Shown: in pieces, positions 1 through 64,000 of the stretch
Position numbering within the stretch: position 1 is the first letter of the stretch
How the letters are laid out: the number at the start of each line of letters is the position of its first letter
NCBI RefSeq assembly: GCF_014696135.1
Contig: NZ_JACJPP010000007.1
Location: forward strand, 620,001 to 684,000
Reading direction: 5' to 3'
Source of the DNA: Nodosilinea sp. FACHB-141
Lineage (GTDB): Bacteria; Cyanobacteriota; Cyanobacteriia; Phormidesmidales; Phormidesmidaceae
Length of the DNA stretch: 64,000 nucleotides
Notes under the pieces: model-generated
Seen by the model: the letters and a program-made list of their open reading frames with translations, nothing else
Told to the model about the DNA's origin: nothing
Databases searched by the model: none
Made by a program: the position numbers and the translations under genes

Positions 1-1222
1 CAATGATCTTGGTAAATACTTCTCCCAAGGTTTCGATACCTAGGGAGAGGGGGGTGATATCGAGCAGTAGTAAATCTTTGACTTCCCCCCCTAATACGCC
101 CGCTTGAATTGATGCCCCTAAGGCCACAGCTTCATCGGGGTTCACAGAGCGATCGGGAGCTTTGCCATTGAAGTAGGCGCTAACCGCCTGCTGCACGGCC
201 GGAATGCGGGTAGATCCGCCTACTAGTAAGATGCGATCGATCGCATCAGGGCTCAAGTCTGCATCTTTAAGGGCTTGCTTAACCGGATCTAGGGTGGCCT
301 GCACCAGTTCTGACGCAAATTGCTCGAACTGAGCACGAGTTAGCGTCATCTCTAGGTGCTTTGGCCCAGACTCGTCGGCGGTAATAAAGGGGAGGTTGAT
401 AGAGGTCGAAGGCATGCTCGACAACTCAACCTTGGCTTTTTCAGCTGCTTCACGAATGCGCTGTAGCGCCATGCGATCGGCAGATAGATCAATGCCTTCT
501 TGCTCGCGAAAAGCAGCGGTCATCCATTCGACGATGCAGTTGTCAAAGTCGTCACCGCCTAGATGGTTGTTGCCAGCGGTGGCCTTGACCTCAAAGACGC
601 CATCGCCTAGCTGTAAAATAGACACATCAAAGGTACCGCCCCCCAGATCAAACACCAATACAATTTGGTCTTGGTCCTGCTTGTCGAGCCCGTAGGAGAG
701 GGCTGCAGCGGTGGGCTCGTTGATAATGCGCAGGACTTCTAGGCCCGCGATGGTGCCGGCGTCTTTGGTTGCCTGGCGCTGTGCGTCGGTAAAGTAAGCC
801 GGTACGGTAATAACTGCTTGGGTTACTTCGGTTCCCAAGTAAGTCTCGGCATCCTGCTTGAGCTTTTGCAAGATCATTGCAGAAATTTCTTGGGGCGTAA
901 ACGCTTTCCCGCGGATCTGCACGTCTACGGTGTTGTCACGACCGCTAACGCAGACGTAAGGTACGCGGCTGCGCTCTGCCTCGGTGTCTTCCCAGCGACG
1001 ACCAATGAATCGTTTAATGCTGTAGACCGTATTCTCTGCGTTTGTAACCGCTTGGCGTTTGGCCAACTGGCCTACTAACCGCTCGCCGTTTTTGCCAAAT
1101 CCAACAATGCTGGGTACCGTACGGCCCCCTTCAGTGCTGGAAATTACAGCTGGTTTGCCGCCTTCGAGGACAGCGACACAACTGTTCGTTGTTCCTAGGT
1201 CAATGCCGATTACTTTACCCAT
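1..1222 (-). CDS. dnaK: Molecular chaperone DnaK (Hsp70), 5' part only
   Basis: ATP-driven chaperone that binds unfolded segments with DnaJ and GrpE as partners. About 407 N-terminal residues are visible and the gene runs off the left edge of the window. The first phosphate motif ([10 protein letters not shown]) is at the N-terminus, followed by the second phosphate motif [10 protein letters not shown], the adenosine motif GGSTRIPAV and the interdomain linker DLLLLD, so the nucleotide-binding domain is complete and the substrate-binding domain lies outside. The start is ATG at 1222, giving [10 protein letters not shown]. grpE lies 223 bp upstream on the same strand. Identity is certain; which of the several cyanobacterial DnaK paralogues it is cannot be settled here, although linkage to grpE suggests the DnaK2 type. 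Confidence 0.97.
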
Positions 1223-1262
1223 AGCCCACGGTGCTCAACTTAATCGTTCGCTTTACCTTCGA

Positions 1263-1296
1263 AATTAGCTCAGGCCTGTAACGGTCTGAGCTAATT
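1263..1296 (-). promoter_or_regulatory. Perfect 11-bp inverted repeat in the dnaK leader
   Basis: AATTAGCTCAG at 1263-1273 pairs perfectly with CTGAGCTAATT at 1286-1296 around a 12-base spacer. It lies between grpE and dnaK, 41 bp upstream of the dnaK start. It resembles the HrcA operator CIRCE (TTAGCACTC-N9-GAGTGCTAA) in its TTAGC...GCTAA arms but differs in arm sequence and spacer. No T-tract follows on the minus strand, so a simple terminator is less likely. Operator or leader hairpin are both possible. Confidence 0.4.
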
Positions 1297-1445
1297 GTGA
1301 TTAGGTTGCCCGCTTACACCAAAGAAGTTATCGTTCGCCACGGTAACTTTTGACTGCATTGCTCAAATGCGGGTGTTTGTAGAACCTAGAGCACAGTGAT
1401 AGGGCTCTCCTACTCATCACAATTAGCAAGCACCCAGTTAGTAGA

Positions 1446-2147
1446 TTATTCGAGGGAGCCGGAACTCTCAATGTCTGGGTTTTGAGAGCTATCCTCTGGG
1501 GGAGCAGCTACTTTCACCATAGCGTGGCGCAGCACCCGATCGCCAAGCTGGTAGCCCCGTACAAACTCTTCAATCACCACCCCCTCAGCATGGTCGGCTG
1601 TTGGTTCGCGCATGACAGCCTCGTGCAGTAGCGGGTCAAACTCTTGCCCTTCAGCACGCATGGCTGAAACTCCTAAGCGCTTTAGGGTTTCCACTAGCTG
1701 CTTGTACACGCTTTGATAACTTTTATGAATAGTCATCTCGGCTTCGGTTTGGGGTTTGATCTGCGATCGCGCCCGCTCAAAATTGTCAACCACTGGCAGC
1801 AGCTCAATAACGGTGTCGCCCTTAATTTGAGTGGCTAACTCGTCTTTTTCTTTGCTGGTGCGTTTGCGGTAGTTCTCAAAGTCGGCTGCAATTCGCATTG
1901 ATTGATTTGCCCGATCTTCAAGCTGGGCCTTTAGCCCTGCCACCTGGCGCTCTAGATCTGTCACTAAACCCGCATCAACGCTACCTCCATTAGAGGGCGG
2001 TGCTGCTGCAGCGGCTTCAACTGTAGCTGCAGCAGCTTCGACCACGTCGTCAAAGTCAATATCCACAGCGTCTTCTTCAAGAATCTCTTCAATAGCTTCA
2101 GGGTCAGAAGCGGGATCGTGGGCCGTGTGGTGAATGTCGTCAACCAT
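1446..2147 (-). CDS. grpE: Nucleotide exchange factor GrpE
   Basis: Releases ADP from DnaK in the cytosol. The 233-residue protein has a long acidic, alanine-rich N-terminal tail, then a coiled-coil dimerisation helix (around LERQVAGLKAQLEDR), the conserved stretch FENYRKRTSKEK and the C-terminal GrpE signature GYQLGDRVLRHAMVKVA. The open frame extends to a TTG at 2180, but ATG at 2147 (MVDDIHHTAH) is preferred because it is the first ATG and removes an unconserved tail. It sits upstream of dnaK on the same strand, the usual order, and is divergent from pilB. Confidence 0.96.
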   Translation of the reverse strand: MVDDIHHTAHDPASDPEAIEEILEEDAVDIDFDDVVEAAAATVEAAAAAPPSNGGSVDAGLVTDLERQVAGLKAQLEDRANQSMRIAADFENYRKRTSKEKDELATQIKGDTVIELLPVVDNFERARSQIKPQTEAEMTIHKSYQSVYKQLVETLKRLGVSAMRAEGQEFDPLLHEAVMREPTADHAEGVVIEEFVRGYQLGDRVLRHAMVKVAAPPEDSSQNPDIESSGSLE

Positions 2148-2478
2148 GCTGATATGTAACTCGGCGGGTGAATGCAACAACTTTGCTTAGGCCCAAGTGT
2201 ATCTCAGTGACTTGCCCTTAGCACTGCTTTCAATTCTATCGTGGAATGTGGGTTTGACTGCCCTGGGTTGAAGCGCTGCCTTATTCCCAAAGATTGACGA
2301 GCCATTGACCTGCCGTGGTGCAGATAAATTAGATAAGGGTATTATCGACACTACGGGGTCAACGCGGGTAAAGGCTTGCGATCGCGCTAGCTTAGGGGTA
2401 TATCTCCCCGTTTAGGGAATACTGCCTGCATACAATTGGGTTTAAGCCTGTTTCACACCAGCACTTTGGCATCAGCGT

Positions 2479-4482
2479 ATGACTAATTCCTCCTCCCGGC
2501 GAGCACTAGTACTTCAGCGGAGTTTCTCGCCCTTCGGCAACAAGCTCATTCAAGCGGGCTATGTTGACTCTGAGCAGATGCAAAAGGCCTTGGCGGAGAG
2601 CCGCAAAAGTGGGCAGTCGCTGACTGATGTGCTTGAGTCGCTCACCGGCCAACAGCTCTCCCCCGAACTGCTGCGGCAGTACAAGAAACAGCAGCTTTTT
2701 GAGCTCAAAATTCTTTACGGGGTTGAATCCCTCGATCCCGAACTTAACGATATCTCCCCAGCCCAAATTGGGCAGCTAATCGATACCCTGGTGCCGGTCG
2801 ATATCTGCCGACGTCACCGCTTGGTGCCTCTTTCCAAGGATCAAGGTGAGACCCCTTCGGTGCTCGTTGCCATGGTCGATCCAGAGAATTTGGAGGCTCA
2901 GGACGACCTCAACCGTATTCTGCGGGCTCAAAACCTCTCTCTTCGGCGCATGGTGATTACCGTTGAAGACTATCAGCGGCTGATGTCTACCTATCTGGAC
3001 GATGCAGTAGCTAAGCAGAAGAAAGAAGAACTAGATGCCGCCGTTGACGTTAACACTAGCCTGGAAGAGCTCGATTTTGGCGCGGGCAGTTTAGAAGATG
3101 TTATCGACGAAGAAGCTGACCTGGGCATGGCCCTCAAGGACGCCGGTGCGGCTCCGGTCATTGCCCTAGTCAACAAAATCTTAGCCAAAGCTCTACAAGA
3201 GGGCGTCTCTGATATCCACGTTGAACCTCAAGAGGAATATCTGAGGGTACGCTTCCGTAAGGATGGGGTGCTTAAAGAAGCGCTGCCGAAGATGCCCAAA
3301 AAGATTATCCAGGCGGTCACTGCCCGCTTTAAAATCATTGCCGAGCTAGACATCGCCGAGCGCCGAGCACCTCAGGATGGTCGTATTCGGCGAGTGTTCC
3401 AGGGGCGCAAAGTTGACTTTCGAGTCAACACTCTGCCCAGTCGTTGCGGCGAGAAGGTGGTACTGCGGATTCTAGATAACTCAGCGACTCAGCTAGGTCT
3501 AGATAAGCTAATTACTGACCCCGACTCTCTTCGCATTGTGCAGGAGATGGCCTCTCGTCCCTTTGGCCTTCTATTGGTGACAGGGCCGACCGGCTCAGGC
3601 AAGACCACGACCCTTTACTCGGTGCTGTCAGAGCGGAACGACCCTGGCATTAATATCAGCACTGCCGAAGACCCGATCGAATACACGCTGCCTGGTTTAA
3701 CCCAGGTGCAGGTAATTCGCGAAAAGGGCATGGATTTTGCGTCAATTCTGCGCGCTTTTTTACGTCAGGACCCAGATGTGATTCTGGTGGGTGAAACCCG
3801 CGATCGCGAAACGGCTAAGACAGCAATTGAAGCTGCTTTGACGGGGCACTTGGTGCTGACTACGTTGCACACTAATGACGCTGCTGGGGCGATCGCCCGT
3901 CTCGACGAGATGGGAGTAGAGTCATTCATGGTTTCTAGCGCTCTGATTGGGGTACTAGCCCAGCGTCTAGTGCGGCGAGTGTGTACTGATTGCCGGATTT
4001 CCTACAGCCCTACTCCTGAAGAACTAGCCCACTTTGGTCTGAGCTCTGCCTCTGAATCAGATATCACCTTCTATAAGGCTAATACCCTTACCGTAGAAGA
4101 ACTTGTGGCAGCTAAAGATAACAATACCCTTTGCCCCAAGTGTCAAGGTGGTGGCTACAAGGGCCGAGTCGGAGTATACGAAGTGCTTCGCGTTACCGAA
4201 CGGTTGCAGAAGCTGATTTCTGAAGGAGCCCCTACTGAGATGATCAAAGAGGCAGCGGTAGAAGAAGGTATGCAAACTCTGCTTTCCTACAGCTTAGACT
4301 TGGTGCGACAGGGATACACCACCCTGGATGAAGTGGAACGGGTAACCTTTACCGATACAGGATTAGAAGCAGAACTTAAGTCGAAGCGTAAAGCCTCTCT
4401 AACCTGTGCTAGCTGCGCCGCTGAGCTTCAGCAAGATTGGCTCGACTGTCCCTACTGCCTCACTCCCCGCTTTCACGATTAG
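2479..4482 (+). CDS. pilB: Type IV pilus assembly ATPase PilB (GspE family)
   Basis: Hexameric ATPase that powers pilus extension at the inner membrane, giving phototactic motility and DNA uptake in cyanobacteria. It has 667 residues: an N-terminal GspE/MshEN-type region (residues about 15-170), Walker A GPTGSGKTT at about 369-377, a Walker B-type region containing DPDVILVGETRD, a His box (TTLHTNDA), and a four-cysteine zinc motif formed by CTDC and CPKC, as in PilB/GspE. A second CxxC...CPYC cysteine pair-of-pairs ends the protein (CASC ... CPYC), giving an extra C-terminal zinc-ribbon-like tail. pilT follows 144 bp downstream, then pilC, all on the plus strand. Confidence 0.96.
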   Translation: MTNSSSRRALVLQRSFSPFGNKLIQAGYVDSEQMQKALAESRKSGQSLTDVLESLTGQQLSPELLRQYKKQQLFELKILYGVESLDPELNDISPAQIGQLIDTLVPVDICRRHRLVPLSKDQGETPSVLVAMVDPENLEAQDDLNRILRAQNLSLRRMVITVEDYQRLMSTYLDDAVAKQKKEELDAAVDVNTSLEELDFGAGSLEDVIDEEADLGMALKDAGAAPVIALVNKILAKALQEGVSDIHVEPQEEYLRVRFRKDGVLKEALPKMPKKIIQAVTARFKIIAELDIAERRAPQDGRIRRVFQGRKVDFRVNTLPSRCGEKVVLRILDNSATQLGLDKLITDPDSLRIVQEMASRPFGLLLVTGPTGSGKTTTLYSVLSERNDPGINISTAEDPIEYTLPGLTQVQVIREKGMDFASILRAFLRQDPDVILVGETRDRETAKTAIEAALTGHLVLTTLHTNDAAGAIARLDEMGVESFMVSSALIGVLAQRLVRRVCTDCRISYSPTPEELAHFGLSSASESDITFYKANTLTVEELVAAKDNNTLCPKCQGGGYKGRVGVYEVLRVTERLQKLISEGAPTEMIKEAAVEEGMQTLLSYSLDLVRQGYTTLDEVERVTFTDTGLEAELKSKRKASLTCASCAAELQQDWLDCPYCLTPRFHD

Positions 4483-4626
4483 CGGCTAGTTGACAGCATT
4501 TTGTCTCGAACTGGGCATCTTGTTAGCAGCAACGGACGCTACGGCACCAACTGCTTTATTAGCCTAGCCTAAGCTTTTCTAACGCTAGATTCTCTCGACG
4601 TTTCTCAAACCCCATGAGGTAGCCCT

Positions 4627-5751
4627 ATGGAATTGATGATCGAAGATTTGATGGAAGAGGTGATTGAGCGGGGTGGCTCTGACCTACACCTCTCTGCAGG
4701 TTTGCCCCCCTACATCCGCATTAGCGGCAAACTCACTCCTACCGAGCACGAGCCAATGACCGCCGAGTCTTGTCAGCGGCTAATCTTCAGCATGCTCAAC
4801 AACACCCAGCGCAAACAGCTGGAGCAAACCTGGGAGCTGGATTGCTCCTATGGGGTAAAAGGGCTTGCCCGCTTTCGGGTCAATGTCTACAAAGATCGCG
4901 GTACCTATGCTGCATGTTTGCGAGCACTGAGCTCCAAAATTCCAAGCATGGATGCGCTAGGGTTGCCCAACATTGTACGGGAACTGTCAGAGAAACCTCG
5001 GGGCTTAATTCTGGTGACCGGACCCACCGGTTCTGGGAAGTCGACCACCCTGGCTTCGATGATCAACAACATCAACCTCACGCGGCCTGAGCACATTCTC
5101 ACCGTTGAAGACCCGATTGAATTTGTCTATGAGCCTATCAAAAGCCTGATTCACCAGCGCCAGATTGGGGAAGATACCAAGAGTTTTGCCAATGCCCTAC
5201 GTGCTGCCTTGCGGGAAGACCCCGACGTAATTCTGGTGGGTGAAATGCGGGACTTAGAAACCATTTCCCTAGCTATTTCGGCCGCAGAAACGGGGCACCT
5301 AGTCTTCGGTACTCTGCACACCAGCTCAGCAGCCCAAACCGTCGACCGGATGATCGACGTGTTTCCGCCTGAGCAGCAGCAGCAGATTCGGGTGCAGTTG
5401 TCAGGTTCGCTAGTGGCGGTGCTCAGTCAGACCCTTGTGCCTAAGGCTAACCCCAAACCCGGTGAGTTTGGCCGCATTATGGCCCAAGAGATTATGGTGA
5501 TTACCCCAGCGATCGCTAACATGATTCGGGAAGGTAAAACTCCTCAAATCTACGGTGCTATCCAGACCGGGGGTAAGCTGGCGATGCAGACTCTAGAAAA
5601 GGTTCTGGCTGATCTCTATCAGGCCGGCACAATTTCCTTTGAGGCGGCCATGTCCAAGACCTCCCGCCCCGATGAACTGCAACGGCTAATTGGGGGAGCT
5701 CCAGCACCTAATGTGGCTGCTCGCCAAGGGGCAGCCGCCGGACGCCACTAA
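4627..5751 (+). CDS. pilT: Twitching motility ATPase PilT
   Basis: Retraction ATPase of the type IV pilus. It has 374 residues, the usual PilT length plus a short alanine- and glycine-rich tail. The N-terminal PAS-like region reads GGSDLHLSAGLPP, Walker A GPTGSGKST is at about 132-140, the Asp box is EDPIEF, Walker B is DPDVILVGEMRD and the His box is GHLVFGTLHT. There is no zinc-binding cysteine motif, which separates it from PilB. The ATG at 4627 follows the purine-rich GAGGTAG. It lies between pilB and pilC in the conserved motor-platform order. Confidence 0.97.
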   Translation: MELMIEDLMEEVIERGGSDLHLSAGLPPYIRISGKLTPTEHEPMTAESCQRLIFSMLNNTQRKQLEQTWELDCSYGVKGLARFRVNVYKDRGTYAACLRALSSKIPSMDALGLPNIVRELSEKPRGLILVTGPTGSGKSTTLASMINNINLTRPEHILTVEDPIEFVYEPIKSLIHQRQIGEDTKSFANALRAALREDPDVILVGEMRDLETISLAISAAETGHLVFGTLHTSSAAQTVDRMIDVFPPEQQQQIRVQLSGSLVAVLSQTLVPKANPKPGEFGRIMAQEIMVITPAIANMIREGKTPQIYGAIQTGGKLAMQTLEKVLADLYQAGTISFEAAMSKTSRPDELQRLIGGAPAPNVAARQGAAAGRH

Positions 5752-5782
5752 AATCTGAGGTAAAAGACCTTAGATAACTAAA

Positions 5783-5818
5783 TAGGGCGCTCAGGAAAAA
5801 TTTAAACTGAGTGCCCTA
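5783..5818. repeat. Hairpin between pilT and pilC
   Basis: TAGGGCGCTCAG at 5783-5794 pairs with CTGAGTGCCCTA at 5807-5818 with one G-T pair and a 12-base A/T-rich loop. It lies 32 bp past the pilT stop. No T-run follows, so it may attenuate transcription or stabilise the pilBT message rather than act as a strong terminator. Confidence 0.45.
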
Positions 5819-6002
5819 GCCTAGAGAGAGGGAGCACAGATTATCTTTCTTGCTACTGGTTTGGGGTTAGACCTAGGGTCCACGTGATCATGCCGCGAGA
5901 GCAAGGCACGCCCCACGCGAGTTCAGGTAGATTTAGCGGGTTCGGCAAGCTGAACCCGTCGCTATAATTGCAGTACTTTTAAGCCGTTGAGCTAACAGAG
6001 CT

Positions 6003-7223
6003 ATGCCTACCTACGTTGCCATTGGTCGCGATACCAGCGGAGCCCAGCGCAAAGAGCGGATCGCCGCCGAGAATCCCAATGAGGCCCGCAATCGTCTAAA
6101 GGATCAGGGCCTCTATGTAATGGATATAAAGGAGGAATCCGGGTTCAATATTGACCTGGAGAGCATCAAAACCTCCATGACCAAGGTGACGGTTAAGGAT
6201 AAGGCAATCTTTTCCCGTCAGTTCGCTGCTCTCGTTAACGCTGGTGTTGCCCTGGTGCGAGGGTTAGGGGTACTGGCAGATGACTGCGCTAACCCCAAAC
6301 TCAAGAAGGCACTAATGGCTATCAACGCTGACGTGCAGCAGGGCACCAACCTGTCTGACGCCATGCGTAAGCACCCAGCTTGTTTCGATAATCTTTACGT
6401 GGCGCTGATCCAGGCGGGTGAGGTAGGTGGCGTACTCGATGAAGTGCTCAATCGTCTGGCTAAGCTACTGGAAGATTTAGCTCGGTTGCAGAACCAGATT
6501 AAGTCAGCTATGGCCTATCCAGTAACGGTAGGATTCTTAGCCGTGATTATCTTTGTCGGTATGACAGTATTTTTGCTGCCAATCTTTGCCGATATGTTTG
6601 AGGACTTAGGCACTGAACTGCCGGTCTTTACTCAGATCATGATGATGATCAGCCGGTTTTTGCGCCAGCCCTTGAACTGGGTGTTTATGATAGCAGCGAT
6701 ATCGGCATTGACATTTGCCTATCGCCGATATTATGCCACTTTGAACGGGCGACGAGTGATTGACCGTTTATCACTCAAGATGCCTCTGTTTGGTGATCTG
6801 ATTCAAAAAACCGCGACTGCGCGCTTTTGCCGCACCTTTGGTTCTCTGTCGAAATCCGGGGTGCCGATTCTAACAGCCTTGGAAATTGTGCGGGACACGG
6901 CAGGTAATCAGGTGATTGCTGAGGCTGTGGATGAGGCCCGTAAGGATGTACAGGGGGGAGGAATGATTAGTCTGGCACTTCAAAAGCACGCGGTGTTTCC
7001 TGGTATGGCGATTCAGATGATCAGCATCGGGGAAGAAACGGGAGAACTAGACGCAATGCTGATGAAGGTGGCCGACTTCTATGAGGATGAGGTGGAGCAG
7101 GCCGTAAAAGCTCTAACCAGCATCATGGAGCCGATTATGATTGTGGTACTGGGTGGCATGGTAGGGTCGATTCTGGTGTCAATGTACTTGCCAATGTTCA
7201 AGATTATGGATGCGATTGGTTAA
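6003..7223 (+). CDS. pilC: Type IV pilus inner-membrane platform protein PilC
   Basis: Inner-membrane platform on which PilB and PilT act. It has 406 residues, typical for PilC/GspF. Two T2SSF domains are seen at about 70-195 and 272-395, each carrying the GEVGG/GEETGEL-type motif (QAGEVGGVLDEVL and SIGEETGELDAML). Hydrophobic membrane segments follow the first domain (TVGFLAVIIFVGMTVFLLP), lie at about 220-240 and close the protein. The start is ATG at 6003. A 251-bp gap with a hairpin separates it from pilT, so it may have its own promoter. A strong terminator follows at 7265-7302. Confidence 0.96.
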   Translation: MPTYVAIGRDTSGAQRKERIAAENPNEARNRLKDQGLYVMDIKEESGFNIDLESIKTSMTKVTVKDKAIFSRQFAALVNAGVALVRGLGVLADDCANPKLKKALMAINADVQQGTNLSDAMRKHPACFDNLYVALIQAGEVGGVLDEVLNRLAKLLEDLARLQNQIKSAMAYPVTVGFLAVIIFVGMTVFLLPIFADMFEDLGTELPVFTQIMMMISRFLRQPLNWVFMIAAISALTFAYRRYYATLNGRRVIDRLSLKMPLFGDLIQKTATARFCRTFGSLSKSGVPILTALEIVRDTAGNQVIAEAVDEARKDVQGGGMISLALQKHAVFPGMAIQMISIGEETGELDAMLMKVADFYEDEVEQAVKALTSIMEPIMIVVLGGMVGSILVSMYLPMFKIMDAIG

Positions 7224-7264
7224 GCTCCAGGGCTTCCTATTGTCTATTGTTGACAATTTCCTAA

Positions 7265-7302
7265 AAACAACGGCCAAGGCATCTTTGCCTTGGCCGTTGT
7301 TT
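7265..7302. terminator. Bidirectional rho-independent terminator
   Basis: Arms 7265-7281 and 7286-7302 are perfectly complementary (core CGGCCAAGGCA / TGCCTTGGCCG) with a TCTT loop, flanked by A-run and T-run. It lies between convergent pilC and the reductase gene at 7322 and can serve both. Confidence 0.9.
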
Positions 7303-7321
7303 TGTCTAGTAGCTAGTAGAG

Positions 7322-8473
7322 CTAAGACAATAGCCCTTTGCTGAGCCGCTGGATAGCTCTGTGAGCTACCTCTCCATAGCTGGTCTCACCGCAGAATACT
7401 TTTACCATGGTTAGGGTGCTAGAAGGCCGCTTCACTCCGGCCCGATAGGCTAGGGCTGGTGCGTTGTAGACTAGGCGGGCTAAGCGTCTGGCCCAGCGCA
7501 TTTCTTGGCCCCATTCTGTATTCATTATTTGGCTGTAGTTTGCTAGGGCTCGATGCCCCTTCGATCTTGGGAGTTGATTATCTTCTTTAAGAGCCTGGGC
7601 GATCGCATCTGCAGCCTTGAGCCCGCTAAAGATGGAGGGGCGAATACCCTCGGCAGTGAAGGGATCAACTACGCAGGCGGCTTCCCCTGCCAGCAGGGCT
7701 CTGTGAGTATGTAGATCTTGGGGACCATCCCAGATGAATATGGGGTGGCCAAAATGCTTCACTGTGCTGGCATCTACATCAAAAGCGGCGGCATAGTTGC
7801 CTACAGGAGTGCGCAGGTCTTGCTTGCGCTGGGCTCCGGAGCGAAACACACCCCCACCAATGGAGTAGCCGTCGGCTTTGGGAAAGTTCCACAGGTAGCC
7901 CTGCTGCATAAGGCCCAGGTCAAAATGCACTACGGGTTCACTGGGAACCTCCAATCGGGGCTCGGCTTCTAGGGCTGCGGCCAGTTTGTATCGCCGTTGG
8001 GAAAAGCCCAACCATTTGGCCATTGACCCGCGTGCCCCGTCTGCCGCAATTAAAAAACGCCCCTGAACCGAGCCCTGAGTAGTATTGACCTGCCAGAAAT
8101 CTCCTTGATTTTCGATGCCTTGGGCCTTAGTACCATCCCACAAGGTGGCCCCTTGTTTTTGGGCTTGTTGCACGATGAAGTAGTCAAACTCGTCGCGCCG
8201 CACCATCCATAGAGCTTTTTCGGCGGGCAGTTCGGCTTCAATGGGGTCGGCCATATTGAAGGTGTAGCGCACCTTGCGCACCTTTACAGAAATGGCGGGA
8301 GCAAAGTCAAAGTCAAACCACTGAGCTACCTGGGGCGAGACGCCGCCACCACAGGGTTTGTAGCGAGGAAGTTTGGCAGCATCGAGCAGCAGAACTTGGT
8401 GGCCCGCTTTGCTGAGGTGGTAGGCGGCAGTGGATCCGGCGGGTCCGGCACCGACAATGACGCAGTCATACAT
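7322..8473 (-). CDS. Geranylgeranyl reductase family FAD-dependent oxidoreductase
   Basis: A 383-residue flavoprotein of the geranylgeranyl-reductase/ChlP-like family. It has an N-terminal Rossmann FAD motif GAGPAGS at residues 8-14, the family motif KPCGGGVS at about 40-47, a second FAD-contact stretch LIAADGARG and the third motif GEAACVVDPFTAEGI. Family members reduce geranylgeranyl chains to phytyl chains for chlorophyll or tocopherol. It sits 34 bp downstream of homogentisate phytyltransferase on the same strand, so a role in making phytyl-diphosphate for tocopherol is attractive but inferred. The sequence start (MYDCVIVGAGPAGS) differs from what I remember of canonical ChlP, so it may be a paralogue. 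Confidence 0.82.
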   Translation of the reverse strand: MYDCVIVGAGPAGSTAAYHLSKAGHQVLLLDAAKLPRYKPCGGGVSPQVAQWFDFDFAPAISVKVRKVRYTFNMADPIEAELPAEKALWMVRRDEFDYFIVQQAQKQGATLWDGTKAQGIENQGDFWQVNTTQGSVQGRFLIAADGARGSMAKWLGFSQRRYKLAAALEAEPRLEVPSEPVVHFDLGLMQQGYLWNFPKADGYSIGGGVFRSGAQRKQDLRTPVGNYAAAFDVDASTVKHFGHPIFIWDGPQDLHTHRALLAGEAACVVDPFTAEGIRPSIFSGLKAADAIAQALKEDNQLPRSKGHRALANYSQIMNTEWGQEMRWARRLARLVYNAPALAYRAGVKRPSSTLTMVKVFCGETSYGEVAHRAIQRLSKGLLS

Positions 8474-8507
8474 AGGTTTACTATCCTTTACGCTAGGCTG
8501 CTTTGCT

Positions 8508-9506
8508 CTAGGCCAGCCAGCAGGCTAGGGGAAACATCAGGTATTGCAGGAAAAATAGCTTCCAGATGAATTGGTAGAACTCAGGATAGGCTAGGTTTCT
8601 CTGAGCTGCAGCGTTTTGGCCGCTGTGAGATACCCGCAAACTCATCCACCATAGGAAAGCTAGCACCAACAGGTGTGATCCGGCTAGGAAAAGTCGATTG
8701 ACCCCCGTTAGCCAGGGGGCAACTAGCGCCATACCTAGATAGCAGACGGTCAGAATACCCAACGCCAGCTTAAACACGGTGCGCTGACCCAGCTTTAGAG
8801 ACAGAGTGCTGATGCCGTAGCGGCGATCGCCCTCAATGTCGGGAATATCCTTAAATAGCGCAATGGCAATGCTAAATAGTAAAACAAATGCCGTCAGCGC
8901 CCAAACTCGTCCAGGAACAGTGAAGGGAAGATTGAGGCGATCGCTAAAGTGCAGAAACAAGCCCAAATTCACAATGGTGCCCCGCACTGCCAAAATGCAC
9001 ACCGAGGCCCAAAATGGAAACCGTTTGAGCCGTGCCGGGGGCAGTGAATAGGCTGTGCCGATCAGCAGGCTCAGGCCCACGGTCACCAGCAGCCAAGGAC
9101 CGCCCAAGACCGCTAAACTCATAGCCCCTAGGCCCGCTAAGCCAACAATCCAGCGGCCATCAGCAACAGAAAATTCTCCAGCGGCCAGGGGCAAGTGGGG
9201 CTTGTTAATGCGATCGATCGCAATATCTTCAAGCTGATTGAGCCCAACAATGTAAAGATTGCCCAACAGACAGGCCACCACGGCAATCCCAACTAAACCC
9301 AGCAAAGACTCAAAGGGAGCAGGGTTTTCGAATTCCAAATCAGCCAAAACAATGGTAGCAACGCCCATTACGCTGAGGCTAGTACCAATGACTGTGTGAG
9401 GTCGCCAAAATTTCCAAAGAGCGTAAAGCCAGGGGCGGGGAGATTGGGTAAAGCGCAGCCGCTTCCCCTGGGGCATAGAGGAGTTCGGCGGGGCAGCGTT
9501 GGTCAT
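8508..9506 (-). CDS. hpt: Homogentisate phytyltransferase (UbiA prenyltransferase family)
   Basis: Membrane prenyltransferase that joins homogentisate to phytyl-diphosphate, the committed step of tocopherol synthesis. It has 332 residues with about eight to nine hydrophobic helices. The first Asp-rich motif is NQLEDIAIDRINKPHLPLAAG (NQxxDxxxDxxNKP type) and the second is KDIPDIEGDRRYGI, matching the HPT subgroup of UbiA proteins such as Synechocystis slr1736. It forms a likely two-gene unit with the reductase downstream. A solanesyl or plastoquinone-type prenyltransferase is the main alternative. Confidence 0.88.
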   Translation of the reverse strand: MTNAAPPNSSMPQGKRLRFTQSPRPWLYALWKFWRPHTVIGTSLSVMGVATIVLADLEFENPAPFESLLGLVGIAVVACLLGNLYIVGLNQLEDIAIDRINKPHLPLAAGEFSVADGRWIVGLAGLGAMSLAVLGGPWLLVTVGLSLLIGTAYSLPPARLKRFPFWASVCILAVRGTIVNLGLFLHFSDRLNLPFTVPGRVWALTAFVLLFSIAIALFKDIPDIEGDRRYGISTLSLKLGQRTVFKLALGILTVCYLGMALVAPWLTGVNRLFLAGSHLLVLAFLWWMSLRVSHSGQNAAAQRNLAYPEFYQFIWKLFFLQYLMFPLACWLA

Positions 9507-9596
9507 AAATCAAATCTTATCGCCAGGGGTTCAGTGTTCTAGCTTATCGGCTGATGGTTATTTATTGGCCTACTTTAGCCAGGCCAGACTAGATTT

Positions 9597-10682
9597 TTAG
9601 TCTTGAGTGGGCTTGCCCCGCATCGCTTCAATATCCAGACAGGTAACGATTACTCCGGCAATTGGCACCGCTAGAAAAAGCCCTAGAACTCCGGCTACCG
9701 TAGCCCCTACAATCAACGCAAAAAACATGACTACAGGATTAATATCTAGAGAGTCTTTCATGATGTAAGGCAGCAGCAGATTTTCTTCGATCTGTTCTAC
9801 AGCAATGCAAACGACAACAGCTTGGATGGCTAACCATACCCCTTGGGATAGCAGCAGCAGGGATACAATGCTGATGCCCAGGGTGGCTCCAATGCCTGGA
9901 ATTAGATTGAATAACCCGGCAATGACAGCGAGCACCAGCGGAAAGGGCATGCCTAAAAAGGCAAAGACTGCAAAGGTGGAGGTAATAGAAAACACAGCCA
10001 GCAGCAGGCGACCCCAAAAGAAGCCCAGCAAGTTGTGCTGAATGACGGTGTTGAATCGCACTTTGTTGCGAATAGGCAGGTTGTTGAGCAACCACCACCA
10101 AATTTTGGCCCCATCCAGCATCATAAACAGAGTTACGACCGCGATGAGAACGGCGAGCACCAGGTTGGCCAGGGTTGATTGCAGGAGTCCTAGCCCAGTT
10201 GTGAGAATGGCTACAGTCTGGTTTTGGAGCTGAGGCTCTAGACCCTGTAAATCGACGGGCAAATTCAGCGTTTCTAATAGATCTTCGACACTGCTGAGCC
10301 AGGGTATCACTGAGTCAGAAAAGTTTTGTACGCTGGCGGATAGCTGCTGCCCTTGAGATAACACCGCCATGCCCAGGGTGAGGGAAAGGCCGACAATGAT
10401 GGCTAAGCAGGTGAGAAACACGGCGATCGCCGCCACCCCGCGCGGTAGCCACCGGCTGAGCCAGGTGACCGGATGATTGAGCAAAAACGCCAGAATAGTG
10501 GCGGTGACAAACACCACTATTAGTACTTCAAAGTAGGCTAGCAGCTGAACTGCGGCCCAACCGCTGGCAAACAACAGCAAGAATCGCACTAGGGTGCTGG
10601 TGCTCAAAGCAGCCCAGATACTAGCTTTGCTTTGGGGCGACGCTCCTGGGGCAATTTCTTCTTGGGGTTCCTCAGTTTTCAT
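9597..10682 (-). CDS. AI-2E family permease-like membrane protein
   Basis: A 361-residue polytopic membrane protein of the AI-2E transporter family (YdiK/PerM/TqsA-like). It shows the paired N-terminal hydrophobic hairpin, a long central amphipathic region with LxxLxLPVDL-type helices, and the C-terminal family region PGIGATLGI and the final hydrophobic block ending in AVPIAGVI. Substrates of family members vary (AI-2, ions), so none is assigned. The start MKTEEPQEE at 10682 overlaps the end of the DUF2288 gene by 11 bp, suggesting translational coupling. The open frame extends a little further upstream, but that part lies inside the neighbour. Confidence 0.85.
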   Translation of the reverse strand: MKTEEPQEEIAPGASPQSKASIWAALSTSTLVRFLLLFASGWAAVQLLAYFEVLIVVFVTATILAFLLNHPVTWLSRWLPRGVAAIAVFLTCLAIIVGLSLTLGMAVLSQGQQLSASVQNFSDSVIPWLSSVEDLLETLNLPVDLQGLEPQLQNQTVAILTTGLGLLQSTLANLVLAVLIAVVTLFMMLDGAKIWWWLLNNLPIRNKVRFNTVIQHNLLGFFWGRLLLAVFSITSTFAVFAFLGMPFPLVLAVIAGLFNLIPGIGATLGISIVSLLLLSQGVWLAIQAVVVCIAVEQIEENLLLPYIMKDSLDINPVVMFFALIVGATVAGVLGLFLAVPIAGVIVTCLDIEAMRGKPTQD

Positions 10683-10977
10683 GGACTGGGGCTTCTTGCA
10701 CGAGCACAAAGGGTTGCACAATCAACGACTGAAACTGCTTTTTGGCCGCTTGATCCCACACTTCTAGCTGCAAGGGCGAGGGCTTGGTGATTAGAGCTTC
10801 GGCAATCCAGCGGTTGACGGCGGCAGTATTGTCGGTGGCAATCGCCATCCCCACCTCGACTAAATCTAGCTGTCGATCGACCACCACCACTGCCCCCCGA
10901 TTGGCGTGGGGGCTGATCCAGGCCCAATCGGCAGGGGCAAGCATATCGGTAAGTTCTTGTTTGAGGTCTTGGGACAT
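10672..10977 (-). CDS. DUF2288 family protein
   Basis: A small 101-residue soluble protein matching the DUF2288 family as I remember it (SQDLKQELTDMLAPADWAWISPHANRGAVVVVD). Function is unknown. It has no membrane segment or cysteine cluster. Its stop overlaps the start of the AI-2E-type permease by 11 bp (ATGAAAACTGA), so the two are likely translated from one message. plsC lies 110 bp upstream on the same strand. Confidence 0.8.
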   Translation of the reverse strand: MSQDLKQELTDMLAPADWAWISPHANRGAVVVVDRQLDLVEVGMAIATDNTAAVNRWIAEALITKPSPLQLEVWDQAAKKQFQSLIVQPFVLVQEAPVHEN

Positions 10978-11087
10978 GGGCTTGGCCGGTGCGATCGCGA
11001 ACTTTTACAGGCTACCAGATGAGGCGAGAGTAGATGGGCAAGTCAGTGGATGGGTGAGAGGGGTAAGGGGATGAGGAGGTGGAGTGA

Positions 11088-11753
11088 CTAACGGCCAAGG
11101 TCGTGGAGGCGATGGATTTCGGTGGCGCACTGGGTGGTGATGACCTCTAACCCCTCGCGGGCAGTGGAGGGGGGCGGGGCTATGGGGGCACCAATTCGAA
11201 TGGTCAGGGGGGTAGGGCGGGGTATCGACGAACCCTTGGTGAAAATGCGTTGGGTGCCCCAGAGGCTAACGGGCAGCAGCGGTACCTGGGCTTTGGCCGC
11301 AATCAACGCCGCGCCGATTTTAGGCTCAGGAATGCGGCCATCGGGTGTGCGAGTGCCCTGGAGAAAAATGCCCACTGCCCAGCCCTGCTCCAGCTGCTTG
11401 AGGGCTTCGCGAATGGCGCTGCGATCAGCGCTACCCCGCTTTACTGGGTAAGCCCCGTAGAGGCGAATGGCTTGACTGAGCACCGGCACCTTGAACAACT
11501 CTTCTTTGGCCATGTAAGAGACGGGACGGCGCACGGCGGCGGATAGCAGCGGCGGGTCAAAGTCGCTGGCGTGGTTGGCAACTACCACCAGTCCTCCGGT
11601 TTTGGGCACCTGATCGGTACCGTAGACCCGGCCCCGAAAATATAAGCCCAGCATCGGGCTCACCACCGACCATTTGAACAGGTGGTACCACAGCAGGTTA
11701 ACGGGGGGTTCGCGATCGCGACTCATGTCGGGCTTATTCTGTAAAACCATCAA
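11088..11753 (-). CDS. plsC: 1-acyl-sn-glycerol-3-phosphate acyltransferase (PlsC family)
   Basis: Transfers a second acyl chain to lysophosphatidate at the membrane to make phosphatidic acid. It has 221 residues with the catalytic motif NHASDFD (NHxxxxD), the substrate motif FLQGTRTPDGRI (block III) and the proline block VPLLPVSLWG. The catalytic region resembles cyanobacterial PlsC. It lies 38 bp downstream of fabD, consistent with a lipid-initiation operon plsX-fabH-fabD-plsC. The first codons read MMVLQNKPDM, and a start at the internal Met 10 is possible. Confidence 0.9.
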   Translation of the reverse strand: MMVLQNKPDMSRDREPPVNLLWYHLFKWSVVSPMLGLYFRGRVYGTDQVPKTGGLVVVANHASDFDPPLLSAAVRRPVSYMAKEELFKVPVLSQAIRLYGAYPVKRGSADRSAIREALKQLEQGWAVGIFLQGTRTPDGRIPEPKIGAALIAAKAQVPLLPVSLWGTQRIFTKGSSIPRPTPLTIRIGAPIAPPPSTAREGLEVITTQCATEIHRLHDLGR

Positions 11754-11791
11754 AGTCCCTTTACCAAGGAGATTAGGACTGCCGTGGGAGC

Positions 11792-12679
11792 TCAGCCTGC
11801 GCTGGCGACCTGCTCTAGATTGCCTACGTTTACCAGCGCGAGTTCTTTGCAGGTGCGCTTGGTCAATCCGGTGAGCACGTTGCCCGGTCCCACTTCGACC
11901 ACCGTATCAATCCCCAGTTCTGGCAACGCCAGGGTGATTTCGCGCCAGCGCACTGAACCCGTCATCTGCTGGACTAGACGCTGCTTCAACACCGACCCGT
12001 CAGTGGCAGGGGTAGGGTCTACGTTAGAGAGCACGGGCACTTGGGCCGTGGCAAAGGAAATTGGTTCTAAAACTGCCTGAAATGTTGCGGCAGCATCGGC
12101 CATCAGCGGCGAGTGGAAGGCACCGCTGACGTTGAGCTTCACGGCCCGCTTAGCTTTCATGCCTTCCATCACGGTGGTCACGGCCTCTGGGGTGCCCGAA
12201 ATCACCACCTGACCTGGGTTGTTGTCGTTGGCCAGCACTACTCCAGGAGTAGCTTCGATTTTGGCAGCTAGCTCGTCGGCGTCAAAGCCCAACAGAGCGG
12301 CCATCATGCCGTCAGAGGCTTGGGCCATCAACTCGGCACGACGCTGCACTAGGGTGAGTCCGGTGGCGAAATCAAAGACTTCAGCAGCGTAGAGGGCGAC
12401 ATATTCTCCCAGGCTGTGACCGGCTACAACTGCTGGCTGGTGGCCCTGCTCCTTGAGCAAATCGACCAGAATGCTTTCTATGACGTACAGACAGGGCTGG
12501 GTATAGAGGGTGTTCGAAACCTTATCGTCAGTGTCTTGAACCACATCGAGCACTGACCAACCCAGGGTGGCCTCGGCTTCGGCAAAGCGCCCTTGGGCCA
12601 GGGCCACGGTGGCGAGGTCTGTCCCCATGCCGATCGCCTGGGAGCCTTGCCCAGGAAACACCCATGCTGCGTTTGTCAT
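11792..12679 (-). CDS. fabD: Malonyl-CoA:ACP transacylase FabD
   Basis: Loads malonyl groups on acyl carrier protein for fatty acid synthesis. It has 295 residues. The N-terminal motif is FPGQGSQAIGMG, the nucleophile elbow is GHSLGEYVA (catalytic Ser), Arg and Gln positions follow around QRRAELM, and the active-site His is in GAFHSPLM. The start is ATG at 12679. About 250 bp separate it from fabH upstream, so the operon may be interrupted by a second promoter. Confidence 0.95.
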   Translation of the reverse strand: MTNAAWVFPGQGSQAIGMGTDLATVALAQGRFAEAEATLGWSVLDVVQDTDDKVSNTLYTQPCLYVIESILVDLLKEQGHQPAVVAGHSLGEYVALYAAEVFDFATGLTLVQRRAELMAQASDGMMAALLGFDADELAAKIEATPGVVLANDNNPGQVVISGTPEAVTTVMEGMKAKRAVKLNVSGAFHSPLMADAAATFQAVLEPISFATAQVPVLSNVDPTPATDGSVLKQRLVQQMTGSVRWREITLALPELGIDTVVEVGPGNVLTGLTKRTCKELALVNVGNLEQVASAG

Positions 12680-12930
12680 GCCTCTACCTTCCCGACTTGC
12701 GTGGCGATCGCGACCAGCCCCAACACCTGCCTTACCTCCTCCCCAGATTCAGGGATGGTTTGCAAAGTGATCAGCGCTGCCAGAACTACACAAGATACTG
12801 TCTCACAAAATGCCCATTGAAACCGCTGTGGAGAGGAGGGCTATCATGAGGGAAAGTCCCAAGTTGACCACAGTGACTTAGCAAAAAGAGAGGGGTGACT
12901 GTTACCCATAGGTGTTGAAGGTGCTATTGC

Positions 12931-13926
12931 CTAGCCCCATTGAATGATGGCAGAGCCCCAGGTTAGCCCAGCCCCAAAACCGGCGGTAGCAATCACATCT
13001 TCAGACTTGATTTTTCCTGCCCGCACGGCTTCGTCGAGAGCAATGGGGATAGAGGCGGCGGAGGTGTTGCCGTGACGGGCCATGTTGCTGACTACGCGCT
13101 CAGTGGGCACATTTAGGCGATCGGCTACTGCGTCAAGAATGCGCTGGTTGGCTTGATGCAGCACCAGCCAGTCGATATCGGCGGTGGTGAGGTTGGCCCG
13201 GAAGAGCGCTTTTTCGATCACTTCGGGGACGCGGTTGACGGCAAATTTGTAGACCTCGCGCCCATTCATGGTGATGGGGGCGAAGGTGCCTTTCTGAACG
13301 GTGATGTCTCCAACTAGCACCTCTGGTTCAGGCTGGTAAGCTAGGTTCAGGCAGTGATTTAAGGAGCCATCACTGCACAGCTCGAAGCCCAGCAGGCGAT
13401 CGCGCTCAGCCGCCCGTAGAACCACGGCTCCTGCCCCGTCGCCAAACAGCACGCAGGTGGTGCGATCGTCCCAGTCCGTCCAGCGTGAGAGTACGTCGGC
13501 CCCGATCACCACCACATTCTTGAACACCCCAGTGCGGATATATTGAGCTGCCGTCACTAGAGCAAACACAAACCCTGAGCAGGCGGCAGTGAGGTCAAAA
13601 GCCACAGCGCGGGTTGCTCCCAAAGCCTTCTGTACCTGACAGGCCGTCCCAAATAAATCGTCGGGAGTAGAGGTGGCCAGCACAATCAAATCAACCTCTT
13701 CAGCGCTCACCTCGGCCATGGCTAACGCATTGCGGGCTGCCTCCGCCGCCAGAGATGCAAGGGAATCTTGAGGAGCTGCTACATGGCGCTGACGAATGCC
13801 GGTACGGGTCGCAATCCAGTCATCGGAGGTGTCAACGCGCTGGCTTAGATTGTCATTGGTAAGTTGTACGGTTAGGCAGGCTGAACCGCTGCCCACCAGT
13901 GACACACCGGGCATAAACTGTTCCAC
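12931..13926 (-). CDS. fabH: 3-oxoacyl-ACP synthase III FabH
   Basis: Starts fatty acid chains by condensing acetyl-CoA with malonyl-ACP. It has 331 residues. The catalytic Cys lies in [11 protein letters not shown], the His in VLHQANQRI and the Asn in [10 protein letters not shown], giving the Cys-His-Asn triad. The start is probably GTG at 13926, preceded by GGAG eight bases away; an ATG four codons later ([10 protein letters not shown]) is the alternative. Only 3 bp separate it from the plsX stop, so the two are surely cotranscribed. Confidence 0.95.
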
Positions 13927-13929
13927 GGG

Positions 13930-14964
13930 TTATTCTCCGTCTGCTGCGGGGATGGCCACCCGCTGATACTGGGCCTGAATGCGGTCTTGAACGCGGTTGT
14001 CCACCGCCTCTTTGGCAAGTCGAATAGCGTTAAACACCGAGGGCGCCTGGGAGCTGCCGTGGCTAATCACCGTCACCCCAGCTACACCCAGTAATAGGCC
14101 ACCGCCGTGCTCGGCGTGGTCGACCCGCTGCTTAATGCGACGCAGGTTAGGTTTGAGGATTGACGCCCCAATCTTGCCGCGAACGCCCTGGGGCAGCTCT
14201 TCTCGCAAAATTTGCAGCACCGACTCACCCACCGCTTCGGCAAATTTGAGTAGCACGTTGCCCACAAAACCGTCGCAGACCACCACATCAAACTGGCCAG
14301 AGAGAATATCGCGTCCCTCAGCATTTCCCGCGAAGGGAATGTTGGGGTTTTCTTCAAACAGTTGATGAGCCTTTAAGGCCAAGTCGTTGCCTTTGCAGGG
14401 TTCTTCGCCAATGTTGATTAGCCCAACACGGGGGGTATCGACTCCCAGCACGTAGCGGGAATAGATGGTGCCCATGATGGCGAACTGTTCTAGATACTTG
14501 GGGCGGCAGTCAACATTTGCTCCCACGTCTAAAATCAGCACCGATTTGTTGGCGACTACGGTGGGAAACACGGCCCCGATCGCCGGTCGGTCAATACCCT
14601 TCAATCGCCCCAAACGCAGCAGGGCGGCAGCCATCGCTGCCCCAGAGTGCCCTGCAGACACCACTGCATCGGCCTCATTGCGTTTGACCAAGTCCATTGC
14701 CACGTTGATGGAGGCTTGGGGCTTTTTGCGCAGGGCGCTCAGCGGCTCTTCGTGCATTTCGATGCTGCCCTCGGCGGGCACTAGCTCAATGCCCACCAGC
14801 TGCTCCGGACTAGCCGTAGACGCCTTGATTTGGTCAACATCGCCGACTAAAGCGACATCGACATCTAGCTCGGCCTTGGCGCGAATGGCACCTGCAACGA
14901 TCTCGCCTGGGGCGAAGTCTCCCCCCATGGCATCAATGGCAATGCGTGCCCGGTTAAAACCCAT
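13930..14964 (-). CDS. plsX: Phosphate acyltransferase PlsX
   Basis: Makes acyl-phosphate from acyl-ACP for glycerolipid synthesis. It has 344 residues, the usual length, and opens with IAIDAMGGDFAPGEIVAGA, the family signature. Later family blocks include AVVSAGHSGAAMAAALL, LDVGANVDCRPKYLEQFA, NIGEEPCKGN and VVCDGFVGNVLLK. It is followed by fabH 3 bp later and preceded by rpaB 51 bp upstream. Confidence 0.96.
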   Translation of the reverse strand: MGFNRARIAIDAMGGDFAPGEIVAGAIRAKAELDVDVALVGDVDQIKASTASPEQLVGIELVPAEGSIEMHEEPLSALRKKPQASINVAMDLVKRNEADAVVSAGHSGAAMAAALLRLGRLKGIDRPAIGAVFPTVVANKSVLILDVGANVDCRPKYLEQFAIMGTIYSRYVLGVDTPRVGLINIGEEPCKGNDLALKAHQLFEENPNIPFAGNAEGRDILSGQFDVVVCDGFVGNVLLKFAEAVGESVLQILREELPQGVRGKIGASILKPNLRRIKQRVDHAEHGGGLLLGVAGVTVISHGSSQAPSVFNAIRLAKEAVDNRVQDRIQAQYQRVAIPAADGE

Positions 14965-15015
14965 CTGCTAAATCTGTTAAAAACCTGAGCAAATTCTAGC
15001 AGACTACCCTACCGA

Positions 15016-15744
15016 CTATTCTTCGCCGGGCTCCACTATCCGCTGAAACAGGTAGCCGGTACCCCGAGCGGTGAGAATCAGCTCTGGGTTGCTAGGGTCG
15101 TCTTCGAGCTTGGCCCGCAAGCGAGAGATGTGCACATCGACCACGCGGGTATCAACGTGACGCTCGGGTGTGTAGCCCCATACTTCCTGCAAAATTTCGG
15201 AGCGGGAAAAGGGCTCTCCGGAGCGGCTAACCAGCAGCTCAAGCAGGCTGAACTCCATGCCAGTGAGGCGAATGCGCTCGTCGCCTTTGTACACCTGGCG
15301 CTTGTTGGTGTCGATGCGAATGGTGTTGACAGAGATGACGCCAGAGCTGGGAATGCCAGTCATACCGGTTTTGTCGACCCGGCGTAGCACGGAGCGAATG
15401 CGGGCCTCTAGTTCTTTGGGAGAGAAGGGTTTGACTACGTAGTCGTCGGCCCCAAGCTCTAGGCCGGTGATGCGATCGGCCACATCGCCCAGGGCGGTAA
15501 GCATAATAATAGGAATATCAGACTCTTTGCGTAGCTCTTGGCAGACGCCGTAGCCGTCGAGCTTGGGCATCATCACATCGAGCACAACCAGGTCAGGAGC
15601 GGCGTTGCGAAAGGTTTCTAGGGCTTCTTCGCCATCGGCGGCGGTGACAACGTCATAGCCAATCATCGATAGACGAGTCTCGAGAATTCGCCGAATGCTG
15701 GCCTCATCGTCGACCACTAGAATTTTTTCTTTGTTGTTTTCCAA
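15016..15744 (-). CDS. rpaB: Response regulator RpaB (Ycf27)
   Basis: OmpR-type regulator that binds HLR1 sites and controls high-light and photosystem genes in cyanobacteria. The receiver domain starts KILVVDDEASIRRILETRLS, with phospho-acceptor Asp in LVVLDVMMP and Lys in VVKPFSP, followed by a winged-helix DNA-binding domain ending VVDVHISRLRAKLEDDPSNP. The protein matches RpaB closely from memory. There is no usable ATG: an in-frame TAG lies just upstream, so the start must be TTG at 15753 or, better spaced from the GGGAG ribosome site, TTG at 15744 (MENNKEKIL). Confidence 0.93.
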   Translation of the reverse strand: MENNKEKILVVDDEASIRRILETRLSMIGYDVVTAADGEEALETFRNAAPDLVVLDVMMPKLDGYGVCQELRKESDIPIIMLTALGDVADRITGLELGADDYVVKPFSPKELEARIRSVLRRVDKTGMTGIPSSGVISVNTIRIDTNKRQVYKGDERIRLTGMEFSLLELLVSRSGEPFSRSEILQEVWGYTPERHVDTRVVDVHISRLRAKLEDDPSNPELILTARGTGYLFQRIVEPGEE

Positions 15745-15766
15745 GGCTTTCAAGGCTCCCTACATA
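15745..15766 (-). promoter_or_regulatory. Ribosome binding region of rpaB with an ATG-TAG start-stop pair
   Basis: Reading the minus strand from 15766 gives ATG TAG GGA GCC TTG AAA GCC and then the proposed TTG start at 15744, all in one frame. An ATG is followed directly by a TAG stop, and that TAG forms part of the TAGGGAG ribosome binding sequence. The arrangement decides that rpaB must use a TTG start. A regulatory role for the start-stop pair is only a possibility. Confidence 0.5.
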
Positions 15767-16037
15767 ACGTCATATTCTATAAACAATCGCAACGTTTAAT
15801 GATTAACTTTTGAAAGCTAATTAGTTGATTAAGCTAAACAACCGTGGGCACCGCCACAGCAGCCCTCTCAAACGCTGCCGAAGCAGAACCTACGACGTTT
15901 GATTATTCTATGTGTATTGATTCATGCTGCATGCGTGGAACATCTGTGCTTCAGGCTTTTTTAAGGTTTATTGCGCAGCAGCAGCCGTGTTTTGGAGCCA
16001 AGTATCGCCCTGAATAATCGGCGGGGCAAGGGTAGTG

Positions 16038-17558
16038 ATGGCTAAATCTCGTTCAATTTTTGTTTGCAATGAATGCGGAGCTGAGTCGCCTCAGTACTTT
16101 GGCCGCTGCCCCGTGTGCAACAGCTGGAATGCTCTGGTGGAGCAGGCTCAGCCTGCTAAGGAGACGACCGCTCGGGCCTCTGCTTTAAGCCGTAGTCGGG
16201 GCGGGTCAACGACGGCTAAGGCCAGTCAGCCACGTCTGGCGATGACCCTTAACCAGATTCAAGACCATCCTCAGGCGCGTCTGCCCTCGGGCTATGGGGA
16301 GCTTGACCGAGTGCTGGGCGGTGGCATTGTGCCGGGGTCGCTGGTGCTGCTGGGGGGTGACCCCGGTATTGGCAAATCTACCCTGCTGCTCCAGGTGGCG
16401 AACCAGCTAGCAGCGCGGCAGCGGGTGCTGTACGTGTGCGCGGAGGAGTCGGGTCAGCAGGTGAAGCTGCGGTGGCAGCGGCTAGGGCCGGTGGGGAGTA
16501 TTGAGGTAGGGAGTAGGGGGGAGCATCCTAAAGGGAAGAAGGGAAACGGGAAGCGGGAAGAAATACAAGAAGAGGCGGAGCTGGAGGAGTTTGAGCCAGC
16601 TGGGTTGGAGGCAGTGGATTCGCAGTTGTTTTTGCTGCCGGAGATTGACCTAGAGACTATTTTGATGGAGCTAGAGTCGCTGAAGCCGACGGTGGCGATT
16701 ATCGACAGTATTCAAGCGTTGTACTATGCGGCGCTGACGTCGGCACCGGGGTCGGTGTCGCAGGTGCGGGAATGTACGTCGGCGCTGATGCAGTTGGCGA
16801 AGCGGGCGAATATTTCTCTGTTTATCGTGGGTCACGTGACGAAGGAGGGGGCGATCGCAGGTCCCAAAGTGCTCGAACACCTAGTTGATACGGTGCTGTA
16901 CTTTGAGGGCGATCGCTTTGCCAGTCACCGACTGCTCAGGTCGGTCAAAAACCGGTTTGGCGCCACCCACGAGCTGGGCGTGTTTGAAATGGTCGATCGC
17001 GGCCTGGCAGAGATTAGCAACCCCTCGGCGCTATTTCTGGGCAACCGGGACGAGCAGGTGCCGGGTATTGCCACCATCGTCGCCTGCGAGGGCACTCGGC
17101 CCCTGGTGGTGGAACTGCAATCGCTAGTCAGCCCCACCAGCTACAGCTCGCCCCGGCGCTCAACAACCGGGGTGGAGTACAACCGGCTGCTGCAAATCTT
17201 GGCGGTGCTAGAGAAGCGGGTGGGCATTCCTCTGTCTAAGCTAGATGCCTACGTGGCATCGTCCGGCGGGCTGGCAGTGGGGGAACCGGCGGCGGATCTG
17301 GGCATTGCGATTTCGGTGGTGGCCAGCTTTCGCGATCGCCTCGTCGATCCAGAACTCGTGCTGATTGGCGAAGTGGGTTTAGGCGGGCAGGTGCGGCCGA
17401 TTTCTCAGCTAGAGCTGCGGCTGAAGGAGGCGGCGAAGCTGGGCTTTAAGCGGGCGATCGTGCCTAAAGGACAATCGGTAAAAGTAGACGGGCTGGAGAT
17501 TGTTGAGGTGTCGCGGGTGGTGGATGCGATCGCTCACGCGCTGAAGGGGAGTGGGTGA
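16038..17558 (+). CDS. radA: DNA repair protein RadA with a low-complexity insertion
   Basis: RecA-like ATPase that promotes branch migration during recombination. It carries an N-terminal zinc finger CNECGAESPQYFGRCPVC, Walker A GGDPGIGKST at about 110-120, the RadA-specific KNRFG motif (VKNRFGATHELGVFEM) and a C-terminal Lon-like domain (GGLAVGEPAADLGIAISV). A glycine-, lysine- and glutamate-rich stretch at roughly residues 155-195 interrupts the ATPase core after RWQRLGPV. ATG at 16038 (MAKSRSIF) fits the family better than the GTG one codon earlier. It is divergent from rpaB. Confidence 0.95.
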   Translation: MAKSRSIFVCNECGAESPQYFGRCPVCNSWNALVEQAQPAKETTARASALSRSRGGSTTAKASQPRLAMTLNQIQDHPQARLPSGYGELDRVLGGGIVPGSLVLLGGDPGIGKSTLLLQVANQLAARQRVLYVCAEESGQQVKLRWQRLGPVGSIEVGSRGEHPKGKKGNGKREEIQEEAELEEFEPAGLEAVDSQLFLLPEIDLETILMELESLKPTVAIIDSIQALYYAALTSAPGSVSQVRECTSALMQLAKRANISLFIVGHVTKEGAIAGPKVLEHLVDTVLYFEGDRFASHRLLRSVKNRFGATHELGVFEMVDRGLAEISNPSALFLGNRDEQVPGIATIVACEGTRPLVVELQSLVSPTSYSSPRRSTTGVEYNRLLQILAVLEKRVGIPLSKLDAYVASSGGLAVGEPAADLGIAISVVASFRDRLVDPELVLIGEVGLGGQVRPISQLELRLKEAAKLGFKRAIVPKGQSVKVDGLEIVEVSRVVDAIAHALKGSG

Positions 17559-17650
17559 CGGATATGCCTGTCGAACTGTGGACGTAGCGACAGTACCGAG
17601 AAGACTAAAATAATGTAAAGAACCTTAAATACCGCCCTTGGAGGTGCGCT

Positions 17651-17920
17651 ATGACCCCTAACGTCGAAATTTACACCTGGAGCAGCTGCCCCTTTTGCAT
17701 TCGTGCCAAGCGACTGCTTGATCAAAAGGGCATTGCTTACACCGAGTACTGCATTGATGGTGATGAAGCCGCTCGCAGCAAAATGTCTCAACGGGCTAAC
17801 GGGCGGCGATCGCTGCCGCAAATCTTTATCAACGACCACCACGTGGGTGGCTGCGATGACCTTTTTGCTCTAGACGCTAAAAACGGTGTCGAGCCTTTGC
17901 TAGCTGGTTCTCCTGCTTAA
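17651..17920 (+). CDS. grxC: Glutaredoxin 3 (GrxC type)
   Basis: Small thiol-disulfide oxidoreductase using glutathione. It has 89 residues with the dithiol active site CPFC near residue 15, the TVP-like loop replaced by RSLPQIFI (cis-Pro), and the GG motif in HVGGCDDLFAL. It is the typical length. ATG at 17651 follows GGAGGTGCGCT. It is convergent with the hibernation factor gene; a shared terminator lies at 17960-17997. Confidence 0.94.
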   Translation: MTPNVEIYTWSSCPFCIRAKRLLDQKGIAYTEYCIDGDEAARSKMSQRANGRRSLPQIFINDHHVGGCDDLFALDAKNGVEPLLAGSPA

Positions 17921-17959
17921 TATTGCTGACGCAGATAGAACCCAAGGTTTTAGTTCTAC

Positions 17960-17997
17960 AAAAAAGCCCTAGCCTGCGCAGGCTGGGGCTTTTTTTA
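17960..17997. terminator. Bidirectional terminator between grxC and hpf
   Basis: An A-run and GCCCtAGCCTGC pair with GCAGGCTgGGGC and a T-run. The stem-loop with flanking A/T tracts sits between two convergent genes. Confidence 0.85.
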
Positions 17998-18016
17998 AGG
18001 GTCGATTTATATAGGA

Positions 18017-18670
18017 TTAGCTGTGAGCAGCGGTCTCAGCGTGGCTCTTGGCCTTGCTGTCGTGGCCGTTAAGATGGCCGTTTTGGTTGGGCTTGCGGGG
18101 TTGAATGAGCCCATAGCCGCCGTGGTTGCGCTCGTAAATCACGTTGATTTCCTCAGTTTCTGCATTGAGGAACATATAAAAATCGTGATCGATGACCGCT
18201 AGTTGCTCCAGTGCCTCTGTCACAGACATGGGCGACATAGCGAAGTACTTAGTGCGAATCACCTCTTCAGGAAGCTGGGGCTCGCTAGTATTGAGCACGT
18301 GGGTGACATCGGTCAGCGGCGCTTCATTCAGGTAGGCCTCGGTCGTTTTGCCCAAACTGCCCTGCATGCGAGTGTTGCGCTTTTCTTTAAACTTGCGCAG
18401 TTGGCGGCTAATTTTGTCGGCTACTAGGTCGATGCTGGCGTAGAGATTTTCGCTGCTTTCTTCGGCTCTAACAACGGCTCCGTCTACGAATAGGGTAACT
18501 TCAGCGGCTTGATTGGCCCCAATTCTGGGGTTCTTGGCTACGGATAGATGGACATCAACCTCGTTGGTGAGGTGTTTGAAGTGACTCACCGCCTTGAGGA
18601 TTTTTTGCTCTACATGCTCCCGAATCGCGTCTGTGATCTCAATATTTCTGCCATGGATTACCAGCTTCAT
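18017..18670 (-). CDS. hpf: Ribosome hibernation promoting factor, long form (LrtA)
   Basis: Binds 30S subunits and drives formation of inactive 100S ribosomes in darkness or stationary phase; known in cyanobacteria as the light-repressed transcript lrtA. It has 217 residues: an N-terminal S30AE domain (LVIHGRNIEITDAIREHVEQKI), a charged linker, and the C-terminal dimerisation domain with VIRTKYFAMSPMSVTEALEQL and the motif DHDFYMFLNAETEEINVIYER. The long form needs no RMF. It is divergent from lipB. Confidence 0.95.
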   Translation of the reverse strand: MKLVIHGRNIEITDAIREHVEQKILKAVSHFKHLTNEVDVHLSVAKNPRIGANQAAEVTLFVDGAVVRAEESSENLYASIDLVADKISRQLRKFKEKRNTRMQGSLGKTTEAYLNEAPLTDVTHVLNTSEPQLPEEVIRTKYFAMSPMSVTEALEQLAVIDHDFYMFLNAETEEINVIYERNHGGYGLIQPRKPNQNGHLNGHDSKAKSHAETAAHS

Positions 18671-18823
18671 AAAGCGGACTCCTTGATACGTCGGCTTGGT
18701 TTCACCCTAACACCTTGTATTCTGCACAACAGCGTCCGTTAGAATCCTTTGCATGGGTTGATAATTCTTGATTGCAAAACCCAGGAAAAATGGGCTATTC
18801 CCGCTGATTTACGCTTGACAGGA

Positions 18824-19507
18824 ATGAATCAAAACCACGGGGAATCAACGCCCGGCTGCGATATTTACGAGCTGGGGGTCATGCCCTTTACAGAAGCTTG
18901 GGCGTTGCAAAAGACATTAGTAGAGCGCCACCGGGAGCACTCTCAGCCCGATTGCCTGCTCTTGGTCGAGCATTCCGGTGTCTATACCTTGGGCCAGGGC
19001 TCAACCCTAGACCACCTCAAGCTCCCGGCTGAGGAATTGCCTTATCCGCTGTTTCGTATTGAGCGGGGGGGCGAGGTCACTCACCACTGCCCCGGTCAGC
19101 TAGTGGGCTATCCCATTCTCAACCTGAAACGGCACCAGCCCGATTTGCACTGGTATTTGCGCCAGCTGGAGGAAGTGCTGATTCAAACGCTGGCCCAGTT
19201 TGGCGTGAGCGCAGGGCGGCAGGTTGGGCTAACCGGAGTATGGGTGGGCAACACTAAGCTGGCAGCGATCGGCATTAAGGTGAGCCGCTGGGTGACGATG
19301 CACGGCTTTGCGCTCAATGTATGTCCCGATTTGAGTGGGTTTGAGGCGATCGTGCCCTGTGGCATTGCCGACAAATCGGTGGGTAGCCTGGCCCAATTTT
19401 GCCCAGGCATTACGGTGGAGTCGGTGCGACCCGTCGTGGTCACTCGCTTTGCTCAGGTGTTTGGGGTAAAGCCCGTCATACAGAATGTCGCCCGACTGGG
19501 CCTTTGA
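18824..19507 (+). CDS. lipB: Octanoyltransferase LipB
   Basis: Moves octanoyl from ACP to lipoyl domains, the first step of lipoate synthesis. The LipB signature [18 protein letters not shown] is clear, followed by the Lys motif [21 protein letters not shown] and the catalytic Cys in FEAIVPCGI. The frame is open from a TTG at 18749, but ATG at 18824 ([11 protein letters not shown]) gives 227 residues, close to the family length. Its 3' end overlaps the convergent DUF721 gene by 32 bp. Confidence 0.93.
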
Positions 19508-20075
19508 GCTCTTTGACCGCACAAATGCTGCACCGTCCCCAGCGCTTGAGTTCTCCCGTGGGGCAGTGGCAGTGACACTGGGGGCAGAGGGGCTGCTGGG
19601 CCGCCAGCTGTTGGGTCAGGCCCGCCCAGCGCTCAAAGCTCTCTTCGGCTGTTTCGGGCCGCTGGGGCGATCGCGGGATGGCTCGAGGTTCATAGCTGGG
19701 ATGCTGCCGCAGCCACTCAGGTAGTTCTGAGGCAGCCGAGGTCGTAGTGGTTTTACCGAACTTATTTTGTCGATACCAGTCGCCGCTTGAAAAGCGAATG
19801 TCGCTGAGGTGGAGGTGGAGGCGATCGTTGAGCTTGGCCAAAATTCGCCGCCGCTCTAGCGTCAGGGTTTGAGCCCACATGGGGTTGACTACCGCAACGT
19901 GCAGCACGTCTTGATCGAGCCGCACGGGGGCGGCCTGACGGGCTACCCCATCGCCTACGACGGCGGCCCAACTGTTGAGCACCTGGCGAAAATGGCCCCG
20001 ACTGCGCCAGCGAGGCTGCTGTTCAAAGTGGTTAATGACGTTGTGGATAGAGTCGAGGGGCATGGGCGATCGCAA
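19476..20075 (-). CDS. DUF721 (DciA-like) protein with C-terminal zinc motif
   Basis: A 199-residue protein whose N-terminal half matches DUF721/DciA, the ancestral loader of the replicative helicase: [37 protein letters not shown] and [23 protein letters not shown] cysteine/histidine cluster [22 protein letters not shown] near the C-terminus suggests a bound zinc. A start at the second Met (MPLDSIHNV, five codons in) is equally plausible. The last 32 bp overlap the end of lipB on the other strand. A helicase-loading role is inferred from the family only. Confidence 0.82.
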
Positions 20076-20312
20076 GTTGCGCTGTTATTTAGAGGGAATA
20101 ACCACCAAATCTCTACTGAGGAGAGCGATGTCCATCTCGTCACCTGCTCGCTCTACCCGGAATGAATTTAGCTTAGCCTGCCTGCGCTGAATCATTGCCG
20201 CTGCTGCATAGGCGGCTCGGCAATTTTAGGAAACACAGATTACCCTAAATGAGGGCCTTTCGACTTTGGGGCCAGCTCTCAATCGCCGCATAATATAATT
20301 TACTCCTGACCC

Positions 20313-21893
20313 ATGGCTTCCATTCTTGACCCGCCCATTTTGACCAAAGTCGCCAAAATGAAGGAGCGGGTTTGCTGGCAGCATCCGATGTTAATGCAGC
20401 GCCGCATCGACCAGACTCGGCTGATTTTGGAGGACGGTCGCAGCGATGACAGAGAGTTCTCGTTTTTGGTGATTGGCGATAGCGGCTCTGGTCCTCACCC
20501 CGACCATCACCCCCAGCGGCGCATTGCCAAGCAAATGCTTCCCCATCTGCAAGACTGCCGCTTTTTGCTGCACACGGGCGATGTGGTCTATCAGGTGGGC
20601 TCTAGCGAGCAATATCCAGAAAATTTCATTAAGCCCTACCGGGAATGGCTAGTGGGGGGCGATCGCCCCGATCGCATCGCCTTTGACGACATGGTGTTTC
20701 AGTTCCCGTTTTTGGCGGTGCCGGGCAACCACGACTATTACAACTTGCCCCGGCTCTACAGCATTTTGGTGCAGCTGTCCCGGCCCGTGCGTAAGCTGCT
20801 AGGGCTTAACCTCAATCCCAATGTGGGCTGGCACGGTTCTGGCATAGGCGATGCCTATGCCCGCGCTTTTTTAGATTACTTAAAAACGCTGTCGGATGAA
20901 GATCTAGATGCTCACCTCGAGCGCCACTATGGCCCTTGGGGCGAGAAAACCCTGGGGCTGCGCTACCAGCCGGGAGAGTTTACTCGGCTGCCCAACCGCT
21001 ACTACACCTTTCGCTACGGCGGCATCGACTTTTTTGCCCTCGACAGCAGCACCTTTAACGACCCGGCCCTGTCGCCTCAGCGGGCCTCAAATGCGGCCTA
21101 TCGAGGCCGGTTGCTGGCCCAGCGAGAGGCAATTCAGCGTCAGCAGCAGGAGGTGCGAGACGAAGCCATGCACCTACAGCGCACCGACCCCCATGCCCAG
21201 GAGCGCTTAGACGACCTTCAAGCCAAGATAGAGCAGATGGAGGAAATGCTGCTCGATATCGAAAAGCAGGTGCACCCTCGACCCACCACGCTGGTCGATA
21301 CCGAGCAGCTGCTATGGCTGCGGGACGGGCTAATTGCCTCTTGGCAGGATAAGGCGGTACGAGGCCGCATTCTTTTCTTTCACCACCCGCCCTACGTGAC
21401 TGAGAACACCAAGTGGGGCCAGGGGCAGACGATGGCCATTCGCCAGAATCTGCGCTGGGTGCTCGACCAGGTGGCGGCGGCGGTGCCTGAAATTGGCACA
21501 AATCGCCCCCCAGTTAACCTGGTGCTCAACGGCCACGCCCATTGTTTTGAATATCTCAGAACCGAGGCCACGGGCTACGCCGACAGCCACATGAATTATT
21601 TAGTCTGCGGTGGCAGCGGTCTGAGCCTACGACGGCAACGACCGGAGGGCACCATGCTCTACGAACCCCTGGGGGCCGACCCCGATGGGCAAATGGAGTT
21701 TAAGCTGGTGGCAAAATCGCAGTTGTATAAAGGCCTAACCGGCCACAAAGCCGAGCGACGGCGACCTTACTCCTTTGTGCGCATCGATGTCACCCAGGAT
21801 GAGGTGCCCCAATTTATTGTGACGCCCCACATTTCGGAGCGATCGCACCAGAGCTGGGAGGACTACGCGCTGGATCCGCTTGTGCTGGAGTAG
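20313..21893 (+). CDS. Calcineurin-like metallophosphoesterase
   Basis: A 526-residue protein with the five metallophosphatase blocks in order: VIGDSGSG, HTGDVVYQ, PGNHDYYN, FFHHPPYV and NGHAHCFE, giving the two-metal active site. A coiled-coil insertion of about 50 residues (REAIQRQQQEVRDEAM to MLLDIEKQ) separates the third and fourth blocks. No signal peptide is seen. The substrate is unknown; acid-phosphatase-like and phosphodiesterase activities are both possible. It is followed 8 bp later by the DUF924 gene. Confidence 0.85.
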   Translation: MASILDPPILTKVAKMKERVCWQHPMLMQRRIDQTRLILEDGRSDDREFSFLVIGDSGSGPHPDHHPQRRIAKQMLPHLQDCRFLLHTGDVVYQVGSSEQYPENFIKPYREWLVGGDRPDRIAFDDMVFQFPFLAVPGNHDYYNLPRLYSILVQLSRPVRKLLGLNLNPNVGWHGSGIGDAYARAFLDYLKTLSDEDLDAHLERHYGPWGEKTLGLRYQPGEFTRLPNRYYTFRYGGIDFFALDSSTFNDPALSPQRASNAAYRGRLLAQREAIQRQQQEVRDEAMHLQRTDPHAQERLDDLQAKIEQMEEMLLDIEKQVHPRPTTLVDTEQLLWLRDGLIASWQDKAVRGRILFFHHPPYVTENTKWGQGQTMAIRQNLRWVLDQVAAAVPEIGTNRPPVNLVLNGHAHCFEYLRTEATGYADSHMNYLVCGGSGLSLRRQRPEGTMLYEPLGADPDGQMEFKLVAKSQLYKGLTGHKAERRRPYSFVRIDVTQDEVPQFIVTPHISERSHQSWEDYALDPLVLE

Positions 21894-21901
21894 GTGAGTA
21901 G

Positions 21902-22486
21902 ATGGAGCGTTGGGAAGAGATTCTGCGGTTTTGGTTTGGCGATTCAGAAGATCCGGCTAGCGAGTACGGTCAGCAGCGCCGGGTCTGGTTCAAGAAAGAC
22001 CCAGCGTTTGATGACACTATTCGACAGCGGTTTTTGACTGACTATGAGCAAGCTTCAACTGGTGCTCTGGCGACGTGGCGGCAGCAACCGCGATCGTGCC
22101 TTGCCTTGGTGATTCTGCTCGATCAGTTTCCTCGTAATCTGTTTCGGGGCAAGGCGCGCAGTTTTGCCAGCGATCGCGCTGCCCGAGACATCGCCAACTA
22201 CGCCCTGACCCAGGGCTACGACCAGCAGGTTTTGCCAGTGGAGCGCATTTTCTTTTACTTACCACTGGAGCACAGCGAAAATCTAGCCGATCAGGAGCGG
22301 TCGGTGGAGTTGGTGCGATCGCTCCACGCTGCCCATCCTGAACTTGAGAATTTCCTTGACTATGCAGTGCGCCACCGAGACGTGATTGAGCGGTTTGGCC
22401 GGTTTCCCCACCGCAACGAGATTTTGGGGCGAGAGACAACGGCCGAGGAGGCAGAATTTTTGAAGCAGCCAGGGTCAAGATTCTAA
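21902..22486 (+). CDS. DUF924 family protein
   Basis: A 194-residue soluble alpha-helical protein matching DUF924: FWFGDSEDPASEY near the start, VWFKKDPAFDDTIRQRF, LALVILLDQFPRNLFRGKA and FYLPLEHSENLADQERSVEL are the remembered family blocks. The fold is TPR-like and the function unknown. It lies 8 bp after the phosphoesterase gene, so the two are likely cotranscribed. Confidence 0.88.
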   Translation: MERWEEILRFWFGDSEDPASEYGQQRRVWFKKDPAFDDTIRQRFLTDYEQASTGALATWRQQPRSCLALVILLDQFPRNLFRGKARSFASDRAARDIANYALTQGYDQQVLPVERIFFYLPLEHSENLADQERSVELVRSLHAAHPELENFLDYAVRHRDVIERFGRFPHRNEILGRETTAEEAEFLKQPGSRF

Positions 22487-22487
22487 A

Positions 22488-22549
22488 AAGTTTTGAATTT
22501 CGAGGTCTAAGTTTTGAGTTCGCCAATGAAAACTCAAAATTCAAAACTT
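22488..22549. repeat. AT-rich nested inverted repeat between convergent genes
   Basis: The 13-base arm AAGTTTTGAATTT at 22488-22500 is the perfect complement of 22537-22549. An inner arm AAGTTTTGAGTT at 22509-22520 can pair with the same right side (AACTCAAAA at 22531-22539), so two hairpins compete. It lies between DUF924 and the response regulator gene and probably terminates both. It has the look of a dispersed intergenic repeat. Confidence 0.6.
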
Positions 22550-22554
22550 ACCTC

Positions 22555-23229
22555 TCACCCACCCAGCCGATATCCCTTGCCGTAGACCGTGTGAATAATT
22601 GGCGCGGTGCCTTTGGGCTCTATTTTGCGGCGCAGCAGGCGCATTTGGGCAGCGACCACGTTGCTGCTGGGGGCGTCTTGGTCATCCCAGACGCTTTGAT
22701 AAATCTGCTCGTGGGTGAGCACCTGATTGGCGTGGCGTAGCAGGTAGGCCAGCAGGCGAGTTTCTTTTTCAGATAGTTCGACGGGCTGACCCTGGCGATG
22801 GGCCAGCTGGTTAGATTCATCTAGGGTGAGATCGTTGAAGGTGAGCCGGGGCTGGGGGGGCTCTAGATTGGGCGATCGCCGCAGCAGCGCCCGCACCCGC
22901 GCCAGCAGTTCGCGCAGCTCAAAGGGTTTGACCAAATAATCGTCGGCCCCAGCATCGAGACCATCAACGCGATCGTTGAGAGTATCTTTGGCCGTGAGAA
23001 AGAGCACGGGGGTGTTGTCTTGGCGCGATCGCACCTGCCGACAAATCTCTAACCCGCTCAGCCCCGGCAGCATCCAGTCGAGAATGAGCAAGTCGTAGCC
23101 GCCTTGGCCAGCTAGATCGCAGCCCGTCTCTCCGTTAGTAGCCACATCCACCTCGTAACCTTCCCGATTGAGCAAGCGACTCAGCGGGTCGGCGAGTTCT
23201 ACTTCGTCGTCAACGAGCAGGATCTTCAT
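22555..23229 (-). CDS. OmpR-family response regulator, RppA/NrsR-like
   Basis: A two-component transcription regulator of 224 residues. The receiver domain opens MKILLVDDEVELADPLSRLL, with phospho-acceptor Asp in LLILDWMLPG and Lys in YLVKPFELREL; a winged-helix domain follows with VVAAQMRLLRRKIEPKG and a final VYGKGYRLGG. It resembles RppA/NrsR, which in Synechocystis controls redox- or nickel-responsive genes, but its usual partner kinase is not next to it. ATG at 23229 is chosen over the longer frame from 23247. Confidence 0.85.
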   Translation of the reverse strand: MKILLVDDEVELADPLSRLLNREGYEVDVATNGETGCDLAGQGGYDLLILDWMLPGLSGLEICRQVRSRQDNTPVLFLTAKDTLNDRVDGLDAGADDYLVKPFELRELLARVRALLRRSPNLEPPQPRLTFNDLTLDESNQLAHRQGQPVELSEKETRLLAYLLRHANQVLTHEQIYQSVWDDQDAPSSNVVAAQMRLLRRKIEPKGTAPIIHTVYGKGYRLGG

Positions 23230-23372
23230 TTTCCCTAAGATAGGCAACAGTGGTCTTTGCCCAAAGACACAACCTCATTATGGAGCTGACGCCAATGAGG
23301 AGTCTTGGGCCTAGCGCTAAGGCAGGCGAAAGCCATTCATCAGTTTAAGCTACGCCGGTGATGGACAATCTA

Positions 23373-24716
23373 TCACCGGCAGTCGCGGATCGCCTGCTCC
23401 AAAATCGCCAGGCCTTCGTCTAGTTCCTCGTAGGTAACGGTTAACGGCGGGGCGATGCGCCACACACTGCCCATGCCAGGGAGAGCGGTGATGTTCATAC
23501 TCAGCCCTAGTTCTAGACAGCGGCGGGTGATAGCGGCCCCGGTTTCTGGGTCAGGTTCACGGGTGGTGCGATCTTTAACCAGCTCTACCCCCAGCAGCAG
23601 CCCTCGACCGCGCACATCGCCGATCGCCTCGTAGCGATCCTTGAGCTTGAGCAATCCGTTCTTCAAGTAGGTCCCCATGGTTGCGGCTTGCTCCGTCAGA
23701 TTTTGGCTGGTCAATACCCGCAGCACCGCTAGCCCTACCGCCGCAGGCATGGGGTCAGATACATGGGAGGTGTAGTAGATAAAGCCTTTCTCATAGCAAT
23801 CGGCCTCGATCGCCTCGCTGGTCACGGTCGCCGCCAGGGGCAAGCCACCTCCCAGGGTTTTCGACAGGGTGAGAATGTCGGGCACCATGCCCAGTTGTTC
23901 AAAGGCAAAGAAGCTGCCCAGACGACCAAAGGCGGTTTGGGCTTCATCCAAAATTAGCAGCATGCTCCGCTCTTGGCAGTAGCCCTGCAACCGCTGAAAG
24001 TAGCCCTCGGGAGGCACGACCACACCCCCGGCGCTGAGCACTGGTTCTACAATCAGCGCGGCGTATGCCCCCACCGACTGGCTGTCAACTAAGTCAAACC
24101 CCACCTCTAGGCAGGTCATGTCGCACTGGTCTTGGCAGTGGCGAATGGGACAGCGGTAGCAGTTGGGCGTGGGCAGCGCTAGGTTGCCTGGGATGGCGGG
24201 GCCGTAGCCTTTGCGGGCCGACACAAAGGTGCTGGCGCTGGCTCCGGCGGTCATGCCGTGCCAGGAGGCGCTTAAGCCCACCACCTCAAAGCCGCCGGTG
24301 TGCAGTTTCGCCATGCGCAGGGCGGCTTCGTTGGCTTCGCTGCCGGTGTTGAGAAATAGGGCCTTTTGCAGGGTGGGGGGCAAGAGTTGGCAGAGGGAGT
24401 CGGCCAGTTCTATTACTGCTGGAGACAGCATGCCGCTGAACAGGTGCAGCACGTCTTCGCAGGCTTTGTGGATGGCCTGCACCACATCGGGATGGTTGTG
24501 GCCTAGAGTGGCGCACATCTGCCCAGAGGTAAAGTCGAGAATCTTGCGGCCCTGGCGATCGTAGAGATAGCTGCCCCGCGCCCGCTCGATCAGCATAGGA
24601 GCAAAGCTGCCCCCGTAGCGCACTAGGTGATGCTCAACGATGTCCCACATTTCCTCATCCGAGGGGACACTTGCCGTAGGGGGAGTTGCGCTGACGTCAT
24701 GGGTAGAGTCGGGCAT
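23373..24716 (-). CDS. Class III PLP-dependent aminotransferase
   Basis: A 447-residue enzyme of the class III (ornithine/dialkylglycine) aminotransferase family. The phosphate-binding motif NTGSEANEAALRMAK, the aspartate that contacts the pyridine ring in LLILDEAQTAFGR and the PLP lysine in LTLSKTLGGGLPLA are all present. A cysteine-rich loop CYRCPIRHCQDQCDMTC is typical of the dialkylglycine-decarboxylase-like subgroup. Substrate unknown. It lies 68 bp downstream of glpK on the same strand, but no pathway link is evident. Confidence 0.85.
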   Translation of the reverse strand: MPDSTHDVSATPPTASVPSDEEMWDIVEHHLVRYGGSFAPMLIERARGSYLYDRQGRKILDFTSGQMCATLGHNHPDVVQAIHKACEDVLHLFSGMLSPAVIELADSLCQLLPPTLQKALFLNTGSEANEAALRMAKLHTGGFEVVGLSASWHGMTAGASASTFVSARKGYGPAIPGNLALPTPNCYRCPIRHCQDQCDMTCLEVGFDLVDSQSVGAYAALIVEPVLSAGGVVVPPEGYFQRLQGYCQERSMLLILDEAQTAFGRLGSFFAFEQLGMVPDILTLSKTLGGGLPLAATVTSEAIEADCYEKGFIYYTSHVSDPMPAAVGLAVLRVLTSQNLTEQAATMGTYLKNGLLKLKDRYEAIGDVRGRGLLLGVELVKDRTTREPDPETGAAITRRCLELGLSMNITALPGMGSVWRIAPPLTVTYEELDEGLAILEQAIRDCR

Positions 24717-24784
24717 GGCGGATGGGGAGAAGGGGCATGTCTCCCTAGATTAGCGAGAATTTCATTTTGCTTGAAACTGCACCG

Positions 24785-26299
24785 CTAGTCAGCCCAACCC
24801 TTGGCCCGCTCGACGGCCTTTATCCACAGGGCAAAGTTTTCCTGCGCTGCGGCTTGGCCAGTACTGGGTTCAAACACGCGATCGATCGCGCGGCTCTCCA
24901 CCAGAGTGCGATAGTCATCCCAAAAGCCGACCGCTAGGCCTGCGGCAAAGGCGGCTCCCTGGGCGGTGACGTCTAGCATCTGAGGCCGCTCAACGGGAAT
25001 GCCCAACACGTCGGCCTGAAACTGCATGAGAAAGTCGTTGTTGCAGGCCCCGCCGTCGACCTTGAGCTGACTAATGGGGGTACCGGCATCCTGGTTGACG
25101 GCGTCGACGACTTCTTTGACTTCGTAGGCGATCGCCTCTAGCACCGCCCGCACCATGTGCTCTCGCTGAGTACCGCGAGTCAGACCCAGGAAGGCACCCC
25201 GAGCGTTCATGTCCCAATGGGGAGCACCGAGGCCACTGAGGGCGGGCACAAAGTAGACGCCGCCGTTGTCGCGAGCATTGCGGGCAAGAATTTCAGTCTC
25301 CGCCGCGCTGGAGATAATTTGCAGGCCATCGCGCAGCCACTGGATGCAGGCCCCAGCGGTAAACATGCTGCCCTCGATCGCATAGCCCAGATGGGGCCGC
25401 AGCGGATCGAGCGTTGCTTCAGACCAGGCCACGGTGGAGAGCAGATGGTGCTGCGATCGCGCCACCTCATCCCCCGTGTGGGAGACCAGGAACGCACCAG
25501 TGCCGTAGGTGCACTTGAGCAGGCCGGGGCGATCGCAGCCGTGGCCGTAGAGCGCCGCCTGCTGGTCGCCAAAAATTGCCGCGATGGGGATTTCGGCACC
25601 CCAAACAGTCGGATCTGTATGGCCAAACACCCCCACGCTGGGCTTAATTGCAGGCATGATCTGGGGCGGAATGCCAAATAAATCCAGCAGAGTGTCGTCC
25701 CACTGGCCGCTGGCAAGGTTGAGCAGCATGGTGCGGCTGGCATTGCTGTGATCGGTGGCATGGACCTGCCGCCCGGTGAGGTTCCACAGCACCCAGCTAT
25801 CAATTGTGCCTGCCAGCACCTGGTCAAAATCAACCGGCGGATCCACCTCTTTCTTGGCCTGCTCTAGCAGCCAGGCTAGCTTGGTGGCGGAGAAGTAGGC
25901 GTCAAGGACTAGGCCGGTGCGATCGTAAATATCCTCCGCCTTTCCCTCATCTCGCAGCTGGTTGCACAGCGGTGCCGTGCGGCGATCTTGCCAGACGATC
26001 GCATTGGCGAGGGGGCGACCCGTGCGGCGATCCCACAGCAGGCAGGTTTCACGCTGCACTGTGAGGCCAATGGCGGCAATATCGGTGGGCTGGAGTCTGG
26101 CTTTGGTAAGGGCCGACTCTATGGCCCAGGCGATCGCATCCCAAATCTCGCGGGCGTCGTGCTCAACCCAGCCGGGCTGCGGGTAATACTGGGTGAGTTC
26201 GCGGTAGGCTTGACCGGCGATCGCCCCCTCCTGGTTAAAGATGATCGCTCGGTTGCCGGTGGTGCCCAAATCTAGGGCCATGATGTAGTTGGCAGTCAT
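24785..26299 (-). CDS. glpK: Glycerol kinase GlpK
   Basis: Phosphorylates glycerol to glycerol-3-phosphate in the cytosol. It has 504 residues, a standard FGGY kinase length. It shows the N-terminal ATPase motif ALDLGTTGNRAIIF, the substrate region WQDRRTAPLC, GDQQAALYGHGC, the second phosphate motif KCTYGTGAFLV and the FGGY signature region with LKVDGGACNNDFLMQFQAD. No glpF or glpD is nearby. It is divergent from the HtrA-type protease gene. Confidence 0.94.
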   Translation of the reverse strand: MTANYIMALDLGTTGNRAIIFNQEGAIAGQAYRELTQYYPQPGWVEHDAREIWDAIAWAIESALTKARLQPTDIAAIGLTVQRETCLLWDRRTGRPLANAIVWQDRRTAPLCNQLRDEGKAEDIYDRTGLVLDAYFSATKLAWLLEQAKKEVDPPVDFDQVLAGTIDSWVLWNLTGRQVHATDHSNASRTMLLNLASGQWDDTLLDLFGIPPQIMPAIKPSVGVFGHTDPTVWGAEIPIAAIFGDQQAALYGHGCDRPGLLKCTYGTGAFLVSHTGDEVARSQHHLLSTVAWSEATLDPLRPHLGYAIEGSMFTAGACIQWLRDGLQIISSAAETEILARNARDNGGVYFVPALSGLGAPHWDMNARGAFLGLTRGTQREHMVRAVLEAIAYEVKEVVDAVNQDAGTPISQLKVDGGACNNDFLMQFQADVLGIPVERPQMLDVTAQGAAFAAGLAVGFWDDYRTLVESRAIDRVFEPSTGQAAAQENFALWIKAVERAKGWAD

Positions 26300-26500
26300 C
26301 TAGAACTCTCATTGATGGTCTCAGCTGTACCCACGACGCTACCGGTAGCGGTGTCTTTCATCATGCTATTAAACTTGGGCTTTCGGCCTTAACCACTCGA
26401 AAGTACGGTATCCCCCTCCCCCGCTAAGTGGGCAGTTGTGGAACAATTTTGATCAATCGACGGGATACTACCCCCCGCTGTTGTGCGTCGAATTTGCTTT

Positions 26501-27670
26501 ATGAGGTCTGCTCCCTTGAAACAAGGACTCTGGATACCCCTAAGACGGCTGCTGGCCATGATCGCTGCGGCGGTGATGATGTTCAGTGGCGCGATCGCAT
26601 CTCCGGCTGAAGCCCAGTCGGCGGCAGCAGCGGCGATCGGCAACGAAAGTTTTGTGGCGGCGGCTGTGCGCCAGGTTGGCCCAGCGGTAGTTCGCATTGA
26701 CACCGAAAAAACGATCACTCGCCAGACACGGGATCCGTTTTATGACGATCCCCTTTTGCGCGACTTCTTCGGCGGTATGCCGCGTCAGCCCCAAGAAGAA
26801 CTGTTGCGGGGCCAGGGTTCAGGGTTCATCATCGACGACACCGGCAATATCTTGACCAACGCCCACGTGATCAACGGTGCTGATCGGGTGGTGGTTACCC
26901 TCAAGGATGGCCGCAGCTTTGATGCCGTGGTGGAAGGGGTAGACGAAGTCACCGACCTGGCCGTGGTCAAAATTGATGATGGCGAAGACGATGTGCTACC
27001 CATCGCCACCCTGGGTGACTCTGACCAGATTGAAGTGGGTGACTGGGCGATCGCCGTTGGCAACCCCCTCGGCCTCGACAACACCGTCACCCTCGGCATC
27101 GTCAGCACTCTCAAGCGCACCAGCAGCTCCGTAGGTATTCCCGGCAAGCGGCTAGAGTTTATTCAGACCGATGCCGCCATTAACCCCGGCAACTCAGGTG
27201 GGCCGCTGGTCAACCAGCGGGGCGAAGTGATCGGCATCAATACCGCCATTCGTGCCGACGCCATGGGCATTGGCTTTGCCATTCCCATCAACAAGGCCAA
27301 AGAAGTTAAAGACATGCTGGCTCGGGGCGAAACGGTTGCCCACCCCTACATTGGCGTGCAAATTGCCAACCTCACCCCTGAGCAGGCCAAGCGCAGTAAC
27401 GAAGACATCAACTCGGGCATGTATCTCCCCGAAGTCAATGGCGTCCTTATCATTCGCGTGCTCGAAGGCACCCCTGCCGCCGATGCCGGTCTGCGTCGTG
27501 GCGATGTGATTTTGCAGGTCAACGGTGTCCCCATTCGCAGCGCCGATGGGTTGCAAATTCAGGTTGAAAATACCCGGATTGGCGATGCGTTGGAGCTTAA
27601 GATTCAGCGGGGCGATCGCCCCCTGACGGTGCAGGTCAAAACCGCTGAGCTTCACGAGCAGGCTAGTTAA
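26501..27670 (+). CDS. HtrA/Deg-family serine protease (HhoA-like)
   Basis: Periplasmic or thylakoid-lumen quality-control protease of about 389 residues. A signal peptide (LLAMIAAAVMMFSGAIASPAEAQS) is followed by a trypsin-like domain with His in ILTNAHVINGA, Asp in EVTDLAVVKI and Ser in NPGNSGGPLV, then one PDZ domain (residues about 285-380). One PDZ and this length fit the cyanobacterial HhoA/HhoB/HtrA group; which one cannot be told. ATG at 26501 is chosen over the GTG at 26483 because it gives a proper signal peptide. Confidence 0.93.
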   Translation: MRSAPLKQGLWIPLRRLLAMIAAAVMMFSGAIASPAEAQSAAAAAIGNESFVAAAVRQVGPAVVRIDTEKTITRQTRDPFYDDPLLRDFFGGMPRQPQEELLRGQGSGFIIDDTGNILTNAHVINGADRVVVTLKDGRSFDAVVEGVDEVTDLAVVKIDDGEDDVLPIATLGDSDQIEVGDWAIAVGNPLGLDNTVTLGIVSTLKRTSSSVGIPGKRLEFIQTDAAINPGNSGGPLVNQRGEVIGINTAIRADAMGIGFAIPINKAKEVKDMLARGETVAHPYIGVQIANLTPEQAKRSNEDINSGMYLPEVNGVLIIRVLEGTPAADAGLRRGDVILQVNGVPIRSADGLQIQVENTRIGDALELKIQRGDRPLTVQVKTAELHEQAS

Positions 27671-27718
27671 CACTACCCATTTACCCTTTTACCTATCCCT
27701 TGAATTAGGAGACTTTTC

Positions 27719-28063
27719 ATGCATTCCACTGAAGACATCGGTACCCGCAAAATTCTTTCTGCCGTTAGCCACGGCTCAATTTTCTTTAACACTCTAGTCG
27801 TGTCTGTTGGCGTTCCTATCGCCATTCTGCTGATTTCTAATGACTCAGTCGTTAAAGAAAACGCTAAGGAAGCCATAAACTTCCACCTAAATATATGGTT
27901 TTGGAAGGTAGTCGCAGGAATTTTGGCCTGGGTGCTGATCGGCATTCCGCTGTTGTTGGTTGTGTTTCTTGTGGACTTGATTATGCCTATCTTTGGCATC
28001 TTCCACAGCATCACCAACCCCAACACAGCATTCCGATATCCCCTCATTCTGCGCCTGTTTTAG
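27719..28063 (+). CDS. DUF4870-like small membrane protein
   Basis: A 114-residue protein with three hydrophobic segments (about 22-42, 60-82 and 82-98). The pattern of a first helix, KENAKEAINFHLN and then two close helices fits DUF4870 (Tic20-like) proteins of unknown function. ATG at 27719 follows TAGGAG. It lies 48 bp after the HtrA-type protease on the same strand, so it may belong to that transcript. Confidence 0.8.
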   Translation: MHSTEDIGTRKILSAVSHGSIFFNTLVVSVGVPIAILLISNDSVVKENAKEAINFHLNIWFWKVVAGILAWVLIGIPLLLVVFLVDLIMPIFGIFHSITNPNTAFRYPLILRLF

Positions 28064-28381
28064 GGGCTGTGATCGATTAACTGCTGCTGGCTCAAGAATC
28101 AGCGGTTCCAGTCCCTAAACCTTTTGGGGGTGGGCGTGGCAACGCTAACGTAAAGAGGATTGTAGTGAGAATTGATGATAGGCCTAAGAGGGCGTTTGAG
28201 AGGTAATTTGCTGTAGCTTTAGCCACCTACCGATCCCCCTAAATCCTCCTCAGAAAGAGGGATTTAGGGGGATTCCCACTTTTGCTACGACATGGAATTT
28301 TTCAAACACCCTCTAACATATTGTTCACAGAGTTCTCCATGGCCTAGGGTGCGGTTCAAAAACACGGTGGACTTAGCTACG
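28064..28381. other. Intergenic region holding a MITE-like palindrome
   Basis: This 318-bp gap separates the convergent DUF4870 and hydrolase genes. About 130 bp of it is the MITE-like element described separately. I see no coding sequence or clear terminator in the rest. Confidence 0.7.
28187..28316. mobile_element. MITE-like long imperfect palindrome
   Basis: A 130-bp element whose ends are inverted repeats: AAGAGGGCGTTTGA from 28186 mirrors TCAAACACCCTCT at 28302-28314 with one mismatch. The two arms stay similar inward, each carrying GTAGC and meeting at a strong central stem: ATCCCCCTAAATCC at 28232-28245 against its mirror around 28260-28274. It has no coding capacity. The pattern is that of a non-autonomous transposable element. 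A diverged relative is at 52995-53087. Confidence 0.7.
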
Positions 28382-29428
28382 TCAATCTAAGGTAGTCTGC
28401 CGCTCTACCCAGTCCAGCGCGCGGTTCCACGCCCACCAGGGGTCGCTATCTCCGGCTTGGCGTTGTCCGGCGCTGCCGTTGTAGTAGCCCACGTGGCCAC
28501 CGTAGTCAGTGAGCATCAAGTCGATCTTGGGGTTGGCCGCACAGACCTTCTTTAGGTCGGGGATGATCTCTGGGCTAAACAGCGGGTCATCGGCAGCGTA
28601 GAGAATCAGCGTCGGAGTCGTTAGATCGGCCATGAAGGGCAGCGGGCTGCTGGCGTTGTAGTAGTCTTCGACTGAAGCAAACCCCAGGCGGGGAATCACT
28701 AGTTCGTGGTCAAAGCCCCAGATGCTGTTGGCGCGATCGATCGCAGCTAGGTCAAAGTGGTCGGGGTGAGCCTCGTAAAGGCGTTGGGCTAGGCGCTTGA
28801 GTTCTTGGGCGATCGATCGCTCTAAAAACTTGCCTAGCGGATCGGCAGTCAAGTAGCGTAGCGATCGGTTGGAGTCGAGGCTGGGGCAGATCACCACTAC
28901 TCCGGCAATATCTCCCGGTGCTAAACCACTGTCGGATGGCAGCTGCATGGCTGCTTTCGCCCCCCACAGTGCCAGTTGCCCGCTGAGGGAATAGCCCATA
29001 AACCAGAAGGGTGGCGCACAGCCAAGCGCCTTTGCTTGGGCCGCCAGAGCCACATAATCCTCCCCTTCATAGATGCCATCGGAGGTGAGGGTGGGCGAAA
29101 GGTCTGCGGTTTTGCCGTGGGCGCGCCAGTCAAACACCACCAGGCCATAGCCTTGATGGTGGGCTTTGCGGCCCAAAATCTCGAGCTGCCACTGGTCGTC
29201 GAGGCTGCCGGTAATGCCGTAGGTGGCGACAATGGTGCCCTTTGACCGCTCGGGTACCGTCCAGCGACCAAAAATCGGCACATCCCCCTGGCCTGTGAAG
29301 ATATGGTCTTGGTAGGTGACGGGCGGCAGGTCAATGCTCTGGGGCCAGGTTTGGCTCGACACCAGGGTGGTGTAGAGGGTCATGGCCAAACCATTTTGCA
29401 AAAACCAGGGGGGCACAAAGGGAGGCAT
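28382..29428 (-). CDS. Alpha/beta hydrolase, YheT-like
   Basis: A 348-residue serine hydrolase. The nucleophile elbow is GYSLSGQLAL, the acid is in LYAADDPLFSP and the His in DYGGHVGYYNG, completing the triad. The layout, with GHVGY and a lid region, resembles the YheT/EMB8-like hydrolases, which act on lipids or esters. Substrate unknown. No signal peptide is obvious, although the first 20 residues are rather hydrophobic. Internal Met 16 is an alternative start. It is divergent from the Gfo/Idh gene. Confidence 0.82.
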   Translation of the reverse strand: MPPFVPPWFLQNGLAMTLYTTLVSSQTWPQSIDLPPVTYQDHIFTGQGDVPIFGRWTVPERSKGTIVATYGITGSLDDQWQLEILGRKAHHQGYGLVVFDWRAHGKTADLSPTLTSDGIYEGEDYVALAAQAKALGCAPPFWFMGYSLSGQLALWGAKAAMQLPSDSGLAPGDIAGVVVICPSLDSNRSLRYLTADPLGKFLERSIAQELKRLAQRLYEAHPDHFDLAAIDRANSIWGFDHELVIPRLGFASVEDYYNASSPLPFMADLTTPTLILYAADDPLFSPEIIPDLKKVCAANPKIDLMLTDYGGHVGYYNGSAGQRQAGDSDPWWAWNRALDWVERQTTLD

Positions 29429-29537
29429 AGGTTCGTGCTAATACTGCCTTCAGCATTCCAGAGAACCCGTTGCAGCACCATCCCCCTGCTGGAGAAAAAT
29501 GTACTATGGCGGTGGCGACGCAGCTGAGGAATGGGTG

Positions 29538-30590
29538 ATGGCGACCCCCAGGGTTGAGAGCGATGTAGTGCGAGTCGGCATGGTCGGCACGGGCTTTGTA
29601 GCGCGGCTGCGGGCCGATGCGCTACGGGCGAGCGATCGCGCCTCCCTGGTCGCCGTGGCCGGCCACAACACCGCCGATACCCAAGCCTTTGCCGCGCAGT
29701 ACAACGCCGTCGCCGTAGACAACTGGCAAACCCTAGTCGATCGCTCTGACCTAGATCTGATCGTGGTCTGCCACATCAACCGCGACCACAGTACCGTGGC
29801 TGCCGCTGCCCTCGAGGCCAACCACCATGTGGTGGTGGAATATCCCCTGGCGCTGAGTGCCGACGAGGCTCAGCTGCTGCTTACCCTGGCCAAGGCCAAG
29901 CAGCGCCTGCTGCATGTCGAACACATCGAGCTGTTGGGGGGCACCCATCTGGCGGCGAAAGCTAGTTTGGAGGCGATCGGTCAGCCCTTCTACGCCCGCT
30001 ACTGCACCTTAGCCCCTCGCCGCCCTGCTCCTACCACCTGGACCTATTGCCCTGAGCTGTTTGGCTTTCCGTTGGTGGGGGCACTGTCGCGCCTACACCG
30101 GCTGATCGACTGCTTTGGGCCAGTGGCGCGGGTCTACTGTCAAAACCACTACAGTGACCTCGCCCCTGGCCCCGAAGGTCTGACCTGCTACGCCACCTGC
30201 CTCTGCACCGCCCAGCTCACCTTCACCTCAGGGCTGATCGCAGAGGTGACCTATGGCAAAGGTGAGGCTCTGTGGCAGACGACGCGGCGGCTAGAGGTGA
30301 TTGGCAGCGACGGCTCGCTTTGCCTAGACGGTGACCAGGGTGCTCTGACCGACGCCCAAGGTACCCGCGCTATAGAGGTCGGCTCTCGCCGAGGGCTGTT
30401 TGCGGCTGACACCGCCCAGGTGATCGAGCATTTGCTAACCGGGCAGACACTATACTGCACACCCGAGGCCAGCCTCTACACCTTGCAGGTGGCGTCGGCT
30501 GCCCAGCGATCGGCGGCGACGGGGCGGGTGGTCGACGTTGCTGCGCCTAGGCCTGCACCGTATAGCCCGCCTTCTGAATCGCCTCGGTAA
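29538..30590 (+). CDS. Gfo/Idh/MocA-family oxidoreductase
   Basis: A 350-residue NAD(P)-binding protein. The Rossmann motif VGMVGTGFVARLRADAL is at the N-terminus, the EYPLALS box (the usual EKPxA motif, with Lys replaced by Tyr) is at about residue 97, and the C-terminal beta-sheet domain ends the protein. The missing EKP lysine, normally catalytic, hints at biliverdin-reductase-like or non-standard chemistry. ATG at 29538 is chosen over 29499 since it starts just before the Rossmann strand. Its last 44 bp overlap the convergent HMA gene. Confidence 0.78.
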   Translation: MATPRVESDVVRVGMVGTGFVARLRADALRASDRASLVAVAGHNTADTQAFAAQYNAVAVDNWQTLVDRSDLDLIVVCHINRDHSTVAAAALEANHHVVVEYPLALSADEAQLLLTLAKAKQRLLHVEHIELLGGTHLAAKASLEAIGQPFYARYCTLAPRRPAPTTWTYCPELFGFPLVGALSRLHRLIDCFGPVARVYCQNHYSDLAPGPEGLTCYATCLCTAQLTFTSGLIAEVTYGKGEALWQTTRRLEVIGSDGSLCLDGDQGALTDAQGTRAIEVGSRRGLFAADTAQVIEHLLTGQTLYCTPEASLYTLQVASAAQRSAATGRVVDVAAPRPAPYSPPSESPR

Positions 30591-30747
30591 GTGCCTCGGC
30601 GGTCACGCTGGCGGTAATGTCTACCGCCTTAGACGCGAGGTCGGTTTTGACCTCGGCGCTGGGGTCAACGGCCTGCACGGCTTGGGTAATGGTGCTAACG
30701 CAGGCTCCGCAAGCCATATCGGGCACGGTCACAGAAAGGGTGGTCAT
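30547..30747 (-). CDS. HMA-domain copper chaperone-like protein
   Basis: A 66-residue single heavy-metal-associated domain with the metal-binding motif MACGAC (MxCxxC) at residues 11-16 and the expected beta-alpha-beta pattern ending AIQKAGYTVQA. Such proteins carry Cu(I) to P-type ATPases, as Atx1 does to CtaA and PacS in cyanobacteria. Identity with Atx1 is likely but other single-HMA proteins exist. The 3' end overlaps the Gfo/Idh gene by 44 bp on the opposite strand. Confidence 0.88.
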   Translation of the reverse strand: MTTLSVTVPDMACGACVSTITQAVQAVDPSAEVKTDLASKAVDITASVTAEALTEAIQKAGYTVQA

Positions 30748-31019
30748 AGGGATTGGTGTGGGAAATTAAGGACTCAATCACTGTAGGCCATGGATATCGG
30801 CACGGGCACGATCGCTTTTGATCTGCTGGAGCGATCGCCGTTCCCTGCCTACATGTGAAAGTCTCTGCTGACCTTCGGCCTCAACTGAATTGGGTCTAAC
30901 AGGAAGGGCTGTTACACTGCCATTCTCCCCACTCGGTTGACAGCAGCGCTAAGGTTGATCAAATGATTTGGTAGCGTTGATTCTAAGGGGCTAACGCCCT
31001 TGGAATCACAGGTCAGCAA

Positions 31020-32219
31020 ATGGGAGCGACAACTATTATGACCGTATGTGAGTACAGGCCCGGTTTAGAGGGTGTACCGGCCACCCAGTCGAGCATTAGC
31101 TATGTGGATGGCCAGGCGGGAATTCTGGAGTATCGCGGCATTCCCATTGAAGAGTTAGCCCAGCGGGGCACCTTTCTCGAAACGGCCTACCTGTTGATCT
31201 GGGGCGGGCTGCCCTCCAAGCAGGAGCTGGAGGCTTTTGAACACGAAATTTGCTACCACCGCCGCCTCAAGTACCGCGTCCGCGACATGATGAAGTGCTT
31301 CCCCGAGAGCGGCCACCCGATGGATGCCCTGCAAGCCTGTGCGGCCGCTTTGGGCTTGTTCTACTCTCGCCGAGCGCTGGATAACCCTGTCTACATTCAA
31401 CAGGCGGTGGTGCGGCTGCTGGCCAAAATTCCCACCATGGTGGCGGCGTTTCAGCTGATGCGCAAGGGCAATGACCCGGTGCAGCCTAGGGATGACCTCA
31501 ACTACTCCGCTAACTTTCTCTACATGCTCAACGAGCGCGAGCCCGACCCTCTGGCGGCGCATATCTTTGATGTTTGCCTTACTCTCCACGCCGAGCACAC
31601 CATCAACGCCTCGACCTTTTCGGCAATGGTGACGGCCTCGACGTTAACCGACCCCTACGCAGTGGTGGCCTCGGCGGTGGGCACCCTGGCAGGGCCGCTC
31701 CACGGCGGCGCCAACGAGGAGGTAATCGACATGTTGGAGGAGATCGGTTCGGTCGAAAACGTGCGCCCCTACGTGGAGCGCTGTATTGCCGAAAAGGCTA
31801 AAATTATGGGCTTTGGCCACCGGGTCTACAAGGTCAAAGACCCCCGTGCCACCATCTTGCAGGGGCTGGCTGAGCAGCTGTTTGCCAAGTTTGGTCAAGA
31901 CGAGTACTACGCGATCGCTCTAGAGATGGAGCAGGTCGTTTCTGAAAAGCTCGGCGCCAAAGGTATTTACCCCAACGTTGACTTTTACTCGGGGCTGGTC
32001 TACCGCAAGCTGGGCATTCCGACCGATCTGTTTACGCCGATCTTTGCGATCGCTCGGGTGGCTGGCTGGCTGGCCCACTGGAAAGAGCAGCTGGGCGAAA
32101 ACCGCATCTTTCGCCCTACCCAGATCTACACTGGCCCCCACGACCAGCCCTATGTTGATCTGGCCGACCGTCCCCACATCTGGGATAAGCAGGGTTTTTC
32201 GGTGTCTCTACCCTCCTGA
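31020..32219 (+). CDS. gltA: Citrate synthase
   Basis: Condenses oxaloacetate and acetyl-CoA in the open cyanobacterial TCA cycle and feeds 2-oxoglutarate for nitrogen assimilation. It has 399 residues. The catalytic His residues are in LHAEHTINAST and GPLHGGANEEV, and the Asp/His region contains MGFGHRVYKVKDPRA. It resembles the short type II/methylcitrate-like citrate synthases. A start at Met 7 (MTVCEYRPG, 31038) is also possible. A terminator follows at 32304-32338. Confidence 0.95.
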   Translation: MGATTIMTVCEYRPGLEGVPATQSSISYVDGQAGILEYRGIPIEELAQRGTFLETAYLLIWGGLPSKQELEAFEHEICYHRRLKYRVRDMMKCFPESGHPMDALQACAAALGLFYSRRALDNPVYIQQAVVRLLAKIPTMVAAFQLMRKGNDPVQPRDDLNYSANFLYMLNEREPDPLAAHIFDVCLTLHAEHTINASTFSAMVTASTLTDPYAVVASAVGTLAGPLHGGANEEVIDMLEEIGSVENVRPYVERCIAEKAKIMGFGHRVYKVKDPRATILQGLAEQLFAKFGQDEYYAIALEMEQVVSEKLGAKGIYPNVDFYSGLVYRKLGIPTDLFTPIFAIARVAGWLAHWKEQLGENRIFRPTQIYTGPHDQPYVDLADRPHIWDKQGFSVSLPS

Positions 32220-32618
32220 TAGGCCACTGATGGGTCAGACCCCCCTGGGCACTCTTCTCCCCTGCGCAGATTATTGATCTAGTGACGATTTTCAGGAACT
32301 CCTGCCCCTCTGGCGCTTGCGCTGGGGGGCTTTTGTTTGGGTGTGTGAGAGGTTTAAGGTGCAGGGTATAGGGTTTCAGGGGATTGGGAAGCGGGATTTT
32401 GAGTGCGGAACTATTTAGGACATCCCCGGAGCTTTATACCGTAAACCTTGAACCCTCCACCCCAGCCCCCACTGCTTACACCATTCCTTCAATACCCTCC
32501 CGCCAAAACTTCCTATGAATCCCACCCGTCTGGCTCGGTGGATGGGGGAAGATAACGGTAGAATCTAAAGTGTTTTCTCTCTGCCAGAGTTAACTGTACC
32601 GTTGCTAAGGACTGGCCC
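32220..32618. other. Intergenic region between gltA and ndhA
   Basis: It holds the gltA terminator (32304-32338), then a low-complexity stretch around 32350-32460 with phrases such as AAGGTGCAGGGTATA and its loose mirror TATACCGTAAACCTTG. The 15-base phrase recurs in inverse orientation near 61833-61848. The last 100 bp precede ndhA and presumably hold its promoter. Confidence 0.55.
32304..32338 (+). terminator. gltA terminator
   Basis: GCCCCTCtGGCGC and GCGCtGGGGGGC form a G/C-rich stem with a small internal mismatch, followed by TTTTGTTT. It lies 85 bp after the citrate synthase stop. Confidence 0.8.
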
Positions 32619-33737
32619 ATGAATCAAGGAATTGACCTACAGGGTAGTTTTGTCACCGCCCTCGTCGACCTGGGACTGCCAGCTGGAGCGGCAAAGGCTC
32701 TGTGGTTGCCCTTGCCCATGGTGGTGATTCTGATTGGAGCCACGGTCAGCATTTTTGTGACGGTATGGCTAGAGCGTAAGATTTCTGCCGCCGCTCAGCA
32801 GCGGATTGGGCCTGAGTTTGCTGGACCCCTCGGTACTCTTCAGGCCGCTGCCGATGGCATCAAGCTGATCTTCAAAGAGGACATCACCCCCGCCAAGGCT
32901 GACCCGATTCTGTTTACGCTGGGGCCTGCGATCGTTGTGATCCCGGTGTTTTTGTCGTACCTGATTGTGCCCTTCGGCCAAAATCTGGTGATTACCGACA
33001 TCGGCGTTGGCATCTTTCTATGGATTGCCCTCTCCAGCATTGCCCCCATTGGCCTGCTGATGTCGGGCTATTCCTCTAACAACAAGTACTCCCTGCTGGG
33101 GGGCTTGCGGGCAGCGGCACAGTCCATCAGCTACGAAATTCCCATGGCGCTGGCGGTGCTGGCCGTGGTGCTGATGTCAAACAGCCTGAGCACTATCGAC
33201 ATTGTCAATCAGCAGTCGGGCTATGGCATTTTGGGTTGGAATATCTGGCGACAGCCCGCCGGGTTCCTGATTTTTTGGATTGCGGCCCTGGCGGAGTGCG
33301 AGCGTCTGCCCTTTGACCTACCAGAGGCGGAGGAAGAGCTGGTGGCCGGCTACCAGACTGAATACACCGGCATGAAGTTTGGCCTGTTCTACGTAGGCTC
33401 CTACGTCAACCTGGTGCTGTCGGCGCTGATCGTCTCGATTTTGTATCTGGGCGGCTGGGAATCTCCCATCTCGGTGAGCTGGTTAGCCAGTTTGATTGGG
33501 GTCAGCGAAACTACCCCCTGGCTCCAGGTCATCACCGCTTCCCTCGGCATTGTGATGACCCTGTTCAAGGCCTACGCCCTGGTCTTCATTGCGGTGCTGC
33601 TGCGGTGGACCGTGCCCCGCGTTCGCATTGACCAACTGCTTGACTTTGGCTGGAAGTTTCTGCTGCCGGTAGCGTTGGTCAACCTGTTGCTGACTGCCGC
33701 CCTCAAGCTGGCGTTTCCGGTTGCCTTTGGTGGCTAG
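32619..33737 (+). CDS. ndhA: NAD(P)H-quinone oxidoreductase subunit NdhA
   Basis: Membrane subunit 1 of the photosynthetic NDH-1 complex (NuoH type), connecting the peripheral arm to quinone. It has 372 residues with eight or more hydrophobic helices. Conserved blocks include [45 protein letters not shown] and [21 protein letters not shown] with its invariant acidic run. It is first in the ndhA-ndhI-ndhG-ndhE order standard in cyanobacteria. Confidence 0.98.
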
Positions 33738-33844
33738 CTCAAAGCGCTTGCCCTACCCTGTAAATAGGTGGCTTCTGGTAGCTAGCCTCTGCTGAAAGCT
33801 CAACTACCCCACTGACAACCTGTACCACTGCGGAGATTTTCCCC

Positions 33845-34483
33845 ATGCTGGGTTTTCTTAAACAAGTCGGCGATTATGCCAAAGAGAGCTTACAGGCGGC
33901 CAAATATATCGGTCAGGGGCTTTCTGTAACCTTTGACCACATGAGTCGCCGACCGGTGACGGTGCAGTACCCCTATGAGAAACTGATCCCCTCAGAGCGG
34001 TTTCGGGGACGCATTCACTTTGAGTTTGACAAGTGCATTGCCTGTGAGGTGTGTGTGCGGGTGTGCCCCATCAACCTGCCTGTAGTTGATTGGGAGTTTG
34101 ATAAGGCGACTAAGAAAAAAGACCTGAAGCACTACAGTATTGACTTTGGGGTCTGCATTTTCTGCGGCAACTGCGTGGAGTATTGCCCCACCAACTGTCT
34201 GTCGATGACTGAAGAGTATGAGCTGGCTGTCTATGAGCGCCACGAACTGAACTACGACAACGTAGCCCTGGGTCGTTTGCCCTACAAGGTCACCCAAGAC
34301 CCGATGGTCACTCCCCTGCGGGAGCTGGCCTACTTGCCCAAGGGCGTCATGGGTCCTCATGATCTGCCGGTCAACGCTCGACGGGCGGGCCAGATGCCCC
34401 AAGAAATTTTGGAGGCGGCTCAGAAAGAGGCTAAAGCGGCTGAAGGCGAAGCTCAGGCTAGCGAAGCCAAGCCTAAGGAGTAA
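33845..34483 (+). CDS. ndhI: NAD(P)H-quinone oxidoreductase subunit NdhI
   Basis: Peripheral-arm subunit carrying two [4Fe-4S] clusters. Two ferredoxin motifs are seen: [16 protein letters not shown] and [16 protein letters not shown]. It has 212 residues, with a 40-residue C-terminal extension rich in Ala, Glu and Lys that is not part of the cluster domain. ATG at 33845 ([14 protein letters not shown]) matches cyanobacterial NdhI. It is second in the ndhAIGE unit. Confidence 0.98.
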
Positions 34484-34565
34484 TGCACCCGTTAGGGTTA
34501 CGTGGTACATTCGCCTAAGCTAAGACCACGGCTGCGATCGCTCAATTTTTACAGGAGTCAAAACT

Positions 34566-35177
34566 GTGACGCTAGCGGAAGGGGTACAACTCGTTGCCTT
34601 TGGCATCCTAGTTGCAATGACGCTGGGGGGTGCCCTGGGGGTCGTGCTGTTAGACAACATTGTCTATTCGGCGTTTTTGCTGGGGGGCGTATTTACCAGC
34701 ATGTCGGGCCTTTACATCTTGCTCAATGCAGGGTTTGTGGCCGCCGCTCAGGTGCTGGTGTACGTGGGTGCCGTCAGCGTGCTTATTCTGTTTGGGATCA
34801 TGCTGGTAAATAAGGAACAGCAGTTCACCCCCATGAAGCAAGCCTGGGTGGGCAAGGTTGCCACAGCCGGAGTTTGCGTCGGTCTATTTGCCCTGCTGAC
34901 TACCTCAACCCTAAACACGCCCTGGGCTATTTCTACCGAGGTGCCCAAGGGTGAGATGGCCACTGTCGCCATTGGCATTCACTTTTTTACCGACTACCTG
35001 CTGCCCTTTGAGCTGGCCTCGGTGCTGCTGCTGATTGCGCTGATTGGGGCGATCGTGCTGGCCCGCCGCGAGTTGATTCCTGACATGGCTCCTGGGGATG
35101 CTTCTGAAGCATTGCAGCTACCGGAGCGGCCGCGCGAATTGGTGTCGTCGTCGGCAGGTCCAGAGTCAGAGAGCTAA
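34566..35177 (+). CDS. ndhG: NAD(P)H-quinone oxidoreductase subunit NdhG
   Basis: Membrane subunit of NuoJ type in NDH-1. It has 203 residues with five hydrophobic helices and the conserved VAAAQVLVYVGAVSVLILFGIM segment. The start is GTG at 34566, preceded by ACAGGAG. The C-terminal tail after RRELIP is hydrophilic and variable. Third gene of the ndhAIGE unit. Confidence 0.97.
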   Translation: MTLAEGVQLVAFGILVAMTLGGALGVVLLDNIVYSAFLLGGVFTSMSGLYILLNAGFVAAAQVLVYVGAVSVLILFGIMLVNKEQQFTPMKQAWVGKVATAGVCVGLFALLTTSTLNTPWAISTEVPKGEMATVAIGIHFFTDYLLPFELASVLLLIALIGAIVLARRELIPDMAPGDASEALQLPERPRELVSSSAGPESES

Positions 35178-35265
35178 ACCTCTATTAGGCTGCTTTGGCG
35201 GGCTGAGAAACCCCTGACCAAAGCTCAAAACTGTTGTTAGGGATTGGAACGGATTCTTCTCAGCC

Positions 35266-35571
35266 ATGCAACTAGAGTATTTTCTGCTTACTGCCGCTGC
35301 CCTATTCTGTATTGGCATCTATGGCTTGGTCAACAGCCGCAACGTGATTCGTGTGCTGATGTCTATTGAACTGATGCTAAATGCGGTCAACCTAAACCTG
35401 CTGGCATTTTCGAACTACCTCGACCCAGTGGGCATCAACGGTCAGGTGTTTGCGGTATTTGTCATTAGCATTGCGGCCGCAGAGGCGGCGGTAGGCCTGG
35501 CTATTGTGCTGTCGATCTACCGCAACCGTGACACAGTGGATATGGAGCAGTTCAACCTGCTCAAGTGGTAG
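35266..35571 (+). CDS. ndhE: NAD(P)H-quinone oxidoreductase subunit NdhE
   Basis: Membrane subunit of NuoK type with 101 residues and three helices. The conserved glutamate in [14 protein letters not shown] and the second in [14 protein letters not shown] are both seen; they line the proton path. Closes the ndhAIGE unit. A terminator lies at 35597-35637. Confidence 0.98.
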
Positions 35572-35596
35572 GCCTGCCGAAGCGTAAGAATATCTG

Positions 35597-35637
35597 AATT
35601 GTAGAGGGGGTGGCATTGCTCTCTCTACAATTGTTTT
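35597..35637 (+). terminator. ndhE terminator
   Basis: AATTGTAGAG at 35597 onward pairs with CTCTACAATT ending near 35632, with TTTT after it. It lies 25 bp past the ndhE stop and ends the ndh unit. Confidence 0.85.
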
Positions 35638-35720
35638 AAAAGCACTGAGGTGTCGCTGTCTAGGGACGCTGGAGACGGTGTGCTCTCTCGCTCTGTACTG
35701 TCAACCCACGGCATTTTGTT

Positions 35721-36641
35721 GTGCAACTTGAGCAAGTCATCATTGTCCATAAGGCTGGTAATCGGCTGAGCCAAAAGTGGGCCGAGAAGTGCGCCCACCA
35801 GCTAGAGGCTCTGGGCAGCAAGGTCTTGCGCGGTCCCAGTGGGCCTAAGGACAATCCCTACCCGGTGTTTTTGGCCTCGGTGAGTCAGCCCATTGACCTG
35901 GCCATTGTGTTTGGCGGCGACGGCACGGCACTGACGGCAGCTCGCAATCTGGCCGCCGAGAATATTCCTATTCTGGCGGTCAACATTGGCGGTCATTTGG
36001 GGTTTTTGACCGAAAGCTCTGAAGAGATGGACGACACCGAGACGGTGTGGGAGCGGCTGATGAGCGATCGCTTTGCCGTTCAGCGCCGTATGATGCTGCA
36101 AGCCCGCATCTACGAAGGCCATCGCACCAACCTCGACCCGGTGAGCGAGGTCTACCTGGCCCTCAACGAAATGGCCATCAAGCCCGCCTCCCCCGATCGC
36201 ATGATCACCTCCATGCTCGAAATGGAAATCGACGGCGAAGTGGTGGACCAATACCAGGGGGATGGTCTGCTGATTAGCACCCCCACTGGCTCGACCGGCT
36301 ACACCGTGGCGGCGGGCGGCCCGATTATTCACCCCGGTATGGATGCGATCGTGGTGACGCCGATTTGCCCCCTGAGCTTGTCGAGCCGCCCGATTGTGCT
36401 GCCGCCGGGCTCAGTGGTCAGCGTGTGGCCCTTGGCTGACCCCGACCTCACTACCAAGCTGTGGACCGATGGGATATTGGGCACCGCCATCTGGCCAGGG
36501 CAGCGGGTGGATGTGCGCAGCGCTGAGGCCATGGCCCAGTTCATCATTCTGCGCCAGGACCACTCCTACTACGGTACTCTGCGCAACAAGCTCAACTGGG
36601 CCGGCACCCGCGTCAACTATGTGAACAACCATAGAAACTAG
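35721..36641 (+). CDS. nadK: NAD kinase
   Basis: Makes NADP from NAD with ATP or polyphosphate. It has 306 residues with the catalytic GGDGT motif (VFGGDGTALTAARNLA), followed by NIGGHLGFLTE, the substrate motif AINEMA-like (LALNEMAIKP) and STPTGSTGYTVAAGGPIIHP. The start is GTG at 35721, just after a run of T and G bases. The sequence resembles one of the two cyanobacterial NadK paralogues. It follows the ndhE terminator and likely has its own promoter. Confidence 0.94.
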   Translation: MQLEQVIIVHKAGNRLSQKWAEKCAHQLEALGSKVLRGPSGPKDNPYPVFLASVSQPIDLAIVFGGDGTALTAARNLAAENIPILAVNIGGHLGFLTESSEEMDDTETVWERLMSDRFAVQRRMMLQARIYEGHRTNLDPVSEVYLALNEMAIKPASPDRMITSMLEMEIDGEVVDQYQGDGLLISTPTGSTGYTVAAGGPIIHPGMDAIVVTPICPLSLSSRPIVLPPGSVVSVWPLADPDLTTKLWTDGILGTAIWPGQRVDVRSAEAMAQFIILRQDHSYYGTLRNKLNWAGTRVNYVNNHRN

Positions 36642-36656
36642 GGTGAAATCTGCTGC

Positions 36657-36947
36657 TCAAGAAATGTGGCGATCGCGGTGGATGTCATAGATCGCTTTTT
36701 CCCAACACCACTGCTCACTCTGGCTGGGATTGCGCAGCTGCACTTGCTCGACCAAGCGCTCGGCTACAGCTTGGTTGCCCCCTACTAAGCGCAGGAGCTG
36801 TCGCTGGGTGTGGCCCCGCACCGACCGACTCGGGACGGTGGTGGCTGGCGAGCGATAGGTGGCAGGTCGCCGTCGGCTCTGGCGACGATTAAGCCAGAAG
36901 ATGAGCGCAATGATCAGTGCGATCGCCAACAAAAAAGATAAATCCAT
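36657..36947 (-). CDS. Small membrane-anchored protein of unknown function
   Basis: I do not recognise this 96-residue protein. It has one N-terminal hydrophobic helix (LSFLLAIALIIALIFWL), an arginine-rich stretch (NRRQSRRRPA), and a compact C-terminal part (GGNQAVAERLVEQVQLRNP, then WCWEKAIYDIHRDR) that could be a small helical domain. The pattern recurs in cyanobacterial hypothetical proteins from memory. It is convergent with nadK, 15 bp apart. Confidence 0.7.
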   Translation of the reverse strand: MDLSFLLAIALIIALIFWLNRRQSRRRPATYRSPATTVPSRSVRGHTQRQLLRLVGGNQAVAERLVEQVQLRNPSQSEQWCWEKAIYDIHRDRHIS

Positions 36948-37223
36948 TCCAGCGGCATAACGTGGCTATAACCCTTGAACCCCTCAGCTAGAATTGGCTG
37001 CGGCCAATGGCCTCATGCTCAGGGCCGAATTGAGCTAACTCTAGTTCTACACAAAAATGCCGTCTACCGGCAGGTGGTCTCAAGGCCGCTGCCATTAAAC
37101 CGCCAGGGTTTGCTAGTGTAATTTATATATTTGTCTAGCCTAGCCCCCGAGCTGCTGCTGCGGCAACACCACCGCCGCTGGGCTTAGGTAAGCGTTAAGT
37201 CCCTCATTTGCGCGTCGCTACCC

Positions 37224-37745
37224 ATGCCAAGAACCCAACGCAACGACAACTTCATTGATAAATCCTTCACCGTCATGGCCGACATGATTTTGAAGATGAT
37301 GCCCACTAAAAAGAGCCAGAAAGAGGCTTTTGCCTACTACCGTGACGGTATGTCTGCCCAAGCCGATGGGGAATACGCTGAGGCCATGGAAAACTACCGC
37401 GAAGCCCTGATTTTAGAGGAAGAACCCTACGATAAGAGCTTCATCCTTTACAACATGGGTCTGATTCACGCCAGCAACGGCGAGCATGAAATAGCCCTAG
37501 AGAAGTATAAGGAGGCGCTCGATCTGAACCCTCGCCTCTGTCAGGCCCTCAACAACATTGCGGTGATTTATCACTACAAGGGCGAGCAGGCTGAGGCCAG
37601 CGGTGACACCGACACTGCCGAAAACCTCTTTGACGAAGCGGCTCGCTACTGGCTAGAGGCGATCACCATTGCCCCCAACAACTACATCGAAGCTCAAAAC
37701 TGGATGAAGAACACCGGCCGCATGAAGAATGACATTTTCTTCTAA
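37224..37745 (+). CDS. ycf3: Photosystem I assembly protein Ycf3
   Basis: TPR chaperone for assembly of PsaA/PsaB. It has 173 residues, the usual length. Three TPR units are seen, with [58 protein letters not shown] and [18 protein letters not shown]. The N-terminus [20 protein letters not shown] matches Ycf3 of plastids and cyanobacteria. Confidence 0.98.
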
Positions 37746-37766
37746 GGCAAGCTCTGTAGCCCGTAG

Positions 37767-37783
37767 GGTGGGCACTGCCCACC
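37767..37783. repeat. Short GTAGGGTGGGCA palindrome
   Basis: GGTGGGCA C TGCCCACC is a perfect palindrome with 8-base arms, preceded by GTA. It resembles the larger palindromes at 49538-49565 and 52627-52655 in its GTAGGG start. It lies between ycf3 and gatC. Confidence 0.55.
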
Positions 37784-37906
37784 ACCGCTTGTCACTGTAT
37801 CAATTGGATTTTGCCTTGGTGTTCCCCAGTTCGGGCGTTGGGTTCCACGCATTTCTCCTAACCTATAGCTGACGAGATTCAATTCCCTTTTCTGGATGAC
37901 GTTTCC

Positions 37907-38194
37907 ATGATCGATCTTGAACAAGTTCGCAAAGTTGCTCTGCTGGCCCGCCTAGAACTCACTGCCGAAGAAGAAGACCAGTTCACCGGGCAGCTCAGCG
38001 GCATTCTCGACTATGTGGAGCAGCTCAAGGAGCTCAACACCGACGACGTAGAGCCTACCACCCGTGCTATTGAGCTCAGCAACATCACCCGCACTGACAG
38101 TCTTCAGACCTTTGCCGAACGAGATGCTATTCTCGACTGCGCTCCCGATTGCGAAGATGGCTTCTTCAAGGTGCCCAAGATCTTAAGCGAGTAG
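37907..38194 (+). CDS. gatC: Asp/Glu-tRNA amidotransferase subunit GatC
   Basis: Small subunit of the amidotransferase that makes Gln-tRNA(Gln) in bacteria lacking GlnRS. It has 95 residues. The family pattern is clear: VRKVALLARLELTAEEEDQFTGQLSGILDYVEQL, then a linker and FKVPKIL at the end. gatA and gatB are not adjacent, as is common in cyanobacteria. ATG at 37907. Confidence 0.96.
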   Translation: MIDLEQVRKVALLARLELTAEEEDQFTGQLSGILDYVEQLKELNTDDVEPTTRAIELSNITRTDSLQTFAERDAILDCAPDCEDGFFKVPKILSE

Positions 38195-38234
38195 TAGAGA
38201 GTTCAAACCTAACTAATTCAGCATTAATGGCCAC

Positions 38235-38269
38235 CTAGTCCACGAACAGTGGACTAGGGTCCGTTTTCT
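38235..38269 (+). terminator. gatC terminator
   Basis: CTAGTCCAC and GTGGACTAG form a perfect 9-bp stem around GAACA, followed by GGTCCGTTTTCTT. It lies 41 bp after the gatC stop. Confidence 0.8.
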
Positions 38270-38399
38270 TACGATTTCCTACTGATAGCGCTAGCAAATC
38301 TCAACCTATAGGACAATCGACCTCAGTTTGAATATGCGGCAGTCGCCGATGATGGCTGCTGCTTTGTTTTGTCCTGGGGTTTCCCTACGTTGAGGTGCC

Positions 38400-39542
38400 A
38401 TGAAGCGTCGGCAGTTGGTTAAAACGACAACCTGGGGCGTAGCAGCGGCTACGACCGCGAGTATGGCCGCCTGCACCGGGGCTTCTTCCCCAGTGGCAGA
38501 GGGCACCGCTGAGGATTTGCCCCAGATCGATTGGCAAATGGCTACTAGCTGGCCTGCCGCCCTTGACACGATTTTGGGCGGGGCTCAGACCTTTGCCGAT
38601 CGCGTCAGCACCATGAGCGGCGGACGGTTTACCATTTCACCCCGCTCCGCTGGCGAAATTGCTCCCCCGCTAGAAGTGCTCAATGTGGTCTCTCAGGGAG
38701 CGGTGCCCTGTGGCCACACGGCGTCGTATTACTACGTGGGGCGCAGCCCGGTGATGGGCTTTGGGGCCAGTCTGCCCTTTGGCCTCACCCCCCAACAGCA
38801 AAACGCCTGGCTTTATGAGGGGGGCGGGCTAGACAAGCTCCAGGAGTTTTACGCCCGCCAGTTCAATGTGATCCAGTTTCCAGCTGGGAATACCGGGGCG
38901 CAGATGGGGGGGTGGTTTCGCCGCGAGATCGCCAGCGTCAGCGACTTGGCTGGGCTCAAGATGCGCATACCCGGTCTGGGGGGCCAGGTGATGAGCAGGC
39001 TGGGGGTGACGGTGCAGACGCTGCCGGGGGGAGAGATCTTTCAGGCGCTGCAAACCGGGGCGATCGACGCCGCCGAGTGGGTTGGCCCCTACGACGACGA
39101 AAAGCTGGGGCTGAACAAGGTGGCTCAGTACTACTACTACCCTGGCTGGTGGGAGCCGGGCAGCACTCTCGAAGTGCAGATCAACCTCGACCAGTGGAAT
39201 CAACTGCCCGAGGTCTATCAGCAGATCGTGCGTGCGGCGGCCTTTGAGGCCAACATGGAAATGTTGTCGCGCTACGAAACCCGCAACAATGAAGCTCTCC
39301 AGCGCCTAGTTGACGACGGTGTGCAGCTGCGTGAATATAGCGCCGAGATTATGACCGCCGCTCAAGAGGCCACCTTTGACCTCTATGACGAGTTTGCCGC
39401 TAACGACGCCGACTTTAAGGCCATCTATGACGACTGGCGCGGGTTTCGCGATCGCATTTATGCCTGGAGCCAGCTCAATCAGGGGGCCTTTGAGCGCTTT
39501 GTCTACAGCAATTTGAAGGCTGGGGGCGAGCCGCCCGCCTAG
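38400..39542 (+). CDS. TRAP transporter substrate-binding protein (DctP family)
   Basis: Periplasmic binding protein of a tripartite ATP-independent transporter. It has 380 residues. The N-terminus [17 protein letters not shown] ends in a lipobox-like MAAC, so it is a Tat or lipoprotein-type signal. Family blocks include [24 protein letters not shown], the conserved [12 protein letters not shown] region and [19 protein letters not shown] with the Arg that binds a carboxylate, then [14 protein letters not shown]. This matches the mannitol/chloroaromatic-type subfamily rather than C4-dicarboxylate DctP. Ligand unknown. Confidence 0.88.
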
Positions 39543-39567
39543 CACAAGGGCTGACGCTACGGTGGAG

Positions 39568-40902
39568 CTATTGGAGCGATCGCTCCACCAGCCAGCTCAC
39601 TGTCTGGGGAAACACCATCACTACCACCAGCACTACTAGCTGAATGGCCATAAACGGCAGCGCGCTGCGGTGAATTTCGCGGGTGCTGATGGTCTTTGGT
39701 GCCACGCTCTGCAAATAAAACAGCGAGAACCCTACCGGCGGCGAAATAAACGCCGTCTGCAAATTCAGCGCCATCACCACCCCAAACCACACCATGTCAA
39801 TGCCTAGAGCTTGGGCGGCGGGCACCAGCAGCGGCATGGCTATGAAGCAAATTTCAATGAATTCTAAAAACACTCCCATGGCGAAAATCACTAGGTTGGC
39901 CACTAGCAAAAAGGTCACGTAGCCCCCCGGCATGTTCACCAACAGATTGGTGATCAGGGTTTTGCCTCCTAGGGCATCAAACACCAGGCCAAAAAACGAC
40001 GAGCAAAACAGAATAATCAGCACTACCCCCGTCACGATCGCTGTGGCGTGGGCGGCCTCTTGCAGCAGCTTGAGCGTCAGTCGTCCGTTGAGGGCGGCCA
40101 GCCCGCAGGCCCCCACCGCCCCCACTGCCCCCGCTTCGGTAGGGGTGGCAATGCCAAAGAAAATGCTGCCCAGCACCACAAAAATCAGCACTATTGGCGG
40201 CACGATCGCCTTCATCACTCGCTTTAGCAGATTCCAGGGGCTGATCTGGCGCATGGCTAGGGGCAGCGGCGGCGCGGTGCCAGGCTTAAAGTAAGCCACC
40301 ATCAGCACATAGACCGCGTAAGCTCCAGCCAGCATCAGCCCTGGAATCAGCGCCCCTAGGAACAGATCGCCCACCGACACCCCCAGCTGGTCGCTCAGCA
40401 CCACTAGCACCAAGCTAGGCGGAATCAGCTGTGCCAGGGTGCCTGAGGCAATGATGGTGCCAGCGGCCAGCTCTTTGTCGTAGCCGTGGCGCAGCATAAT
40501 CGGTAGCGAAATCATGCCCATGAGAATGACCGTGGCGGCCACCACCCCAGTCGTTGCCGCCAGCAGGGTGCCGACCAGCACCACCGCCAGGGCCATGCCG
40601 CCGCGCAGGGGGCCAAGCACCAGGCCGATGGTCTCTAGCAGTTCCTCCGCCAGGCCCGACTTTTCGAGCACCGCGCCCAAAAACACAAAAAACGGAATCG
40701 CTAGCAAGGTGAAGTTGGCCATGGTGCCAAACCAGATGTTGGGCAGCAGCAAGAGGCGGGCGGGCTCAAAGGCCCCCAGCAGCCAGCCCACCAGGCCAAA
40801 CACCAGCCCCGTACCCGCAAAAGAAAACGCCACGGGGTAGCCGCTCATCAAAATCAAAAAGAAGCCAACGAACATCGCGATCGCTAACCACTCGTAGCCC
40901 AT
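39568..40902 (-). CDS. TRAP transporter large permease (DctM family)
   Basis: The 12-helix transport subunit, 444 residues. DctM features are seen: the N-terminal [21 protein letters not shown], then [53 protein letters not shown] and [14 protein letters not shown]. It works with the small permease 70 bp upstream and probably with the convergent DctP-type protein 25 bp beyond its end. Ligand unknown. Confidence 0.92.
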
Positions 40903-40972
40903 GGCGCTCCTTACAAGGGGGACTAAAGAAACTGAATCTAAATCCTGAAAACTATCAACCGCCCGTCACCGC

Positions 40973-41584
40973 TCACTCCAGGGGCGGCAGGTCAGCCTCG
41001 GCCTCCGGCAGCAGCCTGCCCTCGATATAGCCGCACCACACTGCCCAGTACTTAATCGCCTGGGCTACGGCTTGGAGCAGCAGCAGCCCAAAACCCACCA
41101 GCACCATCGATTTGATCGGTGCCCTGGGCAGCCCACTGGCGTCGGAGGAAACCTCCCAGCGGCCCCAGGTGCCGTCGGGCAGCAGCCCCCACGACTGCAT
41201 CACCGGGTTCACCGTCACCCACAGCCCCAGCACGCAAAAGGGAATCAGAAACAGCACCGTGCCCCAGAAGCTAATCATGGCCTTGCGGCGATCGCTCCAG
41301 CCCGACTCCAAAAAATCGACCCGCACATTTGCCCCCTGCTGGAGGATGTAGGGAAAGCTGAGCAAGAACGTGATCGAAAATAGGTACCACTGCCATTCAA
41401 GCAGTCCGTTCGAGGCCAGCTGCAAGCCCACAAAACGGCCAATGTAGCGGGCCATAACGTTGTAAAATCCGACAACAACGGTGAGCAGCACCAGCCAGCT
41501 CAGGCTCTTGCCAATCCACTCGCTCAAGTTATCGATGGCTTCAGCCACCCGCAACAGCCGTCCAATCAGTCCAGGACTTAGCAC
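40973..41584 (-). CDS. TRAP transporter small permease (DctQ family)
   Basis: The four-helix accessory permease, 203 residues. Four hydrophobic segments are visible; the DctQ-type region NVMARYIGRFVG and the FLLSFPYILQQGANVRVDFL stretch fit the family. The start is GTG at 41584, six bases after GGGGGAG. It precedes the large permease by 70 bp on the same strand, as usual for dctQM pairs. Confidence 0.9.
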   Translation of the reverse strand: MLSPGLIGRLLRVAEAIDNLSEWIGKSLSWLVLLTVVVGFYNVMARYIGRFVGLQLASNGLLEWQWYLFSITFLLSFPYILQQGANVRVDFLESGWSDRRKAMISFWGTVLFLIPFCVLGLWVTVNPVMQSWGLLPDGTWGRWEVSSDASGLPRAPIKSMVLVGFGLLLLQAVAQAIKYWAVWCGYIEGRLLPEAEADLPPLE

Positions 41585-41640
41585 TCTTAGCTCCCCCGCC
41601 GACTCGCGTTGGAGTTGATAATACCGCCTAATGGAATGGG

Positions 41641-41973
41641 CTAGATGGGAGTCAACTCGCTAGCCCGGTCGTAAATGATTACGCCAACGCGATCGATGTG
41701 GTCAGCCAACGGTTGGCTCTCCAAGGTGTTGTAGTGCACAACATCAAAATAATAGGGCAGCGGCAGATCCTCATTGAGCACGTCGGCGAGCTGGGCGATG
41801 GTGCGCTGGGTTATGCGATCGCCCTTCACCGCTAGATCCACGTCTGACCCTGGCTTATAGTTGCCCTTGGCCCGCGAGCCAAACAGCACCACCGTTGTGA
41901 TCTCCTCGAACTGGCGAAAGGCGCCAACGATCTGAGCCCTGTCGCTCTCTGTAAGACCGTAGGCGTTAGCCAT
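41641..41973 (-). CDS. mntA: MntA-type nucleotidyltransferase antitoxin
   Basis: A 110-residue minimal nucleotidyltransferase. The active site GSRAKGNYKPGSDVDLAVKG has the GSx10DxD pattern, with Ser33 and Asp44/Asp46. In the MntA-HepT systems studied in bacteria, MntA neutralises the HEPN toxin by adding AMP to a tyrosine. It overlaps the HEPN gene by 8 bp (ATGGCTAA), the standard arrangement with the HEPN gene first. Other MNT/HEPN pairs exist, but the RX4HXY motif in the partner supports this type. Confidence 0.85.
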   Translation of the reverse strand: MANAYGLTESDRAQIVGAFRQFEEITTVVLFGSRAKGNYKPGSDVDLAVKGDRITQRTIAQLADVLNEDLPLPYYFDVVHYNTLESQPLADHIDRVGVIIYDRASELTPI

Positions 41974-42370
41974 CAGTCTTCACCTTGAGAACTTGGTAAA
42001 GTTCGGCCAGCAGGGGAAAGTAGTCGTTGCGAATGCTGGTTTCGACTGCGATCGCCGTGGCTTCATTGTAGGTATGCGTGGTCAGGTTGCGGTCTTGCAG
42101 AGCGTTCATCCAGCCGTGACCTTGGGCAATCAGACCGATCTGAAACCCCTGCTTAATGGCTTCTCTAGGGGTTTTAACCACAATCCCCTCAGCCTCCTCG
42201 TAGTCTTTCATCACCTTCCACGCCAGCTCAAAGGCCAATTCAAAGAACTGAATGATTCCCGCGCGCTCCACCAGCGAGGGTGACTCAATATCGAGGGCAT
42301 CGCGCAGCAGCAAAAACGTGCGCTCGAAGTTAGCGAATCGCTGAACCCAGCGGGTATCGGGGGGATGCAT
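41966..42370 (-). CDS. hepT: HepT-type HEPN toxin (HI0074 family)
   Basis: A 134-residue all-helical protein. The catalytic motif RNLTTHTY, Arg94-x4-His99-x-Tyr101, is exactly the RX4HXY of HepT RNase toxins, where the tyrosine is the target of AMP addition. The HI0074-like pattern FFELAFELAWKVMKDYEE is also present. The frame extends upstream to 42484 inside the allantoinase gene; ATG at 42370 (MHPPDTRWVQ) gives the family length and falls just past the neighbour's stop. It forms a two-gene unit with MntA. Confidence 0.87.
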   Translation of the reverse strand: MHPPDTRWVQRFANFERTFLLLRDALDIESPSLVERAGIIQFFELAFELAWKVMKDYEEAEGIVVKTPREAIKQGFQIGLIAQGHGWMNALQDRNLTTHTYNEATAIAVETSIRNDYFPLLAELYQVLKVKTDG

Positions 42371-42401
42371 GGGAGCGCTAGGCAAGGTGAACTCTTCTAG
42401 G

Positions 42402-43316
42402 TTAGGCGGGTCTGTGGTGCTCGTGCCAGTGGCGAGCGATGTCGATGCGGCGGCAGATCCAGACGCGATCGCGCCCCTGCACATAGTCTAAAAACCTCGC
42501 TAACGCCGCCGTGCGCCCCGGCTTGCCTGCCAGGCGACAATGCAGGCCAATGCTCATCATTTTGGGGCACTCCTCGCCCTCGGCGTAGAGGGTATCAAAA
42601 GAGTCGCGCAGGTAAGCAAAAAACTGATCCCCCGAGTTAAACCCGGCGTAGGTGGCAAAGCGCATGTCGTTATTGTCGAGGGTATAGGGGATTACCAGGT
42701 GCGGTCTACCGTACTCAGTGTTCCAGTAGGGCAGGTCGTCAGCGTAGCTATCGGCATCGTAGAGAAAGCCGCCTTCTTCGACCACCAGAGCACGGGTGTT
42801 GGGGCTGTTGCGACCCTGGTAAAAGCCTAGGGGGCGACTGCCCGCTACCTGGGTGTGAAGCTCCACTGCCCGGCGAATGTGCTCGCGCTCGGCCTCAATA
42901 CCGAAGTACTGGTAGTCAATCCAGCGGTAGCCGTGGCTGGCGATCTCCCAGTCGGCCTCGACCATGGCCGCCACAGCTTCGGGGTTCCGGGCCATCGCCA
43001 TGGCTACGGCATAAACCGTCAGCGGCAAGCCGCGACCCGTGAATAGTCGATGCAGCCGCCAGAACCCGGCCCGGCTGCCGTACTCATACATCGACTCCAT
43101 ATTCATGTTGCGCACCCCGGTTAGTGGTGCGGCCCCCACGCTTTCCGACAAAAACGCCTCCGAAGCCGCATCGCCGTGGAGAATGCAGTTTTCGCCTCCT
43201 TCTTCGTAATTGATCACAAACTGCACCGCAATTTTGGCGTTGCCGGGCCACTGGGCGTGGGGCGGGGTGCGGCCGTAGCCAACCAAGTCGCGGGGGTAGG
43301 AGGGAGTAATGGCCAT
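42402..43316 (-). CDS. puuE: PuuE-type allantoinase (polysaccharide deacetylase fold)
   Basis: A metal-independent allantoinase, hydrolysing allantoin to allantoate, or a related deacetylase-fold enzyme. It has 304 residues. The opening PRDLVGYGRTPPHAQWPG and the block VQFVINYEEGGENCILHGD match PuuE as I remember it; EIASHGYRWIDYQ carries the conserved His. No other purine-catabolism gene is adjacent, but the TRAP transporter nearby could import a related compound; this link is inferred. 32 bp separate it from the HepT gene. Confidence 0.85.
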   Translation of the reverse strand: MAITPSYPRDLVGYGRTPPHAQWPGNAKIAVQFVINYEEGGENCILHGDAASEAFLSESVGAAPLTGVRNMNMESMYEYGSRAGFWRLHRLFTGRGLPLTVYAVAMAMARNPEAVAAMVEADWEIASHGYRWIDYQYFGIEAEREHIRRAVELHTQVAGSRPLGFYQGRNSPNTRALVVEEGGFLYDADSYADDLPYWNTEYGRPHLVIPYTLDNNDMRFATYAGFNSGDQFFAYLRDSFDTLYAEGEECPKMMSIGLHCRLAGKPGRTAALARFLDYVQGRDRVWICRRIDIARHWHEHHRPA

Positions 43317-43684
43317 AGGGAGGGTGAGTTTTGCGGCAAGATTTAGGCAGGATTTTAGGGGTTAAATCATGCTTTGGTCTAGCTAAATCACTGCGCAAAT
43401 TGCCAATTTTTCATCACAAATCGGATCCCTCAAATTCGGGTTTCCGAAAGAAAACGCTTTCAGGTCACGAATTGTCCCTGCTACGCTCGTTTATGATCTA
43501 CAGATCGGCTAATGTCGAAATACGGCTAAAGGCGGATAAGAATACAGGGGGCTGAGCTACGGTGTAGCATGAACTTTGTGTTCTTAAACATCAATTGACT
43601 CTGCTGGCGGCCTGGCTGACAGCACAACCACCACAGAATTGTGGCACTGGAGCTACGACTTTGTTGAACGGAAGGAGTAAACCC
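43317..43684. other. Intergenic region between puuE and cysH
   Basis: This 368-bp divergent gap should hold promoters for both genes. I see a purine-rich GGAAGGAGTAA ribosome site at about 43669-43679 before cysH, but no clear operator or repeat. A reading frame upstream of 43685 is open but does not look like coding sequence. Confidence 0.5.
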
Positions 43685-44461
43685 ATGTCAGATGTCGCAC
43701 TCTTGCCTAGCAAGAGGCAGGCTGCCCCCGTTCTTGACCTCGATGCTATCAATCGAGAGTGGGGAGAGGCTGACGCCACCAGTTTGGTGCAGTGGGGCCA
43801 CAGTACCTTTGGTGACGGTCTGGTTCTCAGCACTAGCTTTGGCATTCAGTCGGCGGTGATGCTGCATCTGGTGACACAGGTGGTGCCTCAGATTCCAATT
43901 ATTTGGGTTGATACTGGCTATCTACCGGTTGAAACGTACCGTTTTGCTGAAGACCTCACGACCCGCCTCAACCTCAATCTTAAGGTCTACCAGTCACCCC
44001 TCAGTCCGGCCCGCATGGAAGCACTGCACGGCCGCCTTTGGGAGCAGCATGACGTAGAGGCGCTAAACCGCTACGACAAAATTCGTAAGGTAGAGCCCAT
44101 GCAGCGAGCCTTGGGCGATCTCAATGCCACGGCTTGGCTTACTGGGCTGCGATCGAACCAGACCGACCACCGCAAGTCGCTGGGGCGGGTGGGCCAGCAA
44201 GGGGGGCGTTACAAGCTGCTGCCCATTCTCAAGTGGACCTCTAAGGATGTGTACGACTACTTGGTGGCCCATGACTTGCCCTACCACCCGCTGTTTGATC
44301 AGGGCTATGTGACCGTGGGCGATTGGCACTCTAGCCGCCCGATCACGGCGGCTGACGACAACGAACGCGACACCCGTTTTAAGGGGCTCAAGCAAGAATG
44401 TGGTCTGCACCTGCCTCAGTCGCCTGAGGAGGCGGCCAGCTTAGACTCTAGTTCGCTGTAG
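43685..44461 (+). CDS. cysH: Phosphoadenylyl-sulfate reductase CysH
   Basis: Reduces PAPS to sulfite with thioredoxin in sulfate assimilation. It has 258 residues. The signatures [37 protein letters not shown] and [20 protein letters not shown] are typical, and the single catalytic Cys is in LKQECGLHL near the C-terminus. The absence of the paired CC motifs fits the PAPS rather than the APS type. ATG at 43685 follows GGAAGGAG and is chosen over 43595. Confidence 0.94.
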
Positions 44462-45032
44462 GCAGGCTGGCGCGATCGCCCCTCCGCTTGAGCCGACATC
44501 CTGGTAGTGCCGCCTTTTTGCTTACGATTTAGCAATAGTGGCTGAAACAAAAAACTGCTTCTTTTGGGATGTTCTAAAGGCTGGATCACACCAAATTCTG
44601 CGGCGCTGCCTGCTGCTGATTTGAGCATTGTGCTAGTAGAGTCAGCTTCGAAAAGTTGAAGCGATCGCTCAAATCAACCAGCTTTTGTTAGAGAAGTGAA
44701 GGACCAATTTTTGGCCTGCCGCTTGAGTTTGCCAAACAAAGATGGTGCAGGCAGAGCGCAGTTTAAAGGCCTGAACTTAAGCTGGTTTCAAGTTTGAGAG
44801 CAGCTATCGAAAATATCGAGGACGGGCATACTAATAGCTAGTCTGTTTGTGGGCAAAAGTGGAGTTTGTCGAACGTGTATTATGCCGGGATCAACGTCTG
44901 CCCCAGGGGGGAGGTCTTCGTGTCTGAATTCTCCTACACTTTGGAGGTTAGACCAGAGGCATACTTCTAACCACGCAAAGACGCCCATCAACGGCATAGC
45001 TCATCCTTTTTGGTACATGCCCTGAATCCCTA
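44462..45032. other. Intergenic region between cysH and the hybrid kinase
   Basis: A 571-bp gap. I find no convincing gene, terminator or repeat. Short minus-strand frames exist (for example 44788-44997) but have no recognisable features. It contains one HIP1 octamer near 44660. Confidence 0.5.
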
Positions 45033-48000
45033 ATGTCCTCAGCTCCCCTACCTAACGACGAAGCGGGACGGTTAGAAGCCCTGCGGCGCTACGAGATTTT
45101 AGATACTCCTCCCGAAGCTGGATTCGATCGCATCACCGCTTTGGCAGCACGATTGTTTAATGTGCCCATGGCCCTGGTTTCCTTGGTGGATGAATCTCGG
45201 GCTTGGTTTAAGTCTTGTTATGGGTTTGAGGGGCAAGAAATTCAGCGGCACAGTACGTTTTGTAGCCATGCGCTGCTGTCTGAAGAGGTGTTGGTCGTGC
45301 CTGAGGCGCGCCACGACAGCCGCTTCGCCAATAACCCCCTAGTGCAGGATGAGCCAGGGCTGCGCTTTTACGCTGGGGCACCCCTGTGCAACCAAGACGG
45401 TTTTATTTTGGGCACGCTTTGCGTGCTTGATACTCAGCCGCGAGACGATTTTGGCCCCAACCAGAGGGCGATGTTGGCAGATCTAGCCGCCATGGTGGTC
45501 GACGAACTCGACCTGCGTTTGGCGGCCCACCGGGTCGATGCGATCGACCAAGCCCTGCTGACGATCACTCAGGGGGTAGCCACCCAAACGGGGGATGCCT
45601 TTTTCGCGGCTCTGGTGCTGCATCTCACCCAGACCCTGGGGGTTGACTATGCCTACATCGGACTGGTCGAAGGCGACGGGCAAGAGGCCATTCAGACCCT
45701 TGCCGCCTGTGCCCAGGGGCAACTTGTCGAAAACTTTGAGTATCTACTGCACCACACTCCCTGTCATCAGGTGCTGCTTAAGCGCGAACTGTGCTGTTAC
45801 TCCAGCGGCGTCAGGGTTCAGTTTCCCGAGGCGACGCTGCTGCACCCCCTGGGCATTGACAGCTACGCGGCGATTCCCTTTTTTGACCCCGAGGGCATTC
45901 CGCTGGGTCTGCTGGGGGTGATGGATAGCAAACCCTGGAGCAACGTGCAGCTGATCAAGGCGCTGCTGCCCATTTTTGCCCTGCGCATTGCCACCGAACT
46001 CGATCGCCAGCGCACCGATGCCGCTCGTCTCCAGGTGCAGCAAGACCTGGAGCACTTGGTGGTTCAACGCACCGCTGAACTCTCCCAAACCAATCACCAA
46101 CTACAGCTAGAGATTGAAGAACGCAGGCAAGCTGAAACCGCCCTCGCAAAAGAGCAGGAGCTGCTGCGGGTGCTGCTCGAAAACGTGCAGGCGGGCATTG
46201 TAGCCTGCGATGAAGTGGGCATTTTAAGCCTGTTTAACCAGGCGGCGAGAGACTTTCACGGCCTGCCAGAATCCCCCCTGCCCCCCGACCAGTGGGCAGA
46301 CTACTATGACCTCTACCATCCCGATGGCAAAACCCCCTTGGGCAAGGAGGCGATTCCGCTGTTTCGTGCGCTGCAGGGCGAACGCGTAGTCGATGCTGAG
46401 ATGGTCATTGCTCCCAAGGGAGATAAGGCGCGCACGGTGTTAGCAAGCGGACAGGCGATCGCCTCCCCAGACAGCAGCAGCAAGGGGGCCGTGGTAGTGA
46501 TGCACGACATCACCGAACGCAAACAAATGGAAAATGCGCTGCGCGACAGCGAGGCCCGGCTGTTTAGCATTTTTGAGACCATTCCCAATGGCGTGGTTAT
46601 TCTTGATGCCCAGGGGCAGTTGGTCAGCGCCAACTCAGCCGCTGAGAAAATTTTGAGACTGACTCGCAGCAATCTGGCCAGTCGAGCCTACAACGACCCG
46701 GCCTGGGTCATTACTGCGATCGACGGGCAACCCTTTAAGGAAGAAGACCTACCCTTTGCCCAAGTGATGCGCACCGGAGCGGCGGTACATGGTGTGGAAC
46801 ATGCCATCACCCACGACGATGGCACGCAGAGCATTCTGTGCATCAATGCATCGCCGCTCTTTGATACCGAGGGACACATTGCCAATGTCGTTGCTTCAAT
46901 TAGCGATATTACTGCCCAGAAGCAGGCGGAGGCTACCCTTCAGGCCTCTGAAGAACGCTATCGCTCGGTGATTGAAACGGTGGCCGAGGGCATTGTGCTA
47001 CAGCATGCCGATGGCAGCATTTTTACCTGCAACGCTAGCGCCGAAGAGATCTTGGGGCTGACGGCTGAGCAAATGATGGGGCGCAGCTCCCTCGATTCCC
47101 GCTGGTCATGTACCTACGAGGATGGCTCTCCCTTTGCTGGCGATCAGCACCCGGCGATGGTCACGCTGCGCACCGGTGAACCGCAGTCTAACGTGGTTAT
47201 GGGGGTACACAGACCCGATGGCACCCTTACCTGGATTTCGATTAACACCCGGCCGCTGTTTCATCCCAATGACCCGACGCCCCTTGCCGTAGTGGCCTCA
47301 TTTTCGAACATTACTGCCCGCAAATTGGCCGAGGCTGAGCGGGCCCAGCTGATTCGAGAGCAGGCAGCTCGTCTCGATGCCGAAGTGGGTCAGTTTCGCT
47401 CAGCGCTCCTGGTGGATATTAGTACTACGCTGGCCTCGCTGCTCAACCATACAGACACCCTAGAACGGGTTGCCGATCGGGTGGTGCCGTTTTTTGCCGA
47501 CTGGTGTGCAATTGATCTGCTGCACCTGACCCAAGGCCCAGGTCAGAGCCTTGAGCGGGTGGCGATGGCGCACTGCGATCAAACTAAGGTCGAGCTGGGC
47601 TGGCAGCTGCATCGACAATACCCACCGTCGCTGGATGCTCCAGAAGGAGTGCCCAAAATTTTGTGCACGGGCCAAACCCAACTGGTGGTTGAGATTCCGC
47701 CAGCGATGCTAGAGGCGGCCGCCCACGATGCTAAGCACCTGCGTTTGCTGCAAGAGCTAGGTCTGAAGTCTTGTATCATTGCCCCGCTGATTGCTCGGGG
47801 CCAAACCCTGGGAGCAATTTCCTTTGTGATGGCTGAAACTGGCCGCCGTTACACCGCCAATGACTTAGCCCTGGCCGAAAACATTGCCCATCAAGTGGCG
47901 ATCGCGGTGGATAACGCCCGTCTCTACCAGGCAGAGCAAACCGCTCGCAACGAGGCTGAGGCGGCTAATCGCATCAAAGACGAGTTTTTGGCGGTGCTCT

Positions 48001-49139
48001 CCCACGAGCTGAGGTCGCCCCTTAACCCTATTTTGGGCTGGTCGCAGCTGCTGCAAAAGCGATCGCCCGATGCCACCACGCTGACGCGAGGGCTACAGAC
48101 CATTGAGCGCAACGCCAAGCTGCAAACTCAGCTGATTGCCGATCTGCTCGATATGTCTCGCATTTTGCAGGGCAAGCTCAGCTTGGAGGTTGCGCCGGTA
48201 CAGCTTCAGACCGTCGTTGAAGCGGCGATGGAAACCGTGCGGCTGGCGGCGGAGGTCAAGGCCATCGACATGCGCACTCAGTTTGACCCTGCGGTTGCCC
48301 CTGTGATGGGCGATGCCGGGCGGCTACAGCAGGTGGTTTGGAACCTGCTAGCCAATGCGGTGAAGTTTACCCCTGAGGGCGGCCGCATTGAGATTCAGCT
48401 GCGGGCCATTATTCCAACTAACCATCAGGCTGGGTTACCCACTGCCAGTTCCCTGGCTCAGGCTGAGCTGACGGTGACTGATACCGGCAAGGGCATTGCC
48501 CCAGAAGTGTTGCCCTACATTTTTGAGCGCTTTCGCCAGGCCGACGGCAAGACTACGCGCCAGTTTGGTGGGCTGGGGCTGGGGTTGGCGATCGCCCGGC
48601 AGCTGGTTGAGCTGCACGGGGGCACAATCACCGTGGCTAGCTCTGGCGATAACCAGGGTGCTACGTTTACTGTACGTTTGCCCCTTCAGCGCCGCCTAAG
48701 CAATGGGTTGAATGGTACAGATCTTGCATCCCACCCACTAAGTTTGGGTCAGGCAAATACACTGGCCGGGATCCGCATTTTGGTAGTTGAAGACGAAGCC
48801 GATGCCCGAGAGCTGCTGGAGTTTGTACTAAAGCAGGCCGGGGCTACCGTCACCGCTGTGGCCTCTGCTGAAGAGGTGCTGAAACGGTTGCCTAGTTTGG
48901 ACGTAGACATCTTAGTCAGCGACATTGCCATGCCCCAAATGGATGGCTATATGCTGATGCAACAGATTCAGGCTGAGCTAAACCGTCAAGGCCAGCGCTG
49001 CAAAGCTATAGCGCTAACCGCCTATGCCAGCGATCTAGACCAGCGGCAGGCTCTCGCAGCGGGGTTCCAACGCCATATCAGCAAACCCTTTGAGTCTGCA
49101 GAACTGATTGAGGCGATCGCTACTCTAGCTGCTGAATAG
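45033..49139 (+). CDS. Hybrid sensor histidine kinase with GAF and PAS domains and C-terminal receiver
   Basis: A 1368-residue, apparently soluble sensor. Domains in order: GAF at about 20-160 (VPMALVSLVDESRAWFKSCYG, STFCSHAL), a second GAF-like region at about 170-325, a coiled coil near 330-375, three PAS domains spanning about 375-760, a third GAF at about 780-940, HisKA with His991 in SHELRSPLNP, a HATPase with N box NLLANAVKFTPEGG, G1 VTDTGKGIAP and G2 GLGLGLAIAR, and a receiver domain with Asp1297 in LVSDIAMPQMDGY. No membrane helix or bilin-binding Cys motif is evident. The signal is unknown. A single-domain regulator lies convergently downstream. Confidence 0.94.
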   Translation: MSSAPLPNDEAGRLEALRRYEILDTPPEAGFDRITALAARLFNVPMALVSLVDESRAWFKSCYGFEGQEIQRHSTFCSHALLSEEVLVVPEARHDSRFANNPLVQDEPGLRFYAGAPLCNQDGFILGTLCVLDTQPRDDFGPNQRAMLADLAAMVVDELDLRLAAHRVDAIDQALLTITQGVATQTGDAFFAALVLHLTQTLGVDYAYIGLVEGDGQEAIQTLAACAQGQLVENFEYLLHHTPCHQVLLKRELCCYSSGVRVQFPEATLLHPLGIDSYAAIPFFDPEGIPLGLLGVMDSKPWSNVQLIKALLPIFALRIATELDRQRTDAARLQVQQDLEHLVVQRTAELSQTNHQLQLEIEERRQAETALAKEQELLRVLLENVQAGIVACDEVGILSLFNQAARDFHGLPESPLPPDQWADYYDLYHPDGKTPLGKEAIPLFRALQGERVVDAEMVIAPKGDKARTVLASGQAIASPDSSSKGAVVVMHDITERKQMENALRDSEARLFSIFETIPNGVVILDAQGQLVSANSAAEKILRLTRSNLASRAYNDPAWVITAIDGQPFKEEDLPFAQVMRTGAAVHGVEHAITHDDGTQSILCINASPLFDTEGHIANVVASISDITAQKQAEATLQASEERYRSVIETVAEGIVLQHADGSIFTCNASAEEILGLTAEQMMGRSSLDSRWSCTYEDGSPFAGDQHPAMVTLRTGEPQSNVVMGVHRPDGTLTWISINTRPLFHPNDPTPLAVVASFSNITARKLAEAERAQLIREQAARLDAEVGQFRSALLVDISTTLASLLNHTDTLERVADRVVPFFADWCAIDLLHLTQGPGQSLERVAMAHCDQTKVELGWQLHRQYPPSLDAPEGVPKILCTGQTQLVVEIPPAMLEAAAHDAKHLRLLQELGLKSCIIAPLIARGQTLGAISFVMAETGRRYTANDLALAENIAHQVAIAVDNARLYQAEQTARNEAEAANRIKDEFLAVLSHELRSPLNPILGWSQLLQKRSPDATTLTRGLQTIERNAKLQTQLIADLLDMSRILQGKLSLEVAPVQLQTVVEAAMETVRLAAEVKAIDMRTQFDPAVAPVMGDAGRLQQVVWNLLANAVKFTPEGGRIEIQLRAIIPTNHQAGLPTASSLAQAELTVTDTGKGIAPEVLPYIFERFRQADGKTTRQFGGLGLGLAIARQLVELHGGTITVASSGDNQGATFTVRLPLQRRLSNGLNGTDLASHPLSLGQANTLAGIRILVVEDEADARELLEFVLKQAGATVTAVASAEEVLKRLPSLDVDILVSDIAMPQMDGYMLMQQIQAELNRQGQRCKAIALTAYASDLDQRQALAAGFQRHISKPFESAELIEAIATLAAE

Positions 49140-49595
49140 ATATAGCTAACCCTCTTTGAAGGTAAAGCTGATTCATAGTCACCAAACAGACTTCTGTGTT
49201 GCAGTTCAGCCTTGTACTTGTCGCCAGAACTGTAGATTAATTCGAAACGTTAGCATCCAGTTTCTATTAACAAAAAGACAAAAGTGAAAGGTTGAAAAGT
49301 TCAAAGTGTGGTGTGTTTCTAAGACTTTAAAACTTACGCTTTGAGCCTTTCCAGTTCATAACAACGGAGGCGGTGGCTTACTAATAGGCTTGAGCCAATG
49401 TCAAACACCCCTTCACGTTTTAGCTAAACGCTTCGTCACTATGCTGAGTCTAGAAACGCAGTACAGCCAGCTATTTCATGGATAGCCTTTTATACGAAAT
49501 CCGATTTGGCAAACCCCGATTCACAATCAGGAACCCTGTAGGGGCGTAGCATGCTACGCCCCTACGAATCAGGGGTATTTATTCGGGTTTGGGTA
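49140..49595. other. Intergenic region between kinase and response regulator
   Basis: A 456-bp gap between convergent genes. It contains a T/A-rich imperfect mirror around 49280-49350 (AAAGGTTGAAAAGTTCAAAG and ACGCTTTGAGCCTTT) and a perfect palindrome at 49538-49565. No gene is seen. Confidence 0.5.
49538..49565. repeat. Perfect 28-bp GTAGGGGC palindrome
   Basis: GTAGGGGCGTAGCA at 49538-49551 is followed directly by its complement TGCTACGCCCCTAC at 49552-49565. The motif GTAGGGGC...GCCCCTAC is one I associate with dispersed cyanobacterial intergenic repeats. A related copy with a different core is at 52627-52655. Confidence 0.75.
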
Positions 49596-49985
49596 TTAGT
49601 GGTGATGGTTGGCTTCAAGCAGGGCTGCAACCTTGGTGAGCAACTGGTCAAACTCGATCGGCTTGCGAATAAAATTGTTGGGCTCCAACGCCAGCCCTTG
49701 ACTGGTTTGGAGAGTGTCATAGGCTGTAACAATCAAAATTGGCATTTGAGGGAGGGCGGGATTTTGCCGGATCTTTTTAGTGACTTCATAGCCATTCATA
49801 TCTGGCATCATCACATCCATCAAAATTAGGTCGGGAGGAGCATTCTCAACCTTGGCTAGAGCCGATCCACCATTGCCGGCGGTCTCAACTTCATAGCCTT
49901 CTGTTTCTAAAACAGTTCTCAACAAAAACAAATTATCTTCTATGTCATCGACGACAAGAATACGAAAATCAGAGGGGGTACACAC
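49596..49985 (-). CDS. Single-domain response regulator
   Basis: A 129-residue receiver-only protein. It has the acidic pair in ILVVDDIEDN, phospho-acceptor Asp in LILMDVMMPDMNGYEV, the Thr in LIVTAYD and the Lys in FIRKPIEF. No output domain follows, so it should act by protein-protein contact or as a phosphate relay. The start is GTG at 49985. It is convergent with the large hybrid kinase, a natural but unproven partner. The protein ends in three histidines. Confidence 0.9.
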   Translation of the reverse strand: MCTPSDFRILVVDDIEDNLFLLRTVLETEGYEVETAGNGGSALAKVENAPPDLILMDVMMPDMNGYEVTKKIRQNPALPQMPILIVTAYDTLQTSQGLALEPNNFIRKPIEFDQLLTKVAALLEANHHH

Positions 49986-50078
49986 AGCAAAGGTTTTAAA
50001 CAGGATTATATGATTACAGCTAGTTTAATGGATAAGCCATTCTACTTACCTCGAACTTGAGGCACAGATCAAAGTCAT

Positions 50079-50107
50079 AAAAAAGGTAGGCATAAGCCTA
50101 CCTTTTT
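50079..50107. terminator. Terminator after the membrane protein gene
   Basis: GGTAGGC and GCCTACC form a stem around ATAA, flanked by AAAAAA and TTTTT, 37 bp past the stop of the gene at 50144. The flanking tracts make it work in both directions. Confidence 0.85.
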
Positions 50108-50143
50108 ACTGTCTGCTGTGTTGACAATTAACCGCGGGCGTTG

Positions 50144-50818
50144 TTAGCGAGGAGCAGCGCCGTAGGTGCGGGGGCTACGAGCACCGGTAGCGGCACCAGC
50201 AAGGGAAGCCACTAGGCCCAGCAGAGACCCTAGAGCAAATGACCAACCAACCTTGGCAGCATTGCCAGCAATGTTTTGGGCTTGCTCTTGACTCACGTTG
50301 GGGTCAGCGGCATTGGGCAGAGCATCGGTGGGCACCTGATTAACGACGGCGTCGGCTCCTTGGGCTACTAGACCAAAAGCACCAGCTACGCCACTCGAAA
50401 GCAGCCAGGCGCTAACGGCCAGGGTAGTTGCCCATAAAATAGCACCGTTGAGCAAAGCGGTTTTGCGGTTCATGGGGCCGCAGGCGCGAGAGGTAACGTA
50501 GCCGCCTAAGAACAAGGCAATCAGCAGGCTGATAATCGACCAGATGCCTACGGCAGTACCAACGTCGCCGGCGTTACTTTGGGCAGCATCTGAGCCAGCT
50601 ATATTGGTGAGGCCCACGGCCGCACCTAAGGCAGTAAGCACGAGCTGAGTGGCGATCGCCACAACTAGACCGGCAATAATTGGACCCCAGCGTACCAGGT
50701 CATGGTAGCCGGTAACGGCAACGGGCGCTGCGTCTGCTATGCGCTGGCCTGGAACGGTACCGTAAGCAGGCTCTTCTCTGTAAGCACCGGAAGCACCGGG
50801 TTCATTGGTGTAGGACAT
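50144..50818 (-). CDS. Four-helix membrane protein of unknown function sharing a module with the repeat protein
   Basis: I do not recognise a function for this 224-residue protein. A hydrophilic N-terminal tail (1-40) is followed by hydrophobic segments at about 46-71, 88-108, 122-148 and 188-212. The first helix GLVVAIATQLVLTALGAAVGLT and the block GIWSIISLLIALFLGG closely resemble the N-terminal membrane region of the 1024-residue protein at 53204-56278. Between helices 3 and 4 lies a polar segment with DPNVSQEQAQNIAG. ATG at 50818 follows GAGAGG. It lies next to glgC but on the other strand. Confidence 0.8.
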   Translation of the reverse strand: MSYTNEPGASGAYREEPAYGTVPGQRIADAAPVAVTGYHDLVRWGPIIAGLVVAIATQLVLTALGAAVGLTNIAGSDAAQSNAGDVGTAVGIWSIISLLIALFLGGYVTSRACGPMNRKTALLNGAILWATTLAVSAWLLSSGVAGAFGLVAQGADAVVNQVPTDALPNAADPNVSQEQAQNIAGNAAKVGWSFALGSLLGLVASLAGAATGARSPRTYGAAPR

Positions 50819-51207
50819 GGAAACTCTTTACCTCTCTGTAGGACAACGCTAGGGGTTGATAAATCTTGTCCCCAATTTATGACGTTGTTTGGATGTGGCC
50901 ATCTACACAGAGACACAAACTAAAACACCTAAAGAGGTAGATGCGGTGCAACGTATTGAGATGTCTAAAAGAGACTTAAACTACCCTACTGGTAGGAGCA
51001 AAAAGCGTAAAAGAGGCAATAAGAACATTGTTAGATTTTTTATTTACAAAAAGCAAGCAGCTCACCTTAGCAATTCTGCCCTTAGGTGTATGCCTCAAAT
51101 GGGGTAATACTCCACCCTAGGAAAAGCTGCCAAGCGGCGATCGCCCTTTGGTGGGTGAGTTGGGCGGTTAGTTGTCGTGGCGATCGAGCGTGATTTAAGG
51201 AGATGCT
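50819..51207. other. Divergent intergenic region upstream of glgC
   Basis: A 389-bp gap between the membrane protein gene and glgC. It has a purine-rich A/T stretch around 50950-51060 and two HIP1-like sites near 51139 and 51180, and ends in the AAGGAGA ribosome site of glgC. No gene is convincing. Confidence 0.5.
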
Positions 51208-52497
51208 GTGAATAAAGTATTAGGTATTGTGCTGGGCGGCGGTGCTGGAACCCGTCTCTATCCCCTGACCAAGACCCGGGCCAAGCCGGCGGTGCCCCTA
51301 GGTGGCAAACATAGGCTAATCGATATTCCCATTAGCAACTGCATCAACTCAGGTATCTCAAAAATTTACGTTCTCACTCAGTTTAACTCGGCTTCACTGA
51401 ATGCACATATTTCTCGGGCCTACAGTTTTTCAGGCTTTCAGCAAGGTTTTGTAGAAGTATTGGCAGCCCAGCAAACCCCAGAAAATTTAGACTGGTTTCA
51501 GGGTACTGCCGATGCCGTGCGACAGTATCTGCCGCGCTTTGAAGACATGGATGTAGACGAGTATTTAATCTTGTCGGGCGACCACCTATATCGCATGGAC
51601 TACAGCGATTTTGTGGAGCATCATCGACGCACCAACGCTGACATTACCCTGTCGGTGCTGCCGGTTGATGAGGCTCACGCCTCCAGTTTTGGGTTGATGA
51701 AAATTGACGATTCGGGTCGCATCATTAACTTTAGCGAAAAGCCCAAGGGTGATGCCCTCAAGGAGATGCAGGTCGATACGACCACCCTAGGCCTTTCCCC
51801 AGAAGGGGCCAAAGAAAAGCCATACATTGCCTCTATGGGCATCTATTTGTTTAAGCGAGACGTGTTAATCGATCTGCTTAAACAGAAGCCTGAATCACCT
51901 GATTTTGGTAAAGAGATTATTCCAAATTCTGCAAAAGATCACAATGTGCAGGCCTATCTCTTTAACGATTATTGGGAAGACATTGGTACGATCGAGTCGT
52001 TCTTTAACGCCAATTTGGCTCTAGTTAAGCAGCCTAACCCGCTGTTTAGCTTTTACGATGAGTCGGCCCCTATCTATACTCGCGCTCGCTACCTGCCACC
52101 TACCAAACACCTTAAGTGTGATATCACCGAGTCGATGATTAGCGAGGGCTGCATTCTTAAGGAGTGCCGCATTACCAACTCAATTATTGGCATTCGCTCT
52201 CGCATTGAGTCGGGCTGCACCATTCAAGACAGCCTGATTATGGGAGCTGACTATTACCAAGACAACTTTGAGCGCCGTGGTAGTTGTGACACGGCTAGAG
52301 TTCCCCTTGGTATTGGTGCCAACACCACCATTCAGCATGCCATTGTCGATAAGAATGCCCGCATTGGTTGCAATGTGCAAATTCTCAATAAAGACCGTGT
52401 TGAAGAGGCCGAACGCGAAGATGAAGGATTTTACATTCGCAGCGGTATTGTTGTTGTTCTGAGGGGGGCCGTTATCCCTGACGACACGATTATTTAG
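51208..52497 (+). CDS. glgC: Glucose-1-phosphate adenylyltransferase
   Basis: Makes ADP-glucose for glycogen; in cyanobacteria it is regulated by 3-phosphoglycerate and phosphate. It has 429 residues. The nucleotide motif [23 protein letters not shown] is at the N-terminus, with [11 protein letters not shown], the substrate lysine region [10 protein letters not shown], and a left-handed helix domain at the C-terminus ending [20 protein letters not shown]. The start is GTG at 51208, eight bases after AAGGAG. A strong terminator follows. Confidence 0.97.
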
Positions 52498-52525
52498 GCT
52501 GAGCTAGCTAAGTAGTGTAAACCAC

Positions 52526-52563
52526 AAAAAAGAGGCTCTGGTCGCGACCAGAGCCTCTTTTTT
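52526..52563. terminator. glgC terminator
   Basis: A perfect 38-bp palindrome with core GAGGCTCTGGTC / GACCAGAGCCTC, starting with AAAAAA and ending with TTTTTT. It lies 28 bp past the glgC stop and is symmetrical. Confidence 0.95.
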
Positions 52564-52626
52564 GGCACGTTGTTATGGCTGAATCGAACATACTGAGAAT
52601 GTTCATTGGATTAGGGCAGGTTCGGC

Positions 52627-52655
52627 GTAGGGGCATTGCACTGCAATGCCCTTAC
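52627..52655. repeat. GTAGGGGC palindrome, second copy
   Basis: GTAGGGGCATTGCA (52627-52640), a central C, then TGCAATGCCCTTAC (52642-52655), complementary but for one mismatch. It shares its outer eight bases with the copy at 49538 while the inner arms differ, yet both stay self-complementary. Confidence 0.7.
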
Positions 52656-52994
52656 CAGAGAAGTTTGCCTATCAAGGTGTCCTAACTAAATCAACTGCTG
52701 CAATAGGGCGTTGATAACTATACTTAAGACCATAGTTATCACCACTGGCAAAATTTGGGCCTGTGCACTGGTGTATAGCCATTGCTCCGAGAGGTTACCC
52801 AGAGTGTCCTAACTGGTATGACCGAGGATGGCTCTGGGAGTGAAGTCTGACGTTCTGGGTTGCCTTGGCAATACTGCCGCTGCGATCGCTCTCCAGGATG
52901 GAATACTAGGCCGTCTCAAGTTTGCCTGCGGCATTCCCTTGCTGCGTGAAGTGAGCCTAATGCTGAATGTCACGCGTTTTAGGACGATCTCTGT

Positions 52995-53087
52995 AACTCA
53001 CTAGCTTTTGAAAAGGGGGTAAAAGTCTTGCTTTTTAAGGGGGATCCTCACTTTTTCTGTTGTAAGAAACAGAACTTTTCAGACACC
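52995..53087. mobile_element. Diverged MITE-like relic
   Basis: Read on the minus strand from 53087 it begins GGTGTCTGAAAAGTTC and continues through AAAAAGTGAGGATCCCCCTT. This parallels the right end of the element at 28187-28316, which reads GGTGTTTGAAAAATTC and then AAAAGTGGGAATCCCCCT. The other end is eroded. It has no coding capacity. Confidence 0.5.
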
Positions 53088-53143
53088 AATTAGACCTTTG
53101 CAATTCATTGTTGGGTAGTTTGCATTGACGCGAGCAATAAAAA

Positions 53144-53172
53144 GGGCGATCGCGCTACTAACGCGATCGCCC
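53144..53172 (-). terminator. Terminator of the repeat-protein gene, built from two HIP1 octamers
   Basis: GGGCGATCGCG (53144-53154) pairs perfectly with CGCGATCGCCC (53162-53172) around a seven-base loop. On the minus strand TTTTTATTG follows. Each arm contains one GCGATCGC. It lies 32 bp past the stop of the gene at 53204. Confidence 0.85.
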
Positions 53173-53203
53173 CTATCTGTCGGTGTTCTGTATCTAGCTG
53201 TAT

Positions 53204-56200
53204 CTAGGTCCCGGCTGCCCAACCGCCGCCGATAGCAGCAAAGATGGCTGAAATCGTAGCGGTAGCAAAGATCCACCAGGAGGCCGCGGCGGCGGTTTTA
53301 CGGGTGTCTTCCACCTGCTGGTAGGCCTGGTGCTTGATCTCGCTCAAGCGGCTCTCAACCGCATGTTCGAGCTGTTCGGCTTTGCTTAAAGCGCTGTTAC
53401 GGACATCTTCGATCTGGTCGATGATGCGGTTGGCATCGGTCTCTGAGATCGCATCGTGGGAACTCATAAGTGCTACCAACGTGCCGCGATCGACTTGACC
53501 GAGACGTACCTTGAGAGACTCAAAACCTGCTTGAGGGTCATCCAAAAGTTGCTGCAAATCGCGGCGGATGCCGTAGTAGTTGAGTTCGGGGCGACCTAGG
53601 GAGTCAAGATAGTTGCGAATTCGGGACATAATGCCGCTCACAACCGACGTAACCCGCGCCTGCACATTGCGAATTTGGGAGACGACCTGGTTCCGCACCG
53701 ACAGCACCTGATCGACCGCCGCCTCAGCCTCAGCCTGAGTCATATCGGGGCGCTGGGCCAGCAGAGCCACAACGGTATCGCGGTCGATTCTCGACAGGCG
53801 AGCTTGCAAACGCTCGGCCCCTAGGCGGGGATCGTTGAGCAGCAGCTTAAGATCGCGCTTAATGTCGTCAGGATTCAGCGCTGCTTTATCGGTGTTGCGC
53901 AGGTAGTCTTCCAAAGCCGTCTCGAAAGAGACAACCTGGGCCTGGGCCCGACGAGCCAGCCGCTGAGGCATGTGCAGAATATCGCGAACGGTACCCAGCA
54001 CATCGTCAATAATGCGATTGGCTTCTGCCTCGCTGAGGTCTTCACGCTGGCTGAGCAACTGCACCAGGGTGTCGCGGTCCATGGCCGACAGGCGATCGCG
54101 CATGGCCCCCATCCCCGCCTGAGGATTGTTCACCAGTAGCTCTAAGTCGCGCTTAATGCCCTCGGGGTTAAGCTCGGGCTTGCCAGTTTCGAGCAGATAG
54201 CGCTCGATGGCACTGGTGGCTTCGTCGTACTTAGCCTTGGCCTGGGCCGTTAGTGCGCCCGGCGCATTAACCGTCTTGTACCAGGTCGATTCAACCTGGT
54301 CGAGGGTGCGGTTGATCTCAGCCTCAGAGAGATCTTGACGCTGGTTGAGCAATTGCACCAGGGTGTCGCGATCGAACTGGGCCAGGCGCTGACGCAGGCG
54401 ATGGACCCCAGCATCGGGTTCGTGCAGCAGGGTAGCAATGTCGGCCTTGATGCCCTCAGGGTTAAGCTCAGCTTTGTTGGTGTTTTGCAGGTAGTGCTGT
54501 AACCCCATCCACTGGTTCTCAACTCGGGCTTTGGCTGCAGATTGCAGCCCGGCGGCATTAGCCCGCACGTTGTTCATCACCCCTTCTAAACGGCTAGCAA
54601 CAGCCTGAATTTCTGCCTCACTCAGATCGCCACGGGTGCTCAGGGTCTGGGTAAGAGCCTCATAAGTAAAGGGCGAGAACCGCTCTTGCAGGTCATCAGC
54701 ATCGGCGTAGGGATCGTCTAGTAGGCTGCTAAAGGCGCTGGCACCCGTTTCAGATAGCAGCTCTTCGCGCGGAGTTTGACGCAGGAACGTATAGACCTTG
54801 GTCTGTGCATCCTTAGCCGCTTCGAGGCGATAGCGCTCAGAAACTTCGCCCAGGGCTTGAGTCCGCACGACTTCAAGCTGGCGCGAGACCTCGGCAATTT
54901 CGCTCTTAGTTAGCAGCCCCCGCGAAGCCAAAAGCTCGGCGAAGAATGATTGATCCAAGTTCATTAGCTCTTGGCGCATCAGACCGGGGTCGGCAAAGGG
55001 ATCGTAAATGACATCCCAAAACTCTTTCTGCATGCGCTGGGTGTTGAGCTGCCATGGGTAGGCGTTGAGTAGGTAGGTCTCAACGTCGGCTCTAACCACA
55101 CTGTAGCGATCGCTGCCGCTTACCTCGCTGGTAACCGTGTCAACCTGGCTGGTGACCTCGTTCTTGAGCTGCTTGAAGCGATCGCTAATTTTTTGCACGT
55201 CTAGGTCGGAGAGGTCGGCTCGACCCATCACAACACCCATCAAGGTGGTTAGCCCCTGGTTGAGCGGGTTAGTCTTAGCCTCCTTGCCCTTACGCTGCTG
55301 GCGCATTTCGCCAAGAAACTCGTCTAGGCGGCTGCCCAGCGATTCGGCCAACAGTTCCTCTGGGTGGGCTGACTTGAGGTAGTTGACCAGTTCACCCAAG
55401 CTGTCGCCGCCGGAAGCTTTGCCCAGAGCCTTGCTCCAGGTTCCATAGAGGCGATCGGCAATGCGGCTGGCTTCTTTGCGGGAGAGGTCGGTGCGGCTGC
55501 TGACGAGCTTCTCGAAGCTGTCGCGGTTGAGCTGAGATAGGGTGTCGCGATCGGCGATCGAAGTCAGATCAGACTCGCGAAGCAGGCGCTCAAACTCAGC
55601 TTCTAACCCTTCAATATCTAAAGAAGGGGAGGCGAGAGAAGTAACGTACTCTTGCAGAGTGTCTTTGATATCTTTACCTGACCAACCGGCAGTGAGTTCG
55701 CGGCGCACAGCGGCAGCGGTGGCTTCGGCGGTCTCGATCAGCTGGTTGCTAGCCATCTTGGCACCCATGGCCCCGGTAGCAGCCCCCATCAGCGACTGAA
55801 AACTAGAGGTGGCAGTCTTAACCACCGACCCAATTAGCGACCCAACGGTGGTTGAGCTGAACCAAAACAGCAGGCAAAAGTAGGTGCCCCACACCACCAA
55901 CCCGGTGATGGCGCCTAGCAGCGCGCTGGTGTAAAGGCTGAGCTTAACGGCTAAAAAGCAGGCAAAAAAGAGGGCCAAACTAACCGTGATTAAGGTCCAA
56001 AGGCCAAATTTGGTGGCAATTTTTTTGTCACCGCTACCAGAGCTGCTGCTACTGCTGCTACTCGATGAAGACTGGCCGATGTAGGTGAGGCCAGCGGCGA
56101 CCGACAGGTTGGTTAGCAAAAGCTGGAAGCCAAAGGCCAAAATTACGCCCGAAAGTAGGGCGATAAAAAACTGGGGGCCAGAAAAAATTAGGGAGGCCTC

Positions 56201-56278
56201 TTCAGGGGTGGTAACTCCTGGAGCCACTACCTGGGCCAGAGGGCCACTTAATAGGTTTAATCCAATGTGCTCAATCAC
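53204..56278 (-). CDS. Large membrane protein with eight tandem helical repeats, function unknown
   Basis: I do not know a function for this 1024-residue protein. It has an N-terminal membrane module with hydrophobic segments at about 36-66, 91-113 and 118-152, an 11-serine run (70-80) between the first two, and a C-terminal hydrophobic helix (1000-1022, WWIFATATISAIFAAIGGG). Between them are eight copies of a helical unit of about 74 residues starting near 208, 297, 399, 495, 593, 691, 789 and 887; the last five start exactly 98 residues apart. The repeat core reads ELNPEGIKRDL, RLxxxDRDTLVQLL and DLSEAEANRIID. A shared membrane module links it to the protein at 50144-50818. Confidence 0.88.
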   Translation of the reverse strand: MIEHIGLNLLSGPLAQVVAPGVTTPEEASLIFSGPQFFIALLSGVILAFGFQLLLTNLSVAAGLTYIGQSSSSSSSSSSSGSGDKKIATKFGLWTLITVSLALFFACFLAVKLSLYTSALLGAITGLVVWGTYFCLLFWFSSTTVGSLIGSVVKTATSSFQSLMGAATGAMGAKMASNQLIETAEATAAAVRRELTAGWSGKDIKDTLQEYVTSLASPSLDIEGLEAEFERLLRESDLTSIADRDTLSQLNRDSFEKLVSSRTDLSRKEASRIADRLYGTWSKALGKASGGDSLGELVNYLKSAHPEELLAESLGSRLDEFLGEMRQQRKGKEAKTNPLNQGLTTLMGVVMGRADLSDLDVQKISDRFKQLKNEVTSQVDTVTSEVSGSDRYSVVRADVETYLLNAYPWQLNTQRMQKEFWDVIYDPFADPGLMRQELMNLDQSFFAELLASRGLLTKSEIAEVSRQLEVVRTQALGEVSERYRLEAAKDAQTKVYTFLRQTPREELLSETGASAFSSLLDDPYADADDLQERFSPFTYEALTQTLSTRGDLSEAEIQAVASRLEGVMNNVRANAAGLQSAAKARVENQWMGLQHYLQNTNKAELNPEGIKADIATLLHEPDAGVHRLRQRLAQFDRDTLVQLLNQRQDLSEAEINRTLDQVESTWYKTVNAPGALTAQAKAKYDEATSAIERYLLETGKPELNPEGIKRDLELLVNNPQAGMGAMRDRLSAMDRDTLVQLLSQREDLSEAEANRIIDDVLGTVRDILHMPQRLARRAQAQVVSFETALEDYLRNTDKAALNPDDIKRDLKLLLNDPRLGAERLQARLSRIDRDTVVALLAQRPDMTQAEAEAAVDQVLSVRNQVVSQIRNVQARVTSVVSGIMSRIRNYLDSLGRPELNYYGIRRDLQQLLDDPQAGFESLKVRLGQVDRGTLVALMSSHDAISETDANRIIDQIEDVRNSALSKAEQLEHAVESRLSEIKHQAYQQVEDTRKTAAAASWWIFATATISAIFAAIGGGWAAGT
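53399..55657 (-). repeat. Eight tandem repeats inside the large membrane protein gene
   Basis: The repeat units cover residues 208-281, 297-372, 399-472, 495-568, 593-666, 691-764, 789-862 and 887-960. Units 5-8 are most alike (YL...LNPEGIKRDL...DRDTLVQLL..R.DLSEAEAN), whereas units 1-4 are diverged. Linkers of about 24 residues look helical. This suggests recent duplication at the C-terminal side, or stronger constraint there. Confidence 0.85.
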
Positions 56279-56922
56279 GGTACTGTTCCTTTGAGAATTG
56301 CAACTGTCTCGATGCCGCTTGGTCTACTCGTTTCTAGTAACTGTTAGTGGAGGTACTGAGAATGCAGTTTGGTCTGCCAAAGACTAGAAGGCTATGTGTG
56401 AGAATCAGCTTGGGCGATCGCTCCTAGTTCTTCGGAATATAAAACCGATGGAACAATGCCAGGCTGAAGCCACACAAAAAATAGAGTTATAAATGAAAAA
56501 ATCTGAGTAGTCTGAGTCGCAACTCTAGATATCTCAGGACAACGATACAGCCTCTAGGCTTACATCAAACTCTATTAGTCGACATAAAGCATCTATCCCG
56601 CTGCCTAACTCTTTAGGGGGATAATATGTGAGCGTAAGCCTGTCTAGGTCTAGGATATGGCTGATGATGGGTTATCCCTGGGGAAGAGCGATCGCCCCCC
56701 AACCCAGTCTGGCACCGCAAAAATATTAGAATCCTGACCTTTGCCCAACAAAGACCCTAGCCTCTGCTAGCTAGCTCACCCTGACGGAATAGATCGCAGC
56801 ATTTTTTCAACAGTACCGCAATCTGATGCCGCCAAAGCAAAGTGTTCCTGTAGGGGGATGGTGCTTACCAAACCGGTTTCTAAGCTGTAAAGGTGAAAAA
56901 CGAAGAAGTAGAGGATTCACCA
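56279..56922. other. Divergent intergenic region between the repeat protein and CsbD genes
   Basis: A 644-bp gap that must hold promoters for both divergent genes. It is AT-rich around 56480-56530. I see one HIP1-like site near 56413 and a C-rich patch at about 56688-56705, but no gene, terminator or clear repeat. Confidence 0.5.
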
Positions 56923-57105
56923 ATGAGCATTCAAGATAGAGCCGAAGCAACCGGCAAAAATATTCAAGGCAAAGCACAGGAAGCCGCTGGCAAAGTAACC
57001 GGCAATACTTCTGACGAAGTGGAAGGTAAGTCTAAGCAGGGTGAATCTAGTGCCCAGCATGCCAAAGAGGATGTCAAAGATCAAGTCAAAAAAATCATTG
57101 ATTAG
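56923..57105 (+). CDS. CsbD-family stress protein
   Basis: A 60-residue hydrophilic, probably disordered protein. The CsbD pattern is clear: EATGKNIQGKAQEAAGKVTG followed by a lysine/glutamate-rich tail. In other bacteria CsbD-like proteins are made under general stress; their action is unknown. ATG at 56923 (MSIQDRAEAT) is preferred over the GTG at 56893. A strong terminator follows 30 bp later. Confidence 0.9.
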   Translation: MSIQDRAEATGKNIQGKAQEAAGKVTGNTSDEVEGKSKQGESSAQHAKEDVKDQVKKIID

Positions 57106-57546
57106 TTTTGACTGACAATTTGCTGTAGACCATTGAAGGGAGAGCAGTTTTGGTGCTCTCCCTTTTTTGTTTGATCAATTTTTTGGAGTTAAGTGTTTTG
57201 GAGTCGAGCAACTCGTTTGGCCTCACTTAGTTAGTTTGCGATAGAGCGCACAAGCAGACCGCAAACCACAATATTCAGCTTCTTGTCCAAGGGCTGTCTG
57301 AAAAAAGACTAGTCACCGCACCTCTAATCAGCCGCGTCCTCTGCCTTCAATACTTAGACGTAAGCACTTGCCTTAAAGGGGAAAATCGGGAGACTGTAAT
57401 CTTTTAATGTCAAGTTAGGACTTTTTAACTACCCCTTAACGAATGCTGCTTTCTAGCCTGCACTCTGTTGATAGACAGATTTATTTCTAGGGTTAAAAAT
57501 TTTAAAGTTTATAAAAATTTATTTTGAATAGGTTAAGGAGATATCA
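57106..57546. other. Intergenic region between CsbD and SDR genes
   Basis: A 441-bp gap. It holds the CsbD terminator, a stretch GGGCTGTCTGAAAAAAG at 57291-57307 that resembles a MITE end, and a strongly A/T-rich leader (57490-57540) before the AAGGAGAT ribosome site of the SDR gene. No gene is seen. Confidence 0.5.
57136..57168 (+). terminator. csbD terminator
   Basis: AAGGGAGAGCA and TGCTCTCCCTT form an 11-bp stem around GTTTTGG, followed by TTTT. It lies 31 bp past the CsbD stop. Confidence 0.9.
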
Positions 57547-58350
57547 ATGGAGCTTGGCATTAAAGACAAAGTGGCTGTCATCACTGGTGGCGATTCTGGC
57601 ATTGGCCGCGCTACCGCTAAGCTGTTGGCCCATGAAGGGGTAAAAGTTGCCCTGATTGACAAGACAACGACCCAGCTTCAGGACACGGTCGATGAGGTGA
57701 GTGCGATCGGTGAAGCCTTGGCGGTGCAGGCCGATCTGCGCAGCCTAGCCGACATCGAAGCCGCCCAGAAGGAAATTTTGAGCCACTTTGGTCAGGTCGA
57801 TATCTTGGTCAATTGTGCAGGTATTACTGGGGCTACGGGTGACTTTCTCGACATTGGCGATGACGATTGGCAACAGGCGCTAGACATCAATCTGATGGGT
57901 GCTGTGCGCGTGTGCCGCACGTTTATCCCCGCGATGCGAGAGGCGGGCTGGGGGCGAGTGGTACTAGTGGCCTCTGAAGACGCGGTGCAGCCCTACATCG
58001 ATGAAATGCCCTACTGTGCCTCTAAAGCTGGGGTATTAAACTTTGCTAAAAACTTGTCTAAAGCCTACGCCCAAGACGGCGTGTTGGTGAACTCGGTGGC
58101 TCCAGCCTTTATTGCCACTCCAATGACCGACGCCATGATGGAGCAGCGGGCTAAAAAAATGGGCACCACCGTTGACCAAGCGATCGCTACTTTTCTCGAC
58201 GAAGAGCGGCCTCACTTAGAGCTTAAGCGCCGGGGCAAAGCCGAAGAGGTTGCGGCGGTAATTGCATTCCTCTGCTCTCAGCAGTCGAGCTTTGTGGTGG
58301 GAGCCAACTACCGAGTCGATGGTGGTTCGGTGGCTGGCGTAGGGTTGTAG
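57547..58350 (+). CDS. Short-chain dehydrogenase/reductase
   Basis: A 267-residue classical SDR oxidoreductase. The cofactor motif is TGGDSGIGRATAK (TGxxxGxG), then NCAG at about residue 90, the catalytic Ser in VLVASEDAVQP and YCASKAG (YxxxK). An Asp at the end of the second beta strand (LIDKTT) favours NAD over NADP. Substrate unknown; the insert VDQAIATFLDEERPHLELKRRG is typical of several 3-ketoacyl or hydroxysteroid-like SDRs. ATG follows AAGGAGAT. Confidence 0.92.
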   Translation: MELGIKDKVAVITGGDSGIGRATAKLLAHEGVKVALIDKTTTQLQDTVDEVSAIGEALAVQADLRSLADIEAAQKEILSHFGQVDILVNCAGITGATGDFLDIGDDDWQQALDINLMGAVRVCRTFIPAMREAGWGRVVLVASEDAVQPYIDEMPYCASKAGVLNFAKNLSKAYAQDGVLVNSVAPAFIATPMTDAMMEQRAKKMGTTVDQAIATFLDEERPHLELKRRGKAEEVAAVIAFLCSQQSSFVVGANYRVDGGSVAGVGL

Positions 58351-58450
58351 AGGGCTTGCCCAAGACGAAATGCGTCTTGTGAAAGATGTGGTCGGTGCTG
58401 TGCCCCCAGCAGGATAAACGAGGTTTAACCCTTACTCCCGCGCGATCACC

Positions 58451-59788
58451 ATGGACCTTGAGCCCCCCAGTCTACGTCTGCTGATCACCATGAATCTGGG
58501 TTTTTGGGGGGTGCAGATTGGCAACGGTTTGCAAACCGCCCATGCCAGCGCCGTTTTTGAGAGCCTGGGGGCCGAGGCCAGTCAGTTGCCACTGCTGTGG
58601 CTGGGGGCACCGCTAATGGGCCTGCTGGCCCAGCCAATTGTCGGAGAACTCAGCGATCGCACTGTCAGCCGCTGGGGCAAGCGGCAGCCCTATTTCTTAG
58701 GCGGTGCCGTGATTGGGGCGGCGATGCTGCTGGCGATGCCCCTGGCCACCAGTTTGATTCAGGCGGTGGCGCTGTACTGGGTGTTGCAGCTCGCCCTCAA
58801 CGTCAGCGTTGCTCCCAGTCGCCCCTTTGTGGGCGATTTGCTTTCACCGGCCCATCGCACCCTAGGTTACTCGCTACAGGGGTTTTGCATCGGCCTCGGC
58901 ACCATCTGCGCGGCGGGGCTGCCCTGGATTCTAGAGCACGTGTTTCAGCTAGAACCAGTCTCCCACATGGGCATTCCAGACGTGATTCGGGGGGCCTACT
59001 GGGTGGGGGCAGCCGTCTGCTTGGTGGGTTCCGTGGCCACCTTTTTGGCCGTGGATGAACCAGCCCCCCAAGCTGCTGCTTTTGCTGAGGAGTTGGTTGA
59101 GGAGGAGCGCCCGCCAATGCTAGGGGCGATCGCTGAGGCAATGGCAGAACTGCCCCCGATGATGCGGCAGCTAGCGGCGGTGCAGGCTCTGAGCTGGGCC
59201 GGCATCTATTGCATTTTTTTGTATCTGCCCAATGCGATCGCCCTCAACGTTTTGGCCAGCCCCGATCGCTCCCTGACCAGCTACTCCCACAACGTAGAAT
59301 GGGCTGGCCTTTGTACGGCCTTCTATAACCTGGTCTGCCTGGGGGTGTCGTGGGTCATCCCCTCCCTGAGCCAGCGCTGGGGACGGGTAATGGTGCATGC
59401 CTGCTGCCTGATGGCGGGCTCGGTGGGGCTGCTGTCGCTGCTGCTGGTGCACAGCCGCTACCCGGTGCTGCTTTCGATGGTCGGGCTGGGCATCGCTTGG
59501 GCCAGCATCCTGGCCATTCCTTACTCGCTGCTGATGGATGACCTGGCGGAGGGCCAAAGCGGAGTTTATATGGGGATTTTCAATGGCTTTATCACGCTGC
59601 CTCAGATCGCCATGTCCCTGGGGTTTGGCTGGGTGATGAAGACCCTGCTGCAAGACAATCGCCTGTGGGCTCTCGCTTTGGGAGGCATCTTGCTAGGGCT
59701 GGCGGCGCTGCTGATGCTGCGTGTGACAGAACCCGTTAGAACAGCTGAAAACGAAGCGGTCAGCGCCTTGGCCCCAGTGACAAAATAG
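58451..59788 (+). CDS. MFS transporter, SLC45/sugar-cation symporter-like
   Basis: A 445-residue membrane protein with about twelve hydrophobic helices. The motif GELSDRTVSRWGKRQPYFLGG after the second helix is the loop 2-3 signature shared by the SLC45 sucrose and GPH sugar transporters. Helices 6 and 7 are separated by a polar loop (DEPAPQAAAFAEELVEEERPP). The QNG-like start LGFWGVQIGNGLQTAHASAVF fits the same group. A sugar such as sucrose or a glucoside is a reasonable guess. It follows the SDR gene by 100 bp. Confidence 0.85.
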   Translation: MDLEPPSLRLLITMNLGFWGVQIGNGLQTAHASAVFESLGAEASQLPLLWLGAPLMGLLAQPIVGELSDRTVSRWGKRQPYFLGGAVIGAAMLLAMPLATSLIQAVALYWVLQLALNVSVAPSRPFVGDLLSPAHRTLGYSLQGFCIGLGTICAAGLPWILEHVFQLEPVSHMGIPDVIRGAYWVGAAVCLVGSVATFLAVDEPAPQAAAFAEELVEEERPPMLGAIAEAMAELPPMMRQLAAVQALSWAGIYCIFLYLPNAIALNVLASPDRSLTSYSHNVEWAGLCTAFYNLVCLGVSWVIPSLSQRWGRVMVHACCLMAGSVGLLSLLLVHSRYPVLLSMVGLGIAWASILAIPYSLLMDDLAEGQSGVYMGIFNGFITLPQIAMSLGFGWVMKTLLQDNRLWALALGGILLGLAALLMLRVTEPVRTAENEAVSALAPVTK

Positions 59789-59890
59789 CTACAACGAGAG
59801 ATTTGGACCTGCCTCCTTTGAGCGATGTGGCTAGTATCTCAAAAGCAGTAGCTTAGGCTCATGCAAACGCTACTCAAAGAGGTAGACTCC

Positions 59891-60241
59891 ATGGATAATC
59901 AGAATTCTGAAGAGCGTAAGCCAATCAGTCAGCCCCTCACTCCCGAGGAAGTTTCCCCAGAGCAGCGGGCGGAGATGAAGCGGGCAATGAGAGAAGACGA
60001 CCTGGTGCTCAACCCAGGCGATTACGTCGATGGCGAGAAAACCCTGGAAGAAAAGTCCAAGCAGGTGGCTGTTGACACGGCCGATATTACCGGCGATCGC
60101 ATCGTAGTACCCACCTATTTTGTCGTCGACGACCCCGAGGAAGGCCAGAAAGCGCTGCACCACATCAAAGATGCAGAAGAAATTTCTGACGTTATTCGCC
60201 AAGCTCGCATTGACGAAGACGGCAATCGCACCTGGCGCTAA
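59891..60241 (+). CDS. Small acidic protein of unknown function
   Basis: I do not recognise this 116-residue protein. It is hydrophilic and acidic, rich in Glu, Asp and Lys, with a disordered N-terminus (LTPEEVSPEQRAEMKRAMRE) and a more regular C-terminal part (VVPTYFVVDDPEEGQKALHH, then ISDVIRQARIDEDG). ATG at 59891 (MDNQNSEERK) is preferred to the upstream 59861. No membrane segment or cysteine. Base use matches neighbours, so it looks native. Confidence 0.65.
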   Translation: MDNQNSEERKPISQPLTPEEVSPEQRAEMKRAMREDDLVLNPGDYVDGEKTLEEKSKQVAVDTADITGDRIVVPTYFVVDDPEEGQKALHHIKDAEEISDVIRQARIDEDGNRTWR

Positions 60242-60284
60242 GGTTTGAGCAGGCCTTTGGTGACTAGCTCTAGAGGCTTGTTTT

Positions 60285-60318
60285 AGGGTTTAAGGTCTGC
60301 CCGTGAACCTTAAACCCT
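60285..60318. repeat. Perfect 12-bp inverted repeat
   Basis: AGGGTTTAAGGT (60285-60296) and ACCTTAAACCCT (60307-60318) form a hairpin with a 10-base loop. It lies 44 bp after the preceding gene. No T-tract follows on the plus strand; TAAAA lies on its left flank. It resembles the low-complexity phrase near 32355. Confidence 0.6.
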
Positions 60319-60384
60319 GCGGCCATCTAACCGGTCGCCTTTAGCTTGGCAGGCTACCACTGTCTACTTTGGCTTCATTTGACC

Positions 60385-60660
60385 ATGAAAAACAATGCCC
60401 GTCAGCCCAACCCCTCCAACCTATCGGTGAGGGCCCAAAACAGTAGCATGCCTACTTTTGTGATGCGGGTTTCGCTGTCGCTTCTAGGGCTGCCGTTAGG
60501 GGGTTACATTCTCGGTAGCTTGGTTGATAGGCAGCTACAAGGGGAAATTTCTTGGGCGATCGCCGCCGCTCTCCTGGGCCTAACCGCAGGGCTAATTAAC
60601 CTCTGGATGTGGATGAAACGCCCTGCACCCGAGGCTGACGTTTCCTCTACGCGGCTCTAG
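60385..60660 (+). CDS. AtpZ/AtpI-like two-helix membrane protein
   Basis: A 91-residue protein with two hydrophobic helices. VSLSLLGLPLGGYILGSLVDRQL and AIAAALLGLTAGLINLWMWM fit the small AtpZ/ATPase-gene1-like membrane family, which in other bacteria sits by the F-type ATP synthase; no atp genes are nearby. ATG at 60385 (MKNNARQPNP) is preferred to 60346. Family assignment is tentative. Confidence 0.6.
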   Translation: MKNNARQPNPSNLSVRAQNSSMPTFVMRVSLSLLGLPLGGYILGSLVDRQLQGEISWAIAAALLGLTAGLINLWMWMKRPAPEADVSSTRL

Positions 60661-60861
60661 GAATGAGTTTTGCCCTCGCTAGAAAGGGGTAGGGCAAATG
60701 TTACTCTATAGGCTGGTTTGGCACATCGCTGAGCCAGCTAGCTGCTATGTTTGCCCTCGACGGGTACTAGGCCAAACGGCCTGCTTCAGCGATCGAGGTG
60801 TAGCTTTAGGCCTACGCCAAGATGCGGCTAGCTTGATGGACTGTATCGCTACTGCGCCCCT

Positions 60862-61455
60862 ATGTTAGAACCCTCGTTGCTGCGCGCCCTAGTCTGGACG
60901 GACTATCGACTGGCGGTTTTATTCACCGTATTTTTGCCCCTAGTGCTGCTGCTCTGGGCCTTTGTGCAAAAGAACGAATCCATTCAGCACCTGCTCACCA
61001 TTTATTGGAGGGTGGCAAGCCTGCTGATGATCACCGTCTATCTAATGATTGGCGGCTTTAACATCAGCTTTTTGTCGGGGCTGATGGCGCGCATCCTGAT
61101 TCCGGTGGGGCTGTGGTTTTGGGTCGACCTCAATGAAGAGATTCGCGAGCAGCCCGATTCGCTGCTCAAGCTGCTGTTTAGCGCTTGGCGTTGGGCAATC
61201 ACCATTTACAACATCATTGGCGGGGCGATCGTGCTTGGCTTTTTGCCCTGTGCCTTTTCCAACGCCCGCTTCGGCGCGGCCGACTGTCAAACCTGGCTAG
61301 AGCCGCCGCTGCTCTACAAAGAATATTTCCACGCGGGCTATACCAACGGTTTCCTGGGGTTCTTCGGCATTCTAGGGCTGGTCATTTATATGGCGTCTTT
61401 GGCCTGGTTTGTGTTTGTGCGCCTGGGCAAGCAGGGCCGCCAAGCGATTAACTAA
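60862..61455 (+). CDS. DUF3177 family membrane protein
   Basis: A 197-residue membrane protein with five or six hydrophobic helices, matching the DUF3177 family as I remember it in cyanobacteria (RALVWTDYRLAVLFTVFLPL, then FWVDLNEEIREQPDSLLKLL). Two cysteines (PCAFSNA and DCQTW) might form a lumenal disulfide. Function unknown. It ends 6 bp before the next gene, so the two form a unit. Confidence 0.8.
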   Translation: MLEPSLLRALVWTDYRLAVLFTVFLPLVLLLWAFVQKNESIQHLLTIYWRVASLLMITVYLMIGGFNISFLSGLMARILIPVGLWFWVDLNEEIREQPDSLLKLLFSAWRWAITIYNIIGGAIVLGFLPCAFSNARFGAADCQTWLEPPLLYKEYFHAGYTNGFLGFFGILGLVIYMASLAWFVFVRLGKQGRQAIN

Positions 61456-61461
61456 CCCGCC

Positions 61462-61755
61462 ATGGCCCCCGGTTTTCGGCTAGAGCAATTTACCCTCAGA
61501 CACCCTCAGCTGGTGCTGCTGGTGCGGGCCGCTATTGACGGCGAAGCCGACGAGGTGCTGATTTTCCGCGGCTTCTCTAGCTCGCTGATGCACCCCACAG
61601 CCGCCGACCCTGATGTGCCTGTGCTGCCTGAAAATGCCGAGATCACAGCGATCGACATCATGGTTGGCCCCTACAATCCTACTGCCCCCCAATACCTACA
61701 CCGCGAGCTTCCCTGGGCCGAGATGCTGCCTTTATTAGAAGCTGCTGGAGTTTAG
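61462..61755 (+). CDS. Conserved cyanobacterial protein of unknown function
   Basis: A 97-residue soluble protein, read as alpha/beta: RLEQFTLRHPQLVLLVRAAI, then GEADEVLIFRGFSSSLMHPT and EITAIDIMVGPYNPTAP. I recall similar proteins across cyanobacteria and plant plastids, perhaps the family catalogued as DUF7734, but am not certain. It starts 6 bp after DUF3177 and is likely coupled to it. Convergent with glmU. Confidence 0.7.
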   Translation: MAPGFRLEQFTLRHPQLVLLVRAAIDGEADEVLIFRGFSSSLMHPTAADPDVPVLPENAEITAIDIMVGPYNPTAPQYLHRELPWAEMLPLLEAAGV

Positions 61756-61864
61756 GGATTCCTTGAGGGCAAGGCAAGGGTATAGGAGTAAGAGGGCATA
61801 AGGATGGGAGCCAAGCTCTGCGCCTCACACCTTATACCCTGCACCTTGCACCCCCTTTACTCCT

Positions 61865-63238
61865 CTACTCTTCTGTCTTTTCTTCCCTCAGATGCTTCGG
61901 CTGCCACCCTTCGTGATTTTTTTGCGGAGCGCGGGAGACGACGAGGCAGTTGTCTGGGGCATCCTTACGCACTACTGACCCAGCAGCGATGGTGACGTCG
62001 CTGCCAATGGTAATAGGGGCGACGAGTACGCTGTTGCTGCCGGTTTTGGTGCGATCGCCAATCACGGTTGGGTGCTTTTTATAACCGTCGTAGTTCGCTG
62101 TAATCGTCCCCGCTCCCACATTCACCTTATTGCCTAAGGTAGCGTCGCCTAGGTAAGAGAGGTGGGCTACATTGGTGCCCATTCCCAAGGTCGATTTCTT
62201 AATCTCTACAAAGTTGCCAATGCGACAGTTGTCGCCCACCACCGCTGCGCCCCGCAGGTGGGTGTAGGGGCCAACCCGCGTACCATAGCCTACGGTGCTG
62301 TCGCTAACTACCGAAAAGGCGACAGTAGCGTAGGCTCCAATCTGGCTGTTTTCGACCAGGCTGCCGGGGCCGATGCGGCTGCCGGTGCCCACCACGGTTT
62401 TGCCCCGCAGATGGGTCTGGGGCTCGATGATCACATCGGGTTCGAGCTGAACTGTGGTGTCGATGGTGGTGCTGTCGGGATCGATCAGGGTGACTCCTGC
62501 TGCCATCCAGTGGTCTTTGATGCGGTCTTGCAGAATGGCGTAGGCCTCGGCCAGCTGCTTGCGGCTGTTGATGCCGAAGATCTCCTGGCAGTCTTCCACA
62601 TCCACCGCCATAGCTGGGGTCATGTCTTTGACGACGTCGGTGAGGTAGTACTCCTGCTGGTCGTTGTCGGCGCTGAGGTGGGGCAGCACCGTCATTAGCT
62701 GGGCCCAGTTAAAGCAGTAGACTCCGGCATTGATGCGTGGGTTTTGGCGCTGGGCGGGGCTACAGTCGCGGTGCTCAACAATCTCGGTAATCAGGTTTTG
62801 CTCGGTGCAAAACACTCGCCCGTAGCCCGTCGGGTCGGTGAACTGGGCCGTGAGCAGGGTGGCGGCGTTGCCCTTATCTTGATGGGTTTTGACCAGGGTT
62901 TGAATGGTTTCGGGCCGCAGCAGGGGTACATCGCCATTGAGCACCAACAGATCGCCGTCAAATCCCTCTAGGTGGGGGATCACCTGCTGCACGGCGTGGC
63001 CGGTGCCGAGTTGTTCGGTCTGTTCTACAAAGGTGAGGCCGGGGATGTGGGCTAAGGCCGCTTTCACTTGGTCTTGACCAAAGCCGACAACGATGATGGT
63101 ATGGCTGGGGTTGAGATCGGCTAGCCCATCTAGCACGCGCTCGACCATCGATTTGCCCCCCACTGAGTGCAGCACCTTAGGCAGGCTCGATTTCATGCGG
63201 GTGCCGCGCCCGGCGGCAAGAATGGCGACAGCGACCAT
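61865..63238 (-). CDS. glmU: Bifunctional UDP-GlcNAc pyrophosphorylase / GlcN-1-P acetyltransferase GlmU
   Basis: Makes UDP-GlcNAc for peptidoglycan and outer membrane. It has 457 residues from the ATG at 63238. The N-terminal uridyltransferase motif is [18 protein letters not shown], followed by [15 protein letters not shown] and [13 protein letters not shown]. The C-terminal left-handed beta-helix has the hexapeptide repeats and [22 protein letters not shown]. The frame stays open upstream to 63541, but that part is proline-rich low-complexity and not GlmU-like. Confidence 0.96.
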
Positions 63239-63283
63239 GGGTGATGTCCTTAGTGGGGATGGCTCGAAGGAGTATATCGCGGT

Positions 63284-63370
63284 TTGGGGAGGGGTGGGGA
63301 GGAGGTGAGTGGATAGGGGGATGGATGGATGGGTAAGGGGGCAGGGGTTTAGGGGGGGGGGGATGGAGTA
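63284..63370 (+). repeat. G-rich tract with quadruplex potential
   Basis: Runs of three to ten Gs separated by short spacers (GGGGAGGGGTGGGG, AGGGGG, GGGTAAGGGGGCAGGGG and a final G10-type run) lie on the plus strand, with purine-rich phrases such as GATGGATGGATGGG. The tract covers the gap between glmU and the FTR1 gene and codes the proline-rich tail of FTR1 on the other strand. Confidence 0.6.
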
Positions 63371-64000
63371 GTGGTGGGTAGAGAGGGGGTGAGGCTGCGG
63401 AAGTAGCGGCTGCCGACGAGGGCTAAGAAGCCCAAGTAGGCGATGATTTGAAGTAGATACAGGTGATCGCGGTAGCCGAGCAGGGTTTTGAGGACGACGC
63501 CGGGGAATTGGCGATCGGGCAGAATGATACTGCCATCCCACACCAGCGGGCCGAGGATACAGGAGCTTTGGGCGAAGCAGAGGTCGGCGGTGGGGTTGAT
63601 TTGGCTAATGGCTGCTAGGGCGGCATCCAAATTCTTAAAGACTGAAACCACTAGGCCGCCGACGATGAGCAGCAGCAGTACACCCATCACCTGAAAAAAG
63701 CGCTTGAGGTTGATGCGCAGGCCCCAGCGAAACAGGGCTAGGCCAATGAGTACGGCACCGAGCAGTCCACCCACAGCCCCTGCTATGGCGGATACGCTGG
63801 TTTCGACGTTGGTGAAAATAAACAGTACCGTTTCAAATCCCTCGCGCAGCACGGCAATGCAGACCAGGCTAAAGACGCTCCAGCCAGCGGTTTGGGCCTC
63901 GTCAAGGGCAGATCGCACCGTACCCTCAATTTCGCCCTTGAGGCTGCGGGCCTGGCGGGTCATCCACAGCAGCATCCAGCTCAGCATGATGACGGCGATC
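63349..64000 (-). CDS. FTR1-family iron permease, 5' end cut by the window
   Basis: Oxidase-dependent high-affinity Fe permease of the FTR1/EfeU family. The second REGFE motif is seen ([16 protein letters not shown]), with following helices. The frame is open through position 64000, so the N-terminus and first REGxE motif lie outside the window; the ATG at 63987 is internal. A hydrophilic loop near [12 protein letters not shown] has two cysteines. The C-terminus ([14 protein letters not shown]) is encoded by the G-rich tract. No oxidase gene is in view. Confidence 0.88.

Follow-up and report, generated by a model that had tools for sequence, protein, structure and literature searches.

Spectrin-like helical rods are assembled from tandem helical units whose joining helices run on continuously, an architecture that yields long spacers. 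In cyanobacteria, neutron data quoted in one article (PMC4726155) place thylakoid centre-to-centre distances between 110 and 630 Å, the wide ones leaving room for phycobilisomes. Among thylakoid curvature proteins of the CurT/CURT1 (CAAD) type, CURT1 has four predicted helices, two that span the membrane and two that are soluble (PMC9950537). Membrane proteins of 239–350 aa (those retrieved) from Alphaproteobacteria, Betaproteobacteria and Bacteroidota are annotated as 'PhnA-like', which is an annotation label only, or as hypothetical; they are uncharacterised and so lend no function to a relative.

The window analysed here, a 64,000-nucleotide stretch of the Nodosilinea sp. FACHB-141 genome, encodes a membrane protein (hereafter the rod protein) that can be compared with each of these systems. 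Like spectrin-like rods it consists of tandem units with predicted continuous joining helices; unlike them, its unit has 98 residues and is predicted to combine a single long helix with three short ones. It has the N-terminal membrane module in common with the small 'PhnA-like' proteins, and those that were aligned also continue into a short helical stretch and end in a membrane helix, but they carry at most one repeat against eight in the rod protein. With HU/IHF proteins (PF00216) it has in common the pattern of a helical hairpin of about 37 residues. Like CurT/CURT1 it would act on membrane architecture, although no CAAD domain (PF14159) was matched in it by a Pfam scan at E up to 1. Table 1 gives the features of the locus; in the frame of the rod ORF, the plus strand of the same interval has many stops.

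Table 1. Features of the rod protein gene and of a nearby paralog
Feature	Position in window	Strand	Basis or remark
Rod protein gene, 1024 aa, GTG start	53204..56278	-	ORF + repeat profile
Membrane helix 1, residues 37-55	56114..56170	-	hydropathy; helix 35-69 in weak AF2 model
11-serine run, residues 70-80, loop between helices 1 and 2	56039..56071	-	not conserved
Membrane helix 2, residues 93-111	55946..56002	-	hydropathy + weak AF2 model
Membrane helix 3, residues 120-138, with hydrophobicity continuing to about 153	55865..55921	-	hydropathy + weak AF2 model
Repeat 1, residues 208-296	55391..55657	-	39.2 bits, repeat profile
Repeat 2, residues 297-398, most divergent	55085..55390	-	14.8 bits, repeat profile
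Repeat 3, residues 399-494	54797..55084	-	18.6 bits, repeat profile
Repeat 4, residues 495-592	54503..54796	-	49.1 bits, repeat profile
Repeat 5, residues 593-690	54209..54502	-	128.9 bits, repeat profile
Repeat 6, residues 691-788	53915..54208	-	130.4 bits; contains best HU-type hairpin match, 733-769
Repeat 7, residues 789-886	53621..53914	-	116.9 bits, repeat profile
Repeat 8, residues 887-984	53327..53620	-	121.0 bits, repeat profile
C-terminal membrane helix, residues 998-1016	53231..53287	-	hydropathy; WW motif
224-aa paralog of the rod N-terminal membrane module, without rod	50144..50818	-	sequence + profile match

Repeat array and membrane anchors

The initial annotation had described eight tandem repeats, the last five exactly 98 residues apart. 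Both statements held when the protein was searched with a profile built from its repeats 5–8 and 38 relatives, repeats 1–4 being left out. The search returned eight domains, whose envelope starts (208, 297, 399, 495, 593, 691, 789 and 887) equal the annotated ones and are spaced by 98 residues each from 495 onwards; the alignments themselves start at 208, 299, 399, 497, 593, 691, 789 and 887. Self-comparison of residues 190–985 likewise recovered the period, with the top autocorrelation peak at lag 98 (next 196 and 294) and a value reached by 0 of 300 shuffles. The core DRDTLVQLLxQRxDLSEAEANRIID, described in that annotation as strongly kept in repeats 5–8, is exact in repeat 6 alone and drifts in repeats 5, 7 and 8. 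Repeat 2 is weak in the rod protein itself, and one repeat near the N end was missed by the profile in 31 of 70 relatives.

Hydropathy maxima at residues 37–55, 93–111, 113–153 (broad) and 998–1016 agree with the membrane module and the C-terminal hydrophobic helix annotated earlier. The 11-serine run is present as described but without conservation, since the relatives inspected carry mixed S/D/H/G loops in its place. Across relatives, K/R residues average 0.7 in the N tail, 2.8 in the loop after helix 1, 5.2 ahead of the C-terminal helix and 0.2 beyond it, and this distribution suggests that the rod lies on the cytoplasmic side of the membrane. Few charges underlie this predicted topology, and they support it modestly. 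Against it speak the short loop that joins helices 2 and 3, which is expected outside but averages 1.0 K/R, and the near-zero net charge of the segment after helix 3.

Predicted fold

AlphaFold2 modelling of two repeats from 88 rows gave a mean pLDDT of 82, with an unbroken helix at 60–105 between the nodes. The unit is predicted to consist of three short helices and a helix of about 46 residues that continues into the next unit. The whole-protein model was poor (pLDDT 58, pTM 0.31) and was dropped as a guide to the shape of the rod. The long helices in this weak model measure 18, 29, 44, 45, 46, 46, 46 and about 52 residues, the linkers among the first three units being shorter than the later ones of about 46 residues; placed end to end, they would not exceed about 49 nm in total, taking 1.5 Å per residue. 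With the repeat model, Foldseek found no PDB match at E < 0.001 (best E 0.12), and VIA-align 2 gave a best Z of 7.8 over 99 residues to a designed helical filament, a level that the program's own note describes as frequent among models made of helices.

The long helices are amphipathic, with best 18-residue moments of 0.35–0.69. Both anchors might sit in one membrane, the helices lying flat on it as an apolipoprotein- or LEA-type coat that stabilises a single bilayer on drying. Apolipoprotein-type Pfam models did match fragments in 3 of 88 members (best 1.2e-5) and in a truncated relative (2.3e-5), all below cut-off, and some relatives have stress-gene neighbours. However, coiled coils and bundles commonly show such moments too, the mean net charge of the rod (-26) is ill suited to binding the anionic lipids of thylakoids, and a coat has no need for nodes with conserved DRDT-type cores. 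We regard this arrangement as rather unlikely.

Occurrence and fixed spacing

Of 292 cyanobacterial genomes sampled, 42 contain relatives of the rod protein, one copy being truncated (locus L056) and one interrupted (genome G064); 40 of the 42 genomes are at least 4.6 Mb in size. In a set of 70 proteins that includes many close kin, the WW motif of the C-terminal helix lies 113 residues beyond the first residue of repeat 8 in all 70. Measured start to start, repeats 5 and 8 are 294 residues apart in 60 of them, and repeats 3 and 8 are 488 residues apart in 56. The array is, as judged from these alignments, old and rigid, with a near-fixed length among relatives. Each repeat position carries its own conserved identity, the same-position repeat being the best match in 3095 of 3696 cross-protein comparisons.

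Such identity would be expected if each node docked a different partner, the protein then being a scaffold whose length is incidental. The spacing, however, seems stricter than docking alone would need, and we know of no partner of the rod protein. We consider a docking scaffold of this kind unlikely; it would be compatible with the explanation that we prefer below.

Rod-bearing genomes are also rich in HetR (37 of 42, against 27 of 250 others), which would favour a septal or cell–cell structural protein serving multicellularity in filamentous cyanobacteria. The same counts weaken this reading, since HetR has no match in five of the rod genomes and the rod is missing from 27 genomes that have HetR. 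The charge pattern, which suggests a cytoplasmic rod, and the short relatives in Alphaproteobacteria and Bacteroidota also speak against a septal role, which appears quite improbable.

Relationship to small membrane proteins

The 224-aa paralog encoded nearby aligns to residues 40–161 of the rod protein (E 2e-7; profile search E 2.7e-10). In profile–profile comparison (hhalign), the rod protein matched eight small members at E 1.8e-15 over 222 columns, and the three-helix membrane module common to it and one small member gave E 2.1e-12. A small protein from Spirosoma contains a single repeat (85 columns, E 1.2e-5) scoring 25.0 bits; of 561 reversed or shuffled controls, 230 reported any score, and none was above 5.4 bits. 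Eight proteobacterial small members scored 0.2–4.9 bits for the repeat, individually not significant. A tblastn search of plasmids with the full rod protein returned just four records, all from Sinorhizobium medicae, with the match confined to the membrane module. On this comparison, the rod protein looks like an expanded form of a small, uncharacterised, stress-linked bacterial membrane protein. The relationship to the small family was absent from the initial annotation.

The statement that no function is assigned remains valid, with no convincing characterised family in Pfam, NCBIfam, PHROGs, PADLOC or the PDB. Two NCBIfam matches lay far under their cut-offs, a single-sequence search of the PDB with the rod protein had no match, and the repeat profile gave six PDB matches at E 0.027–0.63, none convincing. 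In the literature we found no recognisable study of the rod protein, though one that names it by a model-strain locus tag could have escaped. A phage or defence protein was rejected, as PADLOC returned nothing and the sole PHROG match (E up to 0.01) was HU-type.

That match (3.7e-8, to a DNA-binding family), together with PF00216 on the whole protein (37.6 bits against a cut-off of 22.4, E 2.6e-9, best stretch 733–769) and in 18 of 88 repeat pairs, could point to a membrane-anchored nucleoid protein made of HU-like units. But the PF00216 match spans profile positions 1–37 of 90, the alpha hairpin, and misses 38–90 with the arms, which are the DNA-binding part of HU. When the genome was searched, the true HU scored 104.6 bits over positions 1–89 and the best piece of the rod 15.4, under the cut-off; hhalign gave a probability of 0.07% between the repeat profile and the genome's own HU, and the rod is acidic. 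On the partial coverage and the comparison with the genome's own HU we rejected DNA binding as very improbable, despite the passed Pfam cut-off.

Gene neighbourhoods

A DUF2382/YsnF-AvaK gene adjoins seven of nine annotated small-protein loci. L117 and L118 lack one, and this adjacency is a habit of the small membrane family and no strict requirement. Dehydration tolerance and avaKa were reportedly the subject of Kimura et al. 2022. Among cyanobacterial rod loci, DUF2382 lies close by only at L049, L051 and the truncated L056, the remaining loci with YflT neighbours having no DUF2382 match there. Taken genome-wide, DUF2382 has a match in 39 of the 42 rod genomes, three giving none, and in 17 of the 250 genomes without a rod. 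These counts ignore kinship, and the co-occurrence tracks phylogeny.

In 68 cyanobacterial stretches, neighbours included CAAD in 12, YflT in 12 and BON in 11, with a CAAD match of 2.1e-29 at L049. It is one clade of rod paralogs that adjoins CAAD/CurT, YflT and BON genes, and the copy in the window lies outside it. This copy has no DUF2382, CAAD/CurT, YflT or BON neighbour, and the DUF2382 matches of its genome are on a different contig. Around rod genes of its own clade lie different genes, which in some genomes encode a universal stress protein and an NMT1-like transporter. Npun_F3786, Npun_F3787 and Npun_F3789, a BON gene and its neighbours, are upregulated in an alkane overproducer (PMC7660261), and a link between them and the rod loci is possible.

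Proposed role

Our best explanation, which we put forward tentatively as somewhat short of likely, is that the protein forms a helical rod of fixed length on the cytoplasmic face of a membrane, with an anchor at either end. The N-terminal anchor would be the three-helix membrane module and the C-terminal one a lone membrane helix, with eight nodes of short helices in between, each linked to the next by a long helix. The rod would have arisen when a helical unit multiplied in a widespread family of small membrane proteins linked to stress. Its role would be mechanical: as a spacer, tether or scaffold it would keep membranes, most likely those of thylakoids, in order during dehydration, salt or oxidative stress. 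For the window's copy we infer the identity of the membrane, the mechanical role and the use under stress; a thylakoid location is perhaps right, with indirect support from the CAAD/CurT neighbours of another paralog clade. A rod or spacer, as proposed in the initial annotation, with membrane anchors at both ends fits the anatomy, the predicted helical fold and the fixed spacing, and is modestly favoured by the charge pattern.

The rod may bridge two membranes. As a molecular ruler, it could cross the phycobilisome-filled gap that separates facing thylakoid membranes, or a thylakoid from the plasma membrane, setting or locking their distance under drying or salt stress; we hold this specific version to be improbable.

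What determines the spacing of internal membranes in cyanobacteria is, to our knowledge, poorly understood. A doubly anchored rod with near-invariant unit number and spacing would be a concrete and testable candidate for such a determinant, and it gives a first lead on a widespread bacterial family labelled 'PhnA-like' or hypothetical.

Results

The initial annotation had described eight tandem repeats whose last five units keep an exact 98-residue register, and this observation is real and well described. Residue autocorrelation over residues 190-985 recovered the period, with peaks at lags 98, 196 and 294, and none of 300 shuffles reached the lag-98 score. A repeat profile built from repeats 5-8 of the window protein and 38 relatives found eight units in the window protein, with envelope starts identical to those assigned by counting residues. 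Repeats 5-8 scored strongly (117-130 bits); repeats 1, 2, 3 and 4, left out of the profile, gave 39.2, 14.8, 18.6 and 49.1 bits. The serine run also pointed out is present in the window protein, but is not conserved in relatives.

Features of the rod protein, its relatives and their neighbourhoods
Feature	Location	Strand	Description
Rod protein gene	window, 53204-56278	minus	1024 aa, GTG start
Membrane-module copy	window, 50144-50818		224 aa, 2.4 kb from the rod gene
Lys/Ala-rich protein and short rod paralog	L002:529-2820 (own genome, contig C11)	same strand	255 aa; 502-aa paralog 15 bases downstream
Ten-repeat relative	L055:6447-10127		1227 aa, ten detected repeats
Truncated relative	L056:7067-7927		287 aa; retains only the C-terminal helix and roughly two and a half repeats from the end of the array
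Small upstream ORF	L034:5131-5550; corresponding place in L035, L036, L037, L041, L042	that of the rod gene	84-140 aa
Small cyanobacterial membrane-module protein	G145:C1, around 1689361-1692246		287-aa frame; DUF2382 gene about 2.2 kb away
YflT, BON lipoprotein, CAAD/CurT and 135-aa unknown, complete set	L047, L075, L079, L080, L081, L085	opposite to adjoining rod paralog
Same set, partial	L071, L076, L077, L078, L084	opposite to adjoining rod paralog

We then compared the array among 70 long relatives (reading frames of 700 aa or more, with the divergent L057 protein excluded). These are not independent: nine of them, the named relatives, share 64-95% identity with the window protein, and several genomes contribute two. 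Eight repeats were detected in 37, seven in 31, ten in one and six in one (L071). In all 31 seven-repeat relatives the spacing between the first two repeats detected is 181-234 residues, and hence a divergent second repeat was probably missed rather than absent. The ten-repeat relative apparently carries its two extra units inside the array. The distance from start 5 to start 8 was 294 residues in 60 of the 70, 290 in seven, and 283, 291 and 299 once each; start 3 to start 8 measured 488 residues in 56, and start 8 to the C-terminal WW 113 residues in every one. The stretch from the membrane module to repeat 3 was far more variable in length (51 proteins measured). Repeats were also compared across 22 of 36 eight-repeat proteins, the 22 being less than 75% alike. 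Of 3696 comparisons, 3095 placed repeat i closest to its counterpart at position i in the second protein, and in 2990 that counterpart was a nearer match than any of the protein's own remaining repeats. The array is therefore older than the split of these lineages and undergoes no ongoing homogenisation.

The whole-protein AlphaFold2 model was weak (pLDDT 57.8, pTM 0.31); in it, repeats 1 and 2 are followed by shorter linkers, of 18 and 29 residues. Repeats 6-7, modelled from 88 aligned repeat pairs, reached pLDDT 82.2 and pTM 0.52, each node being predicted as short helices, with the helix 60-105 unbroken into the next unit. Foldseek against the PDB gave no match below E 0.12. Under the positive-inside rule, topology can be read from Lys/Arg counts. 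Over the 39 rows of the family alignment, mean counts came to 0.7 for the N tail, 2.8 and 1.0 for the first and the short second loop, 4.3 for the stretch following helix 3, and 5.2 and 0.2 for the residues preceding and following the C-terminal helix. These counts modestly favour a cytoplasmic rod whose two anchors both enter the membrane from the cytoplasmic side, modestly because net charge is near zero in several of these stretches.

The Pfam HU model (PF00216) matched the whole rod protein at 37.6 bits, above its cut-off of 22.4, and also hit 18 of the 88 repeat pairs. An HU identity for the rod was rejected: its best stretch is confined to positions 1-37 of the 90-position profile, a genome search with the HU profile gave 104.6 bits over positions 1-89 for the true HU versus 15.4 for the rod's best piece, and the repeat profile yielded no alignment to the HU of its own genome. 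The match is taken as a shared hairpin pattern.

The nearest named relatives lie on Nodosilinea, Leptolyngbya and Phormidium contigs (best tblastn segment up to 94%). The window occupies positions 620001-684000 of contig C7 in a 5.9-Mb genome (G000). One full-length rod was found in that genome, where contig C11 encodes a further 502-aa protein that combines the membrane module and the C-terminal helix with one or more repeats. The 255-aa protein beside it looks LEA-like by eye; its only Pfam match is a sub-threshold phage-fibre one. The 224-aa membrane-module copy remains near the rod gene in five of the nine named relatives. Searching with a single sequence hit 45 of the 292 cyanobacterial genomes, some solely at small membrane-module proteins, and a profile search matched 43, among them G038 with just a 390-aa relative. 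We counted 42 rod genomes, including G056, whose copy is truncated to 287 aa, and G064, whose gene (L072) is split into 836-aa and 279-aa coding stretches about 1.5 kb apart in two frames. The truncated copy, perhaps a remnant, has YflT/DUF2382, DUF2382 and ferritin-like neighbours. Many rod genomes carry two paralogs of about 1040 aa each. In a FastTree tree rooted on a divergent 922-aa relative, the paralogs formed two groups; support was 0.998 for the window copy's group, and for the other 1.0 without L052/L053 and only 0.41 with them.

Outside cyanobacteria, tblastn on plasmids with the rod protein hit Sinorhizobium medicae at the membrane module. The 304-aa S. medicae protein gave E 2.1e-12 against the family profile, and eight small proteins, when aligned, gave E 1.8e-15 over 222 columns. 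Searching with the S. medicae protein returned 158 plasmid records, mostly Rhizobiales and including the four S. medicae records hit with the rod protein. Ten small loci were fetched for diversity among the 50 matches listed of these 158, nine of them annotated, and a DUF2382 or YsnF/AvaK gene lay within about 1.5 kb in seven of the nine (all except L117 and L118). The small cyanobacterial protein of G145 resembles the proteobacterial ones in having a DUF2382 gene nearby. In a 350-aa Spirosoma protein a single repeat can be recognised: the repeat profile scored it at 25.0 bits, versus at most 5.4 for 561 reversed or shuffled controls, 230 of them reported, and hhalign aligned 85 columns at 27% identity with E 1.2e-5 and a probability of 81%. 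Eight proteobacterial members scored just 0.2-4.9 bits, so that in these the membrane module alone is secure.

Discussion

Stress-type genes also neighbour some of the rod genes in cyanobacteria. Across 68 stretches, 65 with a long rod, we found CAAD in 12, YflT-type genes in 12, BON lipoproteins in 11 and the 135-aa unknown, which in L078 had no Pfam match, in eight. Pfam on representative neighbours gave CAAD at 2.1e-29, YflT at 1.7e-10 with DUF2382 at 2.6e-33, and BON at 7e-12, as well as catalase in L051, a ferritin-like protein in L056 and YflT in L080; DUF2382 matches near the rod occurred only in L049, L051 and L056. Genome-wide, DUF2382 occurred in 39 of the 42 rod genomes versus 17 of 250 others, and HetR in 37 versus 27, with Fisher values (1.9e-31 and 3.7e-24) that ignore phylogeny and overstate the evidence.

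Every CAAD and BON case lies beside the paralog group to which the window copy does not belong, as does every YflT case except L090 and the truncated L056 copy. The window copy is flanked by glgC, the 224-aa paralog and an SDR gene, and since it belongs to the group away from these cases, the stress reading for it is borrowed from relatives. Several relatives in its own group neighbour a universal stress protein and an NMT1-like ABC transporter. In six of the nine named relatives a small ORF precedes the rod gene; no upstream ORF of that kind is listed in the window at 80 aa or more, and the region may thus be a conserved non-coding stretch.

PMC4893482 describes CAAD as homologous to Curt1/CURT1 and as bringing ValRS to thylakoids in Anabaena, and PMC9950537 reports that loss of the CURT1 homolog disturbs thylakoid organisation in Synechocystis. 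Thylakoid centre-to-centre distances of 110-630 Å are quoted in PMC4726155; the rod length in a membrane-ruler reading is an arithmetic value and not a measurement. Collectively, the rod proteins make up a cyanobacterial family that is uncharacterised and expands on a small membrane protein linked to stress, and we infer that the rod most likely serves as a cytoplasmic spacer, tether or scaffold.
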